From contig NZ_BMZD01000002.1 in assembly GCF_014652615.1 (NCBI RefSeq), forward strand, positions 62,001 to 126,000: a stretch of 64,000 bases of DNA. Reading direction: 5' to 3'. Both the position numbers and the translations under genes were made by a program. This DNA is from Novosphingobium arvoryzae. Its GTDB lineage: Bacteria > Pseudomonadota > Alphaproteobacteria > Sphingomonadales > Sphingomonadaceae. Positions 1-64,000 of this stretch are shown piece by piece (position 1 is the first letter of the stretch; the number at the start of each line of letters is the position of its first letter). Below the pieces are notes generated by a model, which was not told the origin of the DNA, made no database searches, and saw only the letters and a program-made list of their open reading frames with translations.

Positions 1-11
1 GGGCAGGCCTG

Positions 12-956
12 ATGCGGCGCGCGGCCCTGATCATCATCGCCATTGCGCTTGGCTGCACCGGCAGCGCACAGGCTAAACGCAAAACCGCACCCGCGCCCGC
101 TCCGGTCGTGGTTGCCCCGCCGCCCCTCCCGACCAGCGTCGACCGCCTCGATTTTGAGCAAATGAAGGTGATCCTCAAAAGCTTTGGCTGGAACGCGGAA
201 TTCACCGGCGGCGGCAAGGACCCGTATCTGGGGGTCTGGAGCAAGCTTGGCATGCCCTACACCATTACCGGCGTGCAATGCCCTGACGATACGGGTCGCA
301 ATTGCGAGGCGATCCGGTTGTGGTATCGCAACCCGGTCCAGCACCCCGATGCGGCGGGCATTTCGCGGCGGATCAACCAGAGCCAGTTCTTCCTGCGCAG
401 CCGCTTTCAGCCTTCGCACGATGGCAGTCCGCCCTATCTGTTTCCGGAACGAACCATCATCCTGAAAGGCGGGGTCACCCCCGCGCAGATCGCGGCCAAC
501 CTGATCGAATTCGACCGCTGGATCATCGATCTCGTGCCGAATGTCGGTTACGCGCTGCCTGCTTCCTATACCGGCCCCCGTACGGCGCCGGTCGCCCAGT
601 CCGCCTCAGCCGCCCCCAGCGGCTCTGGCCTGGTGCCGGGGCGCTATCGCACCACGATCAACAACAGCAACGGCACCTTCAGCGAAGACATCTGCATGAC
701 TGCGTCCGATATGCGCGAGCCAATCCACAAGATCGCCGCGGATCTGACCAACGGCGGCAGTGGCTGTTCGATTTCGGGCGGCGGCGGCTCGGTCAGGATG
801 CAGTGCACCGGACGGATCGTGGACGGCAATATTTCGGCCAGCGGGATGAGCACCAGCCTTCGCTGGTCCGGCAATGCCCTGATCAACACCGATGGTTTGG
901 GCGGACGCGACCGCATCCAGTTTCAGGGCAGCGCCAGCCGGATTGGGGATTGCTAG
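12..956 (+). CDS. Secreted protein with C-terminal DUF3617-like region
   Basis: This is a 314-residue exported protein of unknown function. Residues 1-21 form a signal peptide (charged RR, hydrophobic run, cleavage after AQA), followed by an Ala/Pro-rich linker and a globular region of about 150 residues I do not recognise. The last ~105 residues, starting near PGRYRTTI and containing four spaced Cys, resemble the DUF3617 family of small periplasmic proteins common in sphingomonads; this assignment is from pattern only. The ATG overlaps by one base the TGA at 10-12 that ends an open frame entering from the left edge, so it is probably the last gene of a plus-strand operon. It converges with mltG, whose stop is 10 bases away. 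Confidence 0.7.
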   Translation: MRRAALIIIAIALGCTGSAQAKRKTAPAPAPVVVAPPPLPTSVDRLDFEQMKVILKSFGWNAEFTGGGKDPYLGVWSKLGMPYTITGVQCPDDTGRNCEAIRLWYRNPVQHPDAAGISRRINQSQFFLRSRFQPSHDGSPPYLFPERTIILKGGVTPAQIAANLIEFDRWIIDLVPNVGYALPASYTGPRTAPVAQSASAAPSGSGLVPGRYRTTINNSNGTFSEDICMTASDMREPIHKIAADLTNGGSGCSISGGGGSVRMQCTGRIVDGNISASGMSTSLRWSGNALINTDGLGGRDRIQFQGSASRIGDC

Positions 957-966
957 CGCGAAGCGC

Positions 967-1929
967 TCAGAAATCCCCGCGCGCCTTGCGGATCGCGTAC
1001 CAGCGTTCGACGTTGGCGTTATGCTCCGGCAGGGTTTCGGCGAACAGGTGGCCGCCCGTGCCATCCGCGACCATGTACAGTGCCCGCGTTTCCGCCGGGT
1101 TGAGCACGGCGGCGATGGATTCCTTGCCCGGATTGGTGATCGGTCCGCGCGGCAGGCCAACCATGCTGTAGGTGTTGTAGTCGTTCACCGCCTGAATCTC
1201 GCTCTGGCGAATGCGGCGGCCCAGCGGTTTGCCCTTGGTGATCGGATAGATGATCGTCGGGTCGGCCTGCAGCATGATCCCCTGCCGCAGCCGGTTGGAA
1301 TAGAGCCCGGCCACCACGCGGCGCTCGGAAGGCTTGCCGGTTTCCTTCTCGACGATGGAGGCCAGCGTCAGCGCCTCCTCCGGGGTCTTGACCGCAATGT
1401 TGCTGCCCCGCCCGGCCCACAGTTCGGCCAGCGTGCGGCGCATCGCCGCCTGCATCCGCAGCAGCACGTCCTGCCGGGATTCCCCGCGCTTGATCTCATA
1501 GGTGTCAGGCAGGACCGAGCCTTCCTCGGGCACCGCGATGTCGCCGGTCAGCAGCGGCTGGGCCATCAGCCGCTCATAGACCATGATCGACGGCATCCCT
1601 TCCGGGATGGTCACGAACCGGCGCAGCACCGCATCGCCTTGCAGGATCGACAGGATCTTTGACGGGCTGGCGCCATGCGGCAGCAGGAATTCGCCCGCCT
1701 TGATCGGCGCGCCGCCGCCAAAGATGCGGGCGCGCAACCGGAACGATTCGGCCGAGGCAATCGCCCCTTCGTCTTCCAGCTTGTCCGCCACCGTGCTCAG
1801 GCTGGAGCCATCGGGCACGGTGAACGGCGTGTCCTTGACCAGCGGGCCAGAGCCGTACCAACCCGAAACGAACCAGCCCAGCAGCAGCAGGACCGCCAGG
1901 ACGGCGGCCAGCGCGCCGCGACGGATCAT
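967..1929 (-). CDS. mltG: Endolytic peptidoglycan transglycosylase MltG
   Basis: MltG (YceG family, 320 residues) is an inner-membrane lytic transglycosylase that cuts nascent glycan strands and limits their length. One N-terminal transmembrane helix spans about residues 5-22. A LysM-like part follows (PFTVPDGSSLSTVADKL), then the catalytic domain with the family motif SIVEKET at 191-197, where E194 matches the catalytic Glu of E. coli MltG. The PRGPITNPG motif near the C-terminus is also typical. The start codon shares one base with the fabF stop (TGATG), so translation is probably coupled. The order acpP-fabF-mltG is widely conserved. Confidence 0.95.
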   Translation of the reverse strand: MIRRGALAAVLAVLLLLGWFVSGWYGSGPLVKDTPFTVPDGSSLSTVADKLEDEGAIASAESFRLRARIFGGGAPIKAGEFLLPHGASPSKILSILQGDAVLRRFVTIPEGMPSIMVYERLMAQPLLTGDIAVPEEGSVLPDTYEIKRGESRQDVLLRMQAAMRRTLAELWAGRGSNIAVKTPEEALTLASIVEKETGKPSERRVVAGLYSNRLRQGIMLQADPTIIYPITKGKPLGRRIRQSEIQAVNDYNTYSMVGLPRGPITNPGKESIAAVLNPAETRALYMVADGTGGHLFAETLPEHNANVERWYAIRKARGDF

Positions 1930-3191
1930 CAGTCTTCCACCGCCTTCACGATGACGCTGGCATTGGTCCCGCCGAACCCGAAGCTGTTGTTCAGCGCCGC
2001 GCGCACGACGCGCTTGCGGGCAACGTGCGGCACCAGATCAACGCCTTCGGTGCCTTCGTCCGGGTTATCGAGGTTCAGCGTCGGCGGCACGATCTGGTCG
2101 CGGATCGCGAGGATGCAGAAGATCGTCTCCACCGCGCCCGCGCCGCCCAGCAGGTGGCCGATGGCGGACTTGGTGCTGCTCATCGAGGCGCCCGACAGGT
2201 CATCGCCCAGCACGCGCTTCACCGCCGCCAGTTCAATGGTGTCGGCCATGGTCGAGGTGCCGTGGGCGTTGACATAATCGATGTCGCCCGGGCCCATCCC
2301 GGCCTTCTTCAGCGCCATGCGCATGGCCAGTTCCGCGCCCTTGCCTTCAGGGTGCGGGGCGGTGACGTGATAGGCATCGCCCGACAGGCCATAGCCGACC
2401 ACTTCGGCATAGATCTTCGCACCGCGCGCCTTGGCGTGCTCGTATTCTTCCAGCACGACCACGCCCGCACCTTCGCCCATGACGAACCCGTCGCGGTCCT
2501 TGTCATAGGGGCGGCTGGCCTGTTCCGGGCGGTCGTTGAAGCTGCAGTTGAGCGCGCGGGCCTGGGCAAACCCGGCGACGCCCAGCGGATTGATGGTGCC
2601 TTCCGCACCACCCGCCAGCATCACGTCGGCATCGCCGTCCTTGATCATGCGCGCGGCATCACCGATCGAATGCGCCCCGGTGGAGCACGCCGTGACGACC
2701 GCGTGGTTCGGCCCCATCAGGCCATACTTGATCGAAACCTGACCCGAAATCAGGTTGATCAGGCGGCCATGCACGAAGTGCGGCGACACGCGGCCCGGGC
2801 CCTTTTCATGCAGGACAATCGATTCGCTTTCGATCCCCGGCAGCCCGCCAATGCCCGAACCGATCGAGCAGCCGGTGCGCTGCTTCAGATCGTCGTCCAT
2901 CTCGGCAAGGCCGGCGTCTTCGAGCGCCTGCCCGGCGGCGTCGATGCCATAGACGATGAACGGATCGACCTGGCGCTGGATCTTGTGGTCGACGCGCTTG
3001 TTGGGGTCGAAACCATATTCATGGTCGGCCGGCTTCACTTCGCAGGCGATGTGGCACTTCTGGTTGCTGGTATCGAACCGGGTGATCTTCCCCGCGCCCG
3101 ACTTGCTGGCGAGGAGGTTCTTCCAAACCGTTTCGACATCCGCACCCAGCGGCGTGACAAGGCCCAGTCCGGTAACGACAACACGACGCAT
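1929..3191 (-). CDS. fabF: 3-oxoacyl-ACP synthase II (KAS II)
   Basis: FabF condenses malonyl-ACP with acyl-ACP during fatty-acid elongation. With the ATG at 3191 the protein has 420 residues, normal for the family, and begins MRRVVVTGLG like other FabF proteins; a GGAG ribosome site precedes this ATG, so I reject the longer frame starting at 3269. The Cys-His-His triad is visible: C169 in VVTACSTGAH, H310 in NAHGTSTMADT and H346 in KSAIGHLLGG. It lies 208 bases downstream of acpP, its substrate carrier, with a repeat-rich spacer between them, and overlaps mltG by one base. Confidence 0.97.
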   Translation of the reverse strand: MRRVVVTGLGLVTPLGADVETVWKNLLASKSGAGKITRFDTSNQKCHIACEVKPADHEYGFDPNKRVDHKIQRQVDPFIVYGIDAAGQALEDAGLAEMDDDLKQRTGCSIGSGIGGLPGIESESIVLHEKGPGRVSPHFVHGRLINLISGQVSIKYGLMGPNHAVVTACSTGAHSIGDAARMIKDGDADVMLAGGAEGTINPLGVAGFAQARALNCSFNDRPEQASRPYDKDRDGFVMGEGAGVVVLEEYEHAKARGAKIYAEVVGYGLSGDAYHVTAPHPEGKGAELAMRMALKKAGMGPGDIDYVNAHGTSTMADTIELAAVKRVLGDDLSGASMSSTKSAIGHLLGGAGAVETIFCILAIRDQIVPPTLNLDNPDEGTEGVDLVPHVARKRVVRAALNNSFGFGGTNASVIVKAVED

Positions 3192-3243
3192 AGAAAGCTC
3201 CGAAAATCCAGCATTCAGGCCTGAAAGTGACCACGCCGGGACT

Positions 3244-3279
3244 GAAAACGCAACAGGCCCGGAAAACACAACAGGCCCA
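3244..3279. repeat. Two-copy 18-bp tandem repeat
   Basis: Two adjacent 18-base units (3244-3261 and 3262-3279) differ at two positions; both contain CAACAGGCCC. They lie in the acpP-fabF spacer, just upstream of the fabF ribosome site and next to a REP-like element. Confidence 0.75.
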
Positions 3280-3284
3280 GTCCC

Positions 3285-3375
3285 TTGCGGGCTGAGCCTG
3301 TCGAAGCCCCGTCCTTCACTTCGCGCAAACCGGGAAGAAAGGGCAGCCCATCGACACGCTCAGGGCAAACGGGGA
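3285..3375. repeat. REP-like inverted palindromic element
   Basis: Two arms resemble the widespread bacterial extragenic repeat built on CTTCGACAGGCTCAGG. The arm near 3287-3310 carries it in reverse orientation (GCTGAGCCTGTCGAAGC), and the arm near 3348-3374 carries a degenerate forward copy (CATCGACACGCTCAGGGC). They face each other across about 40 bases, the usual layout of a REP doublet. The element lies within the acpP-fabF transcript and could modulate expression or mRNA stability between the two genes; that role is inference. Confidence 0.7.
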
Positions 3376-3399
3376 ATGGTTGGGCTATACAGCCCGTGA

Positions 3400-3636
3400 T
3401 CAGCCCTTGTGATCGTTGATGAACTTGATCGCGTCCGAGACGGTGGCGATCTTTTCAGCCGCATCGTCAGGGATTTCGACGCCAAATTCTTCTTCGAAGG
3501 CCATGACGAGTTCGACGATGTCGAGGCTGTCGGCACCCAGGTCGTCGATGAAGCTCGCGTCCTCAGTCACCTTTTCGGCTTCGACGCCGAGGTGCTCGAC
3601 GACAATCTTCTTAACCCGATCAGCGGTGTCGCTCAT
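3400..3636 (-). CDS. acpP: Acyl carrier protein
   Basis: AcpP (78 residues, strongly acidic) carries growing acyl chains on a 4'-phosphopantetheine arm. The attachment site is S37 in the DSL motif ([11 protein letters not shown]). The ATG at 3636 ([10 protein letters not shown]) is the family start and has a GAAGGGG ribosome site; the in-frame codon 18 bases upstream adds nothing conserved. It is the first gene of acpP-fabF-mltG. A pair of mutually exclusive small hairpins (TTGCC/GGCAA inside GCATTGC/GCAATGC, 3691-3717) lies in its leader. Confidence 0.97.
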
Positions 3637-3800
3637 TATTGTGCCCCTTCTCAAACGGAGGATGGAATATCGAAAGTCGCCCTAATGCCCGCATTGCCTG
3701 CTGGCAAGAGCAATGCGGCGCGGCGCATACCACTTCATGCAGCGTTATGCGCAGCTTTCAACGCGTTTGGCGCAATTCGGAACCGGTCGGCCGCAACGAG

Positions 3801-3831
3801 AACGCCCCCGGACTGTCCGTCCGGGGGCGTT
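3801..3831. terminator. Stem-loop terminator downstream of aspS
   Basis: A perfect 13-bp inverted repeat (AACGCCCCCGGAC with its complement, loop TGTCC) lies 30 bases beyond the aspS stop. There is no strong T-run on either side, so termination efficiency is uncertain; position and stability favour a terminator for aspS. Confidence 0.7.
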
Positions 3832-3860
3832 GCCAAGCTTCAAGCTGGAATTGCCGCGCT

Positions 3861-5645
3861 TCACTGCGCCTTGGGCGGTTCCACCACGCGCAGGTGCAAT
3901 TCGCGCAGCTGCTTGTTTTCCGGCACCGAAGGGGCGCCCATCAGCAGGTCTTCGGCGCGCTGGTTCATCGGGAACAGCGTGATTTCGCGCAGGTTCTGCG
4001 CGCCGCACAGCAGCATCACGATGCGGTCCACGCCCGCGGCCATCCCGCCATGCGGCGGTGCGCCGTACTGGAACGCGCGGTACAGGCCGCCAAAGCGTTC
4101 TTCCACGTCCTGCCGCGACAGGCCGGTCAGCTCGAACGCCTTGACCATCAGGTCCGGGTGCTGATTGCGGATCGAGCCGGAGGCGATTTCATAACCGTTG
4201 CAGACCAGATCGTACTGGTACGCCTTGATCGTCAGCGGGTCCTGGTTTTCCAGCGCATCCATTCCGCCTTGCGGCATCGAGAACGGGTTGTGCGCGAAAT
4301 CGACCTTCTTGTTGTCCTCGTCCCATTCATAGAACGGGAAGTCGACGATCCAACACAGCTCGAACCGGTCCTTGTCGATCAGGTCCAGCTGCTCGCCCAC
4401 GCGGATGCGGGCCGCACCGGCCAGCTTGGCGGCCTGCTCTTCCTTGCCGGCGGCAAAGAACGCCCCGTCGTCCGGGCCAAGGCCCAGCGCATCGAACAGC
4501 GCGGCCATCTTGTCCTCGCCGTGGTTCTTGGCGATCGGCCCGCCGAACACGCCGCCCTTGCGGGTGACATAGCCCAGCCCCGCATGGCCCTCGCTGCGCG
4601 CCCATTCGTTCATGTCGTCAAAGAACTTGCGGCTCTTGTCCGCGGTGTTCGGGGCCGGAATCAGCCGCACGACGCCGCCGGTGCCGACGATCTTCTCGAA
4701 CAGGCCAAAGCCGGATGAGGTGAACTCGCTCGTCACATCGCGGATGATCAACGGGTTGCGCAGGTCCGGCTTGTCCGAACCGTAATCCAGCATCGCCTGG
4801 GCATGGGGAATGCGGCGGAAGCTGCCCGCCGGGGTCACGGGGCGGCCGTCGGCAAAGGCTTCGAACACGCCCGCCAGCACCGGCTCCATCGTTTCCCAGA
4901 CTTCTTCCTGGGTGACGAAGCTCATCTCCAGGTCGAGCTGGTAGAACTCGCCGGGCAGCCGGTCGGCGCGCGGGTCTTCGTCGCGGAAGCACGGCGCAAT
5001 CTGGAAATAACGGTCGAAACCGGCAACCATCAGCAGCTGCTTGTACTGCTGCGGCGCCTGCGGCAGCGCATAGAACTTGCCCGCGTGGATGCGGCTGGGC
5101 ACCAGGAAGTCGCGCGCGCCTTCGGGGCTGGACGCGGTCAGAATCGGGGTCGAAAACTCGGTGAAGCCCACCCCTTCCATCCGGCGGCGCATGTCCGAGA
5201 TGATCCTGGTGCGCTTGACGATGTTGGCGTGCAGCGTTTCCCGGCGCAGATCGAGGAAGCGATAGCGCAGGCGGATGTCTTCGGGGTATTCCTGTTCCCC
5301 GGCTACCGGCAGCGGCAGTTCCTCAGCCCGGCTGAGGACCGTGGCGGCGCGCGCGAACACTTCGATCTCGCCGGTCGGCAGGTTGGGATTGACGGTGGCG
5401 GCGCTGCGGGCCTTCACCTCGCCGTCGATGGTCACCACGCTTTCGACGCGCAGCGATTCGAGCACGGCCAGCGCCGGGCTGTCGCTGTCGGCAACGATCT
5501 GGGTAATCCCGTAATGGTCGCGCAAGTCGACGAACAGGACGCCGCCATGATCGCGCTTGCGATGGACCCAGCCCGACAGGCGGATGGTCTGGCCAACATC
5601 GGCTGCGCTGAGCGCGCCGCAGGTGTGCGAACGATAGAGGTGCAT
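3861..5645 (-). CDS. aspS: Aspartate--tRNA(Asp/Asn) ligase
   Basis: AspS is a class IIb aminoacyl-tRNA synthetase of bacterial type (594 residues from [10 protein letters not shown]). Visible parts are the N-terminal OB-fold anticodon-binding domain (~1-105), motif 2 around [17 protein letters not shown], the bacterial GAD insertion in the middle, and motif 3 at [13 protein letters not shown] near the C-terminus. Alphaproteobacterial AspRS often also charges tRNA(Asn) for the GatCAB route; that is family knowledge and is not shown here. The ATG at 5645 fits the family start. The gene is divergent from rnd and has its own stem-loop downstream. Confidence 0.97.
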
Positions 5646-5759
5646 CGAAACTCTTTCCAATCGGCTGCCAATCAGGCAGGGGGAAGCCGCGGCTAACAGG
5701 CGATAGCCGCGTTTTTGTCAAGCCGCGGGCTCGCACGGGCCCACTTACAGAAAAGTCAC

Positions 5760-7010
5760 ATGAAGATACATCCACTGATTACGACGACCGATGCGCTGGC
5801 CGAGCTGTGCGAACGCCTGTCCATGGCGCAGTTCGTGTGCGTCGATACCGAGTTCATGCGCGAGAACACGTATTGGCCGGAACTCTGCCTGATCCAGATT
5901 GCCGACAATCAGGAAGCCGCTGCGATCGATCCGCTGGCCAAGGGCATCGACCTCTCGCCGCTGCTCGACCTGCTGGTCGATAACGAGGACGTGCTGAAAG
6001 TGTTCCATGCCGGCGGGCAGGACGTGGAAATCATCTACAACCTGACCGGCAAAACCCCGCACCCGATCTTCGACACGCAGATCGCGATGATGGCGGTCAG
6101 CCAGTCGGAACAGATCGGCTATTCCAACCTGGTCGAAGCCTGGCTGGGCCTGACCATCGACAAGGGCGCTCGCTTCACCGACTGGTCGCGCCGCCCGCTG
6201 ACCGAGCGGCAGATCGAATATGCCATCGGCGACGTCACCCACCTGTCGAAGATCTTCCCCAAGCTGCTGGCCCGCCTGATCAAGACCGGACGCGGCGAAT
6301 GGCTGGACATCGAGATGGAAAAGCTGGCCGATCCGGCGAACTATCGCAACGATCCCACCACCGCCTGGCAGCGGATCAAGGCGGCCGGGCGCAATCCCGC
6401 GATGCTTGGCCGCCTGAAGGCGATGGCCGCATGGCGCGAATACGAAGCGCAGGACAAGAACATCCCGCGCGGCCGGATCGCCCGCGACGAGACGCTGGCC
6501 GACCTTGCCTGTCATCCGCCCAGGCAGCAGGCCGATCTGGCCAAGGTGCGCGGCCTGTCTGCCGCCTGGAAGGACAACGAAATCGGCAAGCGCCTGATGG
6601 CGACGCTGGACGGCGCAAAGCCCCTGACCGATGCCGAGCTGCCCCCGCGCACCCCGCGCGGCGCGCCGCTGGGCAAGGAAGGCGCGCTGGTCGCCGACCT
6701 GCTCAAGCTGCTGCTGAAAATCCGCAGCCGCGAGATCGATGTCGCCGCGCGGCTGCTGGCCCGCAGCGAGGATCTGGAACTGCTGGCCGCCGGGGTGCGC
6801 CAGCTGCCCTTGCTGGAAGGCTGGCGGTTCGACCAGTTCGGCAAGGATGCGCTGGACCTCGTGGAGGGAAAGCTGGCCTTCGCCGTGGTAAACGGCAAGC
6901 TGAAGATGACCCACATCGACGACGCCCCCGCTCCGGCCGCCGCAAGCGCCGTCGCTGAAGCGGTGATCGCGGACGAACCCGTAGCGGAACCAGCCGAGGT
7001 AACCGAATGA
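5760..7010 (+). CDS. rnd: Ribonuclease D
   Basis: RNase D is a 3'-5' exoribonuclease that trims tRNA precursors. From the ATG at 5760 (MKIHPLITT) it has 416 residues. The N-terminal DEDD exonuclease domain shows exo I at CVDTEFMRENTY, exo II around FHAGGQDVEIIY and exo III near YAIGDVTHL. An HRDC domain follows (about residues 200-290, containing WREYEAQDKNIPRGRI). The ribosome site is weak, and an in-frame codon 45 bases upstream cannot be excluded. The last four bases overlap the oxyR start (ATGA), so the two are probably co-transcribed. Confidence 0.93.
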   Translation: MKIHPLITTTDALAELCERLSMAQFVCVDTEFMRENTYWPELCLIQIADNQEAAAIDPLAKGIDLSPLLDLLVDNEDVLKVFHAGGQDVEIIYNLTGKTPHPIFDTQIAMMAVSQSEQIGYSNLVEAWLGLTIDKGARFTDWSRRPLTERQIEYAIGDVTHLSKIFPKLLARLIKTGRGEWLDIEMEKLADPANYRNDPTTAWQRIKAAGRNPAMLGRLKAMAAWREYEAQDKNIPRGRIARDETLADLACHPPRQQADLAKVRGLSAAWKDNEIGKRLMATLDGAKPLTDAELPPRTPRGAPLGKEGALVADLLKLLLKIRSREIDVAARLLARSEDLELLAAGVRQLPLLEGWRFDQFGKDALDLVEGKLAFAVVNGKLKMTHIDDAPAPAAASAVAEAVIADEPVAEPAEVTE

Positions 7011-7903
7011 GCACCTATCTGCCCACGCTCAAGCAGCTGCAATACCTCGTCACGCTGCACGAACATGGGCATTTCGGGCGCGCGGCGGATGCCTGCTTCG
7101 TTTCGCAATCCACGCTCTCGGCGGGGCTGCGCGACCTGGAAACGCTGCTGGGCGTGGTGCTGGTGGAACGGACCAAGCGCGCGGTGCGCTTTACCCCGCT
7201 CGGCAACGCCGTCGTCGCCAAGGCGCACCGCCTGCTGCGCGAGGCGGAGGAGCTGTCGGACATGGTCCAGTCCGCCGGGCAACCGCTCTCGGGCGAAGTG
7301 CGGATGAGCGTCATTCCCACCATCGCCCCGTTCCTGCTGCCCCGGATGCTGCCACGCCTGCGCCGCGAGCGCCCGGCGCTGAAGCTGTTCCTGCGCGAGG
7401 AGCCGAGCGGCGCGGCAATCGAATCGCTGCATCACGGCCGCTCGGACTGCGTGCTGCTCGCCCTGCCCTATGCCACCGGCGAGGTGGAAAAGGAGACGAT
7501 CGAGCTGGACGCGCTGTTCGTGGCGTTCCCCAAGGACGATCCGCGCGATCCCCCGCTGGAAGTCTCGCCCGAACTGATCGACGAGAACCGCCTGCTACTG
7601 CTGGAAGACGGCCACTGCCTGAAGGAGCACGCGCTGGCCGCGTGCAACCGCCCGGAGCTGCGCGCCTCGGCCACCATGATCGGCACCAGCCTGCACACGC
7701 TGGTGCAGATGGTCGACAACGGCCTGGGACTGACGATGCTGCCGGAAATGGCACTGGATGCGGGCATTCTCAACGGCACCAACGTGGTCGCCCGCCCGCT
7801 GAAATCCGATACTGCCAACCGCGAGATTGCCCTCGTCTGGCGCAAGAACAGCCCGCGGGCCGAGGAATTCCGCCTGCTGGCCGAGGAACTGCGGGCGGGC
7901 TGA
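7007..7903 (+). CDS. oxyR: Hydrogen-peroxide sensor OxyR (LysR family)
   Basis: This is a 298-residue LysR-type regulator with an N-terminal winged helix-turn-helix (about residues 5-65, FGRAADACFVSQSTLSAGLR). The effector domain carries both redox cysteines of OxyR: C204 and C213 in GHCLKEHALAAC, with the same nine-residue spacing as C199/C208 in E. coli. That motif separates OxyR from other LysR members, so peroxide-responsive control of catalase and peroxiredoxin genes is a sound prediction. The start overlaps the rnd stop by four bases, an unusual partner; the gene converges with pgsA. Confidence 0.93.
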   Translation: MSTYLPTLKQLQYLVTLHEHGHFGRAADACFVSQSTLSAGLRDLETLLGVVLVERTKRAVRFTPLGNAVVAKAHRLLREAEELSDMVQSAGQPLSGEVRMSVIPTIAPFLLPRMLPRLRRERPALKLFLREEPSGAAIESLHHGRSDCVLLALPYATGEVEKETIELDALFVAFPKDDPRDPPLEVSPELIDENRLLLLEDGHCLKEHALAACNRPELRASATMIGTSLHTLVQMVDNGLGLTMLPEMALDAGILNGTNVVARPLKSDTANREIALVWRKNSPRAEEFRLLAEELRAG

Positions 7904-7916
7904 TGCGCCCCCCCTT

Positions 7917-7952
7917 GCGCCTCAATCAGCGCCTCGATCTGCGCCTCAATCC
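7917..7952. repeat. Three-copy 12-bp tandem repeat at the oxyR/pgsA junction
   Basis: Three consecutive 12-base units (7917-7928, 7929-7940, 7941-7952) share GCGCCTCaATC with single-base differences. They fill the gap between two convergent genes and reach past the pgsA stop codon at 7946-7948, so copy-number change could alter the PgsA C-terminus. Confidence 0.75.
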
Positions 7953-8548
7953 ATGTGCTTCAGGCCGACCCGCAGGTAATCCCAGCCGGTAATCACGGTC
8001 AGGATCGCTGCCGCCCACAGCGTGGTCAGGCCGACCGTGTGGGGGATGTTGATCACCTCGCCCAGCACTTCGACGTTCCAGCGCGGCAGGGCGCGGCCCA
8101 GGATCAGGGCGCCCAGTGCGACCATCTGGAACGTGGTCTTCCACTTCGCCAGCCGCGACACCGGCACCGACACTCGCAACCCGCCCAGGAATTCGCGCAG
8201 GCCCGACACCGCGATTTCGCGAATCAGGATCACCAGCCCCGCCACGACATGCAGGTCGCCCACGTAGGGCCCGGTCAGAATGCCCTTGGCTGCCAGTGCC
8301 AGGATCACCGCCGCGATCATGATCTTGTCGGCAATCGGATCCAGAAACTGGCCCAGTTTCGATACCGCGCCCTGCGAACGGGCCAGATAGCCATCGAAGT
8401 AGTCGGTAATGCCCATCAGGCAATAGAGCGCGAAGGCCCAGATATACCCCCCTTCCCAGCGCGGCCACCACAGCAGCGCGACAAGCAGGGGGACCGCGAC
8501 GATGCGCGAAAGCGTAAGCAGGTTGGGCAACGTCAGCATGGCGCCCAC
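7946..8548 (-). CDS. pgsA: Phosphatidylglycerophosphate synthase
   Basis: PgsA is a multi-pass membrane enzyme that transfers the phosphatidyl group from CDP-diacylglycerol to glycerol-3-phosphate, the first committed step to phosphatidylglycerol and cardiolipin. The CDP-alcohol phosphotransferase signature DG-x2-AR-x8-G-x3-D-x3-D is intact (DYFDGYLAR ... GQFLDPIADK). Length (200 residues) is normal. The start is taken at the GTG at 8548 because AAGGGCGG lies at ribosome-site distance; the ATG at 8539 (MLTLPNLLT) is the alternative. CDP-diacylglycerol is supplied by cdsA elsewhere in the window. Confidence 0.93.
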   Translation of the reverse strand: MGAMLTLPNLLTLSRIVAVPLLVALLWWPRWEGGYIWAFALYCLMGITDYFDGYLARSQGAVSKLGQFLDPIADKIMIAAVILALAAKGILTGPYVGDLHVVAGLVILIREIAVSGLREFLGGLRVSVPVSRLAKWKTTFQMVALGALILGRALPRWNVEVLGEVINIPHTVGLTTLWAAAILTVITGWDYLRVGLKHMD

Positions 8549-8653
8549 GCATAACCGCCCTTGTGCCGTGGCAAAAGGGTCTGATTGGGGGTTGCTGCGT
8601 CATAATTCACGGCTAGGGTCCGCGCCGACATCGACGGCCACAAAAGCGAACGC

Positions 8654-9961
8654 ATGACCTCCCAGACCCACCTGATCCGCAGCCGCCGGTTTCTGCCGCT
8701 GTTCATCACCCAGCTTTTGAATGCCTTCAACGACAACCTGTTCAAGAACGCGATGGTGCTGTTCGCGATCTACAGCATCTATGAGACCGAGGAGCAGGGC
8801 GCGGCGTTCAGCGCGCTGGCCTCGGCGGTGTTCATCCTGCCGTTCTTCCTGTTGTCGGCACTGGCCGGGCAACTGGCCGACGGCCGGGACAAGGCGCGGA
8901 TCATCCGGATCGTGAAGGCCTGCGAAATCGCGATCATGGCCGTCGGCGGCGGCGGATTGCTGCTGGCCTGGATGGGCGTGGGCGTGGACCTGCTGGCGAT
9001 GCCGCTGCTGATGCTGGCGCTGTTCGCGATGGGCGTGCACTCCACCTTCTTCGGCCCGATCAAGTATGCGATCCTGCCCCAGCACCTGCATCCGCAGGAA
9101 GTGCTGGCCGGCACCGGCCTGGTCGAAGCCGGCACCTACATAGCCATCCTGACCGGCACGATCCTGGCCGGCTGGCTGGAAGTGGAATGGGCAGCGCTGG
9201 CCGTGTTCGTCACGGCGATCGTCGGTTACCTCGTCAGCCGCCATGTGCCCGACGCTCCGCCGCTGGCCGTGCCGGAGCCGCTGGATTACAACGTCTGGCG
9301 CTCTTCCATCGCGCTGGTTCGCAACACGGTGCACGACCGCCGGGTATTCCTGGCAATCATGGCAATCAGCTTTTTCTGGACCATCGGTTCGGTGCTGTTC
9401 ATCCAGTTCGGCCCGCTGGCCAAGAACGTGCTGACCGCCAGCAAGGAAGTGGCCAGCCTGTTCCTGGTCATTTTCTCGGTCGGGGTGGCGATCGGTTCGG
9501 TATCGGTCAACGCGCTGCTGAAAGGCACGGTTTCCGCGCGCTACTCGCCCGGATCTGTGATCGTCATGGGTCTGTTCGTGGTCGGCTTCTTCATGGTCTG
9601 CCGCCACTGGACGCCGCACCCGGACGGCGAACTGATGAACGCGGCCCGCTTCATGGCCGAACCGCTGGCCGCGCCACTGCTGCTGATGCTGCTGGGCATC
9701 GCGATTTCGGGGGGGATGTTCGTCGTGCCGCTCTATGCGTTCCTGACCACCTTCGTGGACAAATCGCAGACCGCGCGGACCGTCGCGGCGAACAACATCG
9801 TCAATTCGGGGGCCATGGTCGGTGGGTCGCTGCTGGCGTTCGGCCTGTCGGCAGCGGGCGTGGCGATCATCACGCAGCTGCTGCTCAGCGCGGCGATGTG
9901 CCTGGTATCGGCCTGGCTGGGCCACCTGCTGGTCAAGGCGGAGCGCGCGGCCGCCGCCTGA
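8654..9961 (+). CDS. MFS transporter, LplT-like lysophospholipid flippase
   Basis: This 435-residue protein has about 12 hydrophobic segments. Its N-terminus (FLPLFITQLLNAFNDNLFKNA) matches the LplT branch of the major facilitator superfamily, which moves lysophospholipids inward across the inner membrane for re-acylation. In many bacteria this domain is fused to or followed by an acyltransferase (Aas); neither is present here, so the acyltransferase partner must be elsewhere or the substrate may differ. The gene is divergent from pgsA across about 105 bases and converges with a small membrane ORF. Confidence 0.8.
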   Translation: MTSQTHLIRSRRFLPLFITQLLNAFNDNLFKNAMVLFAIYSIYETEEQGAAFSALASAVFILPFFLLSALAGQLADGRDKARIIRIVKACEIAIMAVGGGGLLLAWMGVGVDLLAMPLLMLALFAMGVHSTFFGPIKYAILPQHLHPQEVLAGTGLVEAGTYIAILTGTILAGWLEVEWAALAVFVTAIVGYLVSRHVPDAPPLAVPEPLDYNVWRSSIALVRNTVHDRRVFLAIMAISFFWTIGSVLFIQFGPLAKNVLTASKEVASLFLVIFSVGVAIGSVSVNALLKGTVSARYSPGSVIVMGLFVVGFFMVCRHWTPHPDGELMNAARFMAEPLAAPLLLMLLGIAISGGMFVVPLYAFLTTFVDKSQTARTVAANNIVNSGAMVGGSLLAFGLSAAGVAIITQLLLSAAMCLVSAWLGHLLVKAERAAAA

Positions 9962-9969
9962 GGTGCGGA

Positions 9970-10176
9970 TCAGGCGATGAACGCGCTGACCGCCACGAAG
10001 CAGGCGCAATAGGCAATCAGGAATTCGCGGACCGAATCCAGCGACAGCCAACGCGGGCGGCGCAGCAGCTGCAGCGGCTCCGTGCCGCGCCGCACGTGCG
10101 GGGGCAGGCTCGCCAGGAAAGGATGGCGGGCAGTTTCATCAGTAAGGACCAGCGACCGTCGTTTCATGTTTTTCAT
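9970..10176 (-). CDS. Small membrane-anchored protein of unknown function
   Basis: This 68-residue protein has a basic, Arg-rich N-terminal half and one C-terminal transmembrane segment (roughly residues 49-67, ending VAVSAFIA). Codon use is like the neighbours, and the stop is eight bases from the convergent MFS gene, which supports a real gene. Two in-frame ATGs (10176 and 10167) are possible starts; neither has a strong ribosome site. An element resembling a CtrA site (TTAA-N7-TTTA, 10186-10200) sits directly upstream. I do not recognise the family. Confidence 0.6.
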   Translation of the reverse strand: MKNMKRRSLVLTDETARHPFLASLPPHVRRGTEPLQLLRRPRWLSLDSVREFLIAYCACFVAVSAFIA

Positions 10177-10334
10177 GGGGATGGCTTAAGAAGATATTTA
10201 CCACCGTTCCACCCGCAAAATCGCGGTTAACGGGGCCCTTCCCGAACTGGGACAGTAACCATTCCTGTTGGTTAAACCCGCCCCCGCACGCGCCGCGCGT
10301 TGCCGAGCGCCAGCGGCGCGGCTAGCATCGCGGC

Positions 10335-12005
10335 ATGACCGAACCCCAGACCATGACCGGCGGCCGCCTGCTGGTGGATTGCCTGATCGCGCAGGGCTGC
10401 GACCGCATCTTCACTGTCCCGGGCGAGAGCTTTCTTGCCGTACTCGACGCCCTGCACGATTCGCCCGAAATCGACACCGTTGTCTGCCGCCAGGAAGGCG
10501 GGGCGGCATTCATGGCCTGCGCCGACGGGACGATGACCGGCAAGCCCGGCGTCTGCTTCGTCACGCGCGGCCCCGGCGCGACGAACGCCAGCATCGGCGT
10601 CCACGTGGCGATGCAGGATTCGCAGCCGATGATCCTGTTCATCGGCGATGTCGATCGCGGGATGCGCGACCGCGAGGGCTTTCAGGAAGTCGATTTCCAG
10701 GCGATGTTCGCGCCGCTGTGCAAATGGGCCGCCCGGATCGACGACCCGGCCCGCATCCCCGAATATATCGCGCGGGCCTGGTCCACCGCGATTTCCGGCC
10801 GCCCCGGCCCGGTCGTGCTGGCCCTGCCCGAGGACATGCTGCTCGAAGCCGTGAGCGGCCAGACCCCGCGCCCCGCCGTGACCCGGCCCGCACAGGCCGT
10901 CTGCCCGGATGCCCTCGCCGCCGCGATCGACCTGATCGGCGATGCCGCCGCTCCCGTCGCGATCATCGGCGGCGCGGGCTGGAATGCCAAGGCCCGCGCG
11001 CATTTCACCCGGTTTGCCGAAAAGATCGGCCTGCCCGTGGCGGGCGCGTTCCGGCGGCAGGATGCGATTGCCAATTCCAGCAAGGTCTGGGCGGGGAATC
11101 TGGGTTATGGCCCCAACCCAAAACTGGTCGAGCGGATCAAGCTGGCCGACGTGGTGCTGGTGGTCGGTGCGCGACTGGGCGAGGCGACGACCGATGGCTA
11201 CACCCTGATCACGCCCGACCATCCCGGCCAGACCCTGATTCACATCCACCCTGATCCGGAGGAACTGGGCCGCGTCTATCGCCCGGACCTGGCGATCTGC
11301 GCCGACATGGCCGAATTTGCCGAGGCCGCCGCGCTGTGGTGCGACGATGTGATCCCGTTCGATGCGGGCGAGCAGGCCCACGCCGAATGGCTGGAATGGA
11401 CCACGGCCAAACCCGCGGATTTCCCGCTCGACATGGCCGCCTGCGTCACCGCGATGCGCGCGGCGCTGCCGGATGACAGCTTTATCTGCAACGGTGCGGG
11501 CAACTTTTCCGGCTGGTGGCACCGGTACTGGCACTACAACGGCTTTCCCTGCCAGTTGGCGCCAACTTCGGGCGCAATGGGCTATGGCGTCCCCGCCGCT
11601 GTCGCCGCCGCGCGCCGGTTCCCGGACCGCACGGTGGTCGCGCTGGCCGGGGACGGCGATTTCCTGATGAACGGACAGGAACTGGCCACCGCCGTGCAAT
11701 ATGGCTGCGACCTGCTGGTCGTGCTGGTGGATAACGGTGCCTATGGCACGATCCGGATGCACCAGGAGCGCGAGTTTCCGGAGCGCGTGTCTGCCACCAC
11801 GCTGGCCAACCCGGACTTTGCCGCCCTCGCCCGCGCCTATGGCGGCTGGGCCGAGCGGGTCGAAACCACCGCCCAGTTCACCGCCGCCCTCGCCGAAGCC
11901 CAGGCCCGCAAGGGGCTGCGGCTGCTACACCTGGTGATCGACGTCGAACAGCTCAGCGCTGGCGGTGCGACGGTGTCAGGGCTGCGGGCGAAAGCGCGAA
12001 GTTAG
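10335..12005 (+). CDS. Thiamine-diphosphate enzyme, acetolactate-synthase-like
   Basis: This 556-residue protein has the three-domain layout of the acetolactate synthase / pyruvate oxidase superfamily. The catalytic Glu is in the N-terminal PYR domain (VVCRQEGGAAF), a central nucleotide-binding-like domain follows, and the C-terminal PP domain carries the ThDP-Mg motif GDG-x(~25)-N (LAGDGDFLMNG ... LVDNGAYG). No regulatory small subunit (ilvH/ilvN) is adjacent, and the sequence does not let me choose between acetolactate synthase, benzoylformate decarboxylase-like or another 2-oxo-acid lyase. Its stop overlaps the convergent EVE gene by four bases. The substrate is unknown. Confidence 0.85.
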   Translation: MTEPQTMTGGRLLVDCLIAQGCDRIFTVPGESFLAVLDALHDSPEIDTVVCRQEGGAAFMACADGTMTGKPGVCFVTRGPGATNASIGVHVAMQDSQPMILFIGDVDRGMRDREGFQEVDFQAMFAPLCKWAARIDDPARIPEYIARAWSTAISGRPGPVVLALPEDMLLEAVSGQTPRPAVTRPAQAVCPDALAAAIDLIGDAAAPVAIIGGAGWNAKARAHFTRFAEKIGLPVAGAFRRQDAIANSSKVWAGNLGYGPNPKLVERIKLADVVLVVGARLGEATTDGYTLITPDHPGQTLIHIHPDPEELGRVYRPDLAICADMAEFAEAAALWCDDVIPFDAGEQAHAEWLEWTTAKPADFPLDMAACVTAMRAALPDDSFICNGAGNFSGWWHRYWHYNGFPCQLAPTSGAMGYGVPAAVAAARRFPDRTVVALAGDGDFLMNGQELATAVQYGCDLLVVLVDNGAYGTIRMHQEREFPERVSATTLANPDFAALARAYGGWAERVETTAQFTAALAEAQARKGLRLLHLVIDVEQLSAGGATVSGLRAKARS

Positions 12006-12421
12006 CCCTCAGCCAGCTTCAGGATGTAGTCCCATTCCGACGGCTTTACGCCGCTGACGGAGAGCCGGAACTTGGTCAGCAGGTCCATGTCGGCCAGCGC
12101 GGGATCGGCCTTGATTTCCTTGAGCGTCACCGTGCGCTTCAGCTTGCGCACCGGCTTCAGCTTCACGGCGGACCAGCGGCCGGTGTCGTCGGTCGGGTCG
12201 GGTATGTTCGATTCGGTGATTTCCGCGATCCCGACGATCTCCACCCCGATGTTGGAATGATAGAAGAACACCTGATCGCCCGGCTGCATCGCGCGCATGT
12301 TGTTGCGCGCGGTATAGTTGCGCACCCCGTCCCAGGTGCCCTCGCCCTCGGCCACCAGGTCGTCCCAGCTGTAGACGTCGGGCTCTGATTTCATCAGCCA
12401 GTAGGAATTGATTTTGGTCAT
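12002..12421 (-). CDS. EVE-domain protein
   Basis: A single EVE domain fills this 139-residue protein (YWLMKSEPDVYSWDDL at the start; GVRNYTARNNMRAM and DQVFFYHSN in the middle). EVE domains are PUA-like folds that recognise modified bases in nucleic acids; the ligand in bacterial stand-alone members is not settled. The start is placed at the ATG at 12421 because MTKINSYWLMKSEPD aligns with family N-termini, whereas the upstream extension is not conserved. It is divergent from the dioxygenase gene across 63 bases. Confidence 0.9.
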   Translation of the reverse strand: MTKINSYWLMKSEPDVYSWDDLVAEGEGTWDGVRNYTARNNMRAMQPGDQVFFYHSNIGVEIVGIAEITESNIPDPTDDTGRWSAVKLKPVRKLKRTVTLKEIKADPALADMDLLTKFRLSVSGVKPSEWDYILKLAEG

Positions 12422-12484
12422 GCCAGCACTCGCGAAAACGACTATGGGCGGGCCATAGCCACAGATTTTCGGAAACGTCCACTT

Positions 12485-13420
12485 ATGCCACTTACCACTT
12501 TGCCCGTCCTGTCGCTGGCCGACGATGCGACGGCGTTCTCGCAAGCGATCGGGGACAGCTTCAAGACTTTCGGCTTTGCCATGGTCAAGGATTTCAACAT
12601 CGACCGCGCCCTGATCGACCGGGCGTGGAAACTGTCGGAAGAGTTCTTTGCCCTGCCTGAAGCCGAAAAGCGTTCATATCACGACCCCGCGATCGCCGGT
12701 GCGCGCGGCTACACCCCGTTCGGCACCGAAATCGCCAAGGGCGCCAAGGCGCATGACCTGAAGGAATTCTGGCACATCGGCCGCGATCTGCCCGCCGGCA
12801 GTCCGCTGGCCGATTCCATGCCGCCGAACGTCTGGCCGGCCCGCCCCGCGGGCTTCCAGGAGGTGTTTCAGGAACTCTACGCCCAGTTCGACCGCACCGG
12901 CGCCACGATCCTGTCGCGCATCGCCACCTATCTGGGGCTGGATGAACACTGGTTCGATGCCGGGATCGAGGATGGCAACTCGGTCATGCGGCTGCTGCAC
13001 TATCCGCCGCTCGACATCACCGATGGCGAGGCAATCCGCGCCGGGGCGCATGGCGACATCAACCTGATCACCCTGCTGCTGGGGGCCGAGGAAGCCGGCC
13101 TGGAACTGCTGGGCAAGGATGGTGAATGGATCAGCGCCTCGCCGCCCGAAGGCGCGATGGTGATCAATGTTGGCGACATGCTGGAACGGCTGACCAACCA
13201 CGTCCTGCCCAGCACGATCCACCGCGTGCGCAATCCCAACCCGGAACGCGCGCGGTTCAGCCGCTATTCGATGCCGTTCTTCCTGCACCTGCGCAGCGAT
13301 TTTCCCATCGCCACGCTGCCCCAGTGCGTGACTGCGGAAAATCCGGATCGCTATCCCCAGTCGATCCTGGCCGACGACTTCCTGCAGCAGCGCCTGCGTG
13401 AAATCGGCCTGAAGAAGTAA
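12485..13420 (+). CDS. Isopenicillin-N-synthase-like 2-oxoglutarate/Fe(II) dioxygenase
   Basis: This 311-residue non-haem iron oxygenase has a DIOX_N-type N-terminal region (residues ~5-120) and a double-stranded beta-helix core. Iron ligands H189, D191 (GAHGDINLITLL) and H246 (STIHRVRNP) are present, as is the 2-oxoglutarate-binding R260-x-S262 pair (SRYSMPFF). The family oxidises small metabolites (flavonoids, amino acids, ethylene precursors); nothing nearby points to a substrate. It appears to be a single-gene unit, divergent from the EVE gene. Confidence 0.9.
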   Translation: MPLTTLPVLSLADDATAFSQAIGDSFKTFGFAMVKDFNIDRALIDRAWKLSEEFFALPEAEKRSYHDPAIAGARGYTPFGTEIAKGAKAHDLKEFWHIGRDLPAGSPLADSMPPNVWPARPAGFQEVFQELYAQFDRTGATILSRIATYLGLDEHWFDAGIEDGNSVMRLLHYPPLDITDGEAIRAGAHGDINLITLLLGAEEAGLELLGKDGEWISASPPEGAMVINVGDMLERLTNHVLPSTIHRVRNPNPERARFSRYSMPFFLHLRSDFPIATLPQCVTAENPDRYPQSILADDFLQQRLREIGLKK

Positions 13421-13477
13421 GGAATTGAGCGGCCTGTCCTGCCCTCCACCCGGGCCGGACAGGCTGGATTCCGGGCA

Positions 13478-13492
13478 TTAACGCAATCTTCA
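13478..13492. promoter_or_regulatory. CtrA-like site upstream of the GGDEF-EAL gene
   Basis: TTAA-N7-TTCA matches the alphaproteobacterial CtrA consensus TTAA-N7-TTAA at seven of eight fixed positions. It lies about 55 bases upstream of the GGDEF-EAL start. Chance occurrence is quite possible. Confidence 0.3.
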
Positions 13493-13544
13493 GCACGCTT
13501 TGCGAGTCTACCCCGGACCACTGGCTTGGGGGGTAACGCCAGCA

Positions 13545-15203
13545 ATGCACGCGAAGGGGCCCAGTTCCGGCGAAACCAGCCGCCAGCGCAAGGTGCGCCT
13601 TGGCGCGGCGGAGCGGGATATCGTCACGCTGGGGATTGCCCTGGCCGCCATCCTGATGTTCGTCGGCACTGGCAGCGACGTGCTGCCCGATGTCATCCGC
13701 TCGTTCAACGGACACGGACACGGGCCAAACCAGACGCTGGTCACCGCCCTGCTGCTCAACATCGCGCTGATCATCTTCGGCTGGCGGCGCTACAACCAGC
13801 TGACCAGTGAAGTCAGTGAACGCCGCAAGGCTGAGGAGCAGGCGCGCATCCTGGCGGAAACCGATCCGCTGACCGGGTGCCTCAACCGGCGCAGCGTGGC
13901 GCCGGCCACCGACCGCCTGATCGCCCAGGCCCGCCAGCGCGGGCAGGCGATTGCGTTCGTGATGCTCGATCTCGACAACTTCAAGATGGTCAACGACCTG
14001 AACGGCCACGCCACCGGCGATGTCCTGCTGCGCGCGGCGGCGGAACGGATTGCCGCGCAAGTGCCCGCCGATGGCCTGCTGGCCCGGATCGGCGGCGACG
14101 AGTTCGCAGTGGTCGCCCCGTTCGATCCGGCCGATCCCGCCGTGGTGGACCGGCTTGCCACCCGCCTGATCGACGCCGTCGCGCAGGCCGTGTTCGTCAA
14201 CTCGCTGGAAATCGAAAGCACCGTCTCGGTCGGGCTCAGCCGCAGCGACGACGATGACGCCCCGGTCGATGCCCAGACCCTGATGCACATGGCCGATATC
14301 GCCATGTACCACGCCAAAAAGCGCGGGCGGAACCGCTATTACTGGTTCGAGCATTCGATGGAGAGCGAACTGCGGTTCCGCAGCGAACTGGAATCGGGCA
14401 TTCGCCGGGGCATTCCGGCAGGCGAATTCGTGCCCTATTACGAAAAGCAGATCGACCTCGCGACGGGTGAGATCGTCGGCTTCGAAATGCTGGCGCGATG
14501 GAATTCGCCCTCGCTGGGGCTGGTCAGCCCGGACCTTTTCATCCCGGTGGCCGAGGAAATCGGCGTGATCGCCGACCTGTCGGAAAGCGTGATCCGCCAG
14601 GCCTTGCTCGACGCGCGGCACTGGAACCCGAAACTCACGCTGTCGGTCAACATCTCGCCGGTCCAGCTGCGCGATCCGTGGTTCGCGCAAAAGCTACTGA
14701 AGCTGCTGGTCGAAGCCAACTTCCCGCCCAACCGGCTGGAAATCGAGATTACCGAGAACAGCCTGCACGAGAATATCGGGCTGGTCCGCTCGATGATCAC
14801 CAGCCTGAAGAATCAGGGCATCCGGGTCAGCCTCGACGATTTCGGCACCGGCTACAGCTCGCTCTCGCAGCTGCGCACCCTGCCCTTTGACCGGATCAAG
14901 ATCGACCGCAGCTTCATCACCACGCTGCCCGACAGCAAGGATTCCGCCACCATCGTCCAATCGATCGTCGCGCTGGGCGAAGGTCTCGGCCTGCCGATCA
15001 CGGCAGAAGGCGTCGAAAGCGAGGAAGTCTTGCACGAGCTGCGTAAGTTCAGCGGGCTGAAGGCACAGGGTTACCTCTACGGGATGCCCGAAACCGCGCG
15101 CACCACGGCGGAGGAGCTGGCCCAACTGGACCTGCTGCTGGAACGCGCCGAGGCCGTGGCCGCAACCGCGCCGACCCCGCCGATCGCCCGCCGCCAGGCC
15201 TGA
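13545..15203 (+). CDS. Membrane-anchored GGDEF-EAL cyclic-di-GMP enzyme
   Basis: This 552-residue protein has two transmembrane helices (about residues 26-42 and 64-80), then a GGDEF domain with an intact GGDEF motif at 183-187, then an EAL domain from about residue 280. The EAL signature reads EML, but the acidic and lysine residues needed for hydrolysis appear present (VNISPVQLR, EITENSL, DDFGTGYSS, KIDRSF). I see no RxxD inhibitory site at the expected spacing, so product inhibition of the cyclase is unlikely. It may make or break c-di-GMP. The ATG at 13545 is preferred to the upstream TTG because of a G-rich ribosome site. Confidence 0.9.
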   Translation: MHAKGPSSGETSRQRKVRLGAAERDIVTLGIALAAILMFVGTGSDVLPDVIRSFNGHGHGPNQTLVTALLLNIALIIFGWRRYNQLTSEVSERRKAEEQARILAETDPLTGCLNRRSVAPATDRLIAQARQRGQAIAFVMLDLDNFKMVNDLNGHATGDVLLRAAAERIAAQVPADGLLARIGGDEFAVVAPFDPADPAVVDRLATRLIDAVAQAVFVNSLEIESTVSVGLSRSDDDDAPVDAQTLMHMADIAMYHAKKRGRNRYYWFEHSMESELRFRSELESGIRRGIPAGEFVPYYEKQIDLATGEIVGFEMLARWNSPSLGLVSPDLFIPVAEEIGVIADLSESVIRQALLDARHWNPKLTLSVNISPVQLRDPWFAQKLLKLLVEANFPPNRLEIEITENSLHENIGLVRSMITSLKNQGIRVSLDDFGTGYSSLSQLRTLPFDRIKIDRSFITTLPDSKDSATIVQSIVALGEGLGLPITAEGVESEEVLHELRKFSGLKAQGYLYGMPETARTTAEELAQLDLLLERAEAVAATAPTPPIARRQA

Positions 15204-15247
15204 CGCACAGGCTGGACCTGCCCCCGCGCAGGCCCTAAAGCGCGGCC

Positions 15248-16066
15248 ATGCGCGTTCCGTTCGTCAAGATGCATGGCCTGGGCAACGATTTCATCGTGCT
15301 GGATGCGCGCGTTCAGGACGTGCCGCCGATGACTGCCGCACTGGCCGCCGCGCTGGCGGACCGGCACACCGGGATCGGCTGCGATCAGCTGGTCCTGCTG
15401 GAACCCTCCACCAGCGCCGATTTCCGCATGCGGATTTTCAATGCCGACGGCGGCGAAGTGGAAGCCTGCGGGAACGCTACCCGCGCGGTTGGCGTGCTGC
15501 ACGGCGCGGCCGCCCGGATCGAGACGCTGGGCGGCGAATTGCAGGTTTCCCCGGCAGATGGCGGCATCGCGGTCGACATGGGCGTGCCCCGGTTCGAATG
15601 GGACCAGATCCCGCTGGCCTACCCGATGGACACGCACACGATGCCCGTCGCGTGGGAAGAGCTGGACCAGCCAACCGCCGTCAACGTCGGCAATCCGCAC
15701 GTGATCTTTTTCGTGCCCGATACCGATGCCCTGGAACTGGACCGGCTGGGGCCGGAGATCGAGCATGACCCGCTGTTCCCCCAGCGCGTCAACGTCAACG
15801 CTGCCACGGTTGTCAGCCGCACGCACATCCGCCTGCGGGTGTGGGAACGCGGCGTCGGGCTGACCCGCGCTTGCGGCACCGGGGCTTGCGCCACCGCGAT
15901 TGGCGCAATGCGGCGCGGTCTGGTAGAGCGCAGCGTCACCGTATCGCTGCCCGGCGGGGACCTGCGGATCGACTGGACCGACGAAGGCCGCATCCGCATG
16001 ACCGGCCCGGCCGTGGAAAGCTTTCGCGGCACCTTCGATCCGGCCACCTATGGGACTGACGGGTGA
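15248..16066 (+). CDS. dapF: Diaminopimelate epimerase
   Basis: DapF converts LL- to meso-diaminopimelate for peptidoglycan and lysine. It has 272 residues and no cofactor site; the two catalytic cysteines are C74 (EACGNATRA) and C209 (TRACGTGACAT), both in their family motifs. It is the first gene of an overlapping plus-strand run dapF-mtaB-ftsY-yciB; its last four bases overlap the GTG start of mtaB. Confidence 0.97.
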   Translation: MRVPFVKMHGLGNDFIVLDARVQDVPPMTAALAAALADRHTGIGCDQLVLLEPSTSADFRMRIFNADGGEVEACGNATRAVGVLHGAAARIETLGGELQVSPADGGIAVDMGVPRFEWDQIPLAYPMDTHTMPVAWEELDQPTAVNVGNPHVIFFVPDTDALELDRLGPEIEHDPLFPQRVNVNAATVVSRTHIRLRVWERGVGLTRACGTGACATAIGAMRRGLVERSVTVSLPGGDLRIDWTDEGRIRMTGPAVESFRGTFDPATYGTDG

Positions 16067-17235
16067 CGGTGGAAGTCATTTCGCTGGGTTGCCGGCTGAA
16101 CCTCTCCGAAAGCGAGGACTTGCGCCGGCTGCTGGGGGCGGAACGCGATCTGGTCGTCGTCAATTCCTGCGCCGTCACTTCGGAAGCTGTGCGCCAGACG
16201 CGCCAGGCAATCCGCCGCGCCCGTAAGGCCCATCCTGCCGCGCGCCTGCTCGTGACCGGCTGCGCAGCGGATGTGGAGCGCGCAGCGCTGGGTGCGATGC
16301 CCGAAGTTGACGGGTTGATTGCCAATACCGCCAAACTCGATCCGCGCAGCTGGAACGTGCCGCCTGCTCCGGCTCCCGTTTCCAGCCAGCACACCCGCGC
16401 GTTCATCGCGGTGCAGAACGGCTGCGACCATGCCTGCACGTTCTGCGTGATCCCGCAGGGGCGCGGCCCCAGCCGCTCGGTCCCGGTGGCCGAAGTGCTG
16501 CACGATGCGGAACGGCATCTGGCGGGCGGCGTGCAGGAACTGGTGCTGACCGGCGTGGACCTGACCAGCTGGGGCCATGACCTGCCCGGCGCGCCGGGCC
16601 TGGGCGTGCTGGTCGCGGCGCTGCTCGATGCCTTTCCGGCCCTGCCCCGGCTGCGCCTGTCCTCGCTCGACGGGGTGGAGATCGACGCGCAACTGTTCGA
16701 ATTGCTGGCGGGCGAGCCGCGCGTGATGCCGCACGTCCACTTGTCGCTCCAGCATGGCAACGACCTGATCCTCAAGCGGATGAAGCGCCGTCACAGCCGC
16801 GCCGATGCGGTGGATCTGGTCGCCCGGCTCAAGGCCCGCCGCCCGGACGTTGCGATCGGCGCAGACCTGATCGCGGGCTTTCCGACCGAGGATGAGGCCG
16901 CGCACGGCGACAACCTGTCGATCATCGCCGCGCTGGGCGTGGTCCACGGCCACGTGTTCCCCTACTCCCCCCGCCCCGGCACGCCCGCCGCGCGGATGCC
17001 GCAGCTGGACGCCGCCACGATCCGCGCCCGCGCCGCCGCTCTGCGCGCTGCCGTGGCCGACGAACGGGCGCGCTGGCTCTCCAGCCTGATCGATGTGCCG
17101 CAACAGGTGCTTGCGGAGCGCGACGGGACGGGCCATGCGCAAAACTTCGCAAGGGTGCGCCTCGCGCCCGATATCACAGCCGGAACCATCGTGACCGTAA
17201 TTCCCCACCGCATTTCCGAAGGCCTGCTGGCATGA
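16063..17235 (+). CDS. mtaB: tRNA t6A37 methylthiotransferase MtaB
   Basis: MtaB is a radical-SAM enzyme that adds a methylthio group to t6A at position 37 of tRNAs reading ANN codons. The 390-residue protein has the N-terminal UPF0004 domain with cluster cysteines C10, C36 and C67, then the radical-SAM motif C121-x3-C125-x2-C128 (CDHACTFC). The C-terminal TRAM-like region is short. It starts at GTG 16063, overlapping the dapF stop (GTGA), and ends in an ATGA overlap with ftsY. The dapF-mtaB-ftsY order recurs in alphaproteobacteria. Confidence 0.93.
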   Translation: MTVEVISLGCRLNLSESEDLRRLLGAERDLVVVNSCAVTSEAVRQTRQAIRRARKAHPAARLLVTGCAADVERAALGAMPEVDGLIANTAKLDPRSWNVPPAPAPVSSQHTRAFIAVQNGCDHACTFCVIPQGRGPSRSVPVAEVLHDAERHLAGGVQELVLTGVDLTSWGHDLPGAPGLGVLVAALLDAFPALPRLRLSSLDGVEIDAQLFELLAGEPRVMPHVHLSLQHGNDLILKRMKRRHSRADAVDLVARLKARRPDVAIGADLIAGFPTEDEAAHGDNLSIIAALGVVHGHVFPYSPRPGTPAARMPQLDAATIRARAAALRAAVADERARWLSSLIDVPQQVLAERDGTGHAQNFARVRLAPDITAGTIVTVIPHRISEGLLA

Positions 17236-18155
17236 GCGCCGAAAGCTGGAGCGACCGCGTCTTTGGCGGCCTGCGCAAGACCTCCGAACGCCTGTCCGAA
17301 AACCTGGCCGGCATCGTCACCAAGGCGAAGCTGGACGATGCGCAGCTGGACGACATCGAGGACGCGCTGATCCTGTCCGACCTTGGCCCGCGCGCCGCGG
17401 CCCGCATTCGCGAGCGACTGGCGGGCGAGCGCTTCGAGCGCGGGGTAGATGAAGCCGCCGTCAAGGAAGCCGTAGCAGAGGAAATCGCCGCGATCCTGCG
17501 CCCCGTCGCCAAGCCGCTGGAAGTGGTCGCCTTTCCCCGCCCGCAAGTGGTGCTGGTGATCGGCGTGAACGGATCGGGCAAGACCACCACCATCGCCAAG
17601 CTGGCGCACCTGTTTCAGGAACAGGACTATTCGGTGATGCTGGTCGCGGGTGACACGTTCCGTGCCGCCGCCATCGGCCAGCTGGGCGTCTGGGCGGACC
17701 GGCTGGGCGTGCCGATCATCAAGGGACCGGAAGGCGGCGATCCTGCCAGCGTGGTGTTCGACGGGGTCAAGGCCGCGACCGACAAGGGCAGCGACGTGCT
17801 GATCGTCGACACCGCCGGACGGCTCCAGAACAAGCGCGAGCTGATGGACGAGTTGGCGAAGATCCGCCGCGTGCTGGGCCGCCTGAATGTCGAGGCGCCG
17901 CACGACGTGGTGCTGGTGCTGGATGCCACCAACGGCCAGAACGCGCTGCAGCAGATCGAGATTTTCAAGGAAGTCGCGGGCGTCACCGGCCTGATCATGA
18001 CCAAGCTGGACGGCACCGCGCGCGGCGGCGTGCTGGTCGCGGCGGCGGAGCAATATGGCCTGCCGATCCACGCCATCGGCGTCGGCGAAAAGATTGACGA
18101 CTTGCGCCCGTTCGATCCCGATCTGGTCGCGCGCGTGATTGCGGGAGTGGCCTGA
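17232..18155 (+). CDS. ftsY: Signal recognition particle receptor FtsY
   Basis: FtsY is the SRP receptor GTPase that docks ribosome-nascent chains at the inner membrane. The 307-residue protein has only the NG domain: helical N domain (~1-95) and G domain with G1 GVNGSGKTTT, G3 DTAGR and G4 TKLDGTARGG. The long acidic A domain of E. coli FtsY is absent, as in many alphaproteobacteria. It overlaps mtaB by four bases and shares one base with the yciB start. Confidence 0.96.
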   Translation: MSAESWSDRVFGGLRKTSERLSENLAGIVTKAKLDDAQLDDIEDALILSDLGPRAAARIRERLAGERFERGVDEAAVKEAVAEEIAAILRPVAKPLEVVAFPRPQVVLVIGVNGSGKTTTIAKLAHLFQEQDYSVMLVAGDTFRAAAIGQLGVWADRLGVPIIKGPEGGDPASVVFDGVKAATDKGSDVLIVDTAGRLQNKRELMDELAKIRRVLGRLNVEAPHDVVLVLDATNGQNALQQIEIFKEVAGVTGLIMTKLDGTARGGVLVAAAEQYGLPIHAIGVGEKIDDLRPFDPDLVARVIAGVA

Positions 18156-18817
18156 TGAGCGATGCGGAAACCACGCCGACTGCCGCCAGCAAGCCCAAGT
18201 CGGGCTGGCTCAACCTGGCGGTCGATTATGGCCCGGTGCTGGTGTTCTTTGCGGTCTACCGCATGAGCTCCCCCGCTGATCACAACAATTCGGTGGCCGA
18301 AGTGCTCGCGGTGATCAAGGGCACGGCCAGCTTCATGGTCGCCGCCGTGATCGCGCTGCTAGTGTCGAAGTGGAAGCTGGGCCGGATCTCGCCGATGCTG
18401 TGGCTTTCCACGGGGCTGATCGTGGTGTTCGGCGCGCTGACCATCCTGTTGCAAGACAAGGTGTTCATCCAAATCAAGCCGACCGCGATCTATCTGCTGT
18501 TCGGCGCGGCGTTGCTGATCGGGGCATGGCGCGGCAAGGCGCTGCTGAAGATCCTGCTGGAAGCCGCCTTCGAAGGGCTGAACAACGACGGCTGGATGAA
18601 GCTCTCGGTTCGCTGGGGCTGGTTCTTCCTGGCGCTGGCCGGGCTCAACGAAGTGCTGCGTCACACGCTGGAGTTCGGCGACTGGATCGCGGCCAAGCTT
18701 TGGCTGTTCCTGCCGCTGTCGTTCCTGTTCACGTTTGCGCAGCTGCCGATGCTGATGAAGCATGGACTGGCGCAGGAGGCCGAGGACGAAGTGCTGAGCG
18801 ATCCGCCGCACGAGTAG
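18155..18817 (+). CDS. yciB: Inner-membrane septation protein YciB/IspZ
   Basis: This 220-residue polytopic protein of the YciB (IspZ) family is thought to help coordinate envelope synthesis and division. About five to six hydrophobic segments are visible, with the family signatures DYGPVLVFF near residue 29 and VRWGWFFLALAGLNE around 149-163. The N-terminal ~20 residues are a soluble Thr/Ala-rich extension. The start shares one base with the ftsY stop, so it is the fourth gene of the dapF operon. Confidence 0.9.
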   Translation: MSDAETTPTAASKPKSGWLNLAVDYGPVLVFFAVYRMSSPADHNNSVAEVLAVIKGTASFMVAAVIALLVSKWKLGRISPMLWLSTGLIVVFGALTILLQDKVFIQIKPTAIYLLFGAALLIGAWRGKALLKILLEAAFEGLNNDGWMKLSVRWGWFFLALAGLNEVLRHTLEFGDWIAAKLWLFLPLSFLFTFAQLPMLMKHGLAQEAEDEVLSDPPHE

Positions 18818-18910
18818 TGACAATCGCTCGCAAAAGGGCAATAACCCGGTTGTCGGCCCGTTCGGGCTGGGGACCATTACGATAAAGACGCTTCAATAAA
18901 GGGGGAAGCA

Positions 18911-19483
18911 ATGGCCAAATTTTTCGGAAACCTGCATCTGGTGCTCGTCGCCGGGCTCGTGTTCGCTATCGCAGTGATGATGCATTTCGGCGAAGCCGTT
19001 ACGGTAGATACCAACTCGGTGTTTCGCTGGCTGCACGTGTTCTTCGGCATCCTGTGGATCGGGCTGCTCTATTACCTGAACTTCGTGCAAGTGCCGACCA
19101 TGCCGGCCATTCCGGCCGAACAGAAGGGTGCGATCACCGGGCACATCGCGCCGAAGGTGTTCTTCTTCTTCCGCTACGCCGCGCTGCTGACGGTCATCAC
19201 CGGCCTCGTCGTCGCCTATGTTGCGGGCTACGTTCACCAGGCGCTGGCATTCCAGGGTGAAGCCCAGGTCCAGCTGATCGGTCTTGGCATGTGGCTGGCG
19301 CTGATCATGGCTTTCAACGTGTGGTTCATCATCTGGCCCGCCCAGAAGAAGATCCTCGGCATCGTCGAAGCCACGGCTGAGGAAAAGGCTGCCGCTGCAC
19401 CGCGCGCGCTCTATGCCAGCCGCACCAACACGCTGCTGTCGCTGCCGATGCTCTACGCGATGGTCAGCGCGAACCTCGGCTAA
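18911..19483 (+). CDS. PuuD-type (DUF989) membrane protein
   Basis: This 190-residue protein has five or six transmembrane helices and matches the membrane domain of the urate hydroxylase PuuD (RWLHVFFGILWIGLLYYLNFVQ region, GHIAPKVFFFFRY). Full-length PuuD also carries a cytochrome c domain, which is absent here, and no purine genes are nearby. Urate oxidation is therefore doubtful; a haem-related or unknown membrane role is equally likely. A GGGGG ribosome site precedes the ATG, and a strong terminator follows. Confidence 0.8.
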   Translation: MAKFFGNLHLVLVAGLVFAIAVMMHFGEAVTVDTNSVFRWLHVFFGILWIGLLYYLNFVQVPTMPAIPAEQKGAITGHIAPKVFFFFRYAALLTVITGLVVAYVAGYVHQALAFQGEAQVQLIGLGMWLALIMAFNVWFIIWPAQKKILGIVEATAEEKAAAAPRALYASRTNTLLSLPMLYAMVSANLG

Positions 19484-19504
19484 GCCGCACTTCGCGAACC
19501 AGAC

Positions 19505-19543
19505 AAGCGCGGCGTCCCAACCGGAGCGCCGCGCTTTTCTTTT
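19505..19543 (+). terminator. Rho-independent terminator
   Basis: A 10-bp stem (AAGCGCGGCG with its complement, 12-base loop) followed by TTCTTTT lies 22 bases after the PuuD-like gene. This is a textbook intrinsic terminator. Confidence 0.9.
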
Positions 19544-19569
19544 GGGCGCGCCGTGCTAACCCACCGCGC

Positions 19570-20715
19570 ATGACCGCACAGATCGATCCGTTCTACGCCA
19601 TCGCCGTTTCCGGCCTCGCCCACCGCCTCAAGGCCGAAGGGCGCTCGATCATCCACATGGAGTTCGGCCAGCCGTCAACCGGCGCCCCCGCCGCCGCCAT
19701 TGCCGCCGCGCACCGCGTGCTGGACAATGACCCGATGGGATACTGGGAAAGCCCGGCGCTGAAGGCCCGGATTTGCCAGCACTACGCCGAAACGTACGGG
19801 GTCGAAGTGGACCCGTCCCGCATCCTGCTGACCTGCGGCGCATCCCCGGCGCTGGTGCTGGCGCTGAGCATGAGCTTTGCCCCCGGTGCGCGGGTTGCCA
19901 TCGCCCGGCCCGGCTATGTCGCCTATCGCAACACGCTGAAGGCCATGCACATCGAGCCGGTCGAACTGCCCTGTGGCGAAGCGGAACGGTTCCAGCTCAC
20001 CGCCGCGGCCCTGGCCGCGCTGGAACCGGCCCCGGATGGCGTCATCATCGCCAGCCCCGCCAACCCCACCGGCACGATCATCCCGCGTGACGAATTGCAG
20101 GCTATCGCCGACGTCTGCGCTGAGCGCGGGATCACGGTCATCTCCGACGAGATCTATCACGGCATCAGCTATGGCCAGCGCACGCCCTCGATGCTGGAAG
20201 TGCTGCCCGACGCGCTGATCGTGAACAGCTTTTCCAAGTATTTCAGCATGGCTGGCTGGCGGCTCGGCTGGCTGCTCGTCCCGCCATCGGGCATCGATGC
20301 GGCGCGGGCGCGGATGGGCAACCTGTTCCTGACCCCGCCCAGCCTGGCCCAGCACGCCGGGCTGGTGGCGATGGATTGCCGCGAGGAACTGGAAGGGCAC
20401 TTGCAGACCTACGCCCGCAACCGCGAGCTGCTGCTGGCAGCGCTCCCGGGCATGGGCCTGGGCCGGATCGCTCCGCCCGACGGCGCATTCTATATCTACG
20501 CCGACATTTCCGAGTTTACCGACGACAGTCTGGAATTCTGCCAGCAACTGCTGCGCGATACGGGCGTTGCCACCGCACCGGGGATCGATTTCGACCCGGT
20601 GGAAGGCCGCCATTTCATGCGGATCAGCTTTGCCGTCTCCACCCCGGAAGTGGAGGACGCCATCCAGCGCATCGGCCCGTGGTTCGCCAGCCGCAACCGG
20701 CGACCATCGGCCTAG
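19570..20715 (+). CDS. Class I/II pyridoxal-phosphate aminotransferase
   Basis: This 381-residue fold-type I aminotransferase belongs to the aspartate-aminotransferase superfamily. The PLP lysine lies in [16 protein letters not shown], the cofactor aspartate/tyrosine region in [12 protein letters not shown], and the substrate-carboxylate Arg in MRISFA near the C-terminus. The subgroup resembles alphaproteobacterial enzymes annotated as aspartate or aromatic aminotransferases, but the substrate cannot be read from sequence. Its stop overlaps the convergent kup stop by four bases. Confidence 0.9.
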
Positions 20716-22676
20716 ATCTCGACCTGGCTGCCCAGTTCGACCACGCGGTTGGTGGGCAGGCGGAAGAATTCCATCGCGCTGGCCGCATTGCGCAGCATCC
20801 ACGCGAACAGCTTTTCCCGCCACAGCGCCATGCCCGGATTGCGCGCCGCGATCAGGGTCTGGCGGCTGAGGAAGAAGCTGGTCTTCATCACCTCGAACGG
20901 TTCGCCGCACATCTGCACGTTCTTGAGCGCGGTGGGGATGTCGGTTTCTTCCAGGAAGCCGAACTTCAACGTCAGGCGATAGAACCCCTGGCCCAGATCC
21001 TTGCCGCTGCACCGGTCGTTCGGATCGACGTAGGGCACGTCCTGGATCGCCACAGTCAGGATCACGACCCGTTCGTGCAGTACCTTGTTGTGCTTGATGT
21101 TGTGCAGCAGCGCCGACGGCACACCCTTGTTGGTCGAGGCCATGAACACCGCCGTTCCCGGCACCCGCGCCGCGCTGGAATGCGCGCTCTTGGCGAAGAC
21201 TTCGATCGGGATCGAGCCTTCGGCCATGTTCGCCCGCATCAGCGCCCGCCCGCGCGACCAGGTGGTCAGCAGGGTGAAGATCGCCAGACCGATCACCAGC
21301 GGCACCCAGCCGCCGTCCGGCACCTTGATCAGGTTCGCGCCAAGGTAGGCCATGTCGACCACGATGAACGCAAGCACCAGCGGCACCGCGCGCCACAGCG
21401 GCCAGCGCCACAGCGTGATCAGCACCACGGCCAGCAGGATGGTGTCGATGAACATCGCCCCCGTCACCGCGATGCCATAGGCCGCCGCCAGCTTGCTCGA
21501 CGACCCGAAGAACAGCACCAGGAACAGGACCATGATCATCAGGCCCCAGTTAACCGCGGGGATATAGATCTGCCCCGCCGCCGACGCGCTGGTATGCTTG
21601 ATCTGCATCCGCGGCATGAAGCCCAGCTGGATCGCCTGCTGGGTCAGCGAGAAGGCGCCGGAAATCACCGCCTGGCTGGCGATGATCGTGGCGAACAGGG
21701 CCAGGATCACCACCGGAATGCGGACCACGTCCGGGATCATCAGGAAGAACGGATCCTTGATCAGCGCCGCCGCCGCTTCCGGACTGGCCTGCGAGAGCAC
21801 CATCGCGCCCTGCCCCATGTAGTTGAGCATCAGCGCGGGCAGCACGAACGTCATCCAGCTGACGCCAATCGGCTTGCGCCCGAAATGCCCCATATCGGCA
21901 TAGAGCGCCTCGGCCCCGGTCACCGCCAGCACGACGCTGCCCAGCGCCACGAACGCCCGGAACCCGTCAGTCACGAAAAAGTTCAGCGCGTTCAGCGGGT
22001 TCAGCGTTTCCAGGATGATCATCGGCATCCGGACCAGCTGCATCGTCCCCAGCACGGCCAGAGTGATGAAATAGACGATCATGATCGGCCCGAACAACCG
22101 GCCGACCTTGTCCGTGCCGCGCGCCTGGATCGAGAACAGGGCGACCAGAATGGCGACCGCAATCGGCACGATCCACTGCTTGAAGCCGGGATGCACGTAT
22201 TGCAGACCTTCCGTGGCGGACAGCACCGACATGGCCGGCGTGATCATCGAATCGCCATAGAACAACGCCGTCGCAAAGACGCCGAGCAGCACGAACGGAG
22301 CGGTCCAGCGGGCGTTTTCGGACTTGCGGTTGATCAGGGCCAGCAGGGCAAGACTGCCCCCTTCGCCCTTGTTGTCAGCGCGCATGATGGTGAGCGCGTA
22401 TTTGAACGTCACGACCATCATCATCGACCAGAACACCAGGCTCAGCACGCCGTGGATGTGGACCGGATCGACCTGGATGCCCGGCACGCCGTGGTGCGAG
22501 GCGAACGTTTCGCGGAAGGCGTAGAGCGGGCTGGTCCCGATATCGCCAAAGACCACGCCCACCGCGCCGATGGCCAGCGCGACAACCCCGGCCTTGCGAT
22601 GGCCGTGATCGCCGTGGGCTGCCCCGCCCGCCTGACTCGGCTGATCGCCCCCGCCGTCGCTAACCGCTTGACTCAT
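20712..22676 (-). CDS. kup: Low-affinity potassium transporter Kup
   Basis: Kup (654 residues) is a K+/H+ symporter of the KUP/HAK/KT family. The N-terminal ~450 residues contain about 12 membrane helices, beginning with the family motif [15 protein letters not shown]; the C-terminal ~200 residues are a cytosolic domain. A Gly/His-rich N-terminal tail of about 25 residues precedes the first helix. It follows the ccm operon on the same strand after 70 bases but is functionally unrelated, so it may have its own promoter. Confidence 0.96.
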
Positions 22677-22746
22677 CAGACCCGGAGCCCCTCAAAATGG
22701 TCCACGGCGCGGCGATTAGCAGCGAAGCCGCGTGCCAGCAAACGAA

Positions 22747-23406
22747 TCAGCGCGGCGGCATTGCCGTGGCTGGCTGGCCGTCCTGAGCCGCGATGAACGC
22801 GTCGAGCCGCTTCAGGCGTGCTTCCAGATCGGCCCGCCACGGCGCGTCCTTCGGCGCGCGCGCCAGCAGGTCCGCCCACATCGCGCGCCCTTCCGCCAGA
22901 CGCCCGTTCTGCGCCAGCGCCAGCCCCATGAAAAAGCCCGGCCCCGGATGCAGCGGATCGGCCTCTGCCGCGCGGCGATAGGCATAGAGCGCGGCCGGGG
23001 AGAGAACGCCTTCGGTATGCCCCATCAGGTAATTGCCCAGCGCCAGCCAGGCATCGGCATTCTTCGGGTCCTTCTCGACCGCCCCCAGCACGACCCCGGC
23101 GGCATCGCTGTATTGCCCATTGCGGGCCAGCGCATCGCTGATCATCACCCAGCTGCTGGAATTGGCCCCGCCATCGCGGGCCAGTTCCTGCCGCGCGGCA
23201 ACCAGCGCCGCTGCGCCTTCGCGGGTCTGCACCGCGGCTTCCTTGGGCGCGCCAGGCTGTGCCGGGCTGCCTTGCAGGGCATAGCCGGCAATACCCAGCA
23301 TCAAGGCGGCGCCAATCGCTTCCCAGCCCTTGCGCGGGGCCTTGAACAGCCACGCCAGCGCCGCAAACGATGCCACTGCGAGCGCACCAACCAGAACCCA
23401 GCCCAT
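22747..23406 (-). CDS. ccmI: Cytochrome c biogenesis TPR protein CcmI
   Basis: This 219-residue protein has two N-terminal transmembrane helices (~1-20 and 30-48), then tetratricopeptide-type repeats (ALARNGQYSDAAGV, AWLALGNYLMGH, GLALAQNGRLAEGR). Location at the end of the ccm operon and the layout match CcmI (CycH), which presents apocytochrome c to the haem-ligation complex. It is shorter than Rhodobacter CcmI, so NrfG-like is an alternative name. The ATG at 23406 shares a base with the ccmH stop; a GTG three bases upstream is less likely. Confidence 0.8.
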   Translation of the reverse strand: MGWVLVGALAVASFAALAWLFKAPRKGWEAIGAALMLGIAGYALQGSPAQPGAPKEAAVQTREGAAALVAARQELARDGGANSSSWVMISDALARNGQYSDAAGVVLGAVEKDPKNADAWLALGNYLMGHTEGVLSPAALYAYRRAAEADPLHPGPGFFMGLALAQNGRLAEGRAMWADLLARAPKDAPWRADLEARLKRLDAFIAAQDGQPATAMPPR

Positions 23407-23816
23407 CACGCGCTCCTTGCCGTCAGGCGCCGCCGCAGCACCAGGGCGATCACCACCAGCAGCAGCACCGGGATGGCGAACAGCGGCCAGGTCAGCTTGT
23501 TCACCACAGGCGCATAGCTGACATAATCACCATAACTTTCGATCAGTTGCTGGCGAATGGCCTCTGGCTCCTCACCCGCCTCGATCCGCGCCCGCACCTG
23601 ATGGCGCATGTCCCCGGCAATCGGCGCGTCGGAATCGGCAATCGACTGGCCCTGGCACTGCAGGCAGCGCAGGGTCTGCATCAGCGCATGGGCCTTGGCC
23701 TCCTGCGCCGGATCGGCCAGCTGGCGATAGGCATAGGGTGCGGGCGGCAGCTTGTCCTGCGCGGTTGCCGGCAGGGCCAGCAGCGTGGCCAGCGCCAGTA
23801 GCAGCACACGAATCAT
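23406..23816 (-). CDS. ccmH: Apocytochrome c thioreductase CcmH
   Basis: CcmH (136 residues) keeps the CXXCH cysteines of apocytochrome c reduced before haem attachment. It has a signal peptide (~1-19), the family motif LRCLQCQGQSIADS with C51 and C54, and a C-terminal transmembrane helix (~108-128) ending in an Arg-rich cytosolic tail. It overlaps ccmG by four bases and ccmI by one. Confidence 0.96.
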   Translation of the reverse strand: MIRVLLLALATLLALPATAQDKLPPAPYAYRQLADPAQEAKAHALMQTLRCLQCQGQSIADSDAPIAGDMRHQVRARIEAGEEPEAIRQQLIESYGDYVSYAPVVNKLTWPLFAIPVLLLVVIALVLRRRLTARSA

Positions 23817-24376
23817 CGGCCCGCCTCCTGCAACTTTTCAAGGATTACCGGCACATGCTCCGGCCGGATTTCGCCGATGTGCTGATAGCGGATCACGCCC
23901 TTGCCATCGATCACGAAGCTTTCCGGCACACCGGAAGAACCGATCGCGAACTGGATCGCGCTGACGTTGTCGGCCCCGATCCGGGCGAACGGGTTGCCGT
24001 GGCGGGCCAGGAACGCTTCCACGTCCTCGCGCTTGTCGCGGATCGCGACGCCATCGATCTGCACGCCGGCCTGCTTGAGCGCCAGCAACTGCGGCGCTTC
24101 GACCGCGCAGGGGATGCACCAGCTGGCAAAGATGTTGAGCAGGCGCGGCTGGCCGGTCGCCATGTCGGCGCGGGCGAAGCCGGGCCGGTCGGCAATGGCC
24201 GGTTGCAGCGAAAATTCGGGCAGCGGCTTGCCGATCATCTTGCTGCGCACTTCGCGCTCCGCCGGGCGCAGCAGCCCGAACAGCACCAGCACCACAAAGG
24301 CCCCGAACAGCACCAGCGGCAGCCACAGCGCCCAGCGCGCGGTCTTGACCTGCGCAGAGGTAACCGGATCGCTCAT
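23813..24376 (-). CDS. ccmG: Thiol:disulfide oxidoreductase CcmG (DsbE)
   Basis: CcmG is a membrane-anchored periplasmic thioredoxin that reduces apocytochrome c and CcmH. From the ATG at 24376 it has 187 residues: one transmembrane helix (~15-36), then a thioredoxin fold with active site WCIPC (C87, C90). The longer reading frame upstream is ccmF sequence in another frame. Start and stop both overlap neighbouring ccm genes (ATGA). Confidence 0.95.
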   Translation of the reverse strand: MSDPVTSAQVKTARWALWLPLVLFGAFVVLVLFGLLRPAEREVRSKMIGKPLPEFSLQPAIADRPGFARADMATGQPRLLNIFASWCIPCAVEAPQLLALKQAGVQIDGVAIRDKREDVEAFLARHGNPFARIGADNVSAIQFAIGSSGVPESFVIDGKGVIRYQHIGEIRPEHVPVILEKLQEAGR

Positions 24377-26316
24377 CGGCCCTGCCTGCTCTTGCGATAG
24401 GCGATCTTGTCGCGGGCGATGAAGCGCCGCAGATCGCTCGCCACCCGGCCAAGCAGCGCCAGCAGCCCGCCCAGCGCGATCAGGACGCCGCCATACCAGA
24501 TCAGCGTCACGAACGGCTTCCACCACAGCCGCAACTGCCAGCGGCCATCCTCGGCGCGTTCGCCGAGCACAGCATAGAGCTGGCCGTTCCAGCGGGTTTC
24601 CAGTGCGGATTCGCTGGTCTGCTGCGGCGGGGTCCAGAAACTGCGCGCCTGCGGTTGCAGCTTGACTGCCGAGCCGCCGTCATAACGGGCCGACAGCGTG
24701 GCTTGCAGCGCGGTCCAGTTCGGTCCGGCCACCGGCTCGATCGCGACCAGATCGATCTGCCAAGGACCGACAGCCACGGTTTCGCCTTCACGCAGGGCGA
24801 CCAGCTTTTCGGTGGTATAGGCACTGTCGCAGGCCATCCCGAACAAGGCCACCGCCACGCCGAAGTGGGCGACGACCATGCCCCACAACGGCAATTTCAC
24901 CTGCCGCAGCTTGCGTCCGCGCAGCGGCAGCAGCGAAGCGACCACCAGCCCGGCGGCCAGCGCCATGCCCAGCACCGGCAGCACCGCAACGCCCTTCAAC
25001 GCGAACGCCGCCCCGGTCAGCAGCATCAGCGCCAGCGGCACGATCACGCTCCACCGCACGCGCGCCAGCGAATCGCGCCGCCAGCGCAGCAACGGGCCGA
25101 TTCCCATCACCACCAGCATCGGCACGACGAACACCGCGCTCATCGGGTTGAAATACGGCGGGCCGACCGAAACCTGCGCACCCAGCGCTTCGGCCAGCAG
25201 CGGATAGAGCGTGCCGAGCAGCACGATCCCCAGCGTGGCGGAGAGCAGGACGTTGTTGAACACCAGCGCGCCTTCACGGCTGGTCAGGGCAAAGCGTTCC
25301 CCCTCGGTCACGGTTCCGGCGCGCAGGCCGAACAGCGCCAGCGCGCCACCGATATTGATCAGCAGCAGCGCCAGGATGAAGCTGCCGCGTTCGGGATCGA
25401 CCGCGAAGGCATGAACGCTGGTCAGGATGCCGGAGCGGACGAGGAACGTCCCCACCATCGACATCGAGAAGGCGACCACCCCCAGCATCACCGTCCAGGC
25501 CCGCAGCGCATTGCGCGCGGCCAGCACGCTGACCGAATGCAGCAGTGCCGTTGCCGCCAGCCAGGGCATCAGCGAAGCGTTTTCGACCGGGTCCCAGAAC
25601 CACCAGCCGCCCCAGCCCAACTCGTAATAGGCCCAGTATGATCCGGCCACGATCCCCAGGGTCAGGAAGATCCATGAGCCCAGCACCCACGGCCGCATCG
25701 CGCGGGCGAAGGCCGGGCCGACTTCCCGCGTGACCAGCGCCCCGATCGCGAAGCTGAACGCCACCGACAGCCCGACATAGCCGATGTAGAGCGTGGGCGG
25801 ATGGAACGCGAGGCCGGGGTCCTGCAACAGCGGGTTGAGCCCCTGCCCTTCCGGCGCGGCGGGGTTGAGCCGTTCGAACGGGTTGGAGGAAAACAGCAGG
25901 AAGGCATAGAAGCCGAGGCTGACGAACGCCTGCCCCGCCAGGGTCGCCAGCATCGTCGGTTCGGGCAGGCGGCGCTCCACCAGCGCCACGAAACTGCCAG
26001 CCAGGCCCATGACCATGACCCACAGCAGCATCGAGCCTTCGTGGTTCCCCCAGGTCCCCGCGAGCTTGTAAAGCAGCGGCTTGGCCGAATGCGAATTCAT
26101 CGCCACCAGCTTCACCGACAGATCCGTCTGCCAGAACAGCACCATCAGTGCCAGGAACGACAGCAGCGTCAGCACGCCCTGCACCACGGCGAGCGGGCGC
26201 ACGATCTGGCCCAGCTCGGCGCCGCGCGCGGTCAGGCCCAGCACCCCTGCCAGCAGCTGCAACGCCGCCAGCGCCGCCGCCAGCCACAGCGCGGCGAGTC
26301 CGAATTCCGCGATCAC
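24373..26316 (-). CDS. ccmF: Haem lyase subunit CcmF
   Basis: CcmF (647 residues, about 14-15 membrane helices) transfers haem from holo-CcmE to apocytochrome c together with CcmH and CcmI. The WWD haem-handling motif is intact (WGGWWFWDPVENASLMPWL). Near the C-terminus is the usual periplasmic region (AYTTEKLVALREGE) before the last helix. It overlaps ccmE and ccmG by four bases each. Confidence 0.96.
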   Translation of the reverse strand: MIAEFGLAALWLAAALAALQLLAGVLGLTARGAELGQIVRPLAVVQGVLTLLSFLALMVLFWQTDLSVKLVAMNSHSAKPLLYKLAGTWGNHEGSMLLWVMVMGLAGSFVALVERRLPEPTMLATLAGQAFVSLGFYAFLLFSSNPFERLNPAAPEGQGLNPLLQDPGLAFHPPTLYIGYVGLSVAFSFAIGALVTREVGPAFARAMRPWVLGSWIFLTLGIVAGSYWAYYELGWGGWWFWDPVENASLMPWLAATALLHSVSVLAARNALRAWTVMLGVVAFSMSMVGTFLVRSGILTSVHAFAVDPERGSFILALLLINIGGALALFGLRAGTVTEGERFALTSREGALVFNNVLLSATLGIVLLGTLYPLLAEALGAQVSVGPPYFNPMSAVFVVPMLVVMGIGPLLRWRRDSLARVRWSVIVPLALMLLTGAAFALKGVAVLPVLGMALAAGLVVASLLPLRGRKLRQVKLPLWGMVVAHFGVAVALFGMACDSAYTTEKLVALREGETVAVGPWQIDLVAIEPVAGPNWTALQATLSARYDGGSAVKLQPQARSFWTPPQQTSESALETRWNGQLYAVLGERAEDGRWQLRLWWKPFVTLIWYGGVLIALGGLLALLGRVASDLRRFIARDKIAYRKSRQGR

Positions 26317-26771
26317 TGCGTTTCCGCCACGGCGGCGCGCGCCTGTGCCTCCGTCATGTCCTTCATTTCACGCGGCACGTACTTCTCGTCATGCTTGGCG
26401 AGCAGGTTATCGGCAATGAAAGTACCATCGGCGCCAAGCTTGCCTTCGGCGACCACGCCGGATCCTTCCTGGAACAGGTCCGGCGCGATGCCCTTGAACG
26501 ACACCGGCACACGGGCCTTGCCATCGCCCACGACGAACTGGATGGTCACGCCGTCAGCCGCCGTCTTGATCGAGCCGCCTTCGACCATGCCGCCCAGCCG
26601 CACGGCCCGGTCGGGCGCGGGCGGGTCAGCGGCGATATCGGCCGGCAGGTAGAAATAGGATGCCTGGCTGCGCAAGGCCCAGGCGGCCAGCAATCCCGCC
26701 CCGATCAGGGCGACGACCGCGATCAGCACCAGCACCAGGCGCTGGTGCTTGGGCTTGACGAATTCACTCAT
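26313..26771 (-). CDS. ccmE: Haem chaperone CcmE
   Basis: CcmE (152 residues) binds haem covalently in the periplasm and hands it to CcmF. It has one N-terminal transmembrane helix (~11-32) and an OB-fold beta barrel; the haem-binding H127 and the adjacent Y131 are in the motif LLAKHDEKYVP. The start codon overlaps the ccmD stop (ATGA). Confidence 0.96.
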   Translation of the reverse strand: MSEFVKPKHQRLVLVLIAVVALIGAGLLAAWALRSQASYFYLPADIAADPPAPDRAVRLGGMVEGGSIKTAADGVTIQFVVGDGKARVPVSFKGIAPDLFQEGSGVVAEGKLGADGTFIADNLLAKHDEKYVPREMKDMTEAQARAAVAETQ

Positions 26772-26908
26772 TGCTCTCGGCTCCGGTCACGGCGGGCTTC
26801 TGCGCGGCGCATTCCCCACCACGACCACGCAACCAGCCCCAAGGTGCCGATCACGCCCATCGCATAGGCCGCGAAAACGAATGGCCAATGGTCCAGCCCC
26901 TCACGCAT
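26768..26908 (-). CDS. ccmD: Haem exporter protein CcmD
   Basis: I translated this 46-residue gene by hand from 26908 to 26768. It starts MREGLDHWPFVFAAYAMG, has one transmembrane helix (~10-31) and an Arg-rich cytosolic tail, exactly the CcmD pattern (HWPFVxAAY). CcmD stabilises the CcmABC-CcmE complex and helps release holo-CcmE. It overlaps the ccmC end by eight bases and the ccmE start by four, filling the otherwise unexplained gap between them. Confidence 0.93.
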   Translation of the reverse strand: MREGLDHWPFVFAAYAMGVIGTLGLVAWSWWGMRRAEARRDRSREQ

Positions 26909-27632
26909 CGGCGGCCTCCATCGCGCGGCGGCGCAGACGGGCCTCGGCCTGGTTGTCGGCCAGGATCATCCGCATCCGGGCCAGAACCACACCGCCGAAC
27001 AGCAGCGAGAAGCCGACCGTTGCGGCCAGCAGCGTCCAGAGAAACTCGGGCGCCATTTCAGACTTGCCCAGCGTGATGCTGGGGGGTTGGTGCAGGCTGT
27101 TCCACCACAGCACCGAATAATGAATGATCGGGATGTTAACCGCACCGACCAACCCGAAGATCGCCGGGATGCGCGACTGCCCGTCGCCATCCTTGCTCGC
27201 CGCGTCCGCCAGCGCGAGGTAGGACAGATAGAGGAAGAACAGCACCAGCATGCTGGTCAGGCGCCCGTCCCATACCCACCAGGTGCCCCATGCCGGACGC
27301 CCCCAGATCGAACCGGTCACCAGGCAGAGCAGCGCGAAGAACGCCCCCGGCACGGCAGCAGCGCGCGCGCCGATCCCGGCCAGCGGATGCCGCCACACCA
27401 GTTCGACAAAGCTGGCCACCGCAATCGCCGTCCATCCGCCCATGCCCAGCCAGGCGGCGGGGACGTGGATGAACAGGATTCGCACGGAATCGCCCTGCAG
27501 GCGCTCGGCCGGGGCATGGACCAGACCCCACCACAGCGATGCGGCCACCAGCAAGCCGCCCACGATCAACAGCGGAGCGGTCAGCGGCCGGGCCAGGCGA
27601 AGAAAACGGGCAGGATTTGCGAAGGCGTGCAT
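26901..27632 (-). CDS. ccmC: Haem transporter permease CcmC
   Basis: CcmC (243 residues, six membrane helices) loads haem onto CcmE. The WWD signature is WGTWWVWDGRLTSML, flanked by the conserved periplasmic His residues (FIHVPAAW and HYSVLWW regions). The start is put at the ATG at 27632 (MHAFANPARF) to match family N-termini; an ATG three codons upstream (27641) is possible. It is the first gene of ccmC-D-E-F-G-H-I; ccmA and ccmB, which usually precede it, are absent and must be elsewhere. Confidence 0.93.
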   Translation of the reverse strand: MHAFANPARFLRLARPLTAPLLIVGGLLVAASLWWGLVHAPAERLQGDSVRILFIHVPAAWLGMGGWTAIAVASFVELVWRHPLAGIGARAAAVPGAFFALLCLVTGSIWGRPAWGTWWVWDGRLTSMLVLFFLYLSYLALADAASKDGDGQSRIPAIFGLVGAVNIPIIHYSVLWWNSLHQPPSITLGKSEMAPEFLWTLLAATVGFSLLFGGVVLARMRMILADNQAEARLRRRAMEAADA

Positions 27633-27803
27633 GGGAGCCATCAAGCGAGTTCCCGCGCCCTTTGGCATTGCTTGCGAGCCGGAGCAAGGCAATTGCGCGG
27701 GCCACATCTGCAAACCGGCATCGGCAATCGGCAAACGCCACGAACGGCACCGCAGACCCGGCGGGACGCATGGCGATGTGCAGGAGATTTGGCAGTTCAG
27801 GAA

Positions 27804-27881
27804 TGGGGCGACCGATGGGGTTCGAACCCACGACCTCCGGTACCACAAACCGGCGCTCTAACCAGCTGAGCTACGGTCGCC
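27804..27881 (-). tRNA. tRNA-His (anticodon GTG)
   Basis: The minus strand folds into a complete cloverleaf. The acceptor arm is GCGACCG with its complement, with a genome-encoded G at position -1 (27881) facing C73, and CCA is encoded (27806-27804). D-arm AGCTCAGCTGGTTAGAGC, anticodon loop TTGTGGT with GTG, and T-arm GGTTCGAACC are canonical. G-1:C73 is the identity element for HisRS. Confidence 0.97.
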
Positions 27882-28109
27882 ACATTCTGAAAGGCCGGAT
27901 GCGATCCGCATCGCTGGCCGTGCAGCGGACCGGCGGCAAGCCGCGTTCCGTGCAGGCGCGGCCCTTTGCACAGGCCGCGCGGAATGGGAAGCGAAAATTG
28001 CGCGGCAAAGATGCCGGCGGCTGATTTCGACCCGGTTAAGGCCGAGTCGACGCGGCGCGAAATCATGGTTGAGATTCTTTTGCGCGGACGCGCCGCCACT
28101 GGCGAATCC

Positions 28110-28117
28110 TTAACCAT
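28110..28117. promoter_or_regulatory. TTAACCAT box upstream of the PilZ gene
   Basis: The octamer TTAACCAT, found in many Caulobacter CtrA/SciP-bound promoters, lies about 47 bases before the chosen PilZ start. It is short, so this is only suggestive. Confidence 0.3.
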
Positions 28118-28163
28118 CCCGCGTTACCCCTTGCGGAGAGACACCCAACGAGTCGCCAAGAAA

Positions 28164-28496
28164 ATGCCAGCCAAAACAAAACAACAACAAAGACTTGCCG
28201 AAACCACCCGCCCCCTGACCCGCAAAGCGTCGCGGCGCCCCGCCCGCGGCGAGGTGGCCGTCCGTTCCTCGCATGGCGACCGGACCCAGGCCGGGCTGCA
28301 TGACTTTTCGGCCTTCGGGTGCAACATCATCAGCGATGCGGCATGGCTGCGGCTCGGCTCGTTCGTGACGCTCACGCTGAGCGAGGACATTTCCACCCAG
28401 GCGATCGTGCGCTGGGTGCGCGACGGTTCGTGCGGAGTCGAGTTCCTGCGCCCGCTGCCCTACGCCGATGCGGAGCTGCTGGCCGCGCAGTTCTGA
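28164..28496 (+). CDS. PilZ-domain c-di-GMP-binding protein
   Basis: From the ATG at 28164 this is a 110-residue single-domain PilZ protein: a basic N-terminal tail with the ligand-binding RxxxR-type region (RKASRRPARGEVAV) and a beta-barrel containing HDFSAFGCNIIS (a variant of D/NxSxxG) and VRWVRDGSCGVEFL. Such proteins bind cyclic di-GMP and pass the signal to a partner. The start is uncertain: an ATG at 28065 would add 33 residues, and neither has a good ribosome site. It converges on rpmE with a shared terminator. Confidence 0.8.
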   Translation: MPAKTKQQQRLAETTRPLTRKASRRPARGEVAVRSSHGDRTQAGLHDFSAFGCNIISDAAWLRLGSFVTLTLSEDISTQAIVRWVRDGSCGVEFLRPLPYADAELLAAQF

Positions 28497-28532
28497 CGCG
28501 GCCGATCTGGCAGCCGCCGCTATGCAAAACGA

Positions 28533-28560
28533 AAAAGGGCGGCCAAACGGCCGCCCTTTT
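28533..28560. terminator. Bidirectional terminator between the PilZ gene and rpmE
   Basis: A perfect 12-bp inverted repeat (AAAAGGGCGGCC with its complement, loop AAAC) has A/T tracts at both edges, so it can stop transcription from both sides between these convergent genes. Confidence 0.92.
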
Positions 28561-28583
28561 GCATTGTGGCAGGTTGCCGCCGC

Positions 28584-28808
28584 TCACTTCTTGAGCGTGA
28601 GGCCACCAAAGCGCTTGTTGAACTGGGCAACGCGGCCACCCTGGTCAACCTGACGGGTGCCGCCGGTCCATGCCGGGTGCGACGCCGGGTCGATTTCCAG
28701 CGCCAGCGTGTCGCCTTCCTTGCCCCAGGTGGAGCGGGTTTCGAACACGGTGCCGTCGGTCATCTGCACCTTGATCATGTGGTAATCGGGATGGATATCG
28801 GCCTTCAT
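28584..28808 (-). CDS. rpmE: Ribosomal protein L31
   Basis: L31 (74 residues, [10 protein letters not shown] start) of the large ribosomal subunit. It contains no cysteine, so it is the zinc-free (C-minus) form common in alphaproteobacteria. It sits downstream of fabZ on the same strand after 95 bases and ends at a bidirectional terminator. Confidence 0.96.
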
Positions 28809-28903
28809 CGTTCAACTCTTTCGCTAGGGCCGGTTCCGACCGGCCTGAAAAGGAAGCGGCGCGCATAACCGCGCCGCCGGGATTTGTCCAGCTTTCGCTG
28901 CGA

Positions 28904-29389
28904 TCAGGCGTCCGCGATCATGGCGGTGAACTGCACGTCGCAGGTCACCTTGCCCTCGATCGAGGCCTTGCCCCAGAACTTGCAGACCCGTGCGCGCTTC
29001 TGCACGAAGCCAACTTCCAGGTCGAGCAGCACGCCAGGTTCCACCGGAGCGCGGAACTTCGCCTCGTCGATCGACATGAAATAGACCAGCTTGCCCGACC
29101 CGGCGAGGTCCAGCGATTCAATCGCCAGGATCGCCGCCGTCTGGGCCAGCGCCTCGATCTGCAAGACCCCCGGCATGATCGGGCGGCCCGGAAAGTGGCC
29201 CTGGAAGAACTGTTCGTTGAAGGTCACCGCCTTCACCGCGTGGATCTTCTCGCCCACTTCCAGCGCCTTCACCCGGTCCACCAGCAACAGTGGATACCGG
29301 TGCGGCAGCGCGTTCAGGATCTTGCGGATGTCATAGTCCAGCACGGCGGCCGCAGCCGCCGCGCTTTCACCTTGGGTCGTCTCGCTCAT
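28904..29389 (-). CDS. fabZ: 3-hydroxyacyl-ACP dehydratase FabZ
   Basis: FabZ (161 residues) is a hot-dog-fold dehydratase of fatty-acid elongation. Catalytic H65 lies in [13 protein letters not shown] and E79 in [10 protein letters not shown]. The ATG at 29389 with a GGGGG ribosome site is preferred to the TTG at 29401. In most Gram-negatives fabZ sits between lpxD and lpxA; here both are missing and ompH is directly upstream. Confidence 0.96.
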
Positions 29390-29410
29390 CGCTGCCCCCA
29401 ACGATTTCGC

Positions 29411-30193
29411 TTAGCGGCCTTCGGGCTGCGGACCGGCCGGGGTCACCGGACGCGGGGCCGGAGCCGGAGTGCCAGCGGCAGGCGCGGCGGCAGCCGGAGC
29501 CGCACCGCCCTGTGCCGCAGCAGCCTGGGCAGCCTGCTGGGCGCGGGCTTCGCGCACCTGGCGCGGTTCCCACCCAGCCGGCGGAACCAGCTGCGCGCTG
29601 GGGATCAGCACGTTGAGTTCAGCCACGATTTCGTCGGTCAGGTCATAGCTGACCGAGCGGGCGATCACGGCGTTGGGCTGCAGCAGCAGCGAAACCTTCG
29701 CCTTGGTCATCGCCTGCTGCACGGCCTGATCCAGCTTGGCTTCGATCTGTTCGGCGACATAGGCTTCCGACAGCGCCACCGGCATCAGCTGCTGCTGGAT
29801 TTCCTGCTTGCCGCGTTCCTGGATCTCCTGGATCACCTTGGCCTGCTGCTGCAGCGCAGGCACGTTCGGCTTGGCGGCGCGGCGATCGGCCTCGAACTTG
29901 TCGACCAGCGGCTTCAGCTGGTTTTCCAGCGCCTGACCGCGCGCGTTCGCGCCGTCGAAGTTCGGCTTGTAGGTCACCGGGCGCTGCTGTTCGGCCACGC
30001 GGAAAGCGTCCGAGTTGGCAATCGCGGCGTCCAGGCTGGCCACGGCGATACCCTGCACGGCCACCGGACCGGCGGCAGCGGCGGGGGCGGCTTCGTCGCC
30101 CTTCTTCTTGTCCTTGGCGGCGAGCGCCGGCTGCGCGGTGGCGGCGGCGATAAGGAGGCTGGCGACCAGCGCCGGCTTGCTGAACTTGGTCAT
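29411..30193 (-). CDS. OmpH/Skp-family periplasmic chaperone
   Basis: This 260-residue exported protein has a signal peptide (~1-25, cleavage after ALA) and a long, Gln/Ala/Lys-rich helical region (~85-180) typical of the prongs of Skp (OmpH), the chaperone that escorts outer-membrane proteins to BamA. Residues after ~215 are a low-complexity Ala/Pro tail not found in E. coli Skp. Its start shares a base with the bamA stop, in line with the family's usual position. Confidence 0.88.
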   Translation of the reverse strand: MTKFSKPALVASLLIAAATAQPALAAKDKKKGDEAAPAAAAGPVAVQGIAVASLDAAIANSDAFRVAEQQRPVTYKPNFDGANARGQALENQLKPLVDKFEADRRAAKPNVPALQQQAKVIQEIQERGKQEIQQQLMPVALSEAYVAEQIEAKLDQAVQQAMTKAKVSLLLQPNAVIARSVSYDLTDEIVAELNVLIPSAQLVPPAGWEPRQVREARAQQAAQAAAAQGGAAPAAAAPAAGTPAPAPRPVTPAGPQPEGR

Positions 30194-32895
30194 CAGAATT
30201 GGGTTCCTACGTTAAAGGTAAAGCTCTTGGTGTCGTCGCCCGGCCGCTTCATCAGCACCTTGGCAAAGTCGATGCGGAACGGCCCGAACGGCGAGTTCCA
30301 GTTCACGCCGACGCCGACGGAAATGCGCGGCTTGATCGAATCGCCCACGAACACTTCCTGGAACGGCGAAACGCTGCTGCCCAGCGCGGTGTTGGCGTTG
30401 CCGGTCAGGCACGAAGGCGGATTGGGGTTGGTCGGGCTGGTCACCTGCGACGTCGAAGTGGCGTTGCAGCTGGCGTCGACCGCATCGATCTGCAGATAGA
30501 GCGGATTGCCGGCCGTATCGCGCGACGGGATGAAGATGCCGTTCGGGAACGGGCTGGACTGCAGCAGCGGCTTGCGCACGCCCCAGACCGAACCGATATC
30601 CATGAACACCGACGGGCGCAGACCCATTTCGCGCGCACCCGAGCCGAGCGGAATTTCCAGCTCGAAGTGCGTCAGGTAGTAGTACTTGCCGCCCAGCGCG
30701 TCATCGACCACCTGGTTGCGGTCGGTGATGACCACGGGGTTGCCCGCACCGTCATCGACGATCGGCTGACGGATCACGCGCGGGCCGACGCCGCGAATGT
30801 CGAAGCCGCGCATTTCCGGCTCGCCCAGGTAGAACCGGTCGGTCAGACGCACATCGTCGATGCCCGTCGCCGCGCCGCCCCGGTTTTCCAGCGACTTGAT
30901 CGCGCCGGCTTCGCCGCGGATCGAGAAGATGAAGCCCTTGCCCAGCGGCCAGTACTGCGAGGCATTGGCGCGCAGGCGGGCATACTTCACCGACCCGCCC
31001 AGCCCGGCGAATTCCGCCGTGACCGACGCCGCCCGCCCGCGCGAGGGGCGCATGCGGTTGTCGAGCGTGTCATAGATCAGCGACATGCCCAGGATCGAGC
31101 TGGTCCGCTTGCCCAGCGCCTCGCAGAGATAGCGGCCCGCCAGCAGCGGATCGCATTCATTGAGGGTCGGGTTGACGCGGTTGGTGAAGAACTGGCTCTT
31201 GTCGAGCGAGATGTCGTCGATGTTGAACGTATAGCTACCCACCGCCGAGATATATTCGGTCAGCGGAATGCCCGCGCGGACCTGGAAGCCGGTGGTCGCC
31301 TGCTTGTAGGTCGTGTTGCGCGAATTGTTCAGGTAGTTGAACGAGTTGTAGTCACGCCGATAGACGTTGACGCCGAGCGAGATGTTGCGATCGAACACAT
31401 AGGGTTCGGTGAAGCTGACTTCGGCGCTCTTCGAATAGTTCGAATACGACAGCGAGAGGCCGATGGTCTGCCCGCGCCCCCGGAAGTTGCGCTGCTGGAT
31501 CGAGCCCTGGAAGATCAGCTTTTCAAGGCTGGAATAGCCGGCCGAGAGCTGAAGTTCGCCGGTCGGCTTTTCCTCGACGTTGGCTTCCAGCACGATCCGG
31601 TCGGGAGCGCTACCGCTCTTCTGCTCGACTTCGAACTTTTCCTGGAAATAGCCGAGCGAGTTGATGCGGTTGGTCGACCGCTTAACCTGCAGCGAGTTGA
31701 ACGCATCGCCTTCGGCCAAACGGAATTCGCGGCGCACCACCTTGTCCTGGGTGAGCGTGTTGCCGTTGACGTCGATCTTCTCGACATAGACGCGCGGTGC
31801 TTCGGCGATCTGGAAGGTAATCCCCATCGTCAGGTCGTCCTTACTACGGTCGTAGCTGGGACGGACATCGGCGAAGGCGTAACCGAAAGTGCCGGCGGTT
31901 TCGTTCAGCTTGTCGATCGTGTCCTCGACCAGCTTGGCGTTGTACCAGTCACCCTTCTTCATCGGCAGCTGGCGAGCCAGCACTTCGCCGTCGAAATCGC
32001 GCAGCTGGCTTTCCACCTTGACGTCGGCGAACTTGTAGCGCTGCCCTTCCTCGACCACGTAGGTCAGGATGAAGTCCTTCTTGTCCGGCGTCAGCTCGGC
32101 CACGGCCGACACGATGCGGAAATCGGCATAGCCCTGCGTCAGGTAGAACTGGCGCAGCTTCTGCTGGTCGAACGCCATCCGGTCCGGGTCATAGCTGGTG
32201 CCGGAGCTGAAGATGCGGGTCAGCCCGGTTTCCTTGGTGACCATTTCATCCTTCAGATCGCCATCGTCGAAATTCTCGTTCCCGATGATGTTGATCTTGC
32301 GGACCTTGGACTTGGGGCCTTCGCTGATTTCATAGACGATATCGACGCGGTTCTGGTCGAGCTGGACCATCTTCGGTTCGACCAGCGCGGCGAACCGGCC
32401 CTGGCGCTTGTACAGCTCGATGATGCGGGCCACATCCGCGCGGACCTTGGAGCGGGTAAAGATCTGGCGCGGGGACAGCTTGATTTCGGGGAGGATCTTC
32501 TCCTCCTTCAGGCGCTTGTTCCCTTCCAGGATGATCCGGTTGACCACCGGGTTTTCCTTGACCTGAATGGTCACCGCGCCGCTGTTGTTGCTGATCTGAA
32601 CGTCAGAGAACAGCTCGGTTGCGAACAGGTCCTTCAGCGCCATGTCGGCGGCGACCTGGGTATAGGGCTGGCCCAGCCGCAGCTTGATGTAGGAGCGGAT
32701 CGTATCCGGCTCCAGCCGCTGCGAGCCGATCACGCTGATCGAGGTGATCGTTTCCACCACGGCGGGCGCTTCGGCGGGGGCAGCGGCGGGCGCAGGCGCC
32801 GCACCGGTCTGGGCCAGCGCCGCAGCGGGCAGGCCGGCCAGGATGGTCGTACCCAGCAAGGCCGCGGTCAGGCGGAAGTTGGCAGTGCAGTCCAT
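30193..32895 (-). CDS. bamA: Outer-membrane assembly factor BamA
   Basis: BamA (900 residues) inserts beta-barrel proteins into the outer membrane. A signal peptide (~1-27, cleavage near ALA-Q) is followed by an Ala/Pro-rich linker, five POTRA domains (roughly residues 50-470) and the 16-strand Omp85 barrel, ending with the C-terminal aromatic residue expected of a barrel protein (NVGTQF). The ATG at 32895 gives a proper signal peptide; the longer frame to 33021 does not. It sits between rseP and ompH as in most proteobacteria. Confidence 0.96.
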   Translation of the reverse strand: MDCTANFRLTAALLGTTILAGLPAAALAQTGAAPAPAAAPAEAPAVVETITSISVIGSQRLEPDTIRSYIKLRLGQPYTQVAADMALKDLFATELFSDVQISNNSGAVTIQVKENPVVNRIILEGNKRLKEEKILPEIKLSPRQIFTRSKVRADVARIIELYKRQGRFAALVEPKMVQLDQNRVDIVYEISEGPKSKVRKINIIGNENFDDGDLKDEMVTKETGLTRIFSSGTSYDPDRMAFDQQKLRQFYLTQGYADFRIVSAVAELTPDKKDFILTYVVEEGQRYKFADVKVESQLRDFDGEVLARQLPMKKGDWYNAKLVEDTIDKLNETAGTFGYAFADVRPSYDRSKDDLTMGITFQIAEAPRVYVEKIDVNGNTLTQDKVVRREFRLAEGDAFNSLQVKRSTNRINSLGYFQEKFEVEQKSGSAPDRIVLEANVEEKPTGELQLSAGYSSLEKLIFQGSIQQRNFRGRGQTIGLSLSYSNYSKSAEVSFTEPYVFDRNISLGVNVYRRDYNSFNYLNNSRNTTYKQATTGFQVRAGIPLTEYISAVGSYTFNIDDISLDKSQFFTNRVNPTLNECDPLLAGRYLCEALGKRTSSILGMSLIYDTLDNRMRPSRGRAASVTAEFAGLGGSVKYARLRANASQYWPLGKGFIFSIRGEAGAIKSLENRGGAATGIDDVRLTDRFYLGEPEMRGFDIRGVGPRVIRQPIVDDGAGNPVVITDRNQVVDDALGGKYYYLTHFELEIPLGSGAREMGLRPSVFMDIGSVWGVRKPLLQSSPFPNGIFIPSRDTAGNPLYLQIDAVDASCNATSTSQVTSPTNPNPPSCLTGNANTALGSSVSPFQEVFVGDSIKPRISVGVGVNWNSPFGPFRIDFAKVLMKRPGDDTKSFTFNVGTQF

Positions 32896-33072
32896 AGGGC
32901 GTTGGTCTTTCGGCACGGCTGTTCCCGTCAATTGTGCATTTCGCCTGCCGCCCACCCCCGTGCGGGGCGCCAAGCGCACTGCAGACACGTCGCCGCCCTC
33001 TGCCCGATGCGTCACCGCCAATCAAGCAGGGTTGGCCAAACCGTCCGCAGTTAATTTCCCATCCAGTCCCGC

Positions 33073-34188
33073 CTACTTGCCGAAAATCGGCAACGAGGCG
33101 AGGTCGTTCAAAGTCACGAACAGCATCAGTCCCAGCACGAAGGCCAGTCCGGTGCGGAACGCCCGTTCCTGACTGCGCGCACCCAGCGGTTTACGGCGGA
33201 CTGCTTCCGCGGCGTAGAAAACCAGGTGCCCACCGTCGAGCGTCGGGATTGGCAGGAGGTTGATGAATGCCAAGTTAATTGAAATCAGCGCCGCGAAGGA
33301 CACGAATTCCAGCCAGCCGAGCGACAGCCGCTCGCCCGAATACTTGGCAATCTTGATAGGTCCGCCCAGCTCCTCGACCGAGCGTTCGCCGGTGATGATC
33401 TGGCGCAGGCCCTCCACCATCGTCCGCACGATCCCCAGCGACTGGTCGAACCCGGCCGTGACCGCGCCGACCGGCCCGACGTCCTCGAACTTCATGCCTG
33501 CAGACCGCACGCCGAGCAGCCCGCGCCGCAATTCGTTGCCGAACTGGTCATGCTGCACATCGGTCAGCAGCGTGATCGGCACCGAGGTTTCGATGCCGCC
33601 ACGCTGATACGTCACCGTCACCGTCTTGCCGGGATTGAGCGTCACCCGCTCGGCAATGTCGAAGAACGTCTCGATCCGGTCGCCATCGATGGCAACGATC
33701 CGGTCGCCCTCTTTCAGCCCCGCAACTTTCGCGGGCGAGTTGTCGGAAAATCCGCCCACTTCGGGGCTGGCCGTGGGCACGCCGTAAGCGAGGTTGAACG
33801 CGGCGAAGATCGCCACCGCGACAAACAGGTTCATCAGCGGCCCGGCCAGCACGATCAGGCTGCGTTGCCACAGCTTCGCGCCCTGGAAGGTGCCGCGCAG
33901 TTCCTCGCGGCTGGCATCGGCCAGCGCCGGATCGGGCACCGAGGCCGCGTTCATGTCGCCCGCGAACTGGACATAGCCGCCCAGCGGCAAGGCGCAGAGT
34001 TTCCAGCGGGTGCCGCGCTTGTCGGTCCACCCGGCCAGTTCCTTGCCAAAGCCGACCGCGAACGCCTCTGCCCGCACGCCGAACAGGCGGCCGACCAGGT
34101 AGTGGCCCAGCTCGTGCAGCACCACCAGCGGCCCCAGCACCAGCAGGAACGCGCCCATCATCATCAGCACCGACGGGGAATTGTCCAA
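33073..34188 (-). CDS. rseP: Site-2 zinc metalloprotease RseP
   Basis: RseP is an intramembrane protease that releases extracytoplasmic stress signals. It has the zinc motif HELGH at residues 25-29, a central PDZ domain (around DNSPAKVAGLKEGDRI) and the second active-site motif NLLPIPTLDGGH. I choose a TTG start at 34188, giving 371 residues: GGAG lies 10 bases upstream, the dxr stop is one base away, and the resulting N-terminus places the first helix correctly. The in-frame ATGs at residues 9-11 would cut that helix short. Confidence 0.92.
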   Translation of the reverse strand: MDNSPSVLMMMGAFLLVLGPLVVLHELGHYLVGRLFGVRAEAFAVGFGKELAGWTDKRGTRWKLCALPLGGYVQFAGDMNAASVPDPALADASREELRGTFQGAKLWQRSLIVLAGPLMNLFVAVAIFAAFNLAYGVPTASPEVGGFSDNSPAKVAGLKEGDRIVAIDGDRIETFFDIAERVTLNPGKTVTVTYQRGGIETSVPITLLTDVQHDQFGNELRRGLLGVRSAGMKFEDVGPVGAVTAGFDQSLGIVRTMVEGLRQIITGERSVEELGGPIKIAKYSGERLSLGWLEFVSFAALISINLAFINLLPIPTLDGGHLVFYAAEAVRRKPLGARSQERAFRTGLAFVLGLMLFVTLNDLASLPIFGK

Positions 34189-34189
34189 G

Positions 34190-35341
34190 TTACAGCGTCT
34201 CCAGCAATTCGCGCGCCCGCACCCGCGCCTGCGCATCGGCCGCGATCACCGCGTCGAGCGTCAGGGGCGCCGGCAGGGCAAGCTGCTCCAGCATCCGTTC
34301 CACCACTACGGGGATCCTGGTGAACCCGATCTGACCGGCGAGGAACGCGGCCACGGCCACTTCATTCGCGGCATTGAGCACCGCGGGGGCGGCCCCGCCC
34401 GCCTCTGCCGCCTGCCGCGCCAGGCGCGTGGCAGGAAAGCGCACTTCATCGGGCGCTCGGAAGGTCAGCTCGCCAATCGCGGCAAGGTCCAGCGGCGCAC
34501 ACGGCGTGTCCATCCGTGCGGGCCAGGCCAGCGTCGAGGCGATCGGCACGCGCATGTCGGACGGGCCAAGCTGCGCCAGCGTCGATCCGTCACGGTATTC
34601 CACCATCGAATGGATGACCGATTGCGGATGGACGATGATCCGCAGCCGCTCCAGCCCGACCGGGAACAAGTGCCAGGCCTCGATCAGTTCAAGGCCCTTG
34701 TTGAACATCGTCGCGCTATCGACGCTGATCTTCGCACCCATATCCCAGTTGGGATGCTTGATCGCCTGCGCGGGGGTGGCGGCGTGCAGCTGATCCAGCG
34801 ACCAGTCGCGGAACGGACCGCCGCTGGCCGTCAGGGTAATCCAGCGCACATCGGCCAGATCGTTGCCCTGCAGACACTGGAAGATCGCGTTGTGTTCGGA
34901 ATCGACCGGCAGCAGCGTGGCGCCGTGGCGCTCCACCGCCTGCATCATCACGTCCCCGGCGGAAACCAGCGCCTCCTTGTTGGCCAACGCGACGGTCTTG
35001 CCGCACTCGATCGCGGCCATCGCCGGGGCAAGGCCCGCGCAGCCGACAATTGCCGCCACGGTCACGTCCGCCCCGCGCGCTGCCGCCTCGACCAGCGCCG
35101 CCGCCCCGCCTGCCGCCGCGATGCCGGTTCCGGCCAGCGCCTCGCGCAGCGCGGGCAGGCTGGCCTCGTCTGCCACGACCGCGATTTCCGCGCCAAATTC
35201 GCGGGCCAGCCGGGCAAGGTCTGCGGCATTACCATTGGCCGTCAGCGCCACGACCCGCCAGTCCTGCGGCGCGCGCCGGATCAGGTCGAGCGTCGATGCG
35301 CCGATGGAGCCGGTTGCCCCAAGGACCGAGATCGTGCGCAT
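34190..35341 (-). CDS. dxr: 1-deoxy-D-xylulose-5-phosphate reductoisomerase
   Basis: Dxr (383 residues) makes methylerythritol 4-phosphate, the second step of the MEP isoprenoid pathway, using NADPH. The N-terminal nucleotide motif is GATGSIGASTLDLI; metal and substrate residues are in LPVDSEHNAIFQC and TASGGPFRD, and the NPNWDMGAKI-type motif is KHPNWDMGAKISVDSATM. It is followed by rseP after one base and preceded by cdsA, feeding the isoprenoid chain used by uppS. Confidence 0.97.
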   Translation of the reverse strand: MRTISVLGATGSIGASTLDLIRRAPQDWRVVALTANGNAADLARLAREFGAEIAVVADEASLPALREALAGTGIAAAGGAAALVEAAARGADVTVAAIVGCAGLAPAMAAIECGKTVALANKEALVSAGDVMMQAVERHGATLLPVDSEHNAIFQCLQGNDLADVRWITLTASGGPFRDWSLDQLHAATPAQAIKHPNWDMGAKISVDSATMFNKGLELIEAWHLFPVGLERLRIIVHPQSVIHSMVEYRDGSTLAQLGPSDMRVPIASTLAWPARMDTPCAPLDLAAIGELTFRAPDEVRFPATRLARQAAEAGGAAPAVLNAANEVAVAAFLAGQIGFTRIPVVVERMLEQLALPAPLTLDAVIAADAQARVRARELLETL

Positions 35342-35346
35342 CGGCC

Positions 35347-36111
35347 TCAGCCCCCGGTCCGGCCCAGGATCGATACCAGCGCCAGTGCGAACAGCACCGC
35401 CAGCAGGCCATCGACCCGGTCGAACAACCCGCCGTGGCCGGGGATCAGCCGCCCCGAATCCTTCACGCCCGCACGGCGCTTCATCCAGCTTTCAAAGAAG
35501 TCGCCCGCCTGCGCGATCACCGCCACGGCGGGGCCCGCCAGGATGATCAGCCGCCACGGGATCAGCAGTTCCGGCGCGGCCGAACTGACCGTCACGCCGT
35601 TCACCGTCGTCACCGCGATGTCGTCCGGCCCCAGCACGTCCGCGAATTTCCAGCTGAGCCAATAGGCCAGCGCCATACCCCCGCCCGCGCCCAGCATCCC
35701 GCCAGCCAAGCCGGTCCAGGTCTTGGACGGGCTGATCGCGGGCGCGATCTTCGGCCCGCCAAAAGTGCGCCCGGCAAAGTAGGCGCCAATATCGGTGCCG
35801 ATCACCGCCAGCACCACCACCAGCACCGTCGCCACGCCATAATCGCCCAGCCGCAGGCCGAACAGCACCAGCGCCGCCATCCCGACATAGATGAACCCGC
35901 CCAGCAGCCATGCCGCCAGCCGCGTGCCGGTTGCCGCAAAGGCCTTGGCCAGCGTGGCAAATTCCCAGAACGTGCCGAGCGCGACCAGTGCCACGAACCC
36001 GGCCCAGACCGCCCCGCCCAGCCCCAGCGCCGTCCCCGCCACCGCGATCATCACCACGGCGGATGCGGCGCGCACCGGCAAGTCGGACTTCTTCACGTCA
36101 GCGTCCGCCAT
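35347..36111 (-). CDS. cdsA: Phosphatidate cytidylyltransferase CdsA
   Basis: CdsA makes CDP-diacylglycerol, the precursor used by PgsA and PssA, both encoded in this window. From the ATG at 36111 it has 254 residues and about seven membrane helices. The C-terminal family signature is present ([12 protein letters not shown], then [18 protein letters not shown] and [11 protein letters not shown]). The start lies inside the uppS 3' end (14-base overlap). Confidence 0.95.
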
Positions 36112-36784
36112 AGCGCCGCTCCCGGTTGGCAAACTGCGCCAGCGCCTCGGCCAGGTGGGCCGGCTTGAAATCGGGCCACAGCACGTCGGTGAACCACATT
36201 TCGGCATAGGCCGCCTGCCACAGCAGGAAATTCGACAGCCGCACTTCGCCCGAAGTGCGGATCATCAGGTCAAGCGGCGGCAGGCCCGCCGTGTCCAGCT
36301 CTGCCTCGATGGATTCGGGCGTGATCGGCCCCTTGGCAGCCGCTTTTGCAGCGGCACGGGCGATTTCATCCTGCGCGCCATAATTCAGCGCGATGACCAG
36401 CGTGGTGCCGTCATTGTGGGCAGTCTTGCCCAGCGCATCCTCGATCAGCGCGACCAGATCGGGCGCGAGGGCCTGATAGTTGCCGATGATCCGCAGCTTG
36501 ACGTTGTTGGCCACGAATTCATCGAGGTCGGCGATGATGTAGCGCCGCAACAGCCCCATCAGCGCCGAGACTTCATCCTCTGGCCGCCGCCAGTTCTCGG
36601 TGCTGAAGGCATAGAGCGTCAGCGCCTCCAGCCCCATTTCCCGCGCCGCGCGGACCAGTTCGCGCACGGCCTCCACGCCCCGCTGATGGCCCACCACGCG
36701 CGGCAGGTGGCGCTGCTTGGCCCAGCGCCCGTTGCCATCCATGATGATCGCGACATGGCGCGCGAGCGGAGCCGGACTGGTCAT
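36098..36784 (-). CDS. uppS: Undecaprenyl diphosphate synthase
   Basis: UppS is the cis-prenyltransferase that builds the C55 lipid carrier for peptidoglycan and surface polysaccharide. The 228-residue protein from the ATG at 36784 has the catalytic D16 in [10 protein letters not shown], the FSTENWRRP motif, and [15 protein letters not shown] near the C-terminus. The upstream extension to 36862 is non-conserved. It lies between frr and cdsA. Confidence 0.96.
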
Positions 36785-36815
36785 GACGCCAACTGGGAAA
36801 GGCGGCCCGCAGGCC

Positions 36816-37373
36816 TCACTTGCCCAGGATTTCCTTTTCCTTGGCCGCCGCCGCCTCGTCACAGGCCTTGATCTGCTCGTCGGTCATCTTCTGGACTTCG
36901 GTTTCGCAGCGCTTGCGATCGTCTTCCGAGATTTCCTTCTTGGCCTCGTCCGCCTTCAGCGCTTCCATCCCGTCGCGGCGCACGTTGCGGATCGCGATGC
37001 GGGCGTTTTCGGCATACTTGCTGGCCAGCTTGGCCAGTTCCTTGCGGCGTTCCTCGGTCAGGTCGGGGATCGGCAGACGGATGTTGTTGCCGTCGTTGAT
37101 CGGGTTCAGCCCCAGCCCGGCGGAGCGGATCGCCTTTTCCACCGGGGTCACGTTCGACTTGTCCCACACCTGCACCGACAGCAGCCGCGGTTCCGGCGCG
37201 GACACGGTCGCCACTTGGTTCAGCGGCATGTGCGCGCCGTACACTTCCACCACGATTGGATCGAGCAGCGCGGTGTTCGCGCGCCCGGTGCGCAGCCCGG
37301 CCAGATCGCCCTTCAGCGATTCCACCGCGCCCTTCATGCGGCGTTCCAGATCGGCCTTGTCGTACTTGGCCAT
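36816..37373 (-). CDS. frr: Ribosome recycling factor
   Basis: RRF (185 residues) splits post-termination ribosomes with EF-G. The family motifs [18 protein letters not shown] and [16 protein letters not shown] are clear. It starts three bases downstream of the pyrH stop. Confidence 0.97.
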
Positions 37374-37376
37374 GGC

Positions 37377-38099
37377 TCAGTTTCCTTTTGTCACAATGGT
37401 CTGCGTCCCCTCGCCCCGCAGCACACGGGCCAAGTTGCCCTGCTCGCGGATGGAGAAAACGACGATGGGAATCGAATTGTCGCGGCACAGCGCCACCGCG
37501 CTGGCATCCATCACCTTCAGGTTCTGGGCGAGCACTGTGTCGTAATCGACTGTATCGTAACGGATCGCGGCCGGATTGGTCTTGGGATCGCTGTCATAGA
37601 CCCCGTCGACGCTGGTGCCCTTGAGCAGAGCATCGCAGCGCATTTCCGCCGCGCGCAGCGCCGCGCCGCTGTCAGTCGTGAAGTAGGGCGCACCCACGCC
37701 GGCGGCAAAGATCACCACACGGCCCTTTTCCAGATGGCGCTCGGCGCGGCGGCGGATCACCGGCTCGCAGACCTTGTCCATCTCGATCGCGGACTGCACG
37801 CGGGTCGGCACGCCGAGCTGTTCCAGCGCGTTCTGCATCGCCAGCGCGTTCATCACCGTGGCGAGCATGCCCATGTAGTCGGCCTGCGCGCGGTCCATCC
37901 CCTTGGCCGCGCCGGCCATCCCGCGAAAGATGTTGCCGCCGCCGATCACAAGGCAGATTTCCAGCCCGCTGTCCTTCGCCGCCTTCACTTCCTTCGCCAG
38001 TTCCGCGACGAATTCCGGGTCGATCCCGAACTGCTGGCCGCCCATCAGGACTTCTCCGGACAGTTTCAGCAGGACGCGCTTGAAGGGAGGCAGGCTCAT
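37377..38099 (-). CDS. pyrH: Uridylate kinase
   Basis: PyrH phosphorylates UMP to UDP and belongs to the amino-acid-kinase fold. From the ATG at 38099 ([16 protein letters not shown]) it has 240 residues. Typical motifs are GGGNIFRG and [20 protein letters not shown]. An upstream tract of 29 codons is not conserved and is rejected. It begins a new transcription unit after the tsf terminator. Confidence 0.97.
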
Positions 38100-38200
38100 G
38101 GGGTTTGTGATCGCTCTCGCAAGGGTTTGTGGGGCCTTATACCGATGCCCCGGCAATGCCAAGTATGGCCGGGCCAAGAACTGCACCGGAAATTCATGAG

Positions 38201-38233
38201 AAAAGGGCGCGAAGCTCTCGCCCCGCGCCCCTT
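38201..38233 (-). terminator. Terminator downstream of tsf
   Basis: On the minus strand a GC-rich stem (GGGCGCG/CGCGCCC, loop about 12 bases) is followed by TTTTCT. It lies about 45 bases after the tsf stop and separates rpsB-tsf from pyrH onward. Confidence 0.75.
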
Positions 38234-38277
38234 ATCCCTGAAGCGTCCCCCCTCCATTGCGGAGAGGATCAGGCCAA

Positions 38278-39204
38278 TCAGTTCAGACCGGCAGCCGCCG
38301 CGACTTCTGCCGCGAAATCGGTTTCGGCCTTTTCGATGCCTTCGCCCAGCTGGAAGCGGACGTAGTCCTTCAGGACGATCTTGGTACCGGCAGCTTTGCC
38401 GGCCGCTTCGACGACCTGGGCGACCGGGGTCTTGTTGTCCATCACGAACAGCTGGCTGAGCAGCGCGTTTTCCTTGGCATACTTGGCCACGGCGCCGTCG
38501 ACCATCTTGGCCTGCACTTCGGCGGGCTTGCCCGATTCCGCCGCCTTTTCAGCCGCGATCTTGCGTTCGCGGGCGATCAGTTCGGCATCGAGATCTTCGG
38601 CGGTCAGCGCCAGCGGGAAGGCAGCGGCGATGTGCATCGCCATCTGCTTGCCCAGCGGCTCCAGCACGTCAGCGCCAGCTTCGGATTCGAGCGCGACCAG
38701 CACGCCGATCTTGCCGAGGTTCGGCGCGGCGGCGTTGTGCATGTAGGGCACGACCAGGCCGCTGCTGACCGAAACGGTCTTCATGCGGCGGACCTGCTGG
38801 TTTTCACCAATGGTGGCAACGTTGCTGGTCAGCTTGTCGGCCACGGTGCCGCCATCCGGATAGGCAGCGCCCTTGAGCGCTTCGACGTCGTCCGAGGCGG
38901 CGCCCAGCGCGACTTCGGTGGTCTTGCGGACGAAATCCTGGAACTGTTCGTTCTTGGCAACGAAGTCCGTTTCCGAGTTCACTTCGACGGCAACGCCGCG
39001 AGTGCCCGAAACGGCCACGCCAACCAGCCCTTCGGCGGCGGTGCGGCTGGACTTCTTGGCGACAGCGGCCAGACCCTTGGCGCGCAGGGCGTCCACGGCG
39101 GCTTCGAAATCGCCGCCGGTTTCGTCCAGCGCCTTCTTGCAATCCATCATGCCGGCGCCGGTGCGCTCGCGCAGGTTCTTCACGTCAGTGGCGGTGTAGG
39201 CCAT
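38278..39204 (-). CDS. tsf: Translation elongation factor Ts
   Basis: EF-Ts (308 residues) is the nucleotide-exchange factor of EF-Tu. The N-terminal UBA-like helix [26 protein letters not shown] is diagnostic, as is [12 protein letters not shown] in the core. The ATG at 39204 is chosen for that reason. It follows rpsB after 99 bases that hold a hairpin. Confidence 0.97.
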
Positions 39205-39232
39205 TGCGATGATCCTTTTTCTGTAAGGTGTG

Positions 39233-39260
39233 ACGCGCCAGGCCCGTGGACCCGGCGCGT
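39233..39260. other. Stem-loop in the rpsB-tsf spacer
   Basis: ACGCGCC pairs with GGCGCGT across a 14-base loop. No T-run follows on the minus strand, so it may attenuate or stabilise the transcript rather than end it; its role is inferred. Confidence 0.45.
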
Positions 39261-39303
39261 TACGCGTTTGTGACGGCAGGCCGTGGGGCCCGCGCGGCAA
39301 TGC

Positions 39304-40071
39304 TTATTCGGCAGCGCCTTCGACGACGGCTTCTTCAGCCACCGGCTCGGCCATGGCGCCGATGTCGGCACCCGAATCGACGATCGCTTCGCGGCCGCCC
39401 TTCTGCGCGGCGGCAGCAACCGCTTCGCAGTAAAGGCGGATGGCGCGGCTGGCGTCGTCGTTCGCCGGGATCGGGAACGCGATGCCATCGGGCGAAACGT
39501 TGGAATCGAGGATCGCGACGACCGGGATACCCAGGACGTTGGCTTCCTTGATCGCCAGTTCTTCCTTGTTGGCGTCGATCACGAACATCACGTCCGGGAT
39601 GCCGCCCATGTCGCGGATGCCGCCCAGCGACAGTTCCAGCTTGTCACGCTCACGCGTCAGCTGGAGCACTTCCTTCTTGGTCAGGCCGGTGGTGTCGCCC
39701 GCCAGCTGCTCTTCCAGCGCCTTGAAGCGCTTGATCGAACCCGAGATGGTCTTCCAGTTGGTGAGCATGCCGCCCAGCCAGCGGTGGTTGACATAGTGCT
39801 GGCCGCAAGCGCGCGCGGCCTGGGCGATCGGCTCCTGCGCCTGGCGCTTGGTGCCGACGAACAGCACCTTGCCGCCGCGCTGCACGGTGGCCGACACGAA
39901 GTCGAGCGCGCGGGCGAACAGCGGAACGGTCTGCGACAGGTCGAGGATGTGGATTCCGTTGCGGGCGCCGAAGATATACGGCTTCATCCGCGGGTTCCAG
40001 CGGTGGGTCTGGTGGCCGAAGTGGGCACCGGCTTCGATCAGCTGATTCATCGTGACGACAGGAGCCGCCAT
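39304..40071 (-). CDS. rpsB: Ribosomal protein S2
   Basis: S2 (255 residues from [20 protein letters not shown]) of the small subunit. Conserved blocks include [16 protein letters not shown] and [12 protein letters not shown]. An AGGA ribosome site precedes the ATG at 40071. The acidic Glu/Ala-rich C-terminal tail is usual in alphaproteobacteria. It is the promoter-proximal gene of rpsB-tsf. Confidence 0.97.
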
Positions 40072-40294
40072 AGGTAATTCCTTTCCGGTTTGAACCTCTG
40101 GGAAGCAGGCACCGTGCGGCATCTCCGCTGCGGAACCGGTATGGGTGCTTCCCATGTGGATTTGCCCGGATCCCGGACCCGCACAGCGCGAATCCCTTTC
40201 CGGACGGGGCGGCCCCTAACCCATGAAAACCGGGAAATCCAGCCTTTAACGCTGCCCGGTCACGGCAAAAATCGCGCTGGTCGGAAAAAACCGC

Positions 40295-40323
40295 TTGACG
40301 CGGATAGAACAAAAAGAGAACAT
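40295..40323 (+). promoter_or_regulatory. Putative promoter overlapped by an SOS box
   Basis: TTGACG (40295-40300) and GAACAT (40318-40323) are spaced by 17 bases, matching a sigma-70 promoter with a weak -10. The LexA box lies between and over these elements, where a repressor would block RNA polymerase. Confidence 0.55.
40307..40321 (+). promoter_or_regulatory. LexA (SOS) box, alphaproteobacterial type
   Basis: GAAC-AAAAAGA-GAAC exactly matches GAAC-N7-GAAC, the reverse complement of the established alphaproteobacterial LexA motif GTTC-N7-GTTC. It sits 115 bases upstream of the small membrane-protein gene. Confidence 0.8.
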
Positions 40324-40369
40324 TGTCCTATCAAGCGAGTGGCTGAAACAATCTAAGCACAAAGCGAAG

Positions 40370-40378
40370 TTATCCACA
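40370..40378 (+). promoter_or_regulatory. DnaA box
   Basis: TTATCCACA is a perfect consensus DnaA nonamer; a weaker copy (CCCTCCACA) follows within about 15 bases. It lies between the SOS promoter and the small gene, so DnaA could influence this transcript. One box does not make an origin. Confidence 0.6.
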
Positions 40379-40435
40379 AGCCCTCCACAGCGAGTTCACA
40401 GGTGTGCGAACACCCCTGCCAAGGATGCCAGCGTG

Positions 40436-40687
40436 ATGACCGGACTGATGCTGATCGCCCTGTTTTCTGCCACTGCCCTGATCGTGGCCGGGGCCATGCG
40501 CGCCACCTGGCGCGCTCATGGCCGCCAGGCGCTGACCATCCGGGCGCAGCTGAACGCCTGCCCGGCCCGGCGCGAAGTGCGCTGGACGATCCGCAATGTC
40601 GGCGTGCCCAGCCGGATCAACGTGCTGGACTTCCCCGTCAGGCAGTCGGCGGTGCTGGCTCCGCAGCCGCGGCCCGCCGCCGCCTGA
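40436..40687 (+). CDS. Small single-pass membrane protein under putative LexA control
   Basis: This 83-residue protein has one N-terminal transmembrane helix (~2-20, GLMLIALFSATALIVAG), then a basic cytosolic region rich in Arg (MRATWRAHGRQ, RREVRWTIRNVGVPSR) and an Ala/Pro tail. Third codon positions are nearly all G/C, as in real genes here. AAGGA lies at ribosome-site distance; a GTG at 40433 is an alternative start. Its 3' end overlaps the convergent pssA by 50 bases. I do not recognise the family. The upstream LexA box suggests DNA-damage induction, and size and topology recall SOS-induced division inhibitors such as Caulobacter SidA, but no sequence similarity is claimed. Confidence 0.7.
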   Translation: MTGLMLIALFSATALIVAGAMRATWRAHGRQALTIRAQLNACPARREVRWTIRNVGVPSRINVLDFPVRQSAVLAPQPRPAAA

Positions 40688-41477
40688 CCCGGCCATACAG
40701 GATGATCGCAACCGGCAGCAGCGCCAGATAGACCGCACAGATCGCGATCAGGGTCCACCACGGTTCGGTGAGCAGCGCGGCGGCGACCAGCCCGAACAGC
40801 GCCAGCACTTCAAGGCGCACCGCGCGGCGCGGACGGAGCTTCCCCCAGGTCAGCGTCGGCAAGGCCGAAATGAGCAGGAAGCCCACGAACACCAGCCATC
40901 CGCCAACCAGCAGCGGATTGCGGAACACTTCGCTGTCGACCGCCGGCCAGGCAGCAGTCGCGGGCGCACCGCTGCCCGTCACGATCCACAGGTACATCGG
41001 CAGGAACGCCAGGCCCGCGCCCACCGGCGCGGGAACGCCGGTCAGGAAGCCAGCCGCCTTGCGCGGCTCGTCGGCCATGTCGATCCGGGCATTGAAACGC
41101 GCCAGTCGCAGGGCGCAGCCGATGGCAAAGGCCAGGGCGGCAAACCAGCCCAGGCGCGGCAGATCCTGCAACGACCACAGGAACAGGATCAGCGCCGGAG
41201 CGACGCCGAACGAGACATTGTCGGCCAGGCTGTCGAGCTCGGCCCCGAAGCGGGACTGGGCCTTGAGCAGCCGGGCAATCCGGCCATCGATCCCATCGAG
41301 CACGCCCGCGGCCACCACGGCCAGGATCGCCTTCTCCCACTCCCCCGTCACGGCAAAGCGGATGCCGGTCAGGCCCATGCACAGCGCGGCGGCGGTAATC
41401 GCGTTGGGCACCATTGCCCGCAGGGTCAGCCCGCCCGGCAGCGGGCCGGGTTCGGGCGACGGCGCGGTCACTGGCAC
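40638..41477 (-). CDS. pssA: CDP-diacylglycerol--serine O-phosphatidyltransferase
   Basis: PssA makes phosphatidylserine from CDP-diacylglycerol and serine. The 279-residue polytopic protein has the CDP-alcohol phosphotransferase motif DGIDGRIAR ... [15 protein letters not shown]. The C-terminus is Arg/Ala-rich. It starts at a GTG (41477) inside the psd 3' end (10-base overlap), the reverse of reaction order but the common gene order. Confidence 0.94.
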
Positions 41478-42217
41478 ACGCCCTCGATCAGCGGCTGCTG
41501 GCCGACTTCGGCCAGGATCGTTTCACCGGCCACGATCTTTTGCCCCATCAGCACTTTCGGCTCGGTCCCGGCGGGCAGATAGACGTCGACCCGGCTGCCG
41601 AACCGGATCAGGCCGACGCGCTGCCCGGCGGCGAGCAGGTCGCCCGGCTTCACGAACGGCACGATCCGGCGCGCGACCAGCCCGGCAATCTGGGTGAAGC
41701 CGATCTTGAGGCCATCCCCACGCTCGATCAGGAAGTGCTGGCGCTCGTTCTCCTCGCTCGCCTTGTCGAGATCGGCGTTGAGGAAGCGGCCCGGAATATA
41801 GACCACGCGGCGCACCGTCCCGCCAATCGGCGCGCGGTTGATGTGCACATCGAACACCGACATGAAGATCGAGATGCGCGTGACCGGCTCGGGCGACAGC
41901 CCGGCGGTGCCGCTGCCATCGTCGAACACCAGTTCGCGCGGCGGCTCGACCTTCTGGATCAGCGTGACCAGGCCATCGGCCGGCGCGACGATGAAGGCAT
42001 CGCCCTGCGGCGTCACACGCTTGGGATCGCGGAAGAACGCCAGGATGCACAGCACCAGACCGGCGAGCGGCCAGGCCAGCGTTTCCCACGCGAAAGTTGC
42101 CGCCAGCCCGCTGAGGATCGCGGCAAGCGCGGCGAACTTGTGGCTTTCGGGATGGAACGCGGGCCAGTTCCAGCTCGCCTCGCCCCGTCCCCGGTTATCG
42201 AGCACTTCGTTCGCCAT
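41468..42217 (-). CDS. psd: Phosphatidylserine decarboxylase
   Basis: Psd converts phosphatidylserine to phosphatidylethanolamine with a pyruvoyl group formed by self-cleavage. The 249-residue protein is the short type, with two N-terminal hydrophobic segments; the cleavage motif is GS in [12 protein letters not shown], and [14 protein letters not shown] is conserved. Its start shares one base with the stop of the ketosynthase gene, forming a three-gene operon. Confidence 0.95.
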
Positions 42218-43344
42218 TACGCCACCTTCCGCACGAAAACGGTGCCGGCGGAATAGCCCGCACCGAACGAGCAGATCACGCCCGTATCACCGACGGCAAG
42301 GTCGGTATTGTTGAGATGAAAGGCAATGATCGACCCGGCGGACGACGTATTGCCATAAGTATCCAGCACGGTCGGACTTTCGTCCTCGTTCGCCTCGTGC
42401 CCCAGCACGCGCTGCGCGATCAGGCGGTTCATGCCCTGGTTGGCCTGGTGCAGCCACAGCCGCCGCAGCCCCGCCGGATTCAGTCCCAGGTCGCCCGCGT
42501 GCTCGACGATCATGGTCGCGACCATCGGCACCACTTCCTTGAACACCTTGCGCCCTTCCTGGACGAACAGCTTGTCCGGCGTGCCGATGGTTTCGGGCGT
42601 CGCGCAGTTCAGGAAGCCGAAGTTGTTGCGGATGTTGTTGGAAAACACCGTCTTGAGCCGCGTCCCGACGATTTCCCAGTGCGGGTGCGGCGCGACATCC
42701 TTCGCCTCCACCAGCACGGCTGTCGCCACGTCGCCGAAGATGAAGTGGCTGTCACGGTTGCGCATGTTGTTATGGCCGGTGCAGATCTCCGGGCTGACCA
42801 CCAGCACCGAACGGGCATTGCCCGCGCGGATGAAATCCGCCGCTGTCTGGATGCCGAACGTGGCGGAGGAACAGGCGACGTTCATGTCAAAGGCGAACCC
42901 TTCGATCCCCAGCGCCTGCTGGATCTCGATCGCCATCGCCGGATAGGGACGCTGCATGTTCGATGCGGCGCACAGCACGGCATCGACATCCTTCACATCG
43001 CGCCCGGCCGCTGCCAGCGCTGCCTGGGCCGCTTTCACGCCCATTTCGGCCATGACCGACAGTTCCTCGTTCGGCCGCTCGGCCCAGCGCGGGGCCATCA
43101 CGTCCGGATCGAGCAGCGACTCCTTGCTCATCACGAAGCGCGACTTGATCCCGCTAGCCTTCTCGATGAATTCGGCCGAGCTGGGAGCCAGTTCCGCCAC
43201 GGTTCCCGCCGCGATTTCCGCTGCGTGCGCCGCGTTGAACCGCGCCACGTAGGCGTTGAAGCTTTCCACCAATTCATCGTTGGAGATCGAATCGGGCGGC
43301 GTGTAGAGGCCGGTGGCCGAAATGACGGGGATGATTTCGCTCAT
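42217..43344 (-). CDS. Ketoacyl-ACP synthase III-like condensing enzyme
   Basis: This 375-residue thiolase-fold protein has the FabH-type triad: Cys in [12 protein letters not shown], His in [10 protein letters not shown] and Asn in YGNTSSAGS. It is longer than standard FabH (~320) because of an insertion between residues ~25 and 75 ([20 protein letters not shown]). KAS III enzymes start fatty-acid synthesis or condense medium-chain acyl-CoA with malonyl-ACP; which applies here is not evident. Translational coupling to psd and pssA ties it to membrane lipid formation. A canonical fabH is not in the window. Confidence 0.88.
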
Positions 43345-43430
43345 CGCCGCCGTCTAATGCCCAGCGCCGCGCGCGACAAGTCTGGATGGCGGCCCAGCCG
43401 GGTCGGGATCACCGCTGCGAAGGAAGTTGG

Positions 43431-43516
43431 TGGTGGACAGGGCTGGATTCGAACCAGCGTACGCTCTCGCGGGCAGATTTACAGTCTGCTGCCATTAACC
43501 ACTCGGCCACCTGTCC
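43431..43516 (-). tRNA. tRNA-Tyr (anticodon GTA)
   Basis: The 86-base class II tRNA on the minus strand has acceptor GGACAGG with its complement, A73 and encoded CCA (43433-43431), anticodon loop CTGTAAA (GTA), a long variable arm and T-arm GGTTCGAATCC. Confidence 0.97.
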
Positions 43517-43677
43517 ACACCAGTTGCCGGTGCGGGGCGAACCCCGTTTGCATGGTCCCCGCGAAGGGACCGTCCGGCCGAGAGGCGGCCCCAATGGCGA
43601 AGGGAAATCACTCTGTCAACAGTTGCCTGAAATCCGCCCCGCTGGCAGGGGGGACGAATGCAACAGGAAATCATGTC

Positions 43678-44478
43678 ATGACCCGCAAGAGCGATGGAAA
43701 ACCGGCCAGGGCCCTGCGCGGACGCGCCGGGCGGATGCAGGGTGGGCGCGGTTCCGGCCGGGCCAGCACCGGTGCGGTGCGGCTGTGGGGCCGCCACGCG
43801 GTGGAAGCCGCGCTGAAGAACCCGGAACGCCGCCACCGCAAGCTGTGGGCCACGCGCGAAGGCGTCGCCTCGCTCGACGGCGAACTGCCACCCAACTTCC
43901 CCCTCGAATACGCCCAGGGCGCGGATCTGGCGCGACTCGTCGCCCGTGATGCCCCGCACCAGGGCCTGGTGCTGGAATGCGACGCGCTGGAAGACATCTT
44001 CCTGGAAGACGTGCTGGACGGTGACGCCGCGCGCCCGCTGGTCGTGCTCGATCAGGTAACCGATCCGCACAACGTCGGCGCGATCCTGCGTTCTGCCGCC
44101 GCGTTCAATGCCGCCGCGATCATCACGCAGGACCGCCACGCCCCGCCCGAATCGGGCACACTGGCAAAATCGGCCTCCGGCGCGCTGGAAGTGGTGCCGT
44201 GGGTGCGGGTGGTGAACCTGGCCCGCGCGCTCGACGAAATCGCCGAGGCCGGATACTGGCGGATCGGGCTGGACGGCGATGGCCCCTCCAACTTCGGCGA
44301 CGCGCTGCCCACCGGCCCGGTCGCATTGGTGCTGGGCGCGGAAGGCGAAGGGATGCGCCACAACATCGCCCAGCATTGCGATGCGCTGGCGCGCCTGCCG
44401 ATTTCCGATGCAATTGAAAGCCTTAACGTATCGAATGCCGCCGCGATTGCGCTATACGCCATCGCCACCCGTAACTGA
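43678..44478 (+). CDS. rlmB: 23S rRNA 2'-O-methyltransferase RlmB
   Basis: RlmB-type SpoU methyltransferase (266 residues) that methylates the ribose of G2251 in 23S rRNA. A basic low-complexity tail (~1-32) precedes the L30e-like substrate domain (LWGRHAVEAALKNPERR) and the trefoil-knot SPOUT domain with motifs DPHNVGAILRSAAAF, VLGAEGEGMR and PISDAIESLNVSNAAAIALY. The ATG at 43678 follows AGGAAA. It shares the region with tRNA-Tyr in the opposite orientation. Confidence 0.93.
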   Translation: MTRKSDGKPARALRGRAGRMQGGRGSGRASTGAVRLWGRHAVEAALKNPERRHRKLWATREGVASLDGELPPNFPLEYAQGADLARLVARDAPHQGLVLECDALEDIFLEDVLDGDAARPLVVLDQVTDPHNVGAILRSAAAFNAAAIITQDRHAPPESGTLAKSASGALEVVPWVRVVNLARALDEIAEAGYWRIGLDGDGPSNFGDALPTGPVALVLGAEGEGMRHNIAQHCDALARLPISDAIESLNVSNAAAIALYAIATRN

Positions 44479-44497
44479 CCGCGCAGGAGATTCGTCC

Positions 44498-45379
44498 ATG
44501 GCCACGCCCCGTTCCTTCCGTCGCATGGCCATGGCCGGCCTCGCTGCCGGGCTCAGCCTTCTGCTCAGCGCCTGCCTGATCTCGCCGGGCAAGTTTGCCT
44601 CGACCATCGACCTGCGCAAGGACGGGACGTTTGCTTACGGTTATCAGGGCGAAATCCACATGCTGGGGCTGAGCAAACTGGCGGAAATGGGCTCCAAGGC
44701 CAAGGCTAACGAGGAATTCGTCGCCGTGCCCTGCTACAAGGACGATGGCGATTTCGAGGAGCGCAAGTGCACCAAGGACGAGATCGCCCAGCAGAAGACC
44801 GACTGGGAAGCCGAACAGAAAGGCGCGGTTGAGCGCGACAAGAAGAACGCCGAAATGATGCGCGCGATGCTGGGTGGGATCGACCCGACCAGCCCGCAGG
44901 CAGCAGAGGAGCTGGCGGACCGGCTGCGCCGCCAGGCCGGCTGGAAAACCGTGACCTACAAGGGCAATGGCGTGTTCGTGGTCGATTTCCAGCTGGCGGG
45001 CCGGATCGACCATGACTTCATCTTCCCCACTATCGAACGCTTCCCCGCCGCCAATCCCTTCGTGATTCTCAACCGCCGCGCGGACGGCGCGGTGCGCATG
45101 GAAGCGCCCGGCTTCGGCCCCTCGTCGAGCGGCGGCGGGATGAGCAATTTTGCCCAGCTGATGGCGATGGGCGCGGCGATGGACGAGAAGAAGGACGGCG
45201 AAACCGCCCCCGAACTCCCCCAGCTGGAAGGCACGCTGACGCTGACCACGGACGGCGCGATCCTGGCCAACAACACTGATGAAGGCCCGGCCCCGACGAC
45301 CACTGGGCAAAAGCTGGAATGGAAGATCACCCCCCGCAGCACCGCCGCGCCGACCGCGCTGGTCAAGCTGGGCAGCTGA
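44498..45379 (+). CDS. Predicted lipoprotein of unknown function
   Basis: This 293-residue protein has a lipoprotein signal with lipobox LSAC, C26 being the lipidation site. Mature sequence includes a region with paired Cys (VPCYKDDGDFEERKCTKDE, residues ~78-96), a charged helical stretch and a C-terminal beta-rich part with a Gly/Ser loop (GPSSSGGGMS). AGGAG precedes the ATG, 19 bases after rlmB, so it may be co-transcribed. I do not recognise a family; similar lipoproteins seem restricted to sphingomonads. Confidence 0.8.
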   Translation: MATPRSFRRMAMAGLAAGLSLLLSACLISPGKFASTIDLRKDGTFAYGYQGEIHMLGLSKLAEMGSKAKANEEFVAVPCYKDDGDFEERKCTKDEIAQQKTDWEAEQKGAVERDKKNAEMMRAMLGGIDPTSPQAAEELADRLRRQAGWKTVTYKGNGVFVVDFQLAGRIDHDFIFPTIERFPAANPFVILNRRADGAVRMEAPGFGPSSSGGGMSNFAQLMAMGAAMDEKKDGETAPELPQLEGTLTLTTDGAILANNTDEGPAPTTTGQKLEWKITPRSTAAPTALVKLGS

Positions 45380-45384
45380 TCACA

Positions 45385-46071
45385 TCACGGCGCGGACGGC
45401 GCGGGCGCGGCGATAGCTTCGGTCATCACTTCGATCCGCATGGTCACGCGCTTGCGTACGGGTTTGCCGTCCGGCCCCTTGTAGGGGTCCATTCGTGCCG
45501 TGCTGGCGCAGGTATTGCCCAGCTTCGACAGTTGCCGCGCGGTCGCGCCGGTCAGGTTGACACTGCAATCGCTGATGCTGCCATCCAGCTCGACAATGAA
45601 GGTGGTGAGCGCCGTGCCCGGCTCCGGCGGGGTAACTGCTGGCAAAACCCAGCGGATTCGGTTGGCGTATGTGCCTTCGATCGGGTTGTTCTGTTCATCG
45701 ACCGCCGGGAAGAACCGCGCGCGTTGGGTGACCAGCCGGCAAGTCGCTTCATCGAGCGGGGCTGATCCGCTGCTGCTGGTGATGCGGCATTCCTTGACCC
45801 GCCCGGCTTTGTCCACAATCACCGAAAACGCGCTCGTCCCCTGTTCGTTCGCGCGCAGTGCCGCAACCGGATAGTCCGCTGTGGTGGTCCAGTTGCCCGG
45901 ATAGTCCATCGGTCGTGCAGCGCCTTTCTGCACGGGCAGCGGGAACGGCGATGCAATGACGGGCGGCCCGGGCGGCGGAGCAACCGGCGCGGCGGAATCG
46001 ACGGTCGCGGCCTGCGCCAGCAGGATAATTGACAAGCTGATCATACACTTAGGCATAACAGAGCAATCCAT
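45385..46071 (-). CDS. TonB C-terminal-domain protein
   Basis: This 228-residue exported protein has a hydrophobic signal segment (MISLSIILLAQ), a Pro-rich linker (APVAPPPGPPVIASPFPLP) and a TonB-C-like domain (DYPVAALRANEQGTSAFSVIVDKAGRVKECRITSSSG). There is no cytosolic ExbB/D-contact helix like that of a full TonB and no exbBD nearby, so a periplasmic TonB-domain protein is more likely than an energy transducer. The ATG at 46071 has AGGGGA at good spacing; 46056 and 46044 are alternatives. Confidence 0.75.
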   Translation of the reverse strand: MDCSVMPKCMISLSIILLAQAATVDSAAPVAPPPGPPVIASPFPLPVQKGAARPMDYPGNWTTTADYPVAALRANEQGTSAFSVIVDKAGRVKECRITSSSGSAPLDEATCRLVTQRARFFPAVDEQNNPIEGTYANRIRWVLPAVTPPEPGTALTTFIVELDGSISDCSVNLTGATARQLSKLGNTCASTARMDPYKGPDGKPVRKRVTMRIEVMTEAIAAPAPSAP

Positions 46072-46134
46072 CCGCGCAATCCCCTGCGTTGCCGGACCTT
46101 GCCCCCTCGGCAAAGCGGACATAAGGCGTTCGCC

Positions 46135-47361
46135 ATGTCTGACGCCGTTTCTCCGCTCGCCCGCCCCTTCCCCGCCATGCCCGCGATTGCCGGGGTCACG
46201 CTGCGCGTGGCGCGCGCGGGTTACAAGGACTGGGGCCGCTGCGACCTGACCTATGCCGAGTTCGCCGAGGGCACGGCCGTGGCCGGCGTGTTCACCCGCA
46301 ACGTGTGCTGCTCGTCCGAGGTAGAACTGGGCCGTGCCAACGTGAAGCAGGGCCGCGCGCGGGCGCTGGTGGTCAATGCCGGAAACTCCAACGCCTTCAC
46401 CGGCTATCGCGGGCGCGAGGCGGTTGACGCGATCATGGCGCAAGTATCCGCGCACATCGGCTGCCCGTCCGAGCAGGTGTTTGTCTCCTCCACCGGCGTG
46501 ATCGGTGTGCCGCTGCCCAAGGACAAGGCCCGCGCCGGGATCGAAGCCGCGCTGGTGGCCGCCCCGTGCGGCTGGGAAGATGCCGCCAACACCATCGGCA
46601 CGACCGATACTTTCGCCAAGGGCGCGATGGCGACCGCCGTGGTCGATGGCCGCACGATCACGCTGACCGCCATCATCAAGGGCAGCGGCATGATCGCGCC
46701 GGATATGGCGACGATGCTGGGCTATATCTTCACCGATTGCGCGATCGCGCCGGATTACCTGCAGGAACTGCTCTCCGCGGCGGCTGACAAGACCTTCAAC
46801 TGCATCACGGTCGATAGCGACACGTCCACCAGCGACACCGTGCTGGCCTTTGCCACCGGCAAGGCCGGCAACCAGCAGATCAACTGCTCCGGCTGCCCCG
46901 GCGCGGATGCTTTCGCCGCCGCGCTGGAGGACGTCTGCCGCCAGCTCGCCCATCTGGTCGTGCGCGATGGCGAAGGCGCGCAGAAGTTCATCGCCGTCAG
47001 CGTCACCGGCGCGGTCAGCGATGCCAGCGCGCGGCGGATCGGCCTCGCCATTGCCAACTCGCCGCTGGTCAAGACGGCCATCGCGGGCGAGGACGCCAAC
47101 TGGGGCCGCGTGGTGATGGCCGTGGGCAAGGCCGGGGAACCGGCCGACCGTGACAAGCTGTCGATCGGTTTCGGCGGCACCTGGGCTGCGCGCGATGGCC
47201 AGCCCCTGGCCGATTACGACGAAGCGCCGGTCGCTGCGCACCTCAAGGGGCAGGACATCACCATCGAAGTCGATCTGGGCCTGGGCGAAGGCCGCGCCAC
47301 CGTGTGGACCTGCGACCTGACTCACGGCTACATCTCGATCAACGCCGACTACCGCTCATGA
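46135..47361 (+). CDS. argJ: Bifunctional glutamate N-acetyltransferase / acetylglutamate synthase ArgJ
   Basis: ArgJ (408 residues) transfers acetyl from N-acetylornithine to glutamate in cyclic arginine synthesis. It is made as a precursor that self-cleaves before the Thr of the ATML motif (GSGMIAPDMATMLGYIF). The oxyanion and C-terminal motifs (NSPLVKTAIAGEDANWGR, TCDLTHGYISINADY) are intact. The ATG at 46135 matches the family start. It overlaps hisN by four bases. Confidence 0.96.
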   Translation: MSDAVSPLARPFPAMPAIAGVTLRVARAGYKDWGRCDLTYAEFAEGTAVAGVFTRNVCCSSEVELGRANVKQGRARALVVNAGNSNAFTGYRGREAVDAIMAQVSAHIGCPSEQVFVSSTGVIGVPLPKDKARAGIEAALVAAPCGWEDAANTIGTTDTFAKGAMATAVVDGRTITLTAIIKGSGMIAPDMATMLGYIFTDCAIAPDYLQELLSAAADKTFNCITVDSDTSTSDTVLAFATGKAGNQQINCSGCPGADAFAAALEDVCRQLAHLVVRDGEGAQKFIAVSVTGAVSDASARRIGLAIANSPLVKTAIAGEDANWGRVVMAVGKAGEPADRDKLSIGFGGTWAARDGQPLADYDEAPVAAHLKGQDITIEVDLGLGEGRATVWTCDLTHGYISINADYRS

Positions 47362-48161
47362 ACCAGAGCCTGAGCCGCGCCGTCGGGGCGATCATGCGCG
47401 ACGCGGCGCAGCGCGCGATCCTGCCGCATTACCAGACCCTGCGCAGCGACCAGATCGAGGCCAAGGCCGCAGACGATGCCGTAACCGTGGCCGATCACGC
47501 CGCCGAGGCCATCCTCTCCGAACGCCTCGCCCAGCTGCTGCCCGAAGCCGCCATTGTCGGCGAGGAAGCCGCCCATGCCGATCCCGCGGTGCTGGACCGG
47601 CTGGGCGATGCGCTGTGCTGGATCATCGACCCGCTGGACGGCACCAACAACTTTGCCAATGGCAAGCCGCCGTTCGGCATTCTGGTGGCGCTGGCCGAGC
47701 GCGGGGAAACCATCGGCGGCTGGATCTACGATCCGTTGCGCCAGCGGTTCTGCCATGCCGAGCGGGGCAGCGGCGCGTGGATCGGGGATGAGCGGATCAC
47801 GGCGCGCGCCAGCGGGGCGAGCCCGCCGATTGCCGCGATCTCACTGGTGTTTGCCGATGCCGACAAGCGCGAGGCGCTGAAAACGCACATCGCCCCGCAC
47901 TACACGCTGGTCGACATCCCGCGCTGTGCGGCGGAACAGTATCCGCGCATCGTGCTGGGTGAAAACGACATCACGATCTTCGAACGCACGCTGGCGTGGG
48001 ATCACGCCGCCGGTGTGCTGTTTCTGAACGAGGCGGGCGGGAAAGTCTGCCGCCCGGATGGCTCGCCCTACCGCGTGGACGAACACATGCGCCCCAGCCT
48101 GATCGGCGCGGCAACTCCGGCGTTGTGGGACGAACTGGCGGAGCGGATGGCCGAAATCTGA
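47358..48161 (+). CDS. hisN: Histidinol-phosphatase / inositol-monophosphatase family protein
   Basis: This 267-residue Mg2+-dependent phosphatase has the superfamily motifs VGEEAA, DPLDGTNNFANG (first metal site) and LAWDHAAGVLFLNEAGG (second motif WD-xA). The sequence type and its coupling to argJ (ATGA overlap) fit the HisN branch that dephosphorylates histidinol phosphate in actinobacteria and alphaproteobacteria, but inositol or other phosphatases of this fold cannot be excluded. Confidence 0.85.
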   Translation: MNQSLSRAVGAIMRDAAQRAILPHYQTLRSDQIEAKAADDAVTVADHAAEAILSERLAQLLPEAAIVGEEAAHADPAVLDRLGDALCWIIDPLDGTNNFANGKPPFGILVALAERGETIGGWIYDPLRQRFCHAERGSGAWIGDERITARASGASPPIAAISLVFADADKREALKTHIAPHYTLVDIPRCAAEQYPRIVLGENDITIFERTLAWDHAAGVLFLNEAGGKVCRPDGSPYRVDEHMRPSLIGAATPALWDELAERMAEI

Positions 48162-48192
48162 GCCTCACCCGCGCGGGGCAAGGCTCAGATTT
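48154..48192. terminator. Bidirectional terminator between hisN and trxA
   Basis: AAATCTGAGCC (48154-48164) pairs perfectly with GGCTCAGATTT (48182-48192) over 11 bp, with an inner CCCGCGCGGG. The stem includes the hisN stop codon and faces trxA from the other side, so it can serve both. Confidence 0.75.
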
Positions 48193-48201
48193 GTTGCCGG
48201 A

Positions 48202-48522
48202 TTAAAGGACGCTTTCCAGCCAGCCCTTGAGCTGGCTTTTGGGCGCGGCGCCCAGCTTTTGCGCGACGGGTTCGCCGTTCTTGAACAGCACCATCAGCGG
48301 GATCGACTGCACGCCGAACTTGGCGGCGGTGTCGGTGCTATCCATGATGTCGACCTTGGCGATGGTAACCTTGTCGGCCAGTTCCTCGCTGATTTCTTCC
48401 AGCGCGGGGGCGATCATCTTGCACGGGCCGCACCAGTCAGCCCAGAAATCGACCAGCACGGGCTTGTCGGAATTGAGCACGTCGTCGGCAAAGCTGGCAT
48501 CGGTTACGGCGATAGTGGCCAT
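48202..48522 (-). CDS. trxA: Thioredoxin
   Basis: TrxA (106 residues) is the general cytosolic disulfide reductant; active site WCGPC with C31 and C34, cis-Pro in QSIPLM. The ATG at 48522 has GGAG eight bases upstream. It lies 63 bases behind addA, an arrangement conserved in alphaproteobacteria, and is the last gene of the divL-to-trxA run. Confidence 0.97.
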   Translation of the reverse strand: MATIAVTDASFADDVLNSDKPVLVDFWADWCGPCKMIAPALEEISEELADKVTIAKVDIMDSTDTAAKFGVQSIPLMVLFKNGEPVAQKLGAAPKSQLKGWLESVL

Positions 48523-48585
48523 GGGAATCTCCTGTCTGTTGCTTGCCAATCTAGGACGCGCGGGCCGCTTGGCAATCGGGGCGCG

Positions 48586-51500
48586 TCAAAAGGATTCCTG
48601 CGGCGCGGTCAATGCCTGCTTGTGGACAGCCAGCAAATCCGCCGGGATCGCCAGCAGTTTCGGCACCTGCGTATAGAGCAGCGCGGCATCGACCGTGCGG
48701 CCCGGATAGGCGGCCTCCAGCGCGGCGGCATAGGCTGCCATCTGCCGCAGGATCGCCACCGGCACTCCATCCAGGCTGGCGGGCGGACGCCGCGCGGTCT
48801 TGAAATCGACCAGGCGGATGCGCGCCGGTTCGATCAGCAGGCGGTCAATCGTCCCGGCCACGACCTGCCCGCCGACCGTCGCCGCAATCGGCACTTCGGC
48901 CAGCGCGGCGGGGGTGAACAGGTCGCTCCAGTCCTTGTGCTCCACCACGGCCAGCGCGGACGCGGCCATTTCGGCGCGGGCATGGGCGTCAAGGTCACTG
49001 GCCGAACGCGCCAGCCAGCCTTGCGCGGCGGCCTTGCGTTCCGCCGGGGGCACATCGGGCAGGCGTTCCAGCAGCTTGTGCAGCAGCACGCCCCGGCGCG
49101 CGGCGGCCATGCCCGCACCCGGCGGGAACGGCGGATCGGCCGCGAGTTCCTCGCCCAGCGCCGACGGAGCCAGCGGGCGCGGCGGGCGCGGTTCGGCGGG
49201 CGGCGCGCGGTCCAGCCAGGGCGGCAACAGCGGCAGGCTGGCCGGGTCTCCGCCCGTGCGCGGCGGTGCGGCCGGCAGGGCGTCGCCATGTTCCAGCCGC
49301 GCGCCCCAGATCGGGTCTTCCACCCATTCATCGGCCAGGAACAGCCCGGCCAGCCGCGCATACCAGCTGTCTGGCGCGGGCTCCTTCTCCTTCGGCCCCA
49401 GCGCGCCCGCCACGAACAGCGCCTCTTCCGCGCGAGTCATCGCGACGTAGAGCAGGCGCCAGTGCTCCTGCCGCTCCTCGGCCTTGGCCTGCGCTTCGGC
49501 GGCGCGAATCGGCCCCACCTTTTCCTCGGTCCGCAGGCTGGGCAGCGGCACCGCGCGGCCTGCCGGATCGGGCAGGGTCAGCGGGCTGCCGAGCGAGCGA
49601 TCGGGATTATCCGCCGCATCGGCCAGGATCACGATCGGTGCCTGCAAGCCTTTCGATCCGTGGACCGTCATCACCCGCACTTCATCGCCGCGCTGGCCCG
49701 CCTCGCGCTTCAGCTCGCCCTCGCCCGCGTCGAACCAGCGGATGAAGCCGAGCAGGCTGGGGACCGAGCTGGCGGCATAGGCGCTGGCGGCGTTGAGCAG
49801 CTCGTCAATCGGATCGTTGGCTTCGCCGCCCAGCCGTGCAACCAGCTGGCGGCGCCCCTGCCACGGCCCGGTCAGCAGCCAGTGCAGCAGCGCCTGCGGG
49901 GTCTCGCGATCAGCCTGGTTGAGCAGGTCCACCAGCCGGTCCACCGTGCCCGCAACAAAGGGATCGCGCGAGCGACCCAGGTGGCTCCACAGCCGCACCC
50001 GCTCACCCCGGTGGCCGTGTTCCAGCAACTGCTCCTGCGTCCACCCCAGCAGCGGCGAGACGAGCAGGCAGGCAAGGTTGAGATCGTCGAGCGGCTGGGT
50101 GGCAAACCGCACCGCCGCCATCAGATCGCGCACCGCCAGCGGCGCGGCCAGCCGCAGCCGGTCCACCCCCGCCACCGGCACTCCGGCCGCATGAAGCCGC
50201 GCGACAATCAGCCCGGCCAGTTCCTTGCGCTTGCGCACCAGCACCATGACGTCGCCCGGCCCGGCGCGGCGCAATCCGCCCTTTTGCAGGGGAAAGCCGT
50301 GATCCATCCAGCTGCGCACCTGCCGCGCGATCCGGTCGGCCAGCCGCCGGTCCGACCGGGCGAACCAGCCCTCCTGCCCTTCGTCGTCGTCATCGCCGCC
50401 GGCCTGTTCGGATGCGTCGCCGACCACCCGCCACAGCGCGACATGGCCGGGCCGCGCCTCACCCACGTGCTGTTCCGGCTCACGCGGCAGGCCGAAGGCG
50501 GCATAGCCGATCCGGGCAATCGCCATGTTGACGAAATCCAGCACGGATTGCGCGGTGCGGAAGCTTTGCCCCAGATCGAGGTCCTGCAATTCGCGCGCCG
50601 CGATATTGCCGCGCAGCGCCTCGGCATTCTGGGCCAGACCGGCCATTTCCGCGCGCACCCGCTCGCGCGCGGCTTCGAAGTTTTCCGGGCTGGTCCCCTG
50701 GAAGCGGAAAATCGCCTGCTTGTAATCGCCCACCACGAACAGCGTGCGCAGCTTGTCGGCATGGGCGCCCAGCCCTGCAAAGAAATCGCCGGTCAGCGCG
50801 TTGATGATATCCCATTGCTGGGCGTTGGTATCCTGCGCCTCGTCCACCAGAATGTGATCGAAGCGCCGGTCCAGCTTGTAGCGGATCCACTCGGCGAGGT
50901 CCGACTGGTGCAGCAAGGCGGCGGCCTGGCGAATCTGGTCGTCGAAATCGATGAACCCGGCGCGCGCCTTCGCCTCGTCCCACGCCAGCGCGAACTTGCG
51001 GCCCAGCTCCAGCGCGGGAGCAAGCCATTCGGAGAGGTCAAGCAGCGCCTTGCGGTCCGTCACGGCGTTGACGGCCTCAAGCACCGCCAATCCCGCCGCC
51101 TCGAAGTTCTCTTCGAACTTTTCGACATAGCGCTTGTTTTTGACGTTACCCTCTTTCGAGAACATCGTCGTCACCAGCGCATCAAGCTCAGATCGCCGCT
51201 GTTGAGGCGAAGCAGACAACCAATCCGCAATCACCGCGCGCGCGGCGATCGCAGTCGGCGATTGCCACTGGTTATAGGCCGACAGACAGCAGCGCAGCGC
51301 ATCGACCGCGAAGGCATCATCACTGCACAACGCCACCAGATCGTCCGGCCCGGCATCGCTGGGCAGGCCGATCAGTTGCCGTATACGCGGCAGCATCGGC
51401 GGCTGCCAACCGGTGGAGCCGGTCCACAGCTCATGCGCCTGCGCGCAGCGCAGCAGCCATGATTCCACCTTGTCCGGACCCAGCCGGACGGAAAGATTGG

Positions 51501-52050
51501 CCAGTGCCTCCAGCGTGCCTGCGTCGTTCTGCGCCTCGGCATCGGCGAGCAGATCGGCCAGAACTTCGCGGCGCAGCAGGTCGCGGTCACGGTCCTCCAT
51601 CGCGCGGGTGCCGGGGGTTAGCCCGGCCTCATGCGGGAACGCGGCGAGCAGCCACTGGGCAAAGGCGTGGATCGTATCGATCCGCAGGCCCCCGCCGGGG
51701 CAGTCCAGCACTTCGGCGAACAGCGTGCGGGCGCGGGCCTGCGTATCCGGGCCGATATCCGCCCCGATGGCCTGCAAGTCCGCGGCCAGGGCTTCGGGCT
51801 TGGCCCGCACCCAGCGCGCCAACACCTCGTTGATCCGCGCCGCCATTTCGGTCGCCCCGGCCTTGGTGAACGTCAGGCACAGCACCTGCCCCGGACTGAC
51901 CCCGTCCTCCAGCAGCAGCCGCAGCACGCGGGCCGAAAGCACTTGCGTCTTGCCAGTCCCCGCCGAGGCGGAGAGCCACACCGTGTCTGCCGGATTGACG
52001 GCCGGACGCTGGTTGCCGACGAGGGGCCAGAGTTTTGCCGAACCGCTCAT
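48586..52050 (-). CDS. addA: Double-strand-break repair helicase-nuclease AddA
   Basis: AddA (1154 residues) is the UvrD-like 3'-5' helicase and nuclease subunit of AddAB, which resects broken DNA ends and loads RecA. Walker A is at 31-35 (SASAGTGKTQVL); motif II is VDEAQDTNAQQW; motif V/VI regions include MTVHGSKGLQAP and LYVAMTRAEEALFVAG. The C-terminal RecB-type nuclease has RLVDFKTARRP. The ATG at 52050 overlaps the addB stop (ATGA). Confidence 0.95.
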   Translation of the reverse strand: MSGSAKLWPLVGNQRPAVNPADTVWLSASAGTGKTQVLSARVLRLLLEDGVSPGQVLCLTFTKAGATEMAARINEVLARWVRAKPEALAADLQAIGADIGPDTQARARTLFAEVLDCPGGGLRIDTIHAFAQWLLAAFPHEAGLTPGTRAMEDRDRDLLRREVLADLLADAEAQNDAGTLEALANLSVRLGPDKVESWLLRCAQAHELWTGSTGWQPPMLPRIRQLIGLPSDAGPDDLVALCSDDAFAVDALRCCLSAYNQWQSPTAIAARAVIADWLSASPQQRRSELDALVTTMFSKEGNVKNKRYVEKFEENFEAAGLAVLEAVNAVTDRKALLDLSEWLAPALELGRKFALAWDEAKARAGFIDFDDQIRQAAALLHQSDLAEWIRYKLDRRFDHILVDEAQDTNAQQWDIINALTGDFFAGLGAHADKLRTLFVVGDYKQAIFRFQGTSPENFEAARERVRAEMAGLAQNAEALRGNIAARELQDLDLGQSFRTAQSVLDFVNMAIARIGYAAFGLPREPEQHVGEARPGHVALWRVVGDASEQAGGDDDDEGQEGWFARSDRRLADRIARQVRSWMDHGFPLQKGGLRRAGPGDVMVLVRKRKELAGLIVARLHAAGVPVAGVDRLRLAAPLAVRDLMAAVRFATQPLDDLNLACLLVSPLLGWTQEQLLEHGHRGERVRLWSHLGRSRDPFVAGTVDRLVDLLNQADRETPQALLHWLLTGPWQGRRQLVARLGGEANDPIDELLNAASAYAASSVPSLLGFIRWFDAGEGELKREAGQRGDEVRVMTVHGSKGLQAPIVILADAADNPDRSLGSPLTLPDPAGRAVPLPSLRTEEKVGPIRAAEAQAKAEERQEHWRLLYVAMTRAEEALFVAGALGPKEKEPAPDSWYARLAGLFLADEWVEDPIWGARLEHGDALPAAPPRTGGDPASLPLLPPWLDRAPPAEPRPPRPLAPSALGEELAADPPFPPGAGMAAARRGVLLHKLLERLPDVPPAERKAAAQGWLARSASDLDAHARAEMAASALAVVEHKDWSDLFTPAALAEVPIAATVGGQVVAGTIDRLLIEPARIRLVDFKTARRPPASLDGVPVAILRQMAAYAAALEAAYPGRTVDAALLYTQVPKLLAIPADLLAVHKQALTAPQESF

Positions 52051-55000
52051 TGGCCGCCCTCCATTTGGCCGCCTTCCATTTGACTGGCCTCCCCGCGCGC
52101 CTGCCATTCGTCCAGCCGCATCAGCTGGTCATAGTCGTTGTAGCCGCCAAGGTCCGGATTGAGCCGCGCGGTGAAGGGTTCGTCGCCCTTGATCCAGCGC
52201 CGGATCGCATCGGCCAGAAAGCCCTCGATCTTTTCAAGGAACTGCTCACGCGGGATGCCGGATTTTTTCTTGTCCTCTAGGATTGGTTCGGTTGCATAGC
52301 CAAAGCCGGTTTCGCTGGTCTTGGCCTTGGATTTGCCCAGCGACCAGTATTCGAACCGCTCCGGCTCGCCCGTTACCCCGGCAAAACCCCCGTCGCGCGC
52401 GATCAGGCCGATCACGCCCAGTTGCAAGGCGAAGCCTTCTTCCACCATGCGCGGCGTTGGGGGGGCGCCGGTCTTGTAATCGACCACCGCCAGCGCCCCA
52501 TCCGGCAGCCGGTCAATCCGGTCGGCCCGGCCATGGACCTTGACGTCCATGAACGTCATTTCACCCGTCTTTTCGCTGACCGCCACGGTGCGACCCTGCG
52601 CGGCAGCGGCGCGCACTTCGGCGTCGATCCATTCCAGCGCTTTCGACAGGCGCGGCCACCACAAGTGGCGGACGAGCGGGTGCGCCTGCATCGCGGCGAG
52701 CTCTTCCGACGCCAGCGCCAGCAATTCGCCCGCCCCGCCCTCACTCTTGTGCCAGCGTTCCAGCACCCGGTGAACCACGGTGCCCTTCCACGCGGCGGTC
52801 GGTTCCGCATCCAGCGCGTCGAGCGAGCGCAGCCCGAGGATCGCCTGCGCGTAGAACTGGTAGGGATCGCCGCGCAGCCGGTCGATCGCAGTGACGGCCA
52901 GCGGCACGTCGCGTTGCTCCGCCGAAGGCATCGGCTTGGGCTGAGGATAGGCCGGCGCGGGGTTGGCCCGGTCGATCCGGCGGGCCAGATCGATCGCGGC
53001 GACTTCGCGGTGCTGGTCGGCCAGCTCGCCCAGCATGGCCTCCACCCGCATGACGAAGCGGCTGGGGATCACCGGCCCGCCCTCATCGCGCAAGGCATGG
53101 CTCAGCACCACTTCCGGTGCACCGAGCGCCCCGGCAAGGTCATGCGCGGACAGGCCGATGCGAAACTCCGCCCCCGGCACGCCCAGCGCACGCAGCACGG
53201 CGGGGGGAAGCAACGCTTCGGGCGACGGGCTGGCAGGCCAGCTGCCCTCGGTCAGCCCGGCGCAGATCACCAGGTCGGCACGGCTCATCCGCGCTTCCAG
53301 CAGGCCATAGATCGCGACGCGCGGGTGGCCGCCCCACGGCGGGCGCACCGCCACGCGGTCCATCGCATCGCGCAGCACGGCGGGCAGATCGCGCGGGCCG
53401 ATCACGGTGCCAATCGCCCGCGCGCCCTCGCGCAAGTCCTCGATGAAGGCGGCCAGCGCGCGGCCATCGGCCCCGCTCCACAGCGCGTCCCCGCACAAGG
53501 CCTCGCCGCCCGCTAAGAGCAGATCGAGCGCGTCGGCCAGCGGCACTTCCTCGGCCCAGTCGAGCAGCGGGGTCAGCACGGTTTCCACCTCGCACCACCA
53601 GCTGCGAATATCCTCGCCGTCCGCGCGCTTGGCCAGCTTGTCGATGGCCGCATGGAGCGGCGGCAAGCCCGGCGCGGGGCGCGGGCCGCGCAGTTCCAGA
53701 TCGAGCGCACGGACCCGTTCCAGCCAGTCACGCCGCCCCTCGCCCGCGCGGACCAGCGGGTGTTGCAGCAGCGCCAGCAGCGGCACCGGCGCGGCGGCTT
53801 CTGCCGCGACTTCGGCCAGCAGCAGCAGCGCGCGGCCCGCCGAGGTTTGCGGCAGCGGGCGACCGGCGGTGTCGTCGGCGGCAATGCCCCAGCGTTTCAG
53901 CTGCGCGATGACGCGCCCTGCCAGGCCGCGATCCGGCGTGATCAGCGCAACGCGGCGTTCCGGCTGTTCCAGCGCCTGCCGGATCAGGATCGCAATAGCC
54001 TGCGCCTCCTCGCCCGGATGCGCGCTTTGCATCAAGCGCACGCCCGACAGGCGGCGCTGCGCGGCGGGCAGATCGACCCAGCCCGCGCTCGCGGCGGGGG
54101 GCAGGAACAGGTTGGAAATCGCGCGGCTGCGTTCCGGCGGAGCGGCGGCCAGACCCGCACGGTGCCAGGGCTGCACTTCATCGCGGTTCACGCCCATGCG
54201 GTTGAGCAGCAGCTTCAGGTGATATTGCGGGTGCGTCACCGCGTCGCGCTCACCGAACGGCGGATCGTCCGGCCCCTCCGGCGCGCCAGCCGTGCCCAGC
54301 GCGGCCCAGACATCGCGGTCCAGCGACAGGTCCAGATCGGGCAGGATCACCGCGCCGCGCGGGGTTTCCGCAATCGTGCGCAGCAGCGCGGCCAGCGCGG
54401 GCGAGGCGCTGGTTACGCCCGCCGCAACCACCGGATGCGCAGGCGGCGCTTCGCGCCAGCGCCGCGCGGCATACTGGAACAGCAGGTTGCGCCGCTCTGG
54501 CGGGTCCACTTCGCCGCGCTCGGCAAGGTCAGCCAGCCAGTGCGCCTGCACCGTGGCGAACAGCCGGGTCGCCTGCCGCCAGTGATCGGCCAGATCGCCG
54601 ACGATCCCCGCAACGCGGTCCTGCAGCAGGTCGCCAAGTTCGATCCCTTCGACGGCCAGCCGGTCCATCGTCCGCCCGGTTTCCTGCGCCAGTCGCAACA
54701 AGCCCGGTGCCTTGGGGGCATCCTCGCCCAGTTCCGCCTTGAGCAGCTGCGCCAGCCGCAGCCAGCGCCGGGTCGGGTCGGCGGCGGGAGGAATGGCGCT
54801 GCCCGCGCCCAGCGGATCGAGCAGCGGCCCCAGCGTTTCGTCGAGGTCGAGGTCGCCCACCACCGCCATGCGCGGCAGCAGCATCCCCCCACCCGACAGG
54901 CGAATGAACGCCTCGGTCACGATCCGTTCGGCGCGGCGGCTAGGCAGCAGCAGGGTCAGCCGGGCCAGCCCGACATCGTCCCGCGCATAACGCGGGATCA

Positions 55001-55076
55001 GACCGGCGACGAGTGCGTCGGCGAACCCGCGATGCGCGGCGATGGAGTAGACTTGCGGCCCCGCCCGCTCAGCCAC
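52047..55076 (-). CDS. addB: Double-strand-break repair protein AddB
   Basis: AddB (1009 residues) is the partner subunit with an inactivated helicase core and a second nuclease domain. The N-terminus shows LTLLLPSRRAERIVTEAF; the C-terminal nuclease has LAVVDYKTGAPPTP. I see no four-Cys iron-sulfur cluster of the Firmicutes type, as expected for the alphaproteobacterial form. It starts at GTG 55076, eight bases inside murU. The last ten residues (MEGGQMEGGQ) come from a 15-bp tandem duplication. Confidence 0.93.
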   Translation of the reverse strand: MAERAGPQVYSIAAHRGFADALVAGLIPRYARDDVGLARLTLLLPSRRAERIVTEAFIRLSGGGMLLPRMAVVGDLDLDETLGPLLDPLGAGSAIPPAADPTRRWLRLAQLLKAELGEDAPKAPGLLRLAQETGRTMDRLAVEGIELGDLLQDRVAGIVGDLADHWRQATRLFATVQAHWLADLAERGEVDPPERRNLLFQYAARRWREAPPAHPVVAAGVTSASPALAALLRTIAETPRGAVILPDLDLSLDRDVWAALGTAGAPEGPDDPPFGERDAVTHPQYHLKLLLNRMGVNRDEVQPWHRAGLAAAPPERSRAISNLFLPPAASAGWVDLPAAQRRLSGVRLMQSAHPGEEAQAIAILIRQALEQPERRVALITPDRGLAGRVIAQLKRWGIAADDTAGRPLPQTSAGRALLLLAEVAAEAAAPVPLLALLQHPLVRAGEGRRDWLERVRALDLELRGPRPAPGLPPLHAAIDKLAKRADGEDIRSWWCEVETVLTPLLDWAEEVPLADALDLLLAGGEALCGDALWSGADGRALAAFIEDLREGARAIGTVIGPRDLPAVLRDAMDRVAVRPPWGGHPRVAIYGLLEARMSRADLVICAGLTEGSWPASPSPEALLPPAVLRALGVPGAEFRIGLSAHDLAGALGAPEVVLSHALRDEGGPVIPSRFVMRVEAMLGELADQHREVAAIDLARRIDRANPAPAYPQPKPMPSAEQRDVPLAVTAIDRLRGDPYQFYAQAILGLRSLDALDAEPTAAWKGTVVHRVLERWHKSEGGAGELLALASEELAAMQAHPLVRHLWWPRLSKALEWIDAEVRAAAAQGRTVAVSEKTGEMTFMDVKVHGRADRIDRLPDGALAVVDYKTGAPPTPRMVEEGFALQLGVIGLIARDGGFAGVTGEPERFEYWSLGKSKAKTSETGFGYATEPILEDKKKSGIPREQFLEKIEGFLADAIRRWIKGDEPFTARLNPDLGGYNDYDQLMRLDEWQARGEASQMEGGQMEGGQ
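52051..52080. repeat. 15-bp tandem duplication at the addB 3' end
   Basis: Two 15-base units (52051-52065 and 52066-52080) differ by one base and encode MEGGQ twice at the AddB C-terminus, ending next to the addA start codon. Confidence 0.8.
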
Positions 55077-55791
55077 GGGCGAGCGCCGCCTCGGTCATGG
55101 CAATGGCGGCGGGGTAGCCGACATCGAACCACTGGCCGTGGTGAACCAGCCCGAAGCAGCGTCCCTGCGCAATCGCGCGGTCCCAGAACACGTTGGTCGA
55201 AAACACCGCCTCCGGGGGATCGGCGATCACCCGCCTGGCCAGCAGCTGGATGCCTGTCCAGACATAGGGACGCGGCCGCTTTGGCCCTTCGCGGGAGATG
55301 CGACCGTCGGCGTCGAGGTCGAAATCGCCAGTCCCCTGCGTGTTGCCCGCGCGGCTTGTCGGCACCAGCAGCATCAGCACGTCCATCCGCGCATCGTCCC
55401 ACGCCTCGGCCAGCCGCAACAGGGCGTTCCCGCCCGCGTCGGTCCACCAGTTGTCGGCGTTGATGCAATAGAACGGATCGTCCGCGATCAGGTCTTTGGC
55501 CTGCACCAGCCCGCCCCCGGTATCGCGCAGCAGCCCGCGTTCATCGGAAATGCGGACATCGAAATCGGCAGCGTGCTTCGCCAGATGCGCCTCGACTTGA
55601 TCGGCGAGGTAGTGGACGTTGACCACGATCCGCCCCACCCCGGCAGCGCGCAGCTGATCCAGCACGTGATCGAGCAGGGTCTGCCCGGCCACCTCGACCA
55701 GCGGTTTCGGCCGGTCCTTGGTCAGCGGCAGCATCCGCGTGCCCAGCCCCGCGGCCATCACCATCGCCGTGCCGGGATGCGCAGCGCTCAT
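55069..55791 (-). CDS. murU: MurNAc-1-phosphate uridylyltransferase MurU
   Basis: This 240-residue nucleotidyltransferase has the sugar-1-phosphate signature AAGLGTRMLPLTKDRPKPLV and INADNWW for metal binding. With the adjacent kinase gene it forms the AmgK-MurU pair that rebuilds UDP-MurNAc from recycled MurNAc, bypassing the fosfomycin-sensitive MurA step (shown in Pseudomonas and Caulobacter). A mannose-1-phosphate guanylyltransferase annotation would be the main alternative. The ATG at 55791 overlaps the amgK stop. Confidence 0.9.
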   Translation of the reverse strand: MSAAHPGTAMVMAAGLGTRMLPLTKDRPKPLVEVAGQTLLDHVLDQLRAAGVGRIVVNVHYLADQVEAHLAKHAADFDVRISDERGLLRDTGGGLVQAKDLIADDPFYCINADNWWTDAGGNALLRLAEAWDDARMDVLMLLVPTSRAGNTQGTGDFDLDADGRISREGPKRPRPYVWTGIQLLARRVIADPPEAVFSTNVFWDRAIAQGRCFGLVHHGQWFDVGYPAAIAMTEAALARG

Positions 55792-56771
55792 ACCGTGAAC
55801 GTGCCGCCGCCCGCCGCGCGCAATTCCGCCGGGATATTGGCATCGAACCAGCGCGCCACCGGTTCCAGCGCCGGGTGCGCCAGATCGCGTTCCAGCAAGG
55901 CCCAGACGCGCGGGATGTAATCCAGGTAACGCGGCTTGCCGTCGCGCTTCCACAGGCGCACGAAAATGCCCACGATCTTGGCGTTGCGCTGCGCGCCGAG
56001 GCGGGCGTAGTCGGCCAGGAAATCCGCGCCCGCGCCGGTCTGGCGGACGTAGTAATCGAACATTTCCGCTTCAAGTTCCGGTGCCACGTCGCGGCGCGCG
56101 TCTTGCAGCAGCGACACCAGGTCATAGGCCGGATGGCCGACCAGCGCGTCCTGAAAGTCCAGCAGGCCCTGCTTTTCCAGCGCACCCAGCAGCATCACGT
56201 TTTCGGCGTGATAATCGCGCATCACCACCACGCCGGGGCGCTGGCGCGGCAGCATCGGGCTGAGCACGGCTTCCCACGCGGCGGCATAGCCGGGACCATC
56301 GACGTAAAGGTTCTGCGCCGGGCAATACCAGTCAACCAGCAGCTTCGCCTCGCGCTGGTATTCGGCCAGGCTGTAGTCGCGGAACGGGCCAGGCGGCAGG
56401 CGGTGCAGATCGACCAGCGTGTCGATCGCGGCGGTATAGACCGCGCGTTCGTCGTCCGGCCACTGGTCCAGATACTCGCGCATCCGCACTTCGCCGAAGT
56501 CTTCGAGCAGGACCAGCCCGCGCAGCCCATCCTCGGCCAGGATGTGCGGCGCGCGCAGGCCGTTGGCGTCGAGCCACTTGGCGGCACGCAGGAACGGCTG
56601 GGGATCTTCCTCTGGCGGCGGAGCGTCCATCAGCATAGCCGATTTATCGCCCCGGCGAATGCGGAAATAGCGGCGGAACGAGGCATCGCCCGCCAGCGGT
56701 TCAACCACGCCGTCGCCCCATCCGGCGCTGGCAAGAAAGGCTTCGACGCCGTCAGGCAGGTTCAGTCCCAT
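55788..56771 (-). CDS. amgK: Anomeric MurNAc/GlcNAc kinase AmgK
   Basis: AmgK (327 residues, aminoglycoside-phosphotransferase fold) phosphorylates the anomeric carbon of MurNAc from cell-wall recycling. The catalytic loop reads VVMRDYHAENVML and the metal-binding segment GLLDFQDALVGHPAYDL. The ATG at 56771 (MGLNLPDGVEAFL) lies 10 bases inside tsaE; the stop overlaps murU (ATGA). Confidence 0.9.
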   Translation of the reverse strand: MGLNLPDGVEAFLASAGWGDGVVEPLAGDASFRRYFRIRRGDKSAMLMDAPPPEEDPQPFLRAAKWLDANGLRAPHILAEDGLRGLVLLEDFGEVRMREYLDQWPDDERAVYTAAIDTLVDLHRLPPGPFRDYSLAEYQREAKLLVDWYCPAQNLYVDGPGYAAAWEAVLSPMLPRQRPGVVVMRDYHAENVMLLGALEKQGLLDFQDALVGHPAYDLVSLLQDARRDVAPELEAEMFDYYVRQTGAGADFLADYARLGAQRNAKIVGIFVRLWKRDGKPRYLDYIPRVWALLERDLAHPALEPVARWFDANIPAELRAAGGGTFTV

Positions 56772-57211
56772 GGCTCCCGCCCTAGCCAATCGGGACCGGC
56801 TGTCGCAATGGCAATCCGCCCGCTGTCCGCAGTTTCCAGGGCGAGCGAGAGGCACCCCGGTTCATGTCCGAACCCGCCCGCGTGTTCCGGCCATTCCGCC
56901 AGCAGCGCCGCGCCGTAACGATAGTCGTCCAGTCCCAGCTCCTCCGCCTCGTCCGGGTGGTCCAGCCGGTAGAAATCGGCATGGACCAGCGGCAGGCGCA
57001 CGGCGGGGGGATCATAAGTCTCGATGATGGCAAAGCTGGGGGACGGCACTTCGCCCGCATGGCCCAGCGCGGCGATGATCGCGCGGGCCAGCGTGGTCTT
57101 GCCCGCGCCCAGCCCGCCCGACAGTGCAATCACATCGCCGGGGCGCAAGGCGGTGGCGATGCGGCGGCCAAAGGCCTCGGTCGCGGCCAGATCGGGCAGC
57201 GCAATGCGCAT
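56762..57211 (-). CDS. tsaE: tRNA t6A biosynthesis ATPase TsaE
   Basis: TsaE (149 residues) powers the TsaBD complex that makes t6A37, the same base later methylthiolated by MtaB (16063). The P-loop is at residues 32-40 (GGLGAGKTT), followed by SPSFAIIETY and LVHADFYRL. The ATG at 57211 shares one base with the divL stop. Kinship of tsaE with amgK-murU in one operon is common in alphaproteobacteria. Confidence 0.95.
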   Translation of the reverse strand: MRIALPDLAATEAFGRRIATALRPGDVIALSGGLGAGKTTLARAIIAALGHAGEVPSPSFAIIETYDPPAVRLPLVHADFYRLDHPDEAEELGLDDYRYGAALLAEWPEHAGGFGHEPGCLSLALETADSGRIAIATAGPDWLGREPWD

Positions 57212-59568
57212 CACGGCAAGTCAATGATCGCGGCAGTGCCCTGCCCCGGCTGCGACATCAGTTCCAGCATCCCGCCATGCGCCTCGATCAGTTGCCGCGC
57301 GAGCGGCAGGCCAAGGCCCTGACGGCGCTCCACCGCCTTGCCATCGGCCGACAGCTTCAGCCCTTCCAGCGCACGGGCCAGCGTCGGGCCGTCCATGCCG
57401 GGGCCATTGTCGGAAATGACGACCCGCGCCTTGCCCTTGCGGGCAGCCAGTTCAACCAGAATGCGCCCGCCCGGCGGCGTGGCCGAGATCGCGTTGTCGA
57501 GCACGTGCCCCAGCGCGCGGGCCAGCCGGCGCCGATCCCCCATGATCCGGCCCACGCCCTTCGCCCCGCGCAAGTCCAAGGTCAGGCCGCCATCCTTCAG
57601 CCGCGCCGCGCGATCTTCGACCAGCTTGGTCAGCAGCGGGAACAGGTCCACTTCCTCACGCGCAAGGGGCAGCATTCCGGCTTCGCTTTGCGACAGGTCC
57701 AGCACCGATTCGATCTGCTCGCCCAGCCGCTCGACCGACGTGAGGATCGCGGCGACATATTCGCGGCCCTGCTCGGACAGTTCACCGCCCAGCCCGGCTT
57801 CCAGCAGTTCGGCAAACCCGCCGATCGAGGTCAGCGGCGTACGGAATTCATAGCTCATGTTGGCAAGGAAGCGCGTTTTCATCGCGTCCGCTTCTTCCAG
57901 CGCGGCGTTGCGTTCGCGCAGGGCTTCCTCAGCCTTTTGCGAATCGGTGATGTCCAGCACGGTCAACAGCCCGTTGCCATCGGGCAGCGGCACGCCCGCG
58001 AATTCCAGCGTGCGCCCATCGGCCAGCACCGCCCGCCCCGTAGTCTGCCGCCGGTCCAGCGTCGCGCCGCGCACGGCATCGCCCACGGACTTGGCCTTGA
58101 CCGGTTTGAGCAACCGGCGCGCGATCCGCTCCAGCAGCGATTCGATCCGGGGATGGGTATCCAGGAACGTGTCTTCCAGCCCCCAGTCGGCCGCAAACCG
58201 CCGGTTCCACAGCTGCATCCGGCCATCAGGCGCGAACACCGCGATCGATTCGAACAGGCTGTCGAACGTGGCAGTGCGGGTGCGCAGCAGGGTATCGCGC
58301 ACGGCGGACAGGCGCAGCTGCTCGGTCCGGTCCTCCGCAATCAGCATCAGCCCGCCATCCGGCAGCGGCTGCGCGACGATCCGCAAGTGCGTGCCGTCAC
58401 CCAGCGCCCAGGCTTCCTCTTGCGCCGCACTGGCCAGGAACCAGCCCGCGCGCGCTCGCCGCCAGGCCGGGAAATCGCGCGCTTCGGGCACCCGGCCCGC
58501 ATCGCGCGCCTGATCCAGGAACCGTTCGAACTGCGGCGGATCGATCATCACGGCGGGCTTGAGCGCGAAAATGCGCTGGAACGGCTGGTTGGCAAAGGTC
58601 AGCTGGCGCTTGGCATCGAACTGGGCGACCCCGGCGGACAGCTGGTCCAGCATGGCGCGCTGCGCCTCGCGGAACGCGCGGAAGGCGCGGCCCTGCTCTT
58701 CCATGTCCTCGATATCGACGGCGTAACCGGCCACGCCTTCATCGCCCAGCGGCAGGTCCGACACGCGCAGCGCCCGGCGCGCGCCGTCGATCGTCGCCGC
58801 GACGATCCGCTCGATCGGCAGGCGCTTGGCTGCCGCCTGCAAGGCAATCTGCCGCGCGGTCAGGCCATCGACGCTTTCGATCAGTTCCGTCCCGTCCGCC
58901 ACCACGGCGCGGGCATCCTTGCCCCCGACCGCACGGACATAGGCATCGTTGACCAGCCGCAGCGAGCCGTCGCCCCCGCGGAACCACATCGGCATCGGTG
59001 CCGCTTCGATCAGGCCGACCAGCGCGGCGAAATCGGCACGCGCACTGGCCGCTTCGGCGCGCAATTGCACCAGTTCGCTCTCGCTGTCGGAAAAGTCGAA
59101 CACCCACACCAGCGCCGCGCCGCCGGGGGACACCGCCGGGTCGGCCAGGTGCCCGCGCAAGGCCAGGCTGCGCTTCGACCCGCGCGGGGTGACCACCATG
59201 CGGAAGGGTGCGGCGGTTTTCTGGGTGCGGCGCACCGCCTCGGTCAGCTGCGCCAGCTGCTCGCCGGTCAGCCCGCCGCCGCCGCCGTCGATCCGCCCGC
59301 CGTCCAGCTCGGTCAGAAAGCGGGGGACCGCATCCAGCCCCAGCCAGTTGGCCAGCCGCTGCGGCGCCTCGATCTTGCCGTCGACGCGCACCAGCAGCGG
59401 CAGCGCCGGGCTTTCATCCACCATCCGCGCCAGCCGCTTGGCATGGCGCTGGCTGGCTTCGGCGCGGCGTTCGCGCTGGCGGGCAGACAGCACCGCCCAC
59501 GCCGCAGCCATCGTCCACGCGGCCAGCAGCAGCCCGATCACGGTCAAAGCCAGGGGGGACAGGGTCAT
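57211..59568 (-). CDS. divL: DivL-type tyrosine (pseudo)kinase of the cell-cycle phosphorelay
   Basis: This 785-residue protein has one N-terminal transmembrane helix (~7-27), three PAS-like modules (~50-165, ~180-290, ~305-545) and a histidine-kinase core. The H-box reads FLANMSYEFRTPLTS: Y573 replaces the phospho-accepting His, the hallmark of Caulobacter DivL (Y550). The ATPase domain looks intact (LDNAISATPPGG, DNGPGM, RQGLGLPLARQLIE). In Caulobacter, DivL controls CckA and hence CtrA phosphorylation together with DivK. It heads the run divL-tsaE-amgK-murU-addB-addA-trxA. Confidence 0.92.
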   Translation of the reverse strand: MTLSPLALTVIGLLLAAWTMAAAWAVLSARQRERRAEASQRHAKRLARMVDESPALPLLVRVDGKIEAPQRLANWLGLDAVPRFLTELDGGRIDGGGGGLTGEQLAQLTEAVRRTQKTAAPFRMVVTPRGSKRSLALRGHLADPAVSPGGAALVWVFDFSDSESELVQLRAEAASARADFAALVGLIEAAPMPMWFRGGDGSLRLVNDAYVRAVGGKDARAVVADGTELIESVDGLTARQIALQAAAKRLPIERIVAATIDGARRALRVSDLPLGDEGVAGYAVDIEDMEEQGRAFRAFREAQRAMLDQLSAGVAQFDAKRQLTFANQPFQRIFALKPAVMIDPPQFERFLDQARDAGRVPEARDFPAWRRARAGWFLASAAQEEAWALGDGTHLRIVAQPLPDGGLMLIAEDRTEQLRLSAVRDTLLRTRTATFDSLFESIAVFAPDGRMQLWNRRFAADWGLEDTFLDTHPRIESLLERIARRLLKPVKAKSVGDAVRGATLDRRQTTGRAVLADGRTLEFAGVPLPDGNGLLTVLDITDSQKAEEALRERNAALEEADAMKTRFLANMSYEFRTPLTSIGGFAELLEAGLGGELSEQGREYVAAILTSVERLGEQIESVLDLSQSEAGMLPLAREEVDLFPLLTKLVEDRAARLKDGGLTLDLRGAKGVGRIMGDRRRLARALGHVLDNAISATPPGGRILVELAARKGKARVVISDNGPGMDGPTLARALEGLKLSADGKAVERRQGLGLPLARQLIEAHGGMLELMSQPGQGTAAIIDLP

Positions 59569-59603
59569 GACACCCAGCTATGCGCGCCCAGCGCCAATGG
59601 CAA

Positions 59604-59623
59604 GGGCGGCACAGTGGCCGCCC
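59604..59623 (-). terminator. Possible terminator downstream of ahcY
   Basis: GGGCGGC pairs with GCCGCCC across a six-base loop, 38 bases after the ahcY stop. No T-run follows, so this is a weak call. Confidence 0.4.
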
Positions 59624-59660
59624 CTGTGATAAGTTGCAGGTTCCGCCGGTCGGGAGCCGG

Positions 59661-61076
59661 TCAGTAGCGATAGTGGTCCGGCTTGAACGGCCCTTCGGTC
59701 GACACGCCGATGTAATCGGCCTGCTTCTTCGACAACTTGGTCAGCTTCACGCCCAGCTTTTCGAGGTGCAGCGCCGCGACCTTTTCGTCGAGGTGCTTGG
59801 GCAGGACATAGACTTCGTTCTTGTATTCCGAAGCCTTGGTGAACAGCTCGATCTGCGCCAGCGTCTGATTGGTGAAGCTGGCCGACATGACAAAGCTGGG
59901 ATGGCCGGTGGCGCAGCCCAGGTTCACCAGGCGGCCCTTTGCCAGCACGATGATCTGCTTGCCATCGGGGAATTCGACCAGGTCGGTGCCCGGCTTCACT
60001 TCGGTCCACTTGTAGTTCGACAGGGCGGCGATCTGGATCTCGCTGTCGAAGTGGCCGATGTTGCACACGATGCTCATCGGCTTCATCGCCTTCATGTGCT
60101 CGGCGGTGATGACGTCTTCGTTACCAGTGGCGGTGACGAAGATGTCGCAGCGCTTCACCGCTTCTTCCATCGTGACGACCTCATAGCCTTCCATCGCCGC
60201 CTGCAGCGCGCAGATCGGATCGATTTCGGTGACCATCACGCGCGCGCCGCCCTGGCGGAGCGAAGCGGCGCTGCCCTTGCCCACATCGCCAAAACCGGCG
60301 ACGCAGGCGACCTTGCCAGCCAGCATCACGTCGGTGGCGCGGCGGATCGCGTCGACCAGCGATTCCTTGCAACCATAGAGGTTGTCGAACTTCGACTTGG
60401 TGACGCTGTCGTTCACGTTGATCGCGGGGAACGGCAGCTTGCCGTCCTTGGCGATCTGGTAGAGCCGGTGCACGCCGGTGGTGGTTTCCTCCGACACGCC
60501 CTTGATGTGCGCGACCGACATCGTGAGATAGCCCGGCTTCTTCTTGAGGAACGCCTTCAGCGCGCGGCAGAATTCGATTTCCTCAGCATTGCTGGGCTCG
60601 AAAAGGTCTTCACCCGCTTCGACCCGCGCGCCCCACAGCGCGAACATCGTGGCATCGCCGCCATCGTCGAGGATCATGTTGGCGGTGCGGCCAGTGCCGT
60701 CATCCCAGTCAAAGATGCTGCCGACATAGTCCCAGTATTCGGCCAGGCTTTCGCCCTTCACCGCAAAGACCGGAATGCCCGCGGCGGCAATCGCGGCGGC
60801 GGCGTGGTCCTGCGTGGAGAAGATGTTGCAGGTGGCCCAGCGCACTTCCGCACCCAGCGCGACCAGCGTTTCGATCAGCACGGCGGTCTGGATCGTCATG
60901 TGCAGCGAACCGGTGATCCGCGCGCCCTTCAGCGGCTGGCTGGGGCCGAACTCCTCGCGCAGGGCCATCAGGCCGGGCATTTCGGTTTCGGCAATGCGGA
61001 TTTCCGCGCGGCCAAAGTCGGCCAGGCCGATATCGGCAATCACGTAATCCTTGGCGGCTTCGGCGGTAGTGGCCAC
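59661..61076 (-). CDS. ahcY: S-adenosylhomocysteine hydrolase
   Basis: AhcY splits S-adenosylhomocysteine into homocysteine and adenosine, relieving inhibition of methyltransferases and feeding the methionine cycle. The NAD-binding motif is [16 protein letters not shown], and the substrate residues [11 protein letters not shown] and GHFDSEI are present; the protein ends KPDHYRY as the family does. A GTG start at 61076 (471 residues) is chosen because AGGAG lies eight bases upstream. Upstream lie a hairpin and an AT-rich palindrome, probably an operator. Confidence 0.97.
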
Positions 61077-61120
61077 GATGCTAACTCCTGTGAACGTCGT
61101 TTCGGCGCGGCCCATACGAC

Positions 61121-61149
61121 AAGGGCGGCACCGGCATGGTCCCGCCCTT
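61121..61149 (-). other. Hairpin in the ahcY leader
   Basis: AAGGGCGG pairs with CCGCCCTT over 8 bp with a 13-base loop, between the putative operator and the ahcY ribosome site. It does not obviously match the SAH riboswitch; its function is unknown. Confidence 0.4.
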
Positions 61150-61173
61150 AGCCGCTCACCCCAAGCGGCGCAA

Positions 61174-61193
61174 ATATAAAGAAGTCTTTATAT
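61174..61193. promoter_or_regulatory. AT-rich palindrome, probable methionine-cycle operator
   Basis: ATATAAAGA-AG-TCTTTATAT is a perfect 9-bp inverted repeat with a 2-base centre, in otherwise GC-rich DNA 98 bases upstream of ahcY. This is the style of site bound by ArsR-family SahR/SamR regulators of methionine metabolism in Proteobacteria; the exact consensus is from memory, so the regulator is inferred. Confidence 0.6.
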
Positions 61194-61203
61194 GGACCTG
61201 TGG

Positions 61204-61662
61204 TCAGCGCGCCCAGGCAAATTGCGGCGTACCGGACGACGCCAGCAACTGGTCCGCCGCCGCCAGCAACGGTTCCGGCCCGCTGGCTTCGGCCAGCCCG
61301 CGCGCCACCTGCTTCAGCTGCGCGCAGTTCAGCCACGGGTGCCCCTGGCCATAGGCGTTCGCCATCGTCACGCTCAGCCTGTCGAGCGCGCGGTTGGCCC
61401 CGCCAGCCCCGTGGCTCGCGGCCAGTTCGGTCTTCAACGCATCGCTCGCCTTGTTGAGTTCTGCGATGTGGCGCGTGGTGAAGCGGCCATAATCGGCCTG
61501 GAAATTGTCACTCGTGGTGCGGCATCGCAGCCCCGTAACCATCAGCATGATATCCAGCCGCCGCAACTTTTCCGCCTTGCTCATCGGCGCGGCCAGCACG
61601 GGCTGGGAACATAGCATTGCCACTGCGGCCATTCCGGCCGCGACCCCTGAAACTCGGTTCAT
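61204..61662 (-). CDS. Small secreted protein upstream of ahcY
   Basis: This 152-residue exported protein has a signal peptide (~1-25, cleavage after LAA). The mature part is mostly helical, with two Cys (GLRCRTTSDNF and WLNCAQLKQV) probably forming a disulfide. It recurs next to ahcY in sphingomonads and is sometimes misnamed SAH hydrolase, but it has no Rossmann motif and cannot be one. The operator-like palindrome lies between its stop and ahcY. Function unknown. Confidence 0.8.
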   Translation of the reverse strand: MNRVSGVAAGMAAVAMLCSQPVLAAPMSKAEKLRRLDIMLMVTGLRCRTTSDNFQADYGRFTTRHIAELNKASDALKTELAASHGAGGANRALDRLSVTMANAYGQGHPWLNCAQLKQVARGLAEASGPEPLLAAADQLLASSGTPQFAWAR

Positions 61663-61713
61663 CTGCAGTCTCCCGGCGGGACGGTCCCGCCAGGCTCACC
61701 CTGTCGGAGCCGG

Positions 61714-61728
61714 TTTACGGAATCTTAA
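61714..61728. promoter_or_regulatory. CtrA-like site
   Basis: TTTA-N7-TTAA matches seven of eight fixed positions of the CtrA consensus, with another TTAA at 61749. It lies between the divergent secreted-protein and peroxiredoxin genes. Chance cannot be excluded. Confidence 0.3.
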
Positions 61729-61841
61729 ACCGGGCCAGTAAAGCGAAATTAAGCATAACCGGACGTTGCGGAGTGCGGCGGCTGCCCTATATCCTGCGAG
61801 AGACTCGCAAATTCCCAACACCATCACAGGAGACGGATCCC

Positions 61842-62321
61842 ATGACCATTTCAGTTGGCGACAAGCTGCCAGACGTAAAGCTCGTCAAGGCGGGCGAAAA
61901 CGGCCCCGAAGCGGTGCAGTCGTCGGATTACTTCAAGGGCAAGCGCGTCGCGCTGTTCTCGGTTCCCGGCGCGTTCACGCCGACCTGCTCGGCCAAGCAC
62001 CTGCCGGGCTATGTCGAAAAGGCCGAAGACCTGAAGGCCAAGGGCATCGACGAAATCGCCTGCACCGCCGTCAACGATCCGTTCGTGATGGGCGCGTGGG
62101 GCAAGGCCGCCGGTTCGGCCGACGTGACCATGCTGGCTGACGGCAACGGCGACTTTGCCGAAGCGCTGGGCCTGACGATGGACGGCAGCGGCTTTGGCCT
62201 GGGCAAGCGCGGCCAGCGCTTCTCGATGGTGGTCAACGACGGCGTGGTCGAACAGCTCCACGTCGAAGCACCGGGCGACTTCAAGGTCAGCGCGGCCGAC
62301 TACATGATCGAGCAACTCTAA
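61842..62321 (+). CDS. Peroxiredoxin (Prx5/PMP20 type)
   Basis: This 159-residue thiol peroxidase has the peroxidatic C49 in VPGAFTPTCSAKHLPGY. A second Cys (C74, IACTAVNDPFV) is not at the usual Prx5 resolving position, so it is probably a 1-Cys enzyme reduced by glutathione/glutaredoxin or by thioredoxin. AGGAG precedes the ATG. OxyR, encoded in this window, is a plausible regulator, but I see no clear OxyR site. A strong terminator follows. Confidence 0.92.
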   Translation: MTISVGDKLPDVKLVKAGENGPEAVQSSDYFKGKRVALFSVPGAFTPTCSAKHLPGYVEKAEDLKAKGIDEIACTAVNDPFVMGAWGKAAGSADVTMLADGNGDFAEALGLTMDGSGFGLGKRGQRFSMVVNDGVVEQLHVEAPGDFKVSAADYMIEQL

Positions 62322-62332
62322 GTTGCTGCGAT

Positions 62333-62374
62333 AAAAAAAGGGGGCAAGAACCGATGTTCTTGCCCCCTTTTTTT
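62333..62374. terminator. Bidirectional terminator after the peroxiredoxin gene
   Basis: A perfect 19-bp inverted repeat with a four-base loop (CGAT) and seven-base A and T tracts at its ends lies between two convergent genes. It is the strongest terminator in the window. Confidence 0.95.
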
Positions 62375-62386
62375 GTGCCCATCGGG

Positions 62387-62860
62387 TCAGTCTGAGTGCC
62401 GCTTGGGCGCGTTCGCCAGCGGCTGACGCAGTTTCAGGGCCACTTTGCCATTGGTGAAACTGCCGCGCATTCCGCAATAGCTATGGCAGCCGTTATCGCG
62501 GTCGCTCCAGCGCAGGTCCTTGCCCTGCCGCCAGATCTCCAGCCGGCACGCCTTGCCCTGCCAGCCATCGGGATCGGTGAACACCAGCTTGCGCCCCTGC
62601 ATCACCGCCCGCCCCTGCAAATCGCAAGTGTGGCCGTTGAAGAAGTTCAGCGCAAAGCTGACATCCGCGCTCTGCCCATCGACGGGCGTGATGATCACTT
62701 CGTCGGTAACGTCGAACTTCGCCCCGCTGACGTCCCCGCTCTGCCAGGTGCGCGGATAATACCCGGCCAGTTCGGCCAGCGGATCGGCCTTGCCCGCCTG
62801 CACCGCTGCCGCCCCGCCCAGCGCCAGCAGCGCCGCCGCCGCGATCATCATCCGCCGCAT
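62387..62860 (-). CDS. Secreted cysteine-containing protein of unknown function
   Basis: This 157-residue protein has a signal peptide (~1-22, cleavage after VQA). The mature region is beta-rich with four Cys (GHTCDLQG, KACRLEIW, NGCHSYCGMRGSF), the last motif suggesting a compact disulfide-bonded barrel. Its start is four bases from the folE stop, so it is probably translated from the folE transcript. I do not recognise the family. Confidence 0.8.
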   Translation of the reverse strand: MRRMMIAAAALLALGGAAAVQAGKADPLAELAGYYPRTWQSGDVSGAKFDVTDEVIITPVDGQSADVSFALNFFNGHTCDLQGRAVMQGRKLVFTDPDGWQGKACRLEIWRQGKDLRWSDRDNGCHSYCGMRGSFTNGKVALKLRQPLANAPKRHSD

Positions 62861-62864
62861 CGGA

Positions 62865-63473
62865 TCAGTAACCCATCAGGCTGAGCACTTCCTTGCGGCT
62901 GCGGTGATCGTCCAGGAAACAACCGATCAGGCGGCTGGTGACCATGCCCACGCCCGGAGTCTTGACCCCGCGCCCGGTCATGCAGCCATGCTGTGCCTCG
63001 ATCACCACGGCCACGCCGTGCGGTTGCAGGTTGTCCCAGATGCACTGGGCCACTTCGGCGGTCAGCCGTTCCTGGATCTGCAGGCGCTGGGCATAGCCGT
63101 GCAGCACCCGCGCCAGCTTGGAAATCCCCACCACCTTGTCCCGCGGCATGTAGGCGATCGCCGCCTTGCCGGTGATCGGTGCCATGTGGTGTTCGCAGTG
63201 CGACTGGAACGGGATGTCCTTCAGCAGCACGACTTCATCATAGCCGCCCACTTCCTCGAACTGGCGCGCCAGATGGATCGCCGGGTCGTCCTGATAGCCC
63301 TGGCAATATTCCTTCCACGCCCGCGCCACGCGGGCCGGCGTATCCAGCAGGCCCTCGCGGCTCGGGTCGTCCCCCGCCCAGCTGATCAGGGTGCGGATCG
63401 CGTCCTGCACGTGCTCCGGAACCGGAAGCTTGGCCATCGGGCCGGCATCGCCGGCGTCGGAATCGCAGCTCAT
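62865..63473 (-). CDS. folE: GTP cyclohydrolase I (FolE)
   Basis: FolE (202 residues) converts GTP to dihydroneopterin triphosphate for folate. Zinc ligands C93 and H96 lie in QSHCEHHMAPI and the third in QHGCMTGRG; the family motif YMPRDKVVGISKLAR is clear. The ATG at 63473 with AAAGG upstream is chosen over the longer frame to 63596, which overlaps the phospholipase gene. Confidence 0.96.
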   Translation of the reverse strand: MSCDSDAGDAGPMAKLPVPEHVQDAIRTLISWAGDDPSREGLLDTPARVARAWKEYCQGYQDDPAIHLARQFEEVGGYDEVVLLKDIPFQSHCEHHMAPITGKAAIAYMPRDKVVGISKLARVLHGYAQRLQIQERLTAEVAQCIWDNLQPHGVAVVIEAQHGCMTGRGVKTPGVGMVTSRLIGCFLDDHRSRKEVLSLMGY

Positions 63474-63489
63474 CCTCAAACCTTTCCCC

Positions 63490-64000
63490 TCAGCGCGGAC
63501 GGCGCAACATCCCCCCGCGGAACAGCCCGCGCCGCTTGCTGAACGGCTCGAACAGTTCTTCCGGCCGCTCAGGATCGAGCAGGGCCTTGTCGGCAACCGC
63601 TTTCTCCGCTTCGCTCAACGGAGGCAAGACCAAAGCGTCCAGTCGCTTCCCATGCTTTGTGCTGTGTTCGATCAGCGCGATCATCGAGGGGTCGGCGGCC
63701 AGCGCCGCCTCCACCGCCTCGACCGACAGGCCCAGATGCTCGGCCAGCAGCCGGTGGCGCAGCCGGGTAATCGCCGGCATGGCATGGCCGTTGCCGGGGC
63801 GCGCGGCGTCGATGAACACGTCGCATTCGCTGTCCAGCCCCAGCGAGCGGTTGTTCATGTTGGCAGAACCGATCCGGACAATTTCGTCATCGACGATCAT
63901 CATCTTGGAATGGACATAGATCGGCGTGCCCGCCGCGTTACGCGGCACATAGACGCGGAACCGGCCACGATGGTCGCGCTCGGCAATGGCATGGCACAGC
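63490..64000 (-). CDS. Phospholipase D-family protein, C-terminal part
   Basis: Only the last ~170 residues are in the window; the gene enters from the right edge (reading LCHAIAERDHRGRFRVYVP at the border). The C-terminal HKD motif HSKMMIVDD is intact and is followed by IGSANMNNRSLGLDSECDVF, typical of VTRK-type phospholipase D and cardiolipin synthase-like enzymes. The Arg-rich tail SKRRGLFRGGMLRRPR ends the protein. The substrate is unknown. It lies 16 bases upstream of folE and may be co-transcribed with it. Confidence 0.88.
   Translation of the reverse strand, partial: LCHAIAERDHRGRFRVYVPRNAAGTPIYVHSKMMIVDDEIVRIGSANMNNRSLGLDSECDVFIDAARPGNGHAMPAITRLRHRLLAEHLGLSVEAVEAALAADPSMIALIEHSTKHGKRLDALVLPPLSEAEKAVADKALLDPERPEELFEPFSKRRGLFRGGMLRRPR

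Follow-up and report, generated by a model that had tools for sequence, protein, structure and literature searches.

A rapidly changing small membrane protein gene behind a conserved LexA box in sphingomonads: a candidate transient SOS division brake

A gene of 83 codons, located between rpsB and pssA in a 64,000-nucleotide stretch of the Novosphingobium arvoryzae genome (hereafter referred to as the window), is preceded by a LexA box that is conserved with it across the family surveyed, and control of this conserved protein-coding gene by LexA is considered very probable, approaching certainty. The gene product is predicted to be a small, LexA-repressed single-pass protein of the inner membrane, conserved across the sphingomonads, and its architecture makes it a reasonably probable candidate for a transient brake on cell division during the SOS response, comparable to SidA of Caulobacter.

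Membrane inhibitors of small size that are induced by the SOS response appear to have originated more than once, with sequences that can outrun homology searches. Nearly all copies of the present gene, distributed over 74 of the 77 genera sampled, were missed by direct protein search and were recovered through synteny and the operator. In this group, where no SulA exceeded the cut-off, the gene could supply the SOS division brake.

The locus and its promoter

The small gene (40436-40687, plus strand, including the stop codon at 40685-40687) starts with an ATG at 40436, which is preceded by a Shine-Dalgarno-like AAGGA (40421-40425, plus strand) that is retained in the nearest relative; a GTG one codon further 5', at 40433, is a possible alternative start. 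The gene is flanked by rpsB, encoding ribosomal protein S2 (39304-40071, minus strand; TIGR01011 over its cut-off), which is divergent and served as the synteny anchor, and by the convergent pssA, encoding CDP-diacylglycerol--serine O-phosphatidyltransferase (40638-41477, minus strand). The match of the latter to NCBIfam TIGR00473, at 93.3 bits, is just below the cut-off of 107, and its 3' end shares positions 40638-40687 with the small gene. A first-pass annotation of this DNA had described an 83-residue protein and placed it at 40295-40687; these coordinates are those of a 130-residue TTG-started frame that begins inside the promoter and had to be given up, while the 83-residue frame from 40436 is retained as the likely gene.

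The promoter reported in that annotation is present on the plus strand at 40295-40323, with TTGACG at 40295-40300 and GAACAT at 40318-40323 separated by 17 nucleotides, and the LexA box GAACAAAAAGAGAAC, of the form GAAC-N7-GAAC (40307-40321, plus strand), overlaps both the spacer and the -10 element. The pattern GAAC-N7-GAAC has four matches in the window against 1.19 expected, a number reached in three of 100 shuffles, and the spacers of the remaining three matches are G+C-rich. The box thus carries little weight when the window is considered by itself, and its real support is comparative.

Conservation of the box and the gene

A direct search with the 83-residue protein in 199 genomes of the family gave matches in two genomes, namely its own copy and one at E 8.7e-4, which was taken as spurious since its neighbourhood, on inspection by eye, codes for an M23-like peptidase. 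As direct searching was nearly blind, rpsB was used as a synteny anchor, and about 1.5 kb upstream of rpsB was surveyed at 118 loci, including that of the window, representing 77 of 96 genera; the label sphingomonad for the surveyed family rests on one relative, a Novosphingobium.

An exact box in outward orientation is found in 107 of these 118 regions, compared with three on the opposite strand and seven for a control pattern (CAAG/CTTG) with both strands pooled. The box is preceded by TTGAC at a distance of 9-12 nucleotides in 93 of the 107 boxed loci, and seven have no TTGAC within 30 nucleotides. Among the 11 loci that lack an exact box, four carry a one-mismatch box after TTGAC together with an ORF of the same type. 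For the remaining seven, pssA was located in six genomes, four of which (L162-L165) have a box and a transmembrane ORF ending in Ala-Ala beside pssA; no such cassette is present beside pssA in the other two (L161 and L166). Counted by genus (n = 77), the box is exact at rpsB in 69, carries one mismatch in one, is situated at pssA in four and is found at neither site in three, the gene being detected in 74. An ORF of at least 45 residues with a strong hydrophobic segment, starting no more than 250 nucleotides from the box, was identified in all 106 scorable boxed loci, and the same kind of one-transmembrane ORF is seen in 1.4% of 2120 dinucleotide shuffles.

Conservation of the box in orthologous loci had been set beforehand as a point on which the proposal could be refuted; it was borne out at rpsB (107/118) and, for four of six other genomes, beside pssA. 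The LexA control put forward in the first-pass annotation is thus strongly supported as a prediction by the conservation of the box with the gene. A function of the box in the expression of rpsB was rejected, since it lies more than 600 nucleotides from rpsB in ten loci and since the cassette is situated at pssA, away from rpsB, in four genomes.

Two GAAC-N7-GAAC boxes, 27-28 nucleotides apart, were observed in 12 of the 118 loci (L009, L011, L012, L023, L025, L026, L028, L031, L032, L041, L119 and L120), an arrangement that would suit especially tight repression by LexA. Outside the family, none of 20 rpsB loci from elsewhere in the order has the box; one of these loci is only 414 nucleotides long. 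A search for pssA in 18 of these 20 genomes located it clearly in 17, and in three of the 17 (L169, L171 and L183) a LexA-type box followed by a transmembrane ORF of 52-60 residues was observed within 1.5 kb beyond the 3' end of pssA. These ORFs are possibly distant counterparts of the small gene, perhaps in the ancestral arrangement.

LexA-type boxes elsewhere in the genome

The pattern GAAC-N7-GAAC occurs 94 times genome-wide, compared with 71 occurrences of a reversed control pattern, so that many of the 94 will be due to chance. Twenty of these sites, chosen mostly for A+T-rich spacers, were examined and the downstream ORFs were tested at ten. Eight of the tested boxes are situated 17-86 nucleotides upstream of ORFs identified as uvrA, recA, imuA, mmcB, an S24 peptidase gene, radA, pdeM and a gyrB/parE-type gene, and two precede ORFs with weaker identifications (RmuC-like and radical-SAM); most of the NCBIfam scores are below full-length cut-offs because the translated pieces are partial. 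In addition, two boxes are located just upstream of lexA (C3:178305 and 178323, with lexA at 177579-178262). Elsewhere in the same genome (L121, C1:376000-378000), a LexA-type box is followed by a 62-residue open frame in which, by eye, the N-terminal part of the L124 S24 peptidase can be recognised and which may be a truncated UmuD-like copy.

The protein and its C-terminus

Members of the family range in length from 50 to 153 residues, with a median of 85. No Lys or Arg precedes the transmembrane segment in 104 of 106 members, the tail carries a net positive charge in 103, and a second transmembrane segment is found in none of the 106. Under the positive-inside rule this charge pattern predicts an N-out, C-in topology, which would probably place the tail on the cytosolic side. 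An AlphaFold2 prediction from 64 family members consists of one helix (residues 2-41) followed by coil, with a mean pLDDT of 87.5, a pTM of 0.48 and block pLDDT values of 91-98 across the first 50 residues. The earlier description of a single-pass protein with a basic cytosolic part is therefore supported for the one transmembrane helix and the basic C-terminal part, the cytosolic location being predicted from charge alone.

The 83-residue protein has no match in Pfam and one in NCBIfam at E 0.22, far below the cut-off. Comparison of 64 members with Pfam gave scattered weak matches only, the best being E 0.0062 in one member, with no LysM and no partner domain among them, nor any match to a known inhibitor. 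The first-pass annotation had based the proposed role on architecture, without sequence similarity.

The protein ends in Ala in 104 of the 106 members and in Ala-Ala in 97, and none of the shuffles has an Ala-Ala end. The copy in the window terminates in Ala-Ala-Ala (40676-40684, plus strand), for which we propose the function of a cytosolic ssrA-like degron, on the basis of the family C-termini, a codon-position comparison (see below) and the tmRNA tag of this genome, ANDNEALALAA, whose final ALAA is comparable to the Ala-Ala ends of the family. Given the predicted topology, the Ala-Ala would be situated in the right compartment for such a signal.

Selection and the overlap with pssA

Purifying selection on the ORF, likewise set in advance as a point of possible refutation, was assessed over 41 non-independent pairs with at least 50% identity, with the last 22 codons treated apart. 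Outside these codons, the differences at codon positions 1, 2 and 3 number 798, 662 and 1400, respectively, and the 35 computable pairs have dN/dS values between 0.09 and 0.72, six being saturated; purifying selection is thus seen over the set. Within the last 22 codons there are 260, 235 and 403 differences at the three positions and dN/dS is as high as 1.22. Selection appears weaker in the nearest pair, formed with a Novosphingobium metagenome-assembled genome (L222) at 69% identity, where dN/dS, calculated from few changes, is 2.03 for the 17 codons shared with pssA and 0.61 for the rest of the gene. An 83-residue ORF begins at the aligned ATG of this relative, and its frame and length are kept by compensating indels.

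At 104 of 106 loci the 3' end of the small gene runs into pssA, 101 of these loci having a single relative frame, and in this common frame the second codon base of the small gene corresponds to the pssA wobble position. At the last Ala codon, 106 of 108 members (the 106 scored loci and two one-mismatch loci) have C at the pssA wobble position, whereas the wobble base of the small gene itself varies (C in 71, T in 32, A in three and G in two). The possibility that the terminal Ala is forced by the coding of pssA is ruled out on this ground; the residue is kept by the small protein and not by pssA.

DnaA-box-like repeats in the leader

The leader of the small gene contains TTATCCACA (40370-40378, plus strand), which fits the DnaA-box consensus TTWTNCACA, followed on the same strand by two weaker DnaA-box-like repeats, CCCTCCACA (40381-40389) and GAGTTCACA (40392-40400), at offsets of +11 and +22. 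TTWTCCACA is present in 51 of 106 leaders as against 0.06% of 3180 shuffles, and TTWTNCACA occurs 52 times in forward and three times in reverse orientation in 10.8 kb of leaders, compared with two and one in 157 kb of the surveyed regions outside the leaders. A second copy of TTWTCCACA is located at +11 in 28 of the 51 loci, at -11 in six and at +22 in five, while every offset other than a multiple of 11 is seen in no more than two. A one-mismatch TTWTNCACA is carried by 19 of the 55 loci without TTWTCCACA, and the leaders of these 55 are shorter (median 94 versus 109 nucleotides; 85 nucleotides or less in 23 of 55 versus 0 of 51). An array of TTWTNCACA-like boxes in helical register is thus found in part of the family. 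The N. arvoryzae genome has 26 TTWTCCACA sites, with 15 for the reversed control. Two of these 26 DnaA-box-like sites, about 80 nucleotides apart and in opposite orientation, stand immediately in front of a gene for a CcrM-type methyltransferase (L223, C4:248600-252600).

The folding energies of the leader RNAs are unremarkable (mean z -0.5; nine of 106 below -2), and the three Rfam matches on the leader are all far under their gathering scores. In view of both observations, a reading in which TTWTCCACA would act at the level of DNA is preferred over an RNA element. The repeats may be DnaA boxes that add an input from the replication state at about half of the loci; if they bind DnaA, a single promoter would couple the initiation of replication to the checkpoint for DNA damage.

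Probable function

The division brake proposed here would operate through the geometry of the promoter, in which the box lies on the -10 region, so that bound LexA would block RNA polymerase until DNA damage releases the promoter. The N-terminal helix would then insert the protein in the membrane, where the septal synthesis complex FtsW/FtsI/FtsN would probably be held inactive, as has been proposed for SidA and YneA. The conserved Ala-Ala on the cytosolic tail would be recognised, in the manner of an ssrA tag, by ClpXP or an AAA+ protease like it, and the brake would thereby be gone once LexA re-accumulates; the leader repeats may supply their replication-state input in about half of the loci. 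This reading is favoured because a task of the SidA/DidA/YneA type is consistent with the control, size and topology of the protein and with its proposed turnover signal. The C-terminal Ala-Ala, the existence of known LexA-controlled membrane inhibitors and the distribution of SulA (PF03846), which is over the cut-off in none of 99 family genomes with one sub-threshold match, fit a role in division inhibition without proving it.

SulA of E. coli is a soluble, short-lived FtsZ inhibitor of division induced by the SOS response; the present protein would share with it the induction, the short life and the inhibition of division, and differs in being a membrane protein without a Pfam match. Compared by description, SidA is similarly a LexA-controlled small transmembrane protein of an alphaproteobacterium, but has about 29 residues, in contrast to the median of 85 residues, the basic tail and the terminal Ala-Ala found here. 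SidA of Caulobacter crescentus and DidA of Caulobacter are described as small proteins of the membrane with FtsW or FtsN as the point at which they halt septal synthesis, SidA acting on FtsW (PMC4211646). DidA is likewise a small membrane division inhibitor produced after DNA damage, but didA is reported to be induced by DriD independently of SOS (PMC4211646), whereas the sphingomonad gene has a LexA box. In Bacillus subtilis, the transmembrane domain of YneA is reported to bind TM7 of FtsW, with septal synthesis being stopped, and the protein is short-lived, being a substrate of two membrane proteases, CtpA and DdcP; both YneA and the mycobacterial ChiZ bear a LysM domain (PMC13396833). These are, like the protein proposed here, SOS-induced small membrane division inhibitors, YneA being also quickly removed, but no LysM was found in 64 members of the sphingomonad family, and the tail is predicted to be cytosolic. 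The available part of the published account of SOS genes in Sphingopyxis TFA names no such gene, and no sphingomonad SOS small membrane protein is described in the titles and abstract openings of the papers retrieved.

Some observations count against the division brake. The LysM domain of YneA is reported to be required for blocking division, its transmembrane part alone being insufficient (PMC13396833), and the small protein has no LysM. In addition, selection is weak in the nearest pair, dN/dS reaches 1.22 in the tail, and three of the 77 genera have no copy at rpsB or pssA. The lack of a sequence match to a known inhibitor, the missing box at the 20 rpsB loci from the rest of the order and the silence of the Sphingopyxis TFA account on such a gene also count against it.

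The main rival explanation, which appears unlikely, is an SOS membrane toxin of the TisB type, which would depolarise the membrane and slow growth or favour persistence, with the divisome not being its target. TisB of E. coli is also a small membrane protein controlled by LexA, and a one-transmembrane product under LexA would be compatible with this role. So would the second box that 12 of 118 loci carry 27-28 nucleotides away, as this would befit a harmful product, and the convergent pssA transcript, which could serve as an antisense RNA. However, TisB, which is controlled by an antisense RNA, has about 29 residues, whereas the present family has a median of 85, a tail of net positive charge and a terminal Ala that is conserved, and the leaders (mean z -0.5) lack the unusual structure of type I toxin leaders. 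Also unlikely is an SOS-controlled adaptor or regulator of some other membrane process, such as envelope synthesis, a membrane protease or, beside pssA, phospholipid synthesis. Its attraction lies in the position of the cassette beside pssA in four of six genomes lacking the copy at the rpsB site and in the pssA overlap at 104 of 106 loci, and SOS-controlled membrane factors are known, HigX of Caulobacter being described as another (PMC13384398). Overlapping genes are, however, hard to separate, which could by itself explain the linkage to pssA, and no partner domain was found when 64 members were compared with Pfam.

If the transcript mattered more than the protein, PssA would be lowered by SOS-induced transcription that enters pssA in the antisense direction, a role with which the convergent overlap at 104 of 106 loci and the relative frame shared by 101 of these 104 would agree. 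We consider it highly improbable, since the transmembrane helix and the C-terminal Ala are conserved while third codon positions vary most, and since a pssA wobble of C in 106 of 108 last codons, next to a variable wobble of the small gene, argues for selection on the protein. A functionless ORF or box arising by chance might be suspected from the three of 100 window shuffles that match the box count and from the nearly empty direct protein search, but is scarcely credible given a box in 107 of 118 syntenic loci and an ORF in 106 of 106, compared with 1.4% of shuffles.

The division brake is retained as the preferred reading. A more elaborate form of it is offered tentatively, as possible though rather doubtful: a family-wide, two-signal division checkpoint gene in which LexA on the -10 region, responding to DNA damage, and an 11-bp-phased DnaA-box array, present in about half of the loci and responding to the state of replication initiation, would together govern a membrane brake with an Ala-Ala degron for quick release, the whole representing a new family of SOS inhibitors hidden by very fast sequence change.

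A conserved hairpin in the rpsB leader

A separate observation concerns the leader of rpsB on the minus strand (about 40097-40158), where a ten-pair hairpin is kept in all 14 aligned loci, these having been selected from a larger set. Rfam gave no above-threshold match at the hairpin. Four of its pairs are changed on both sides with the pairing retained, and the hairpin is possibly a leader element of S2 that has not been described before.
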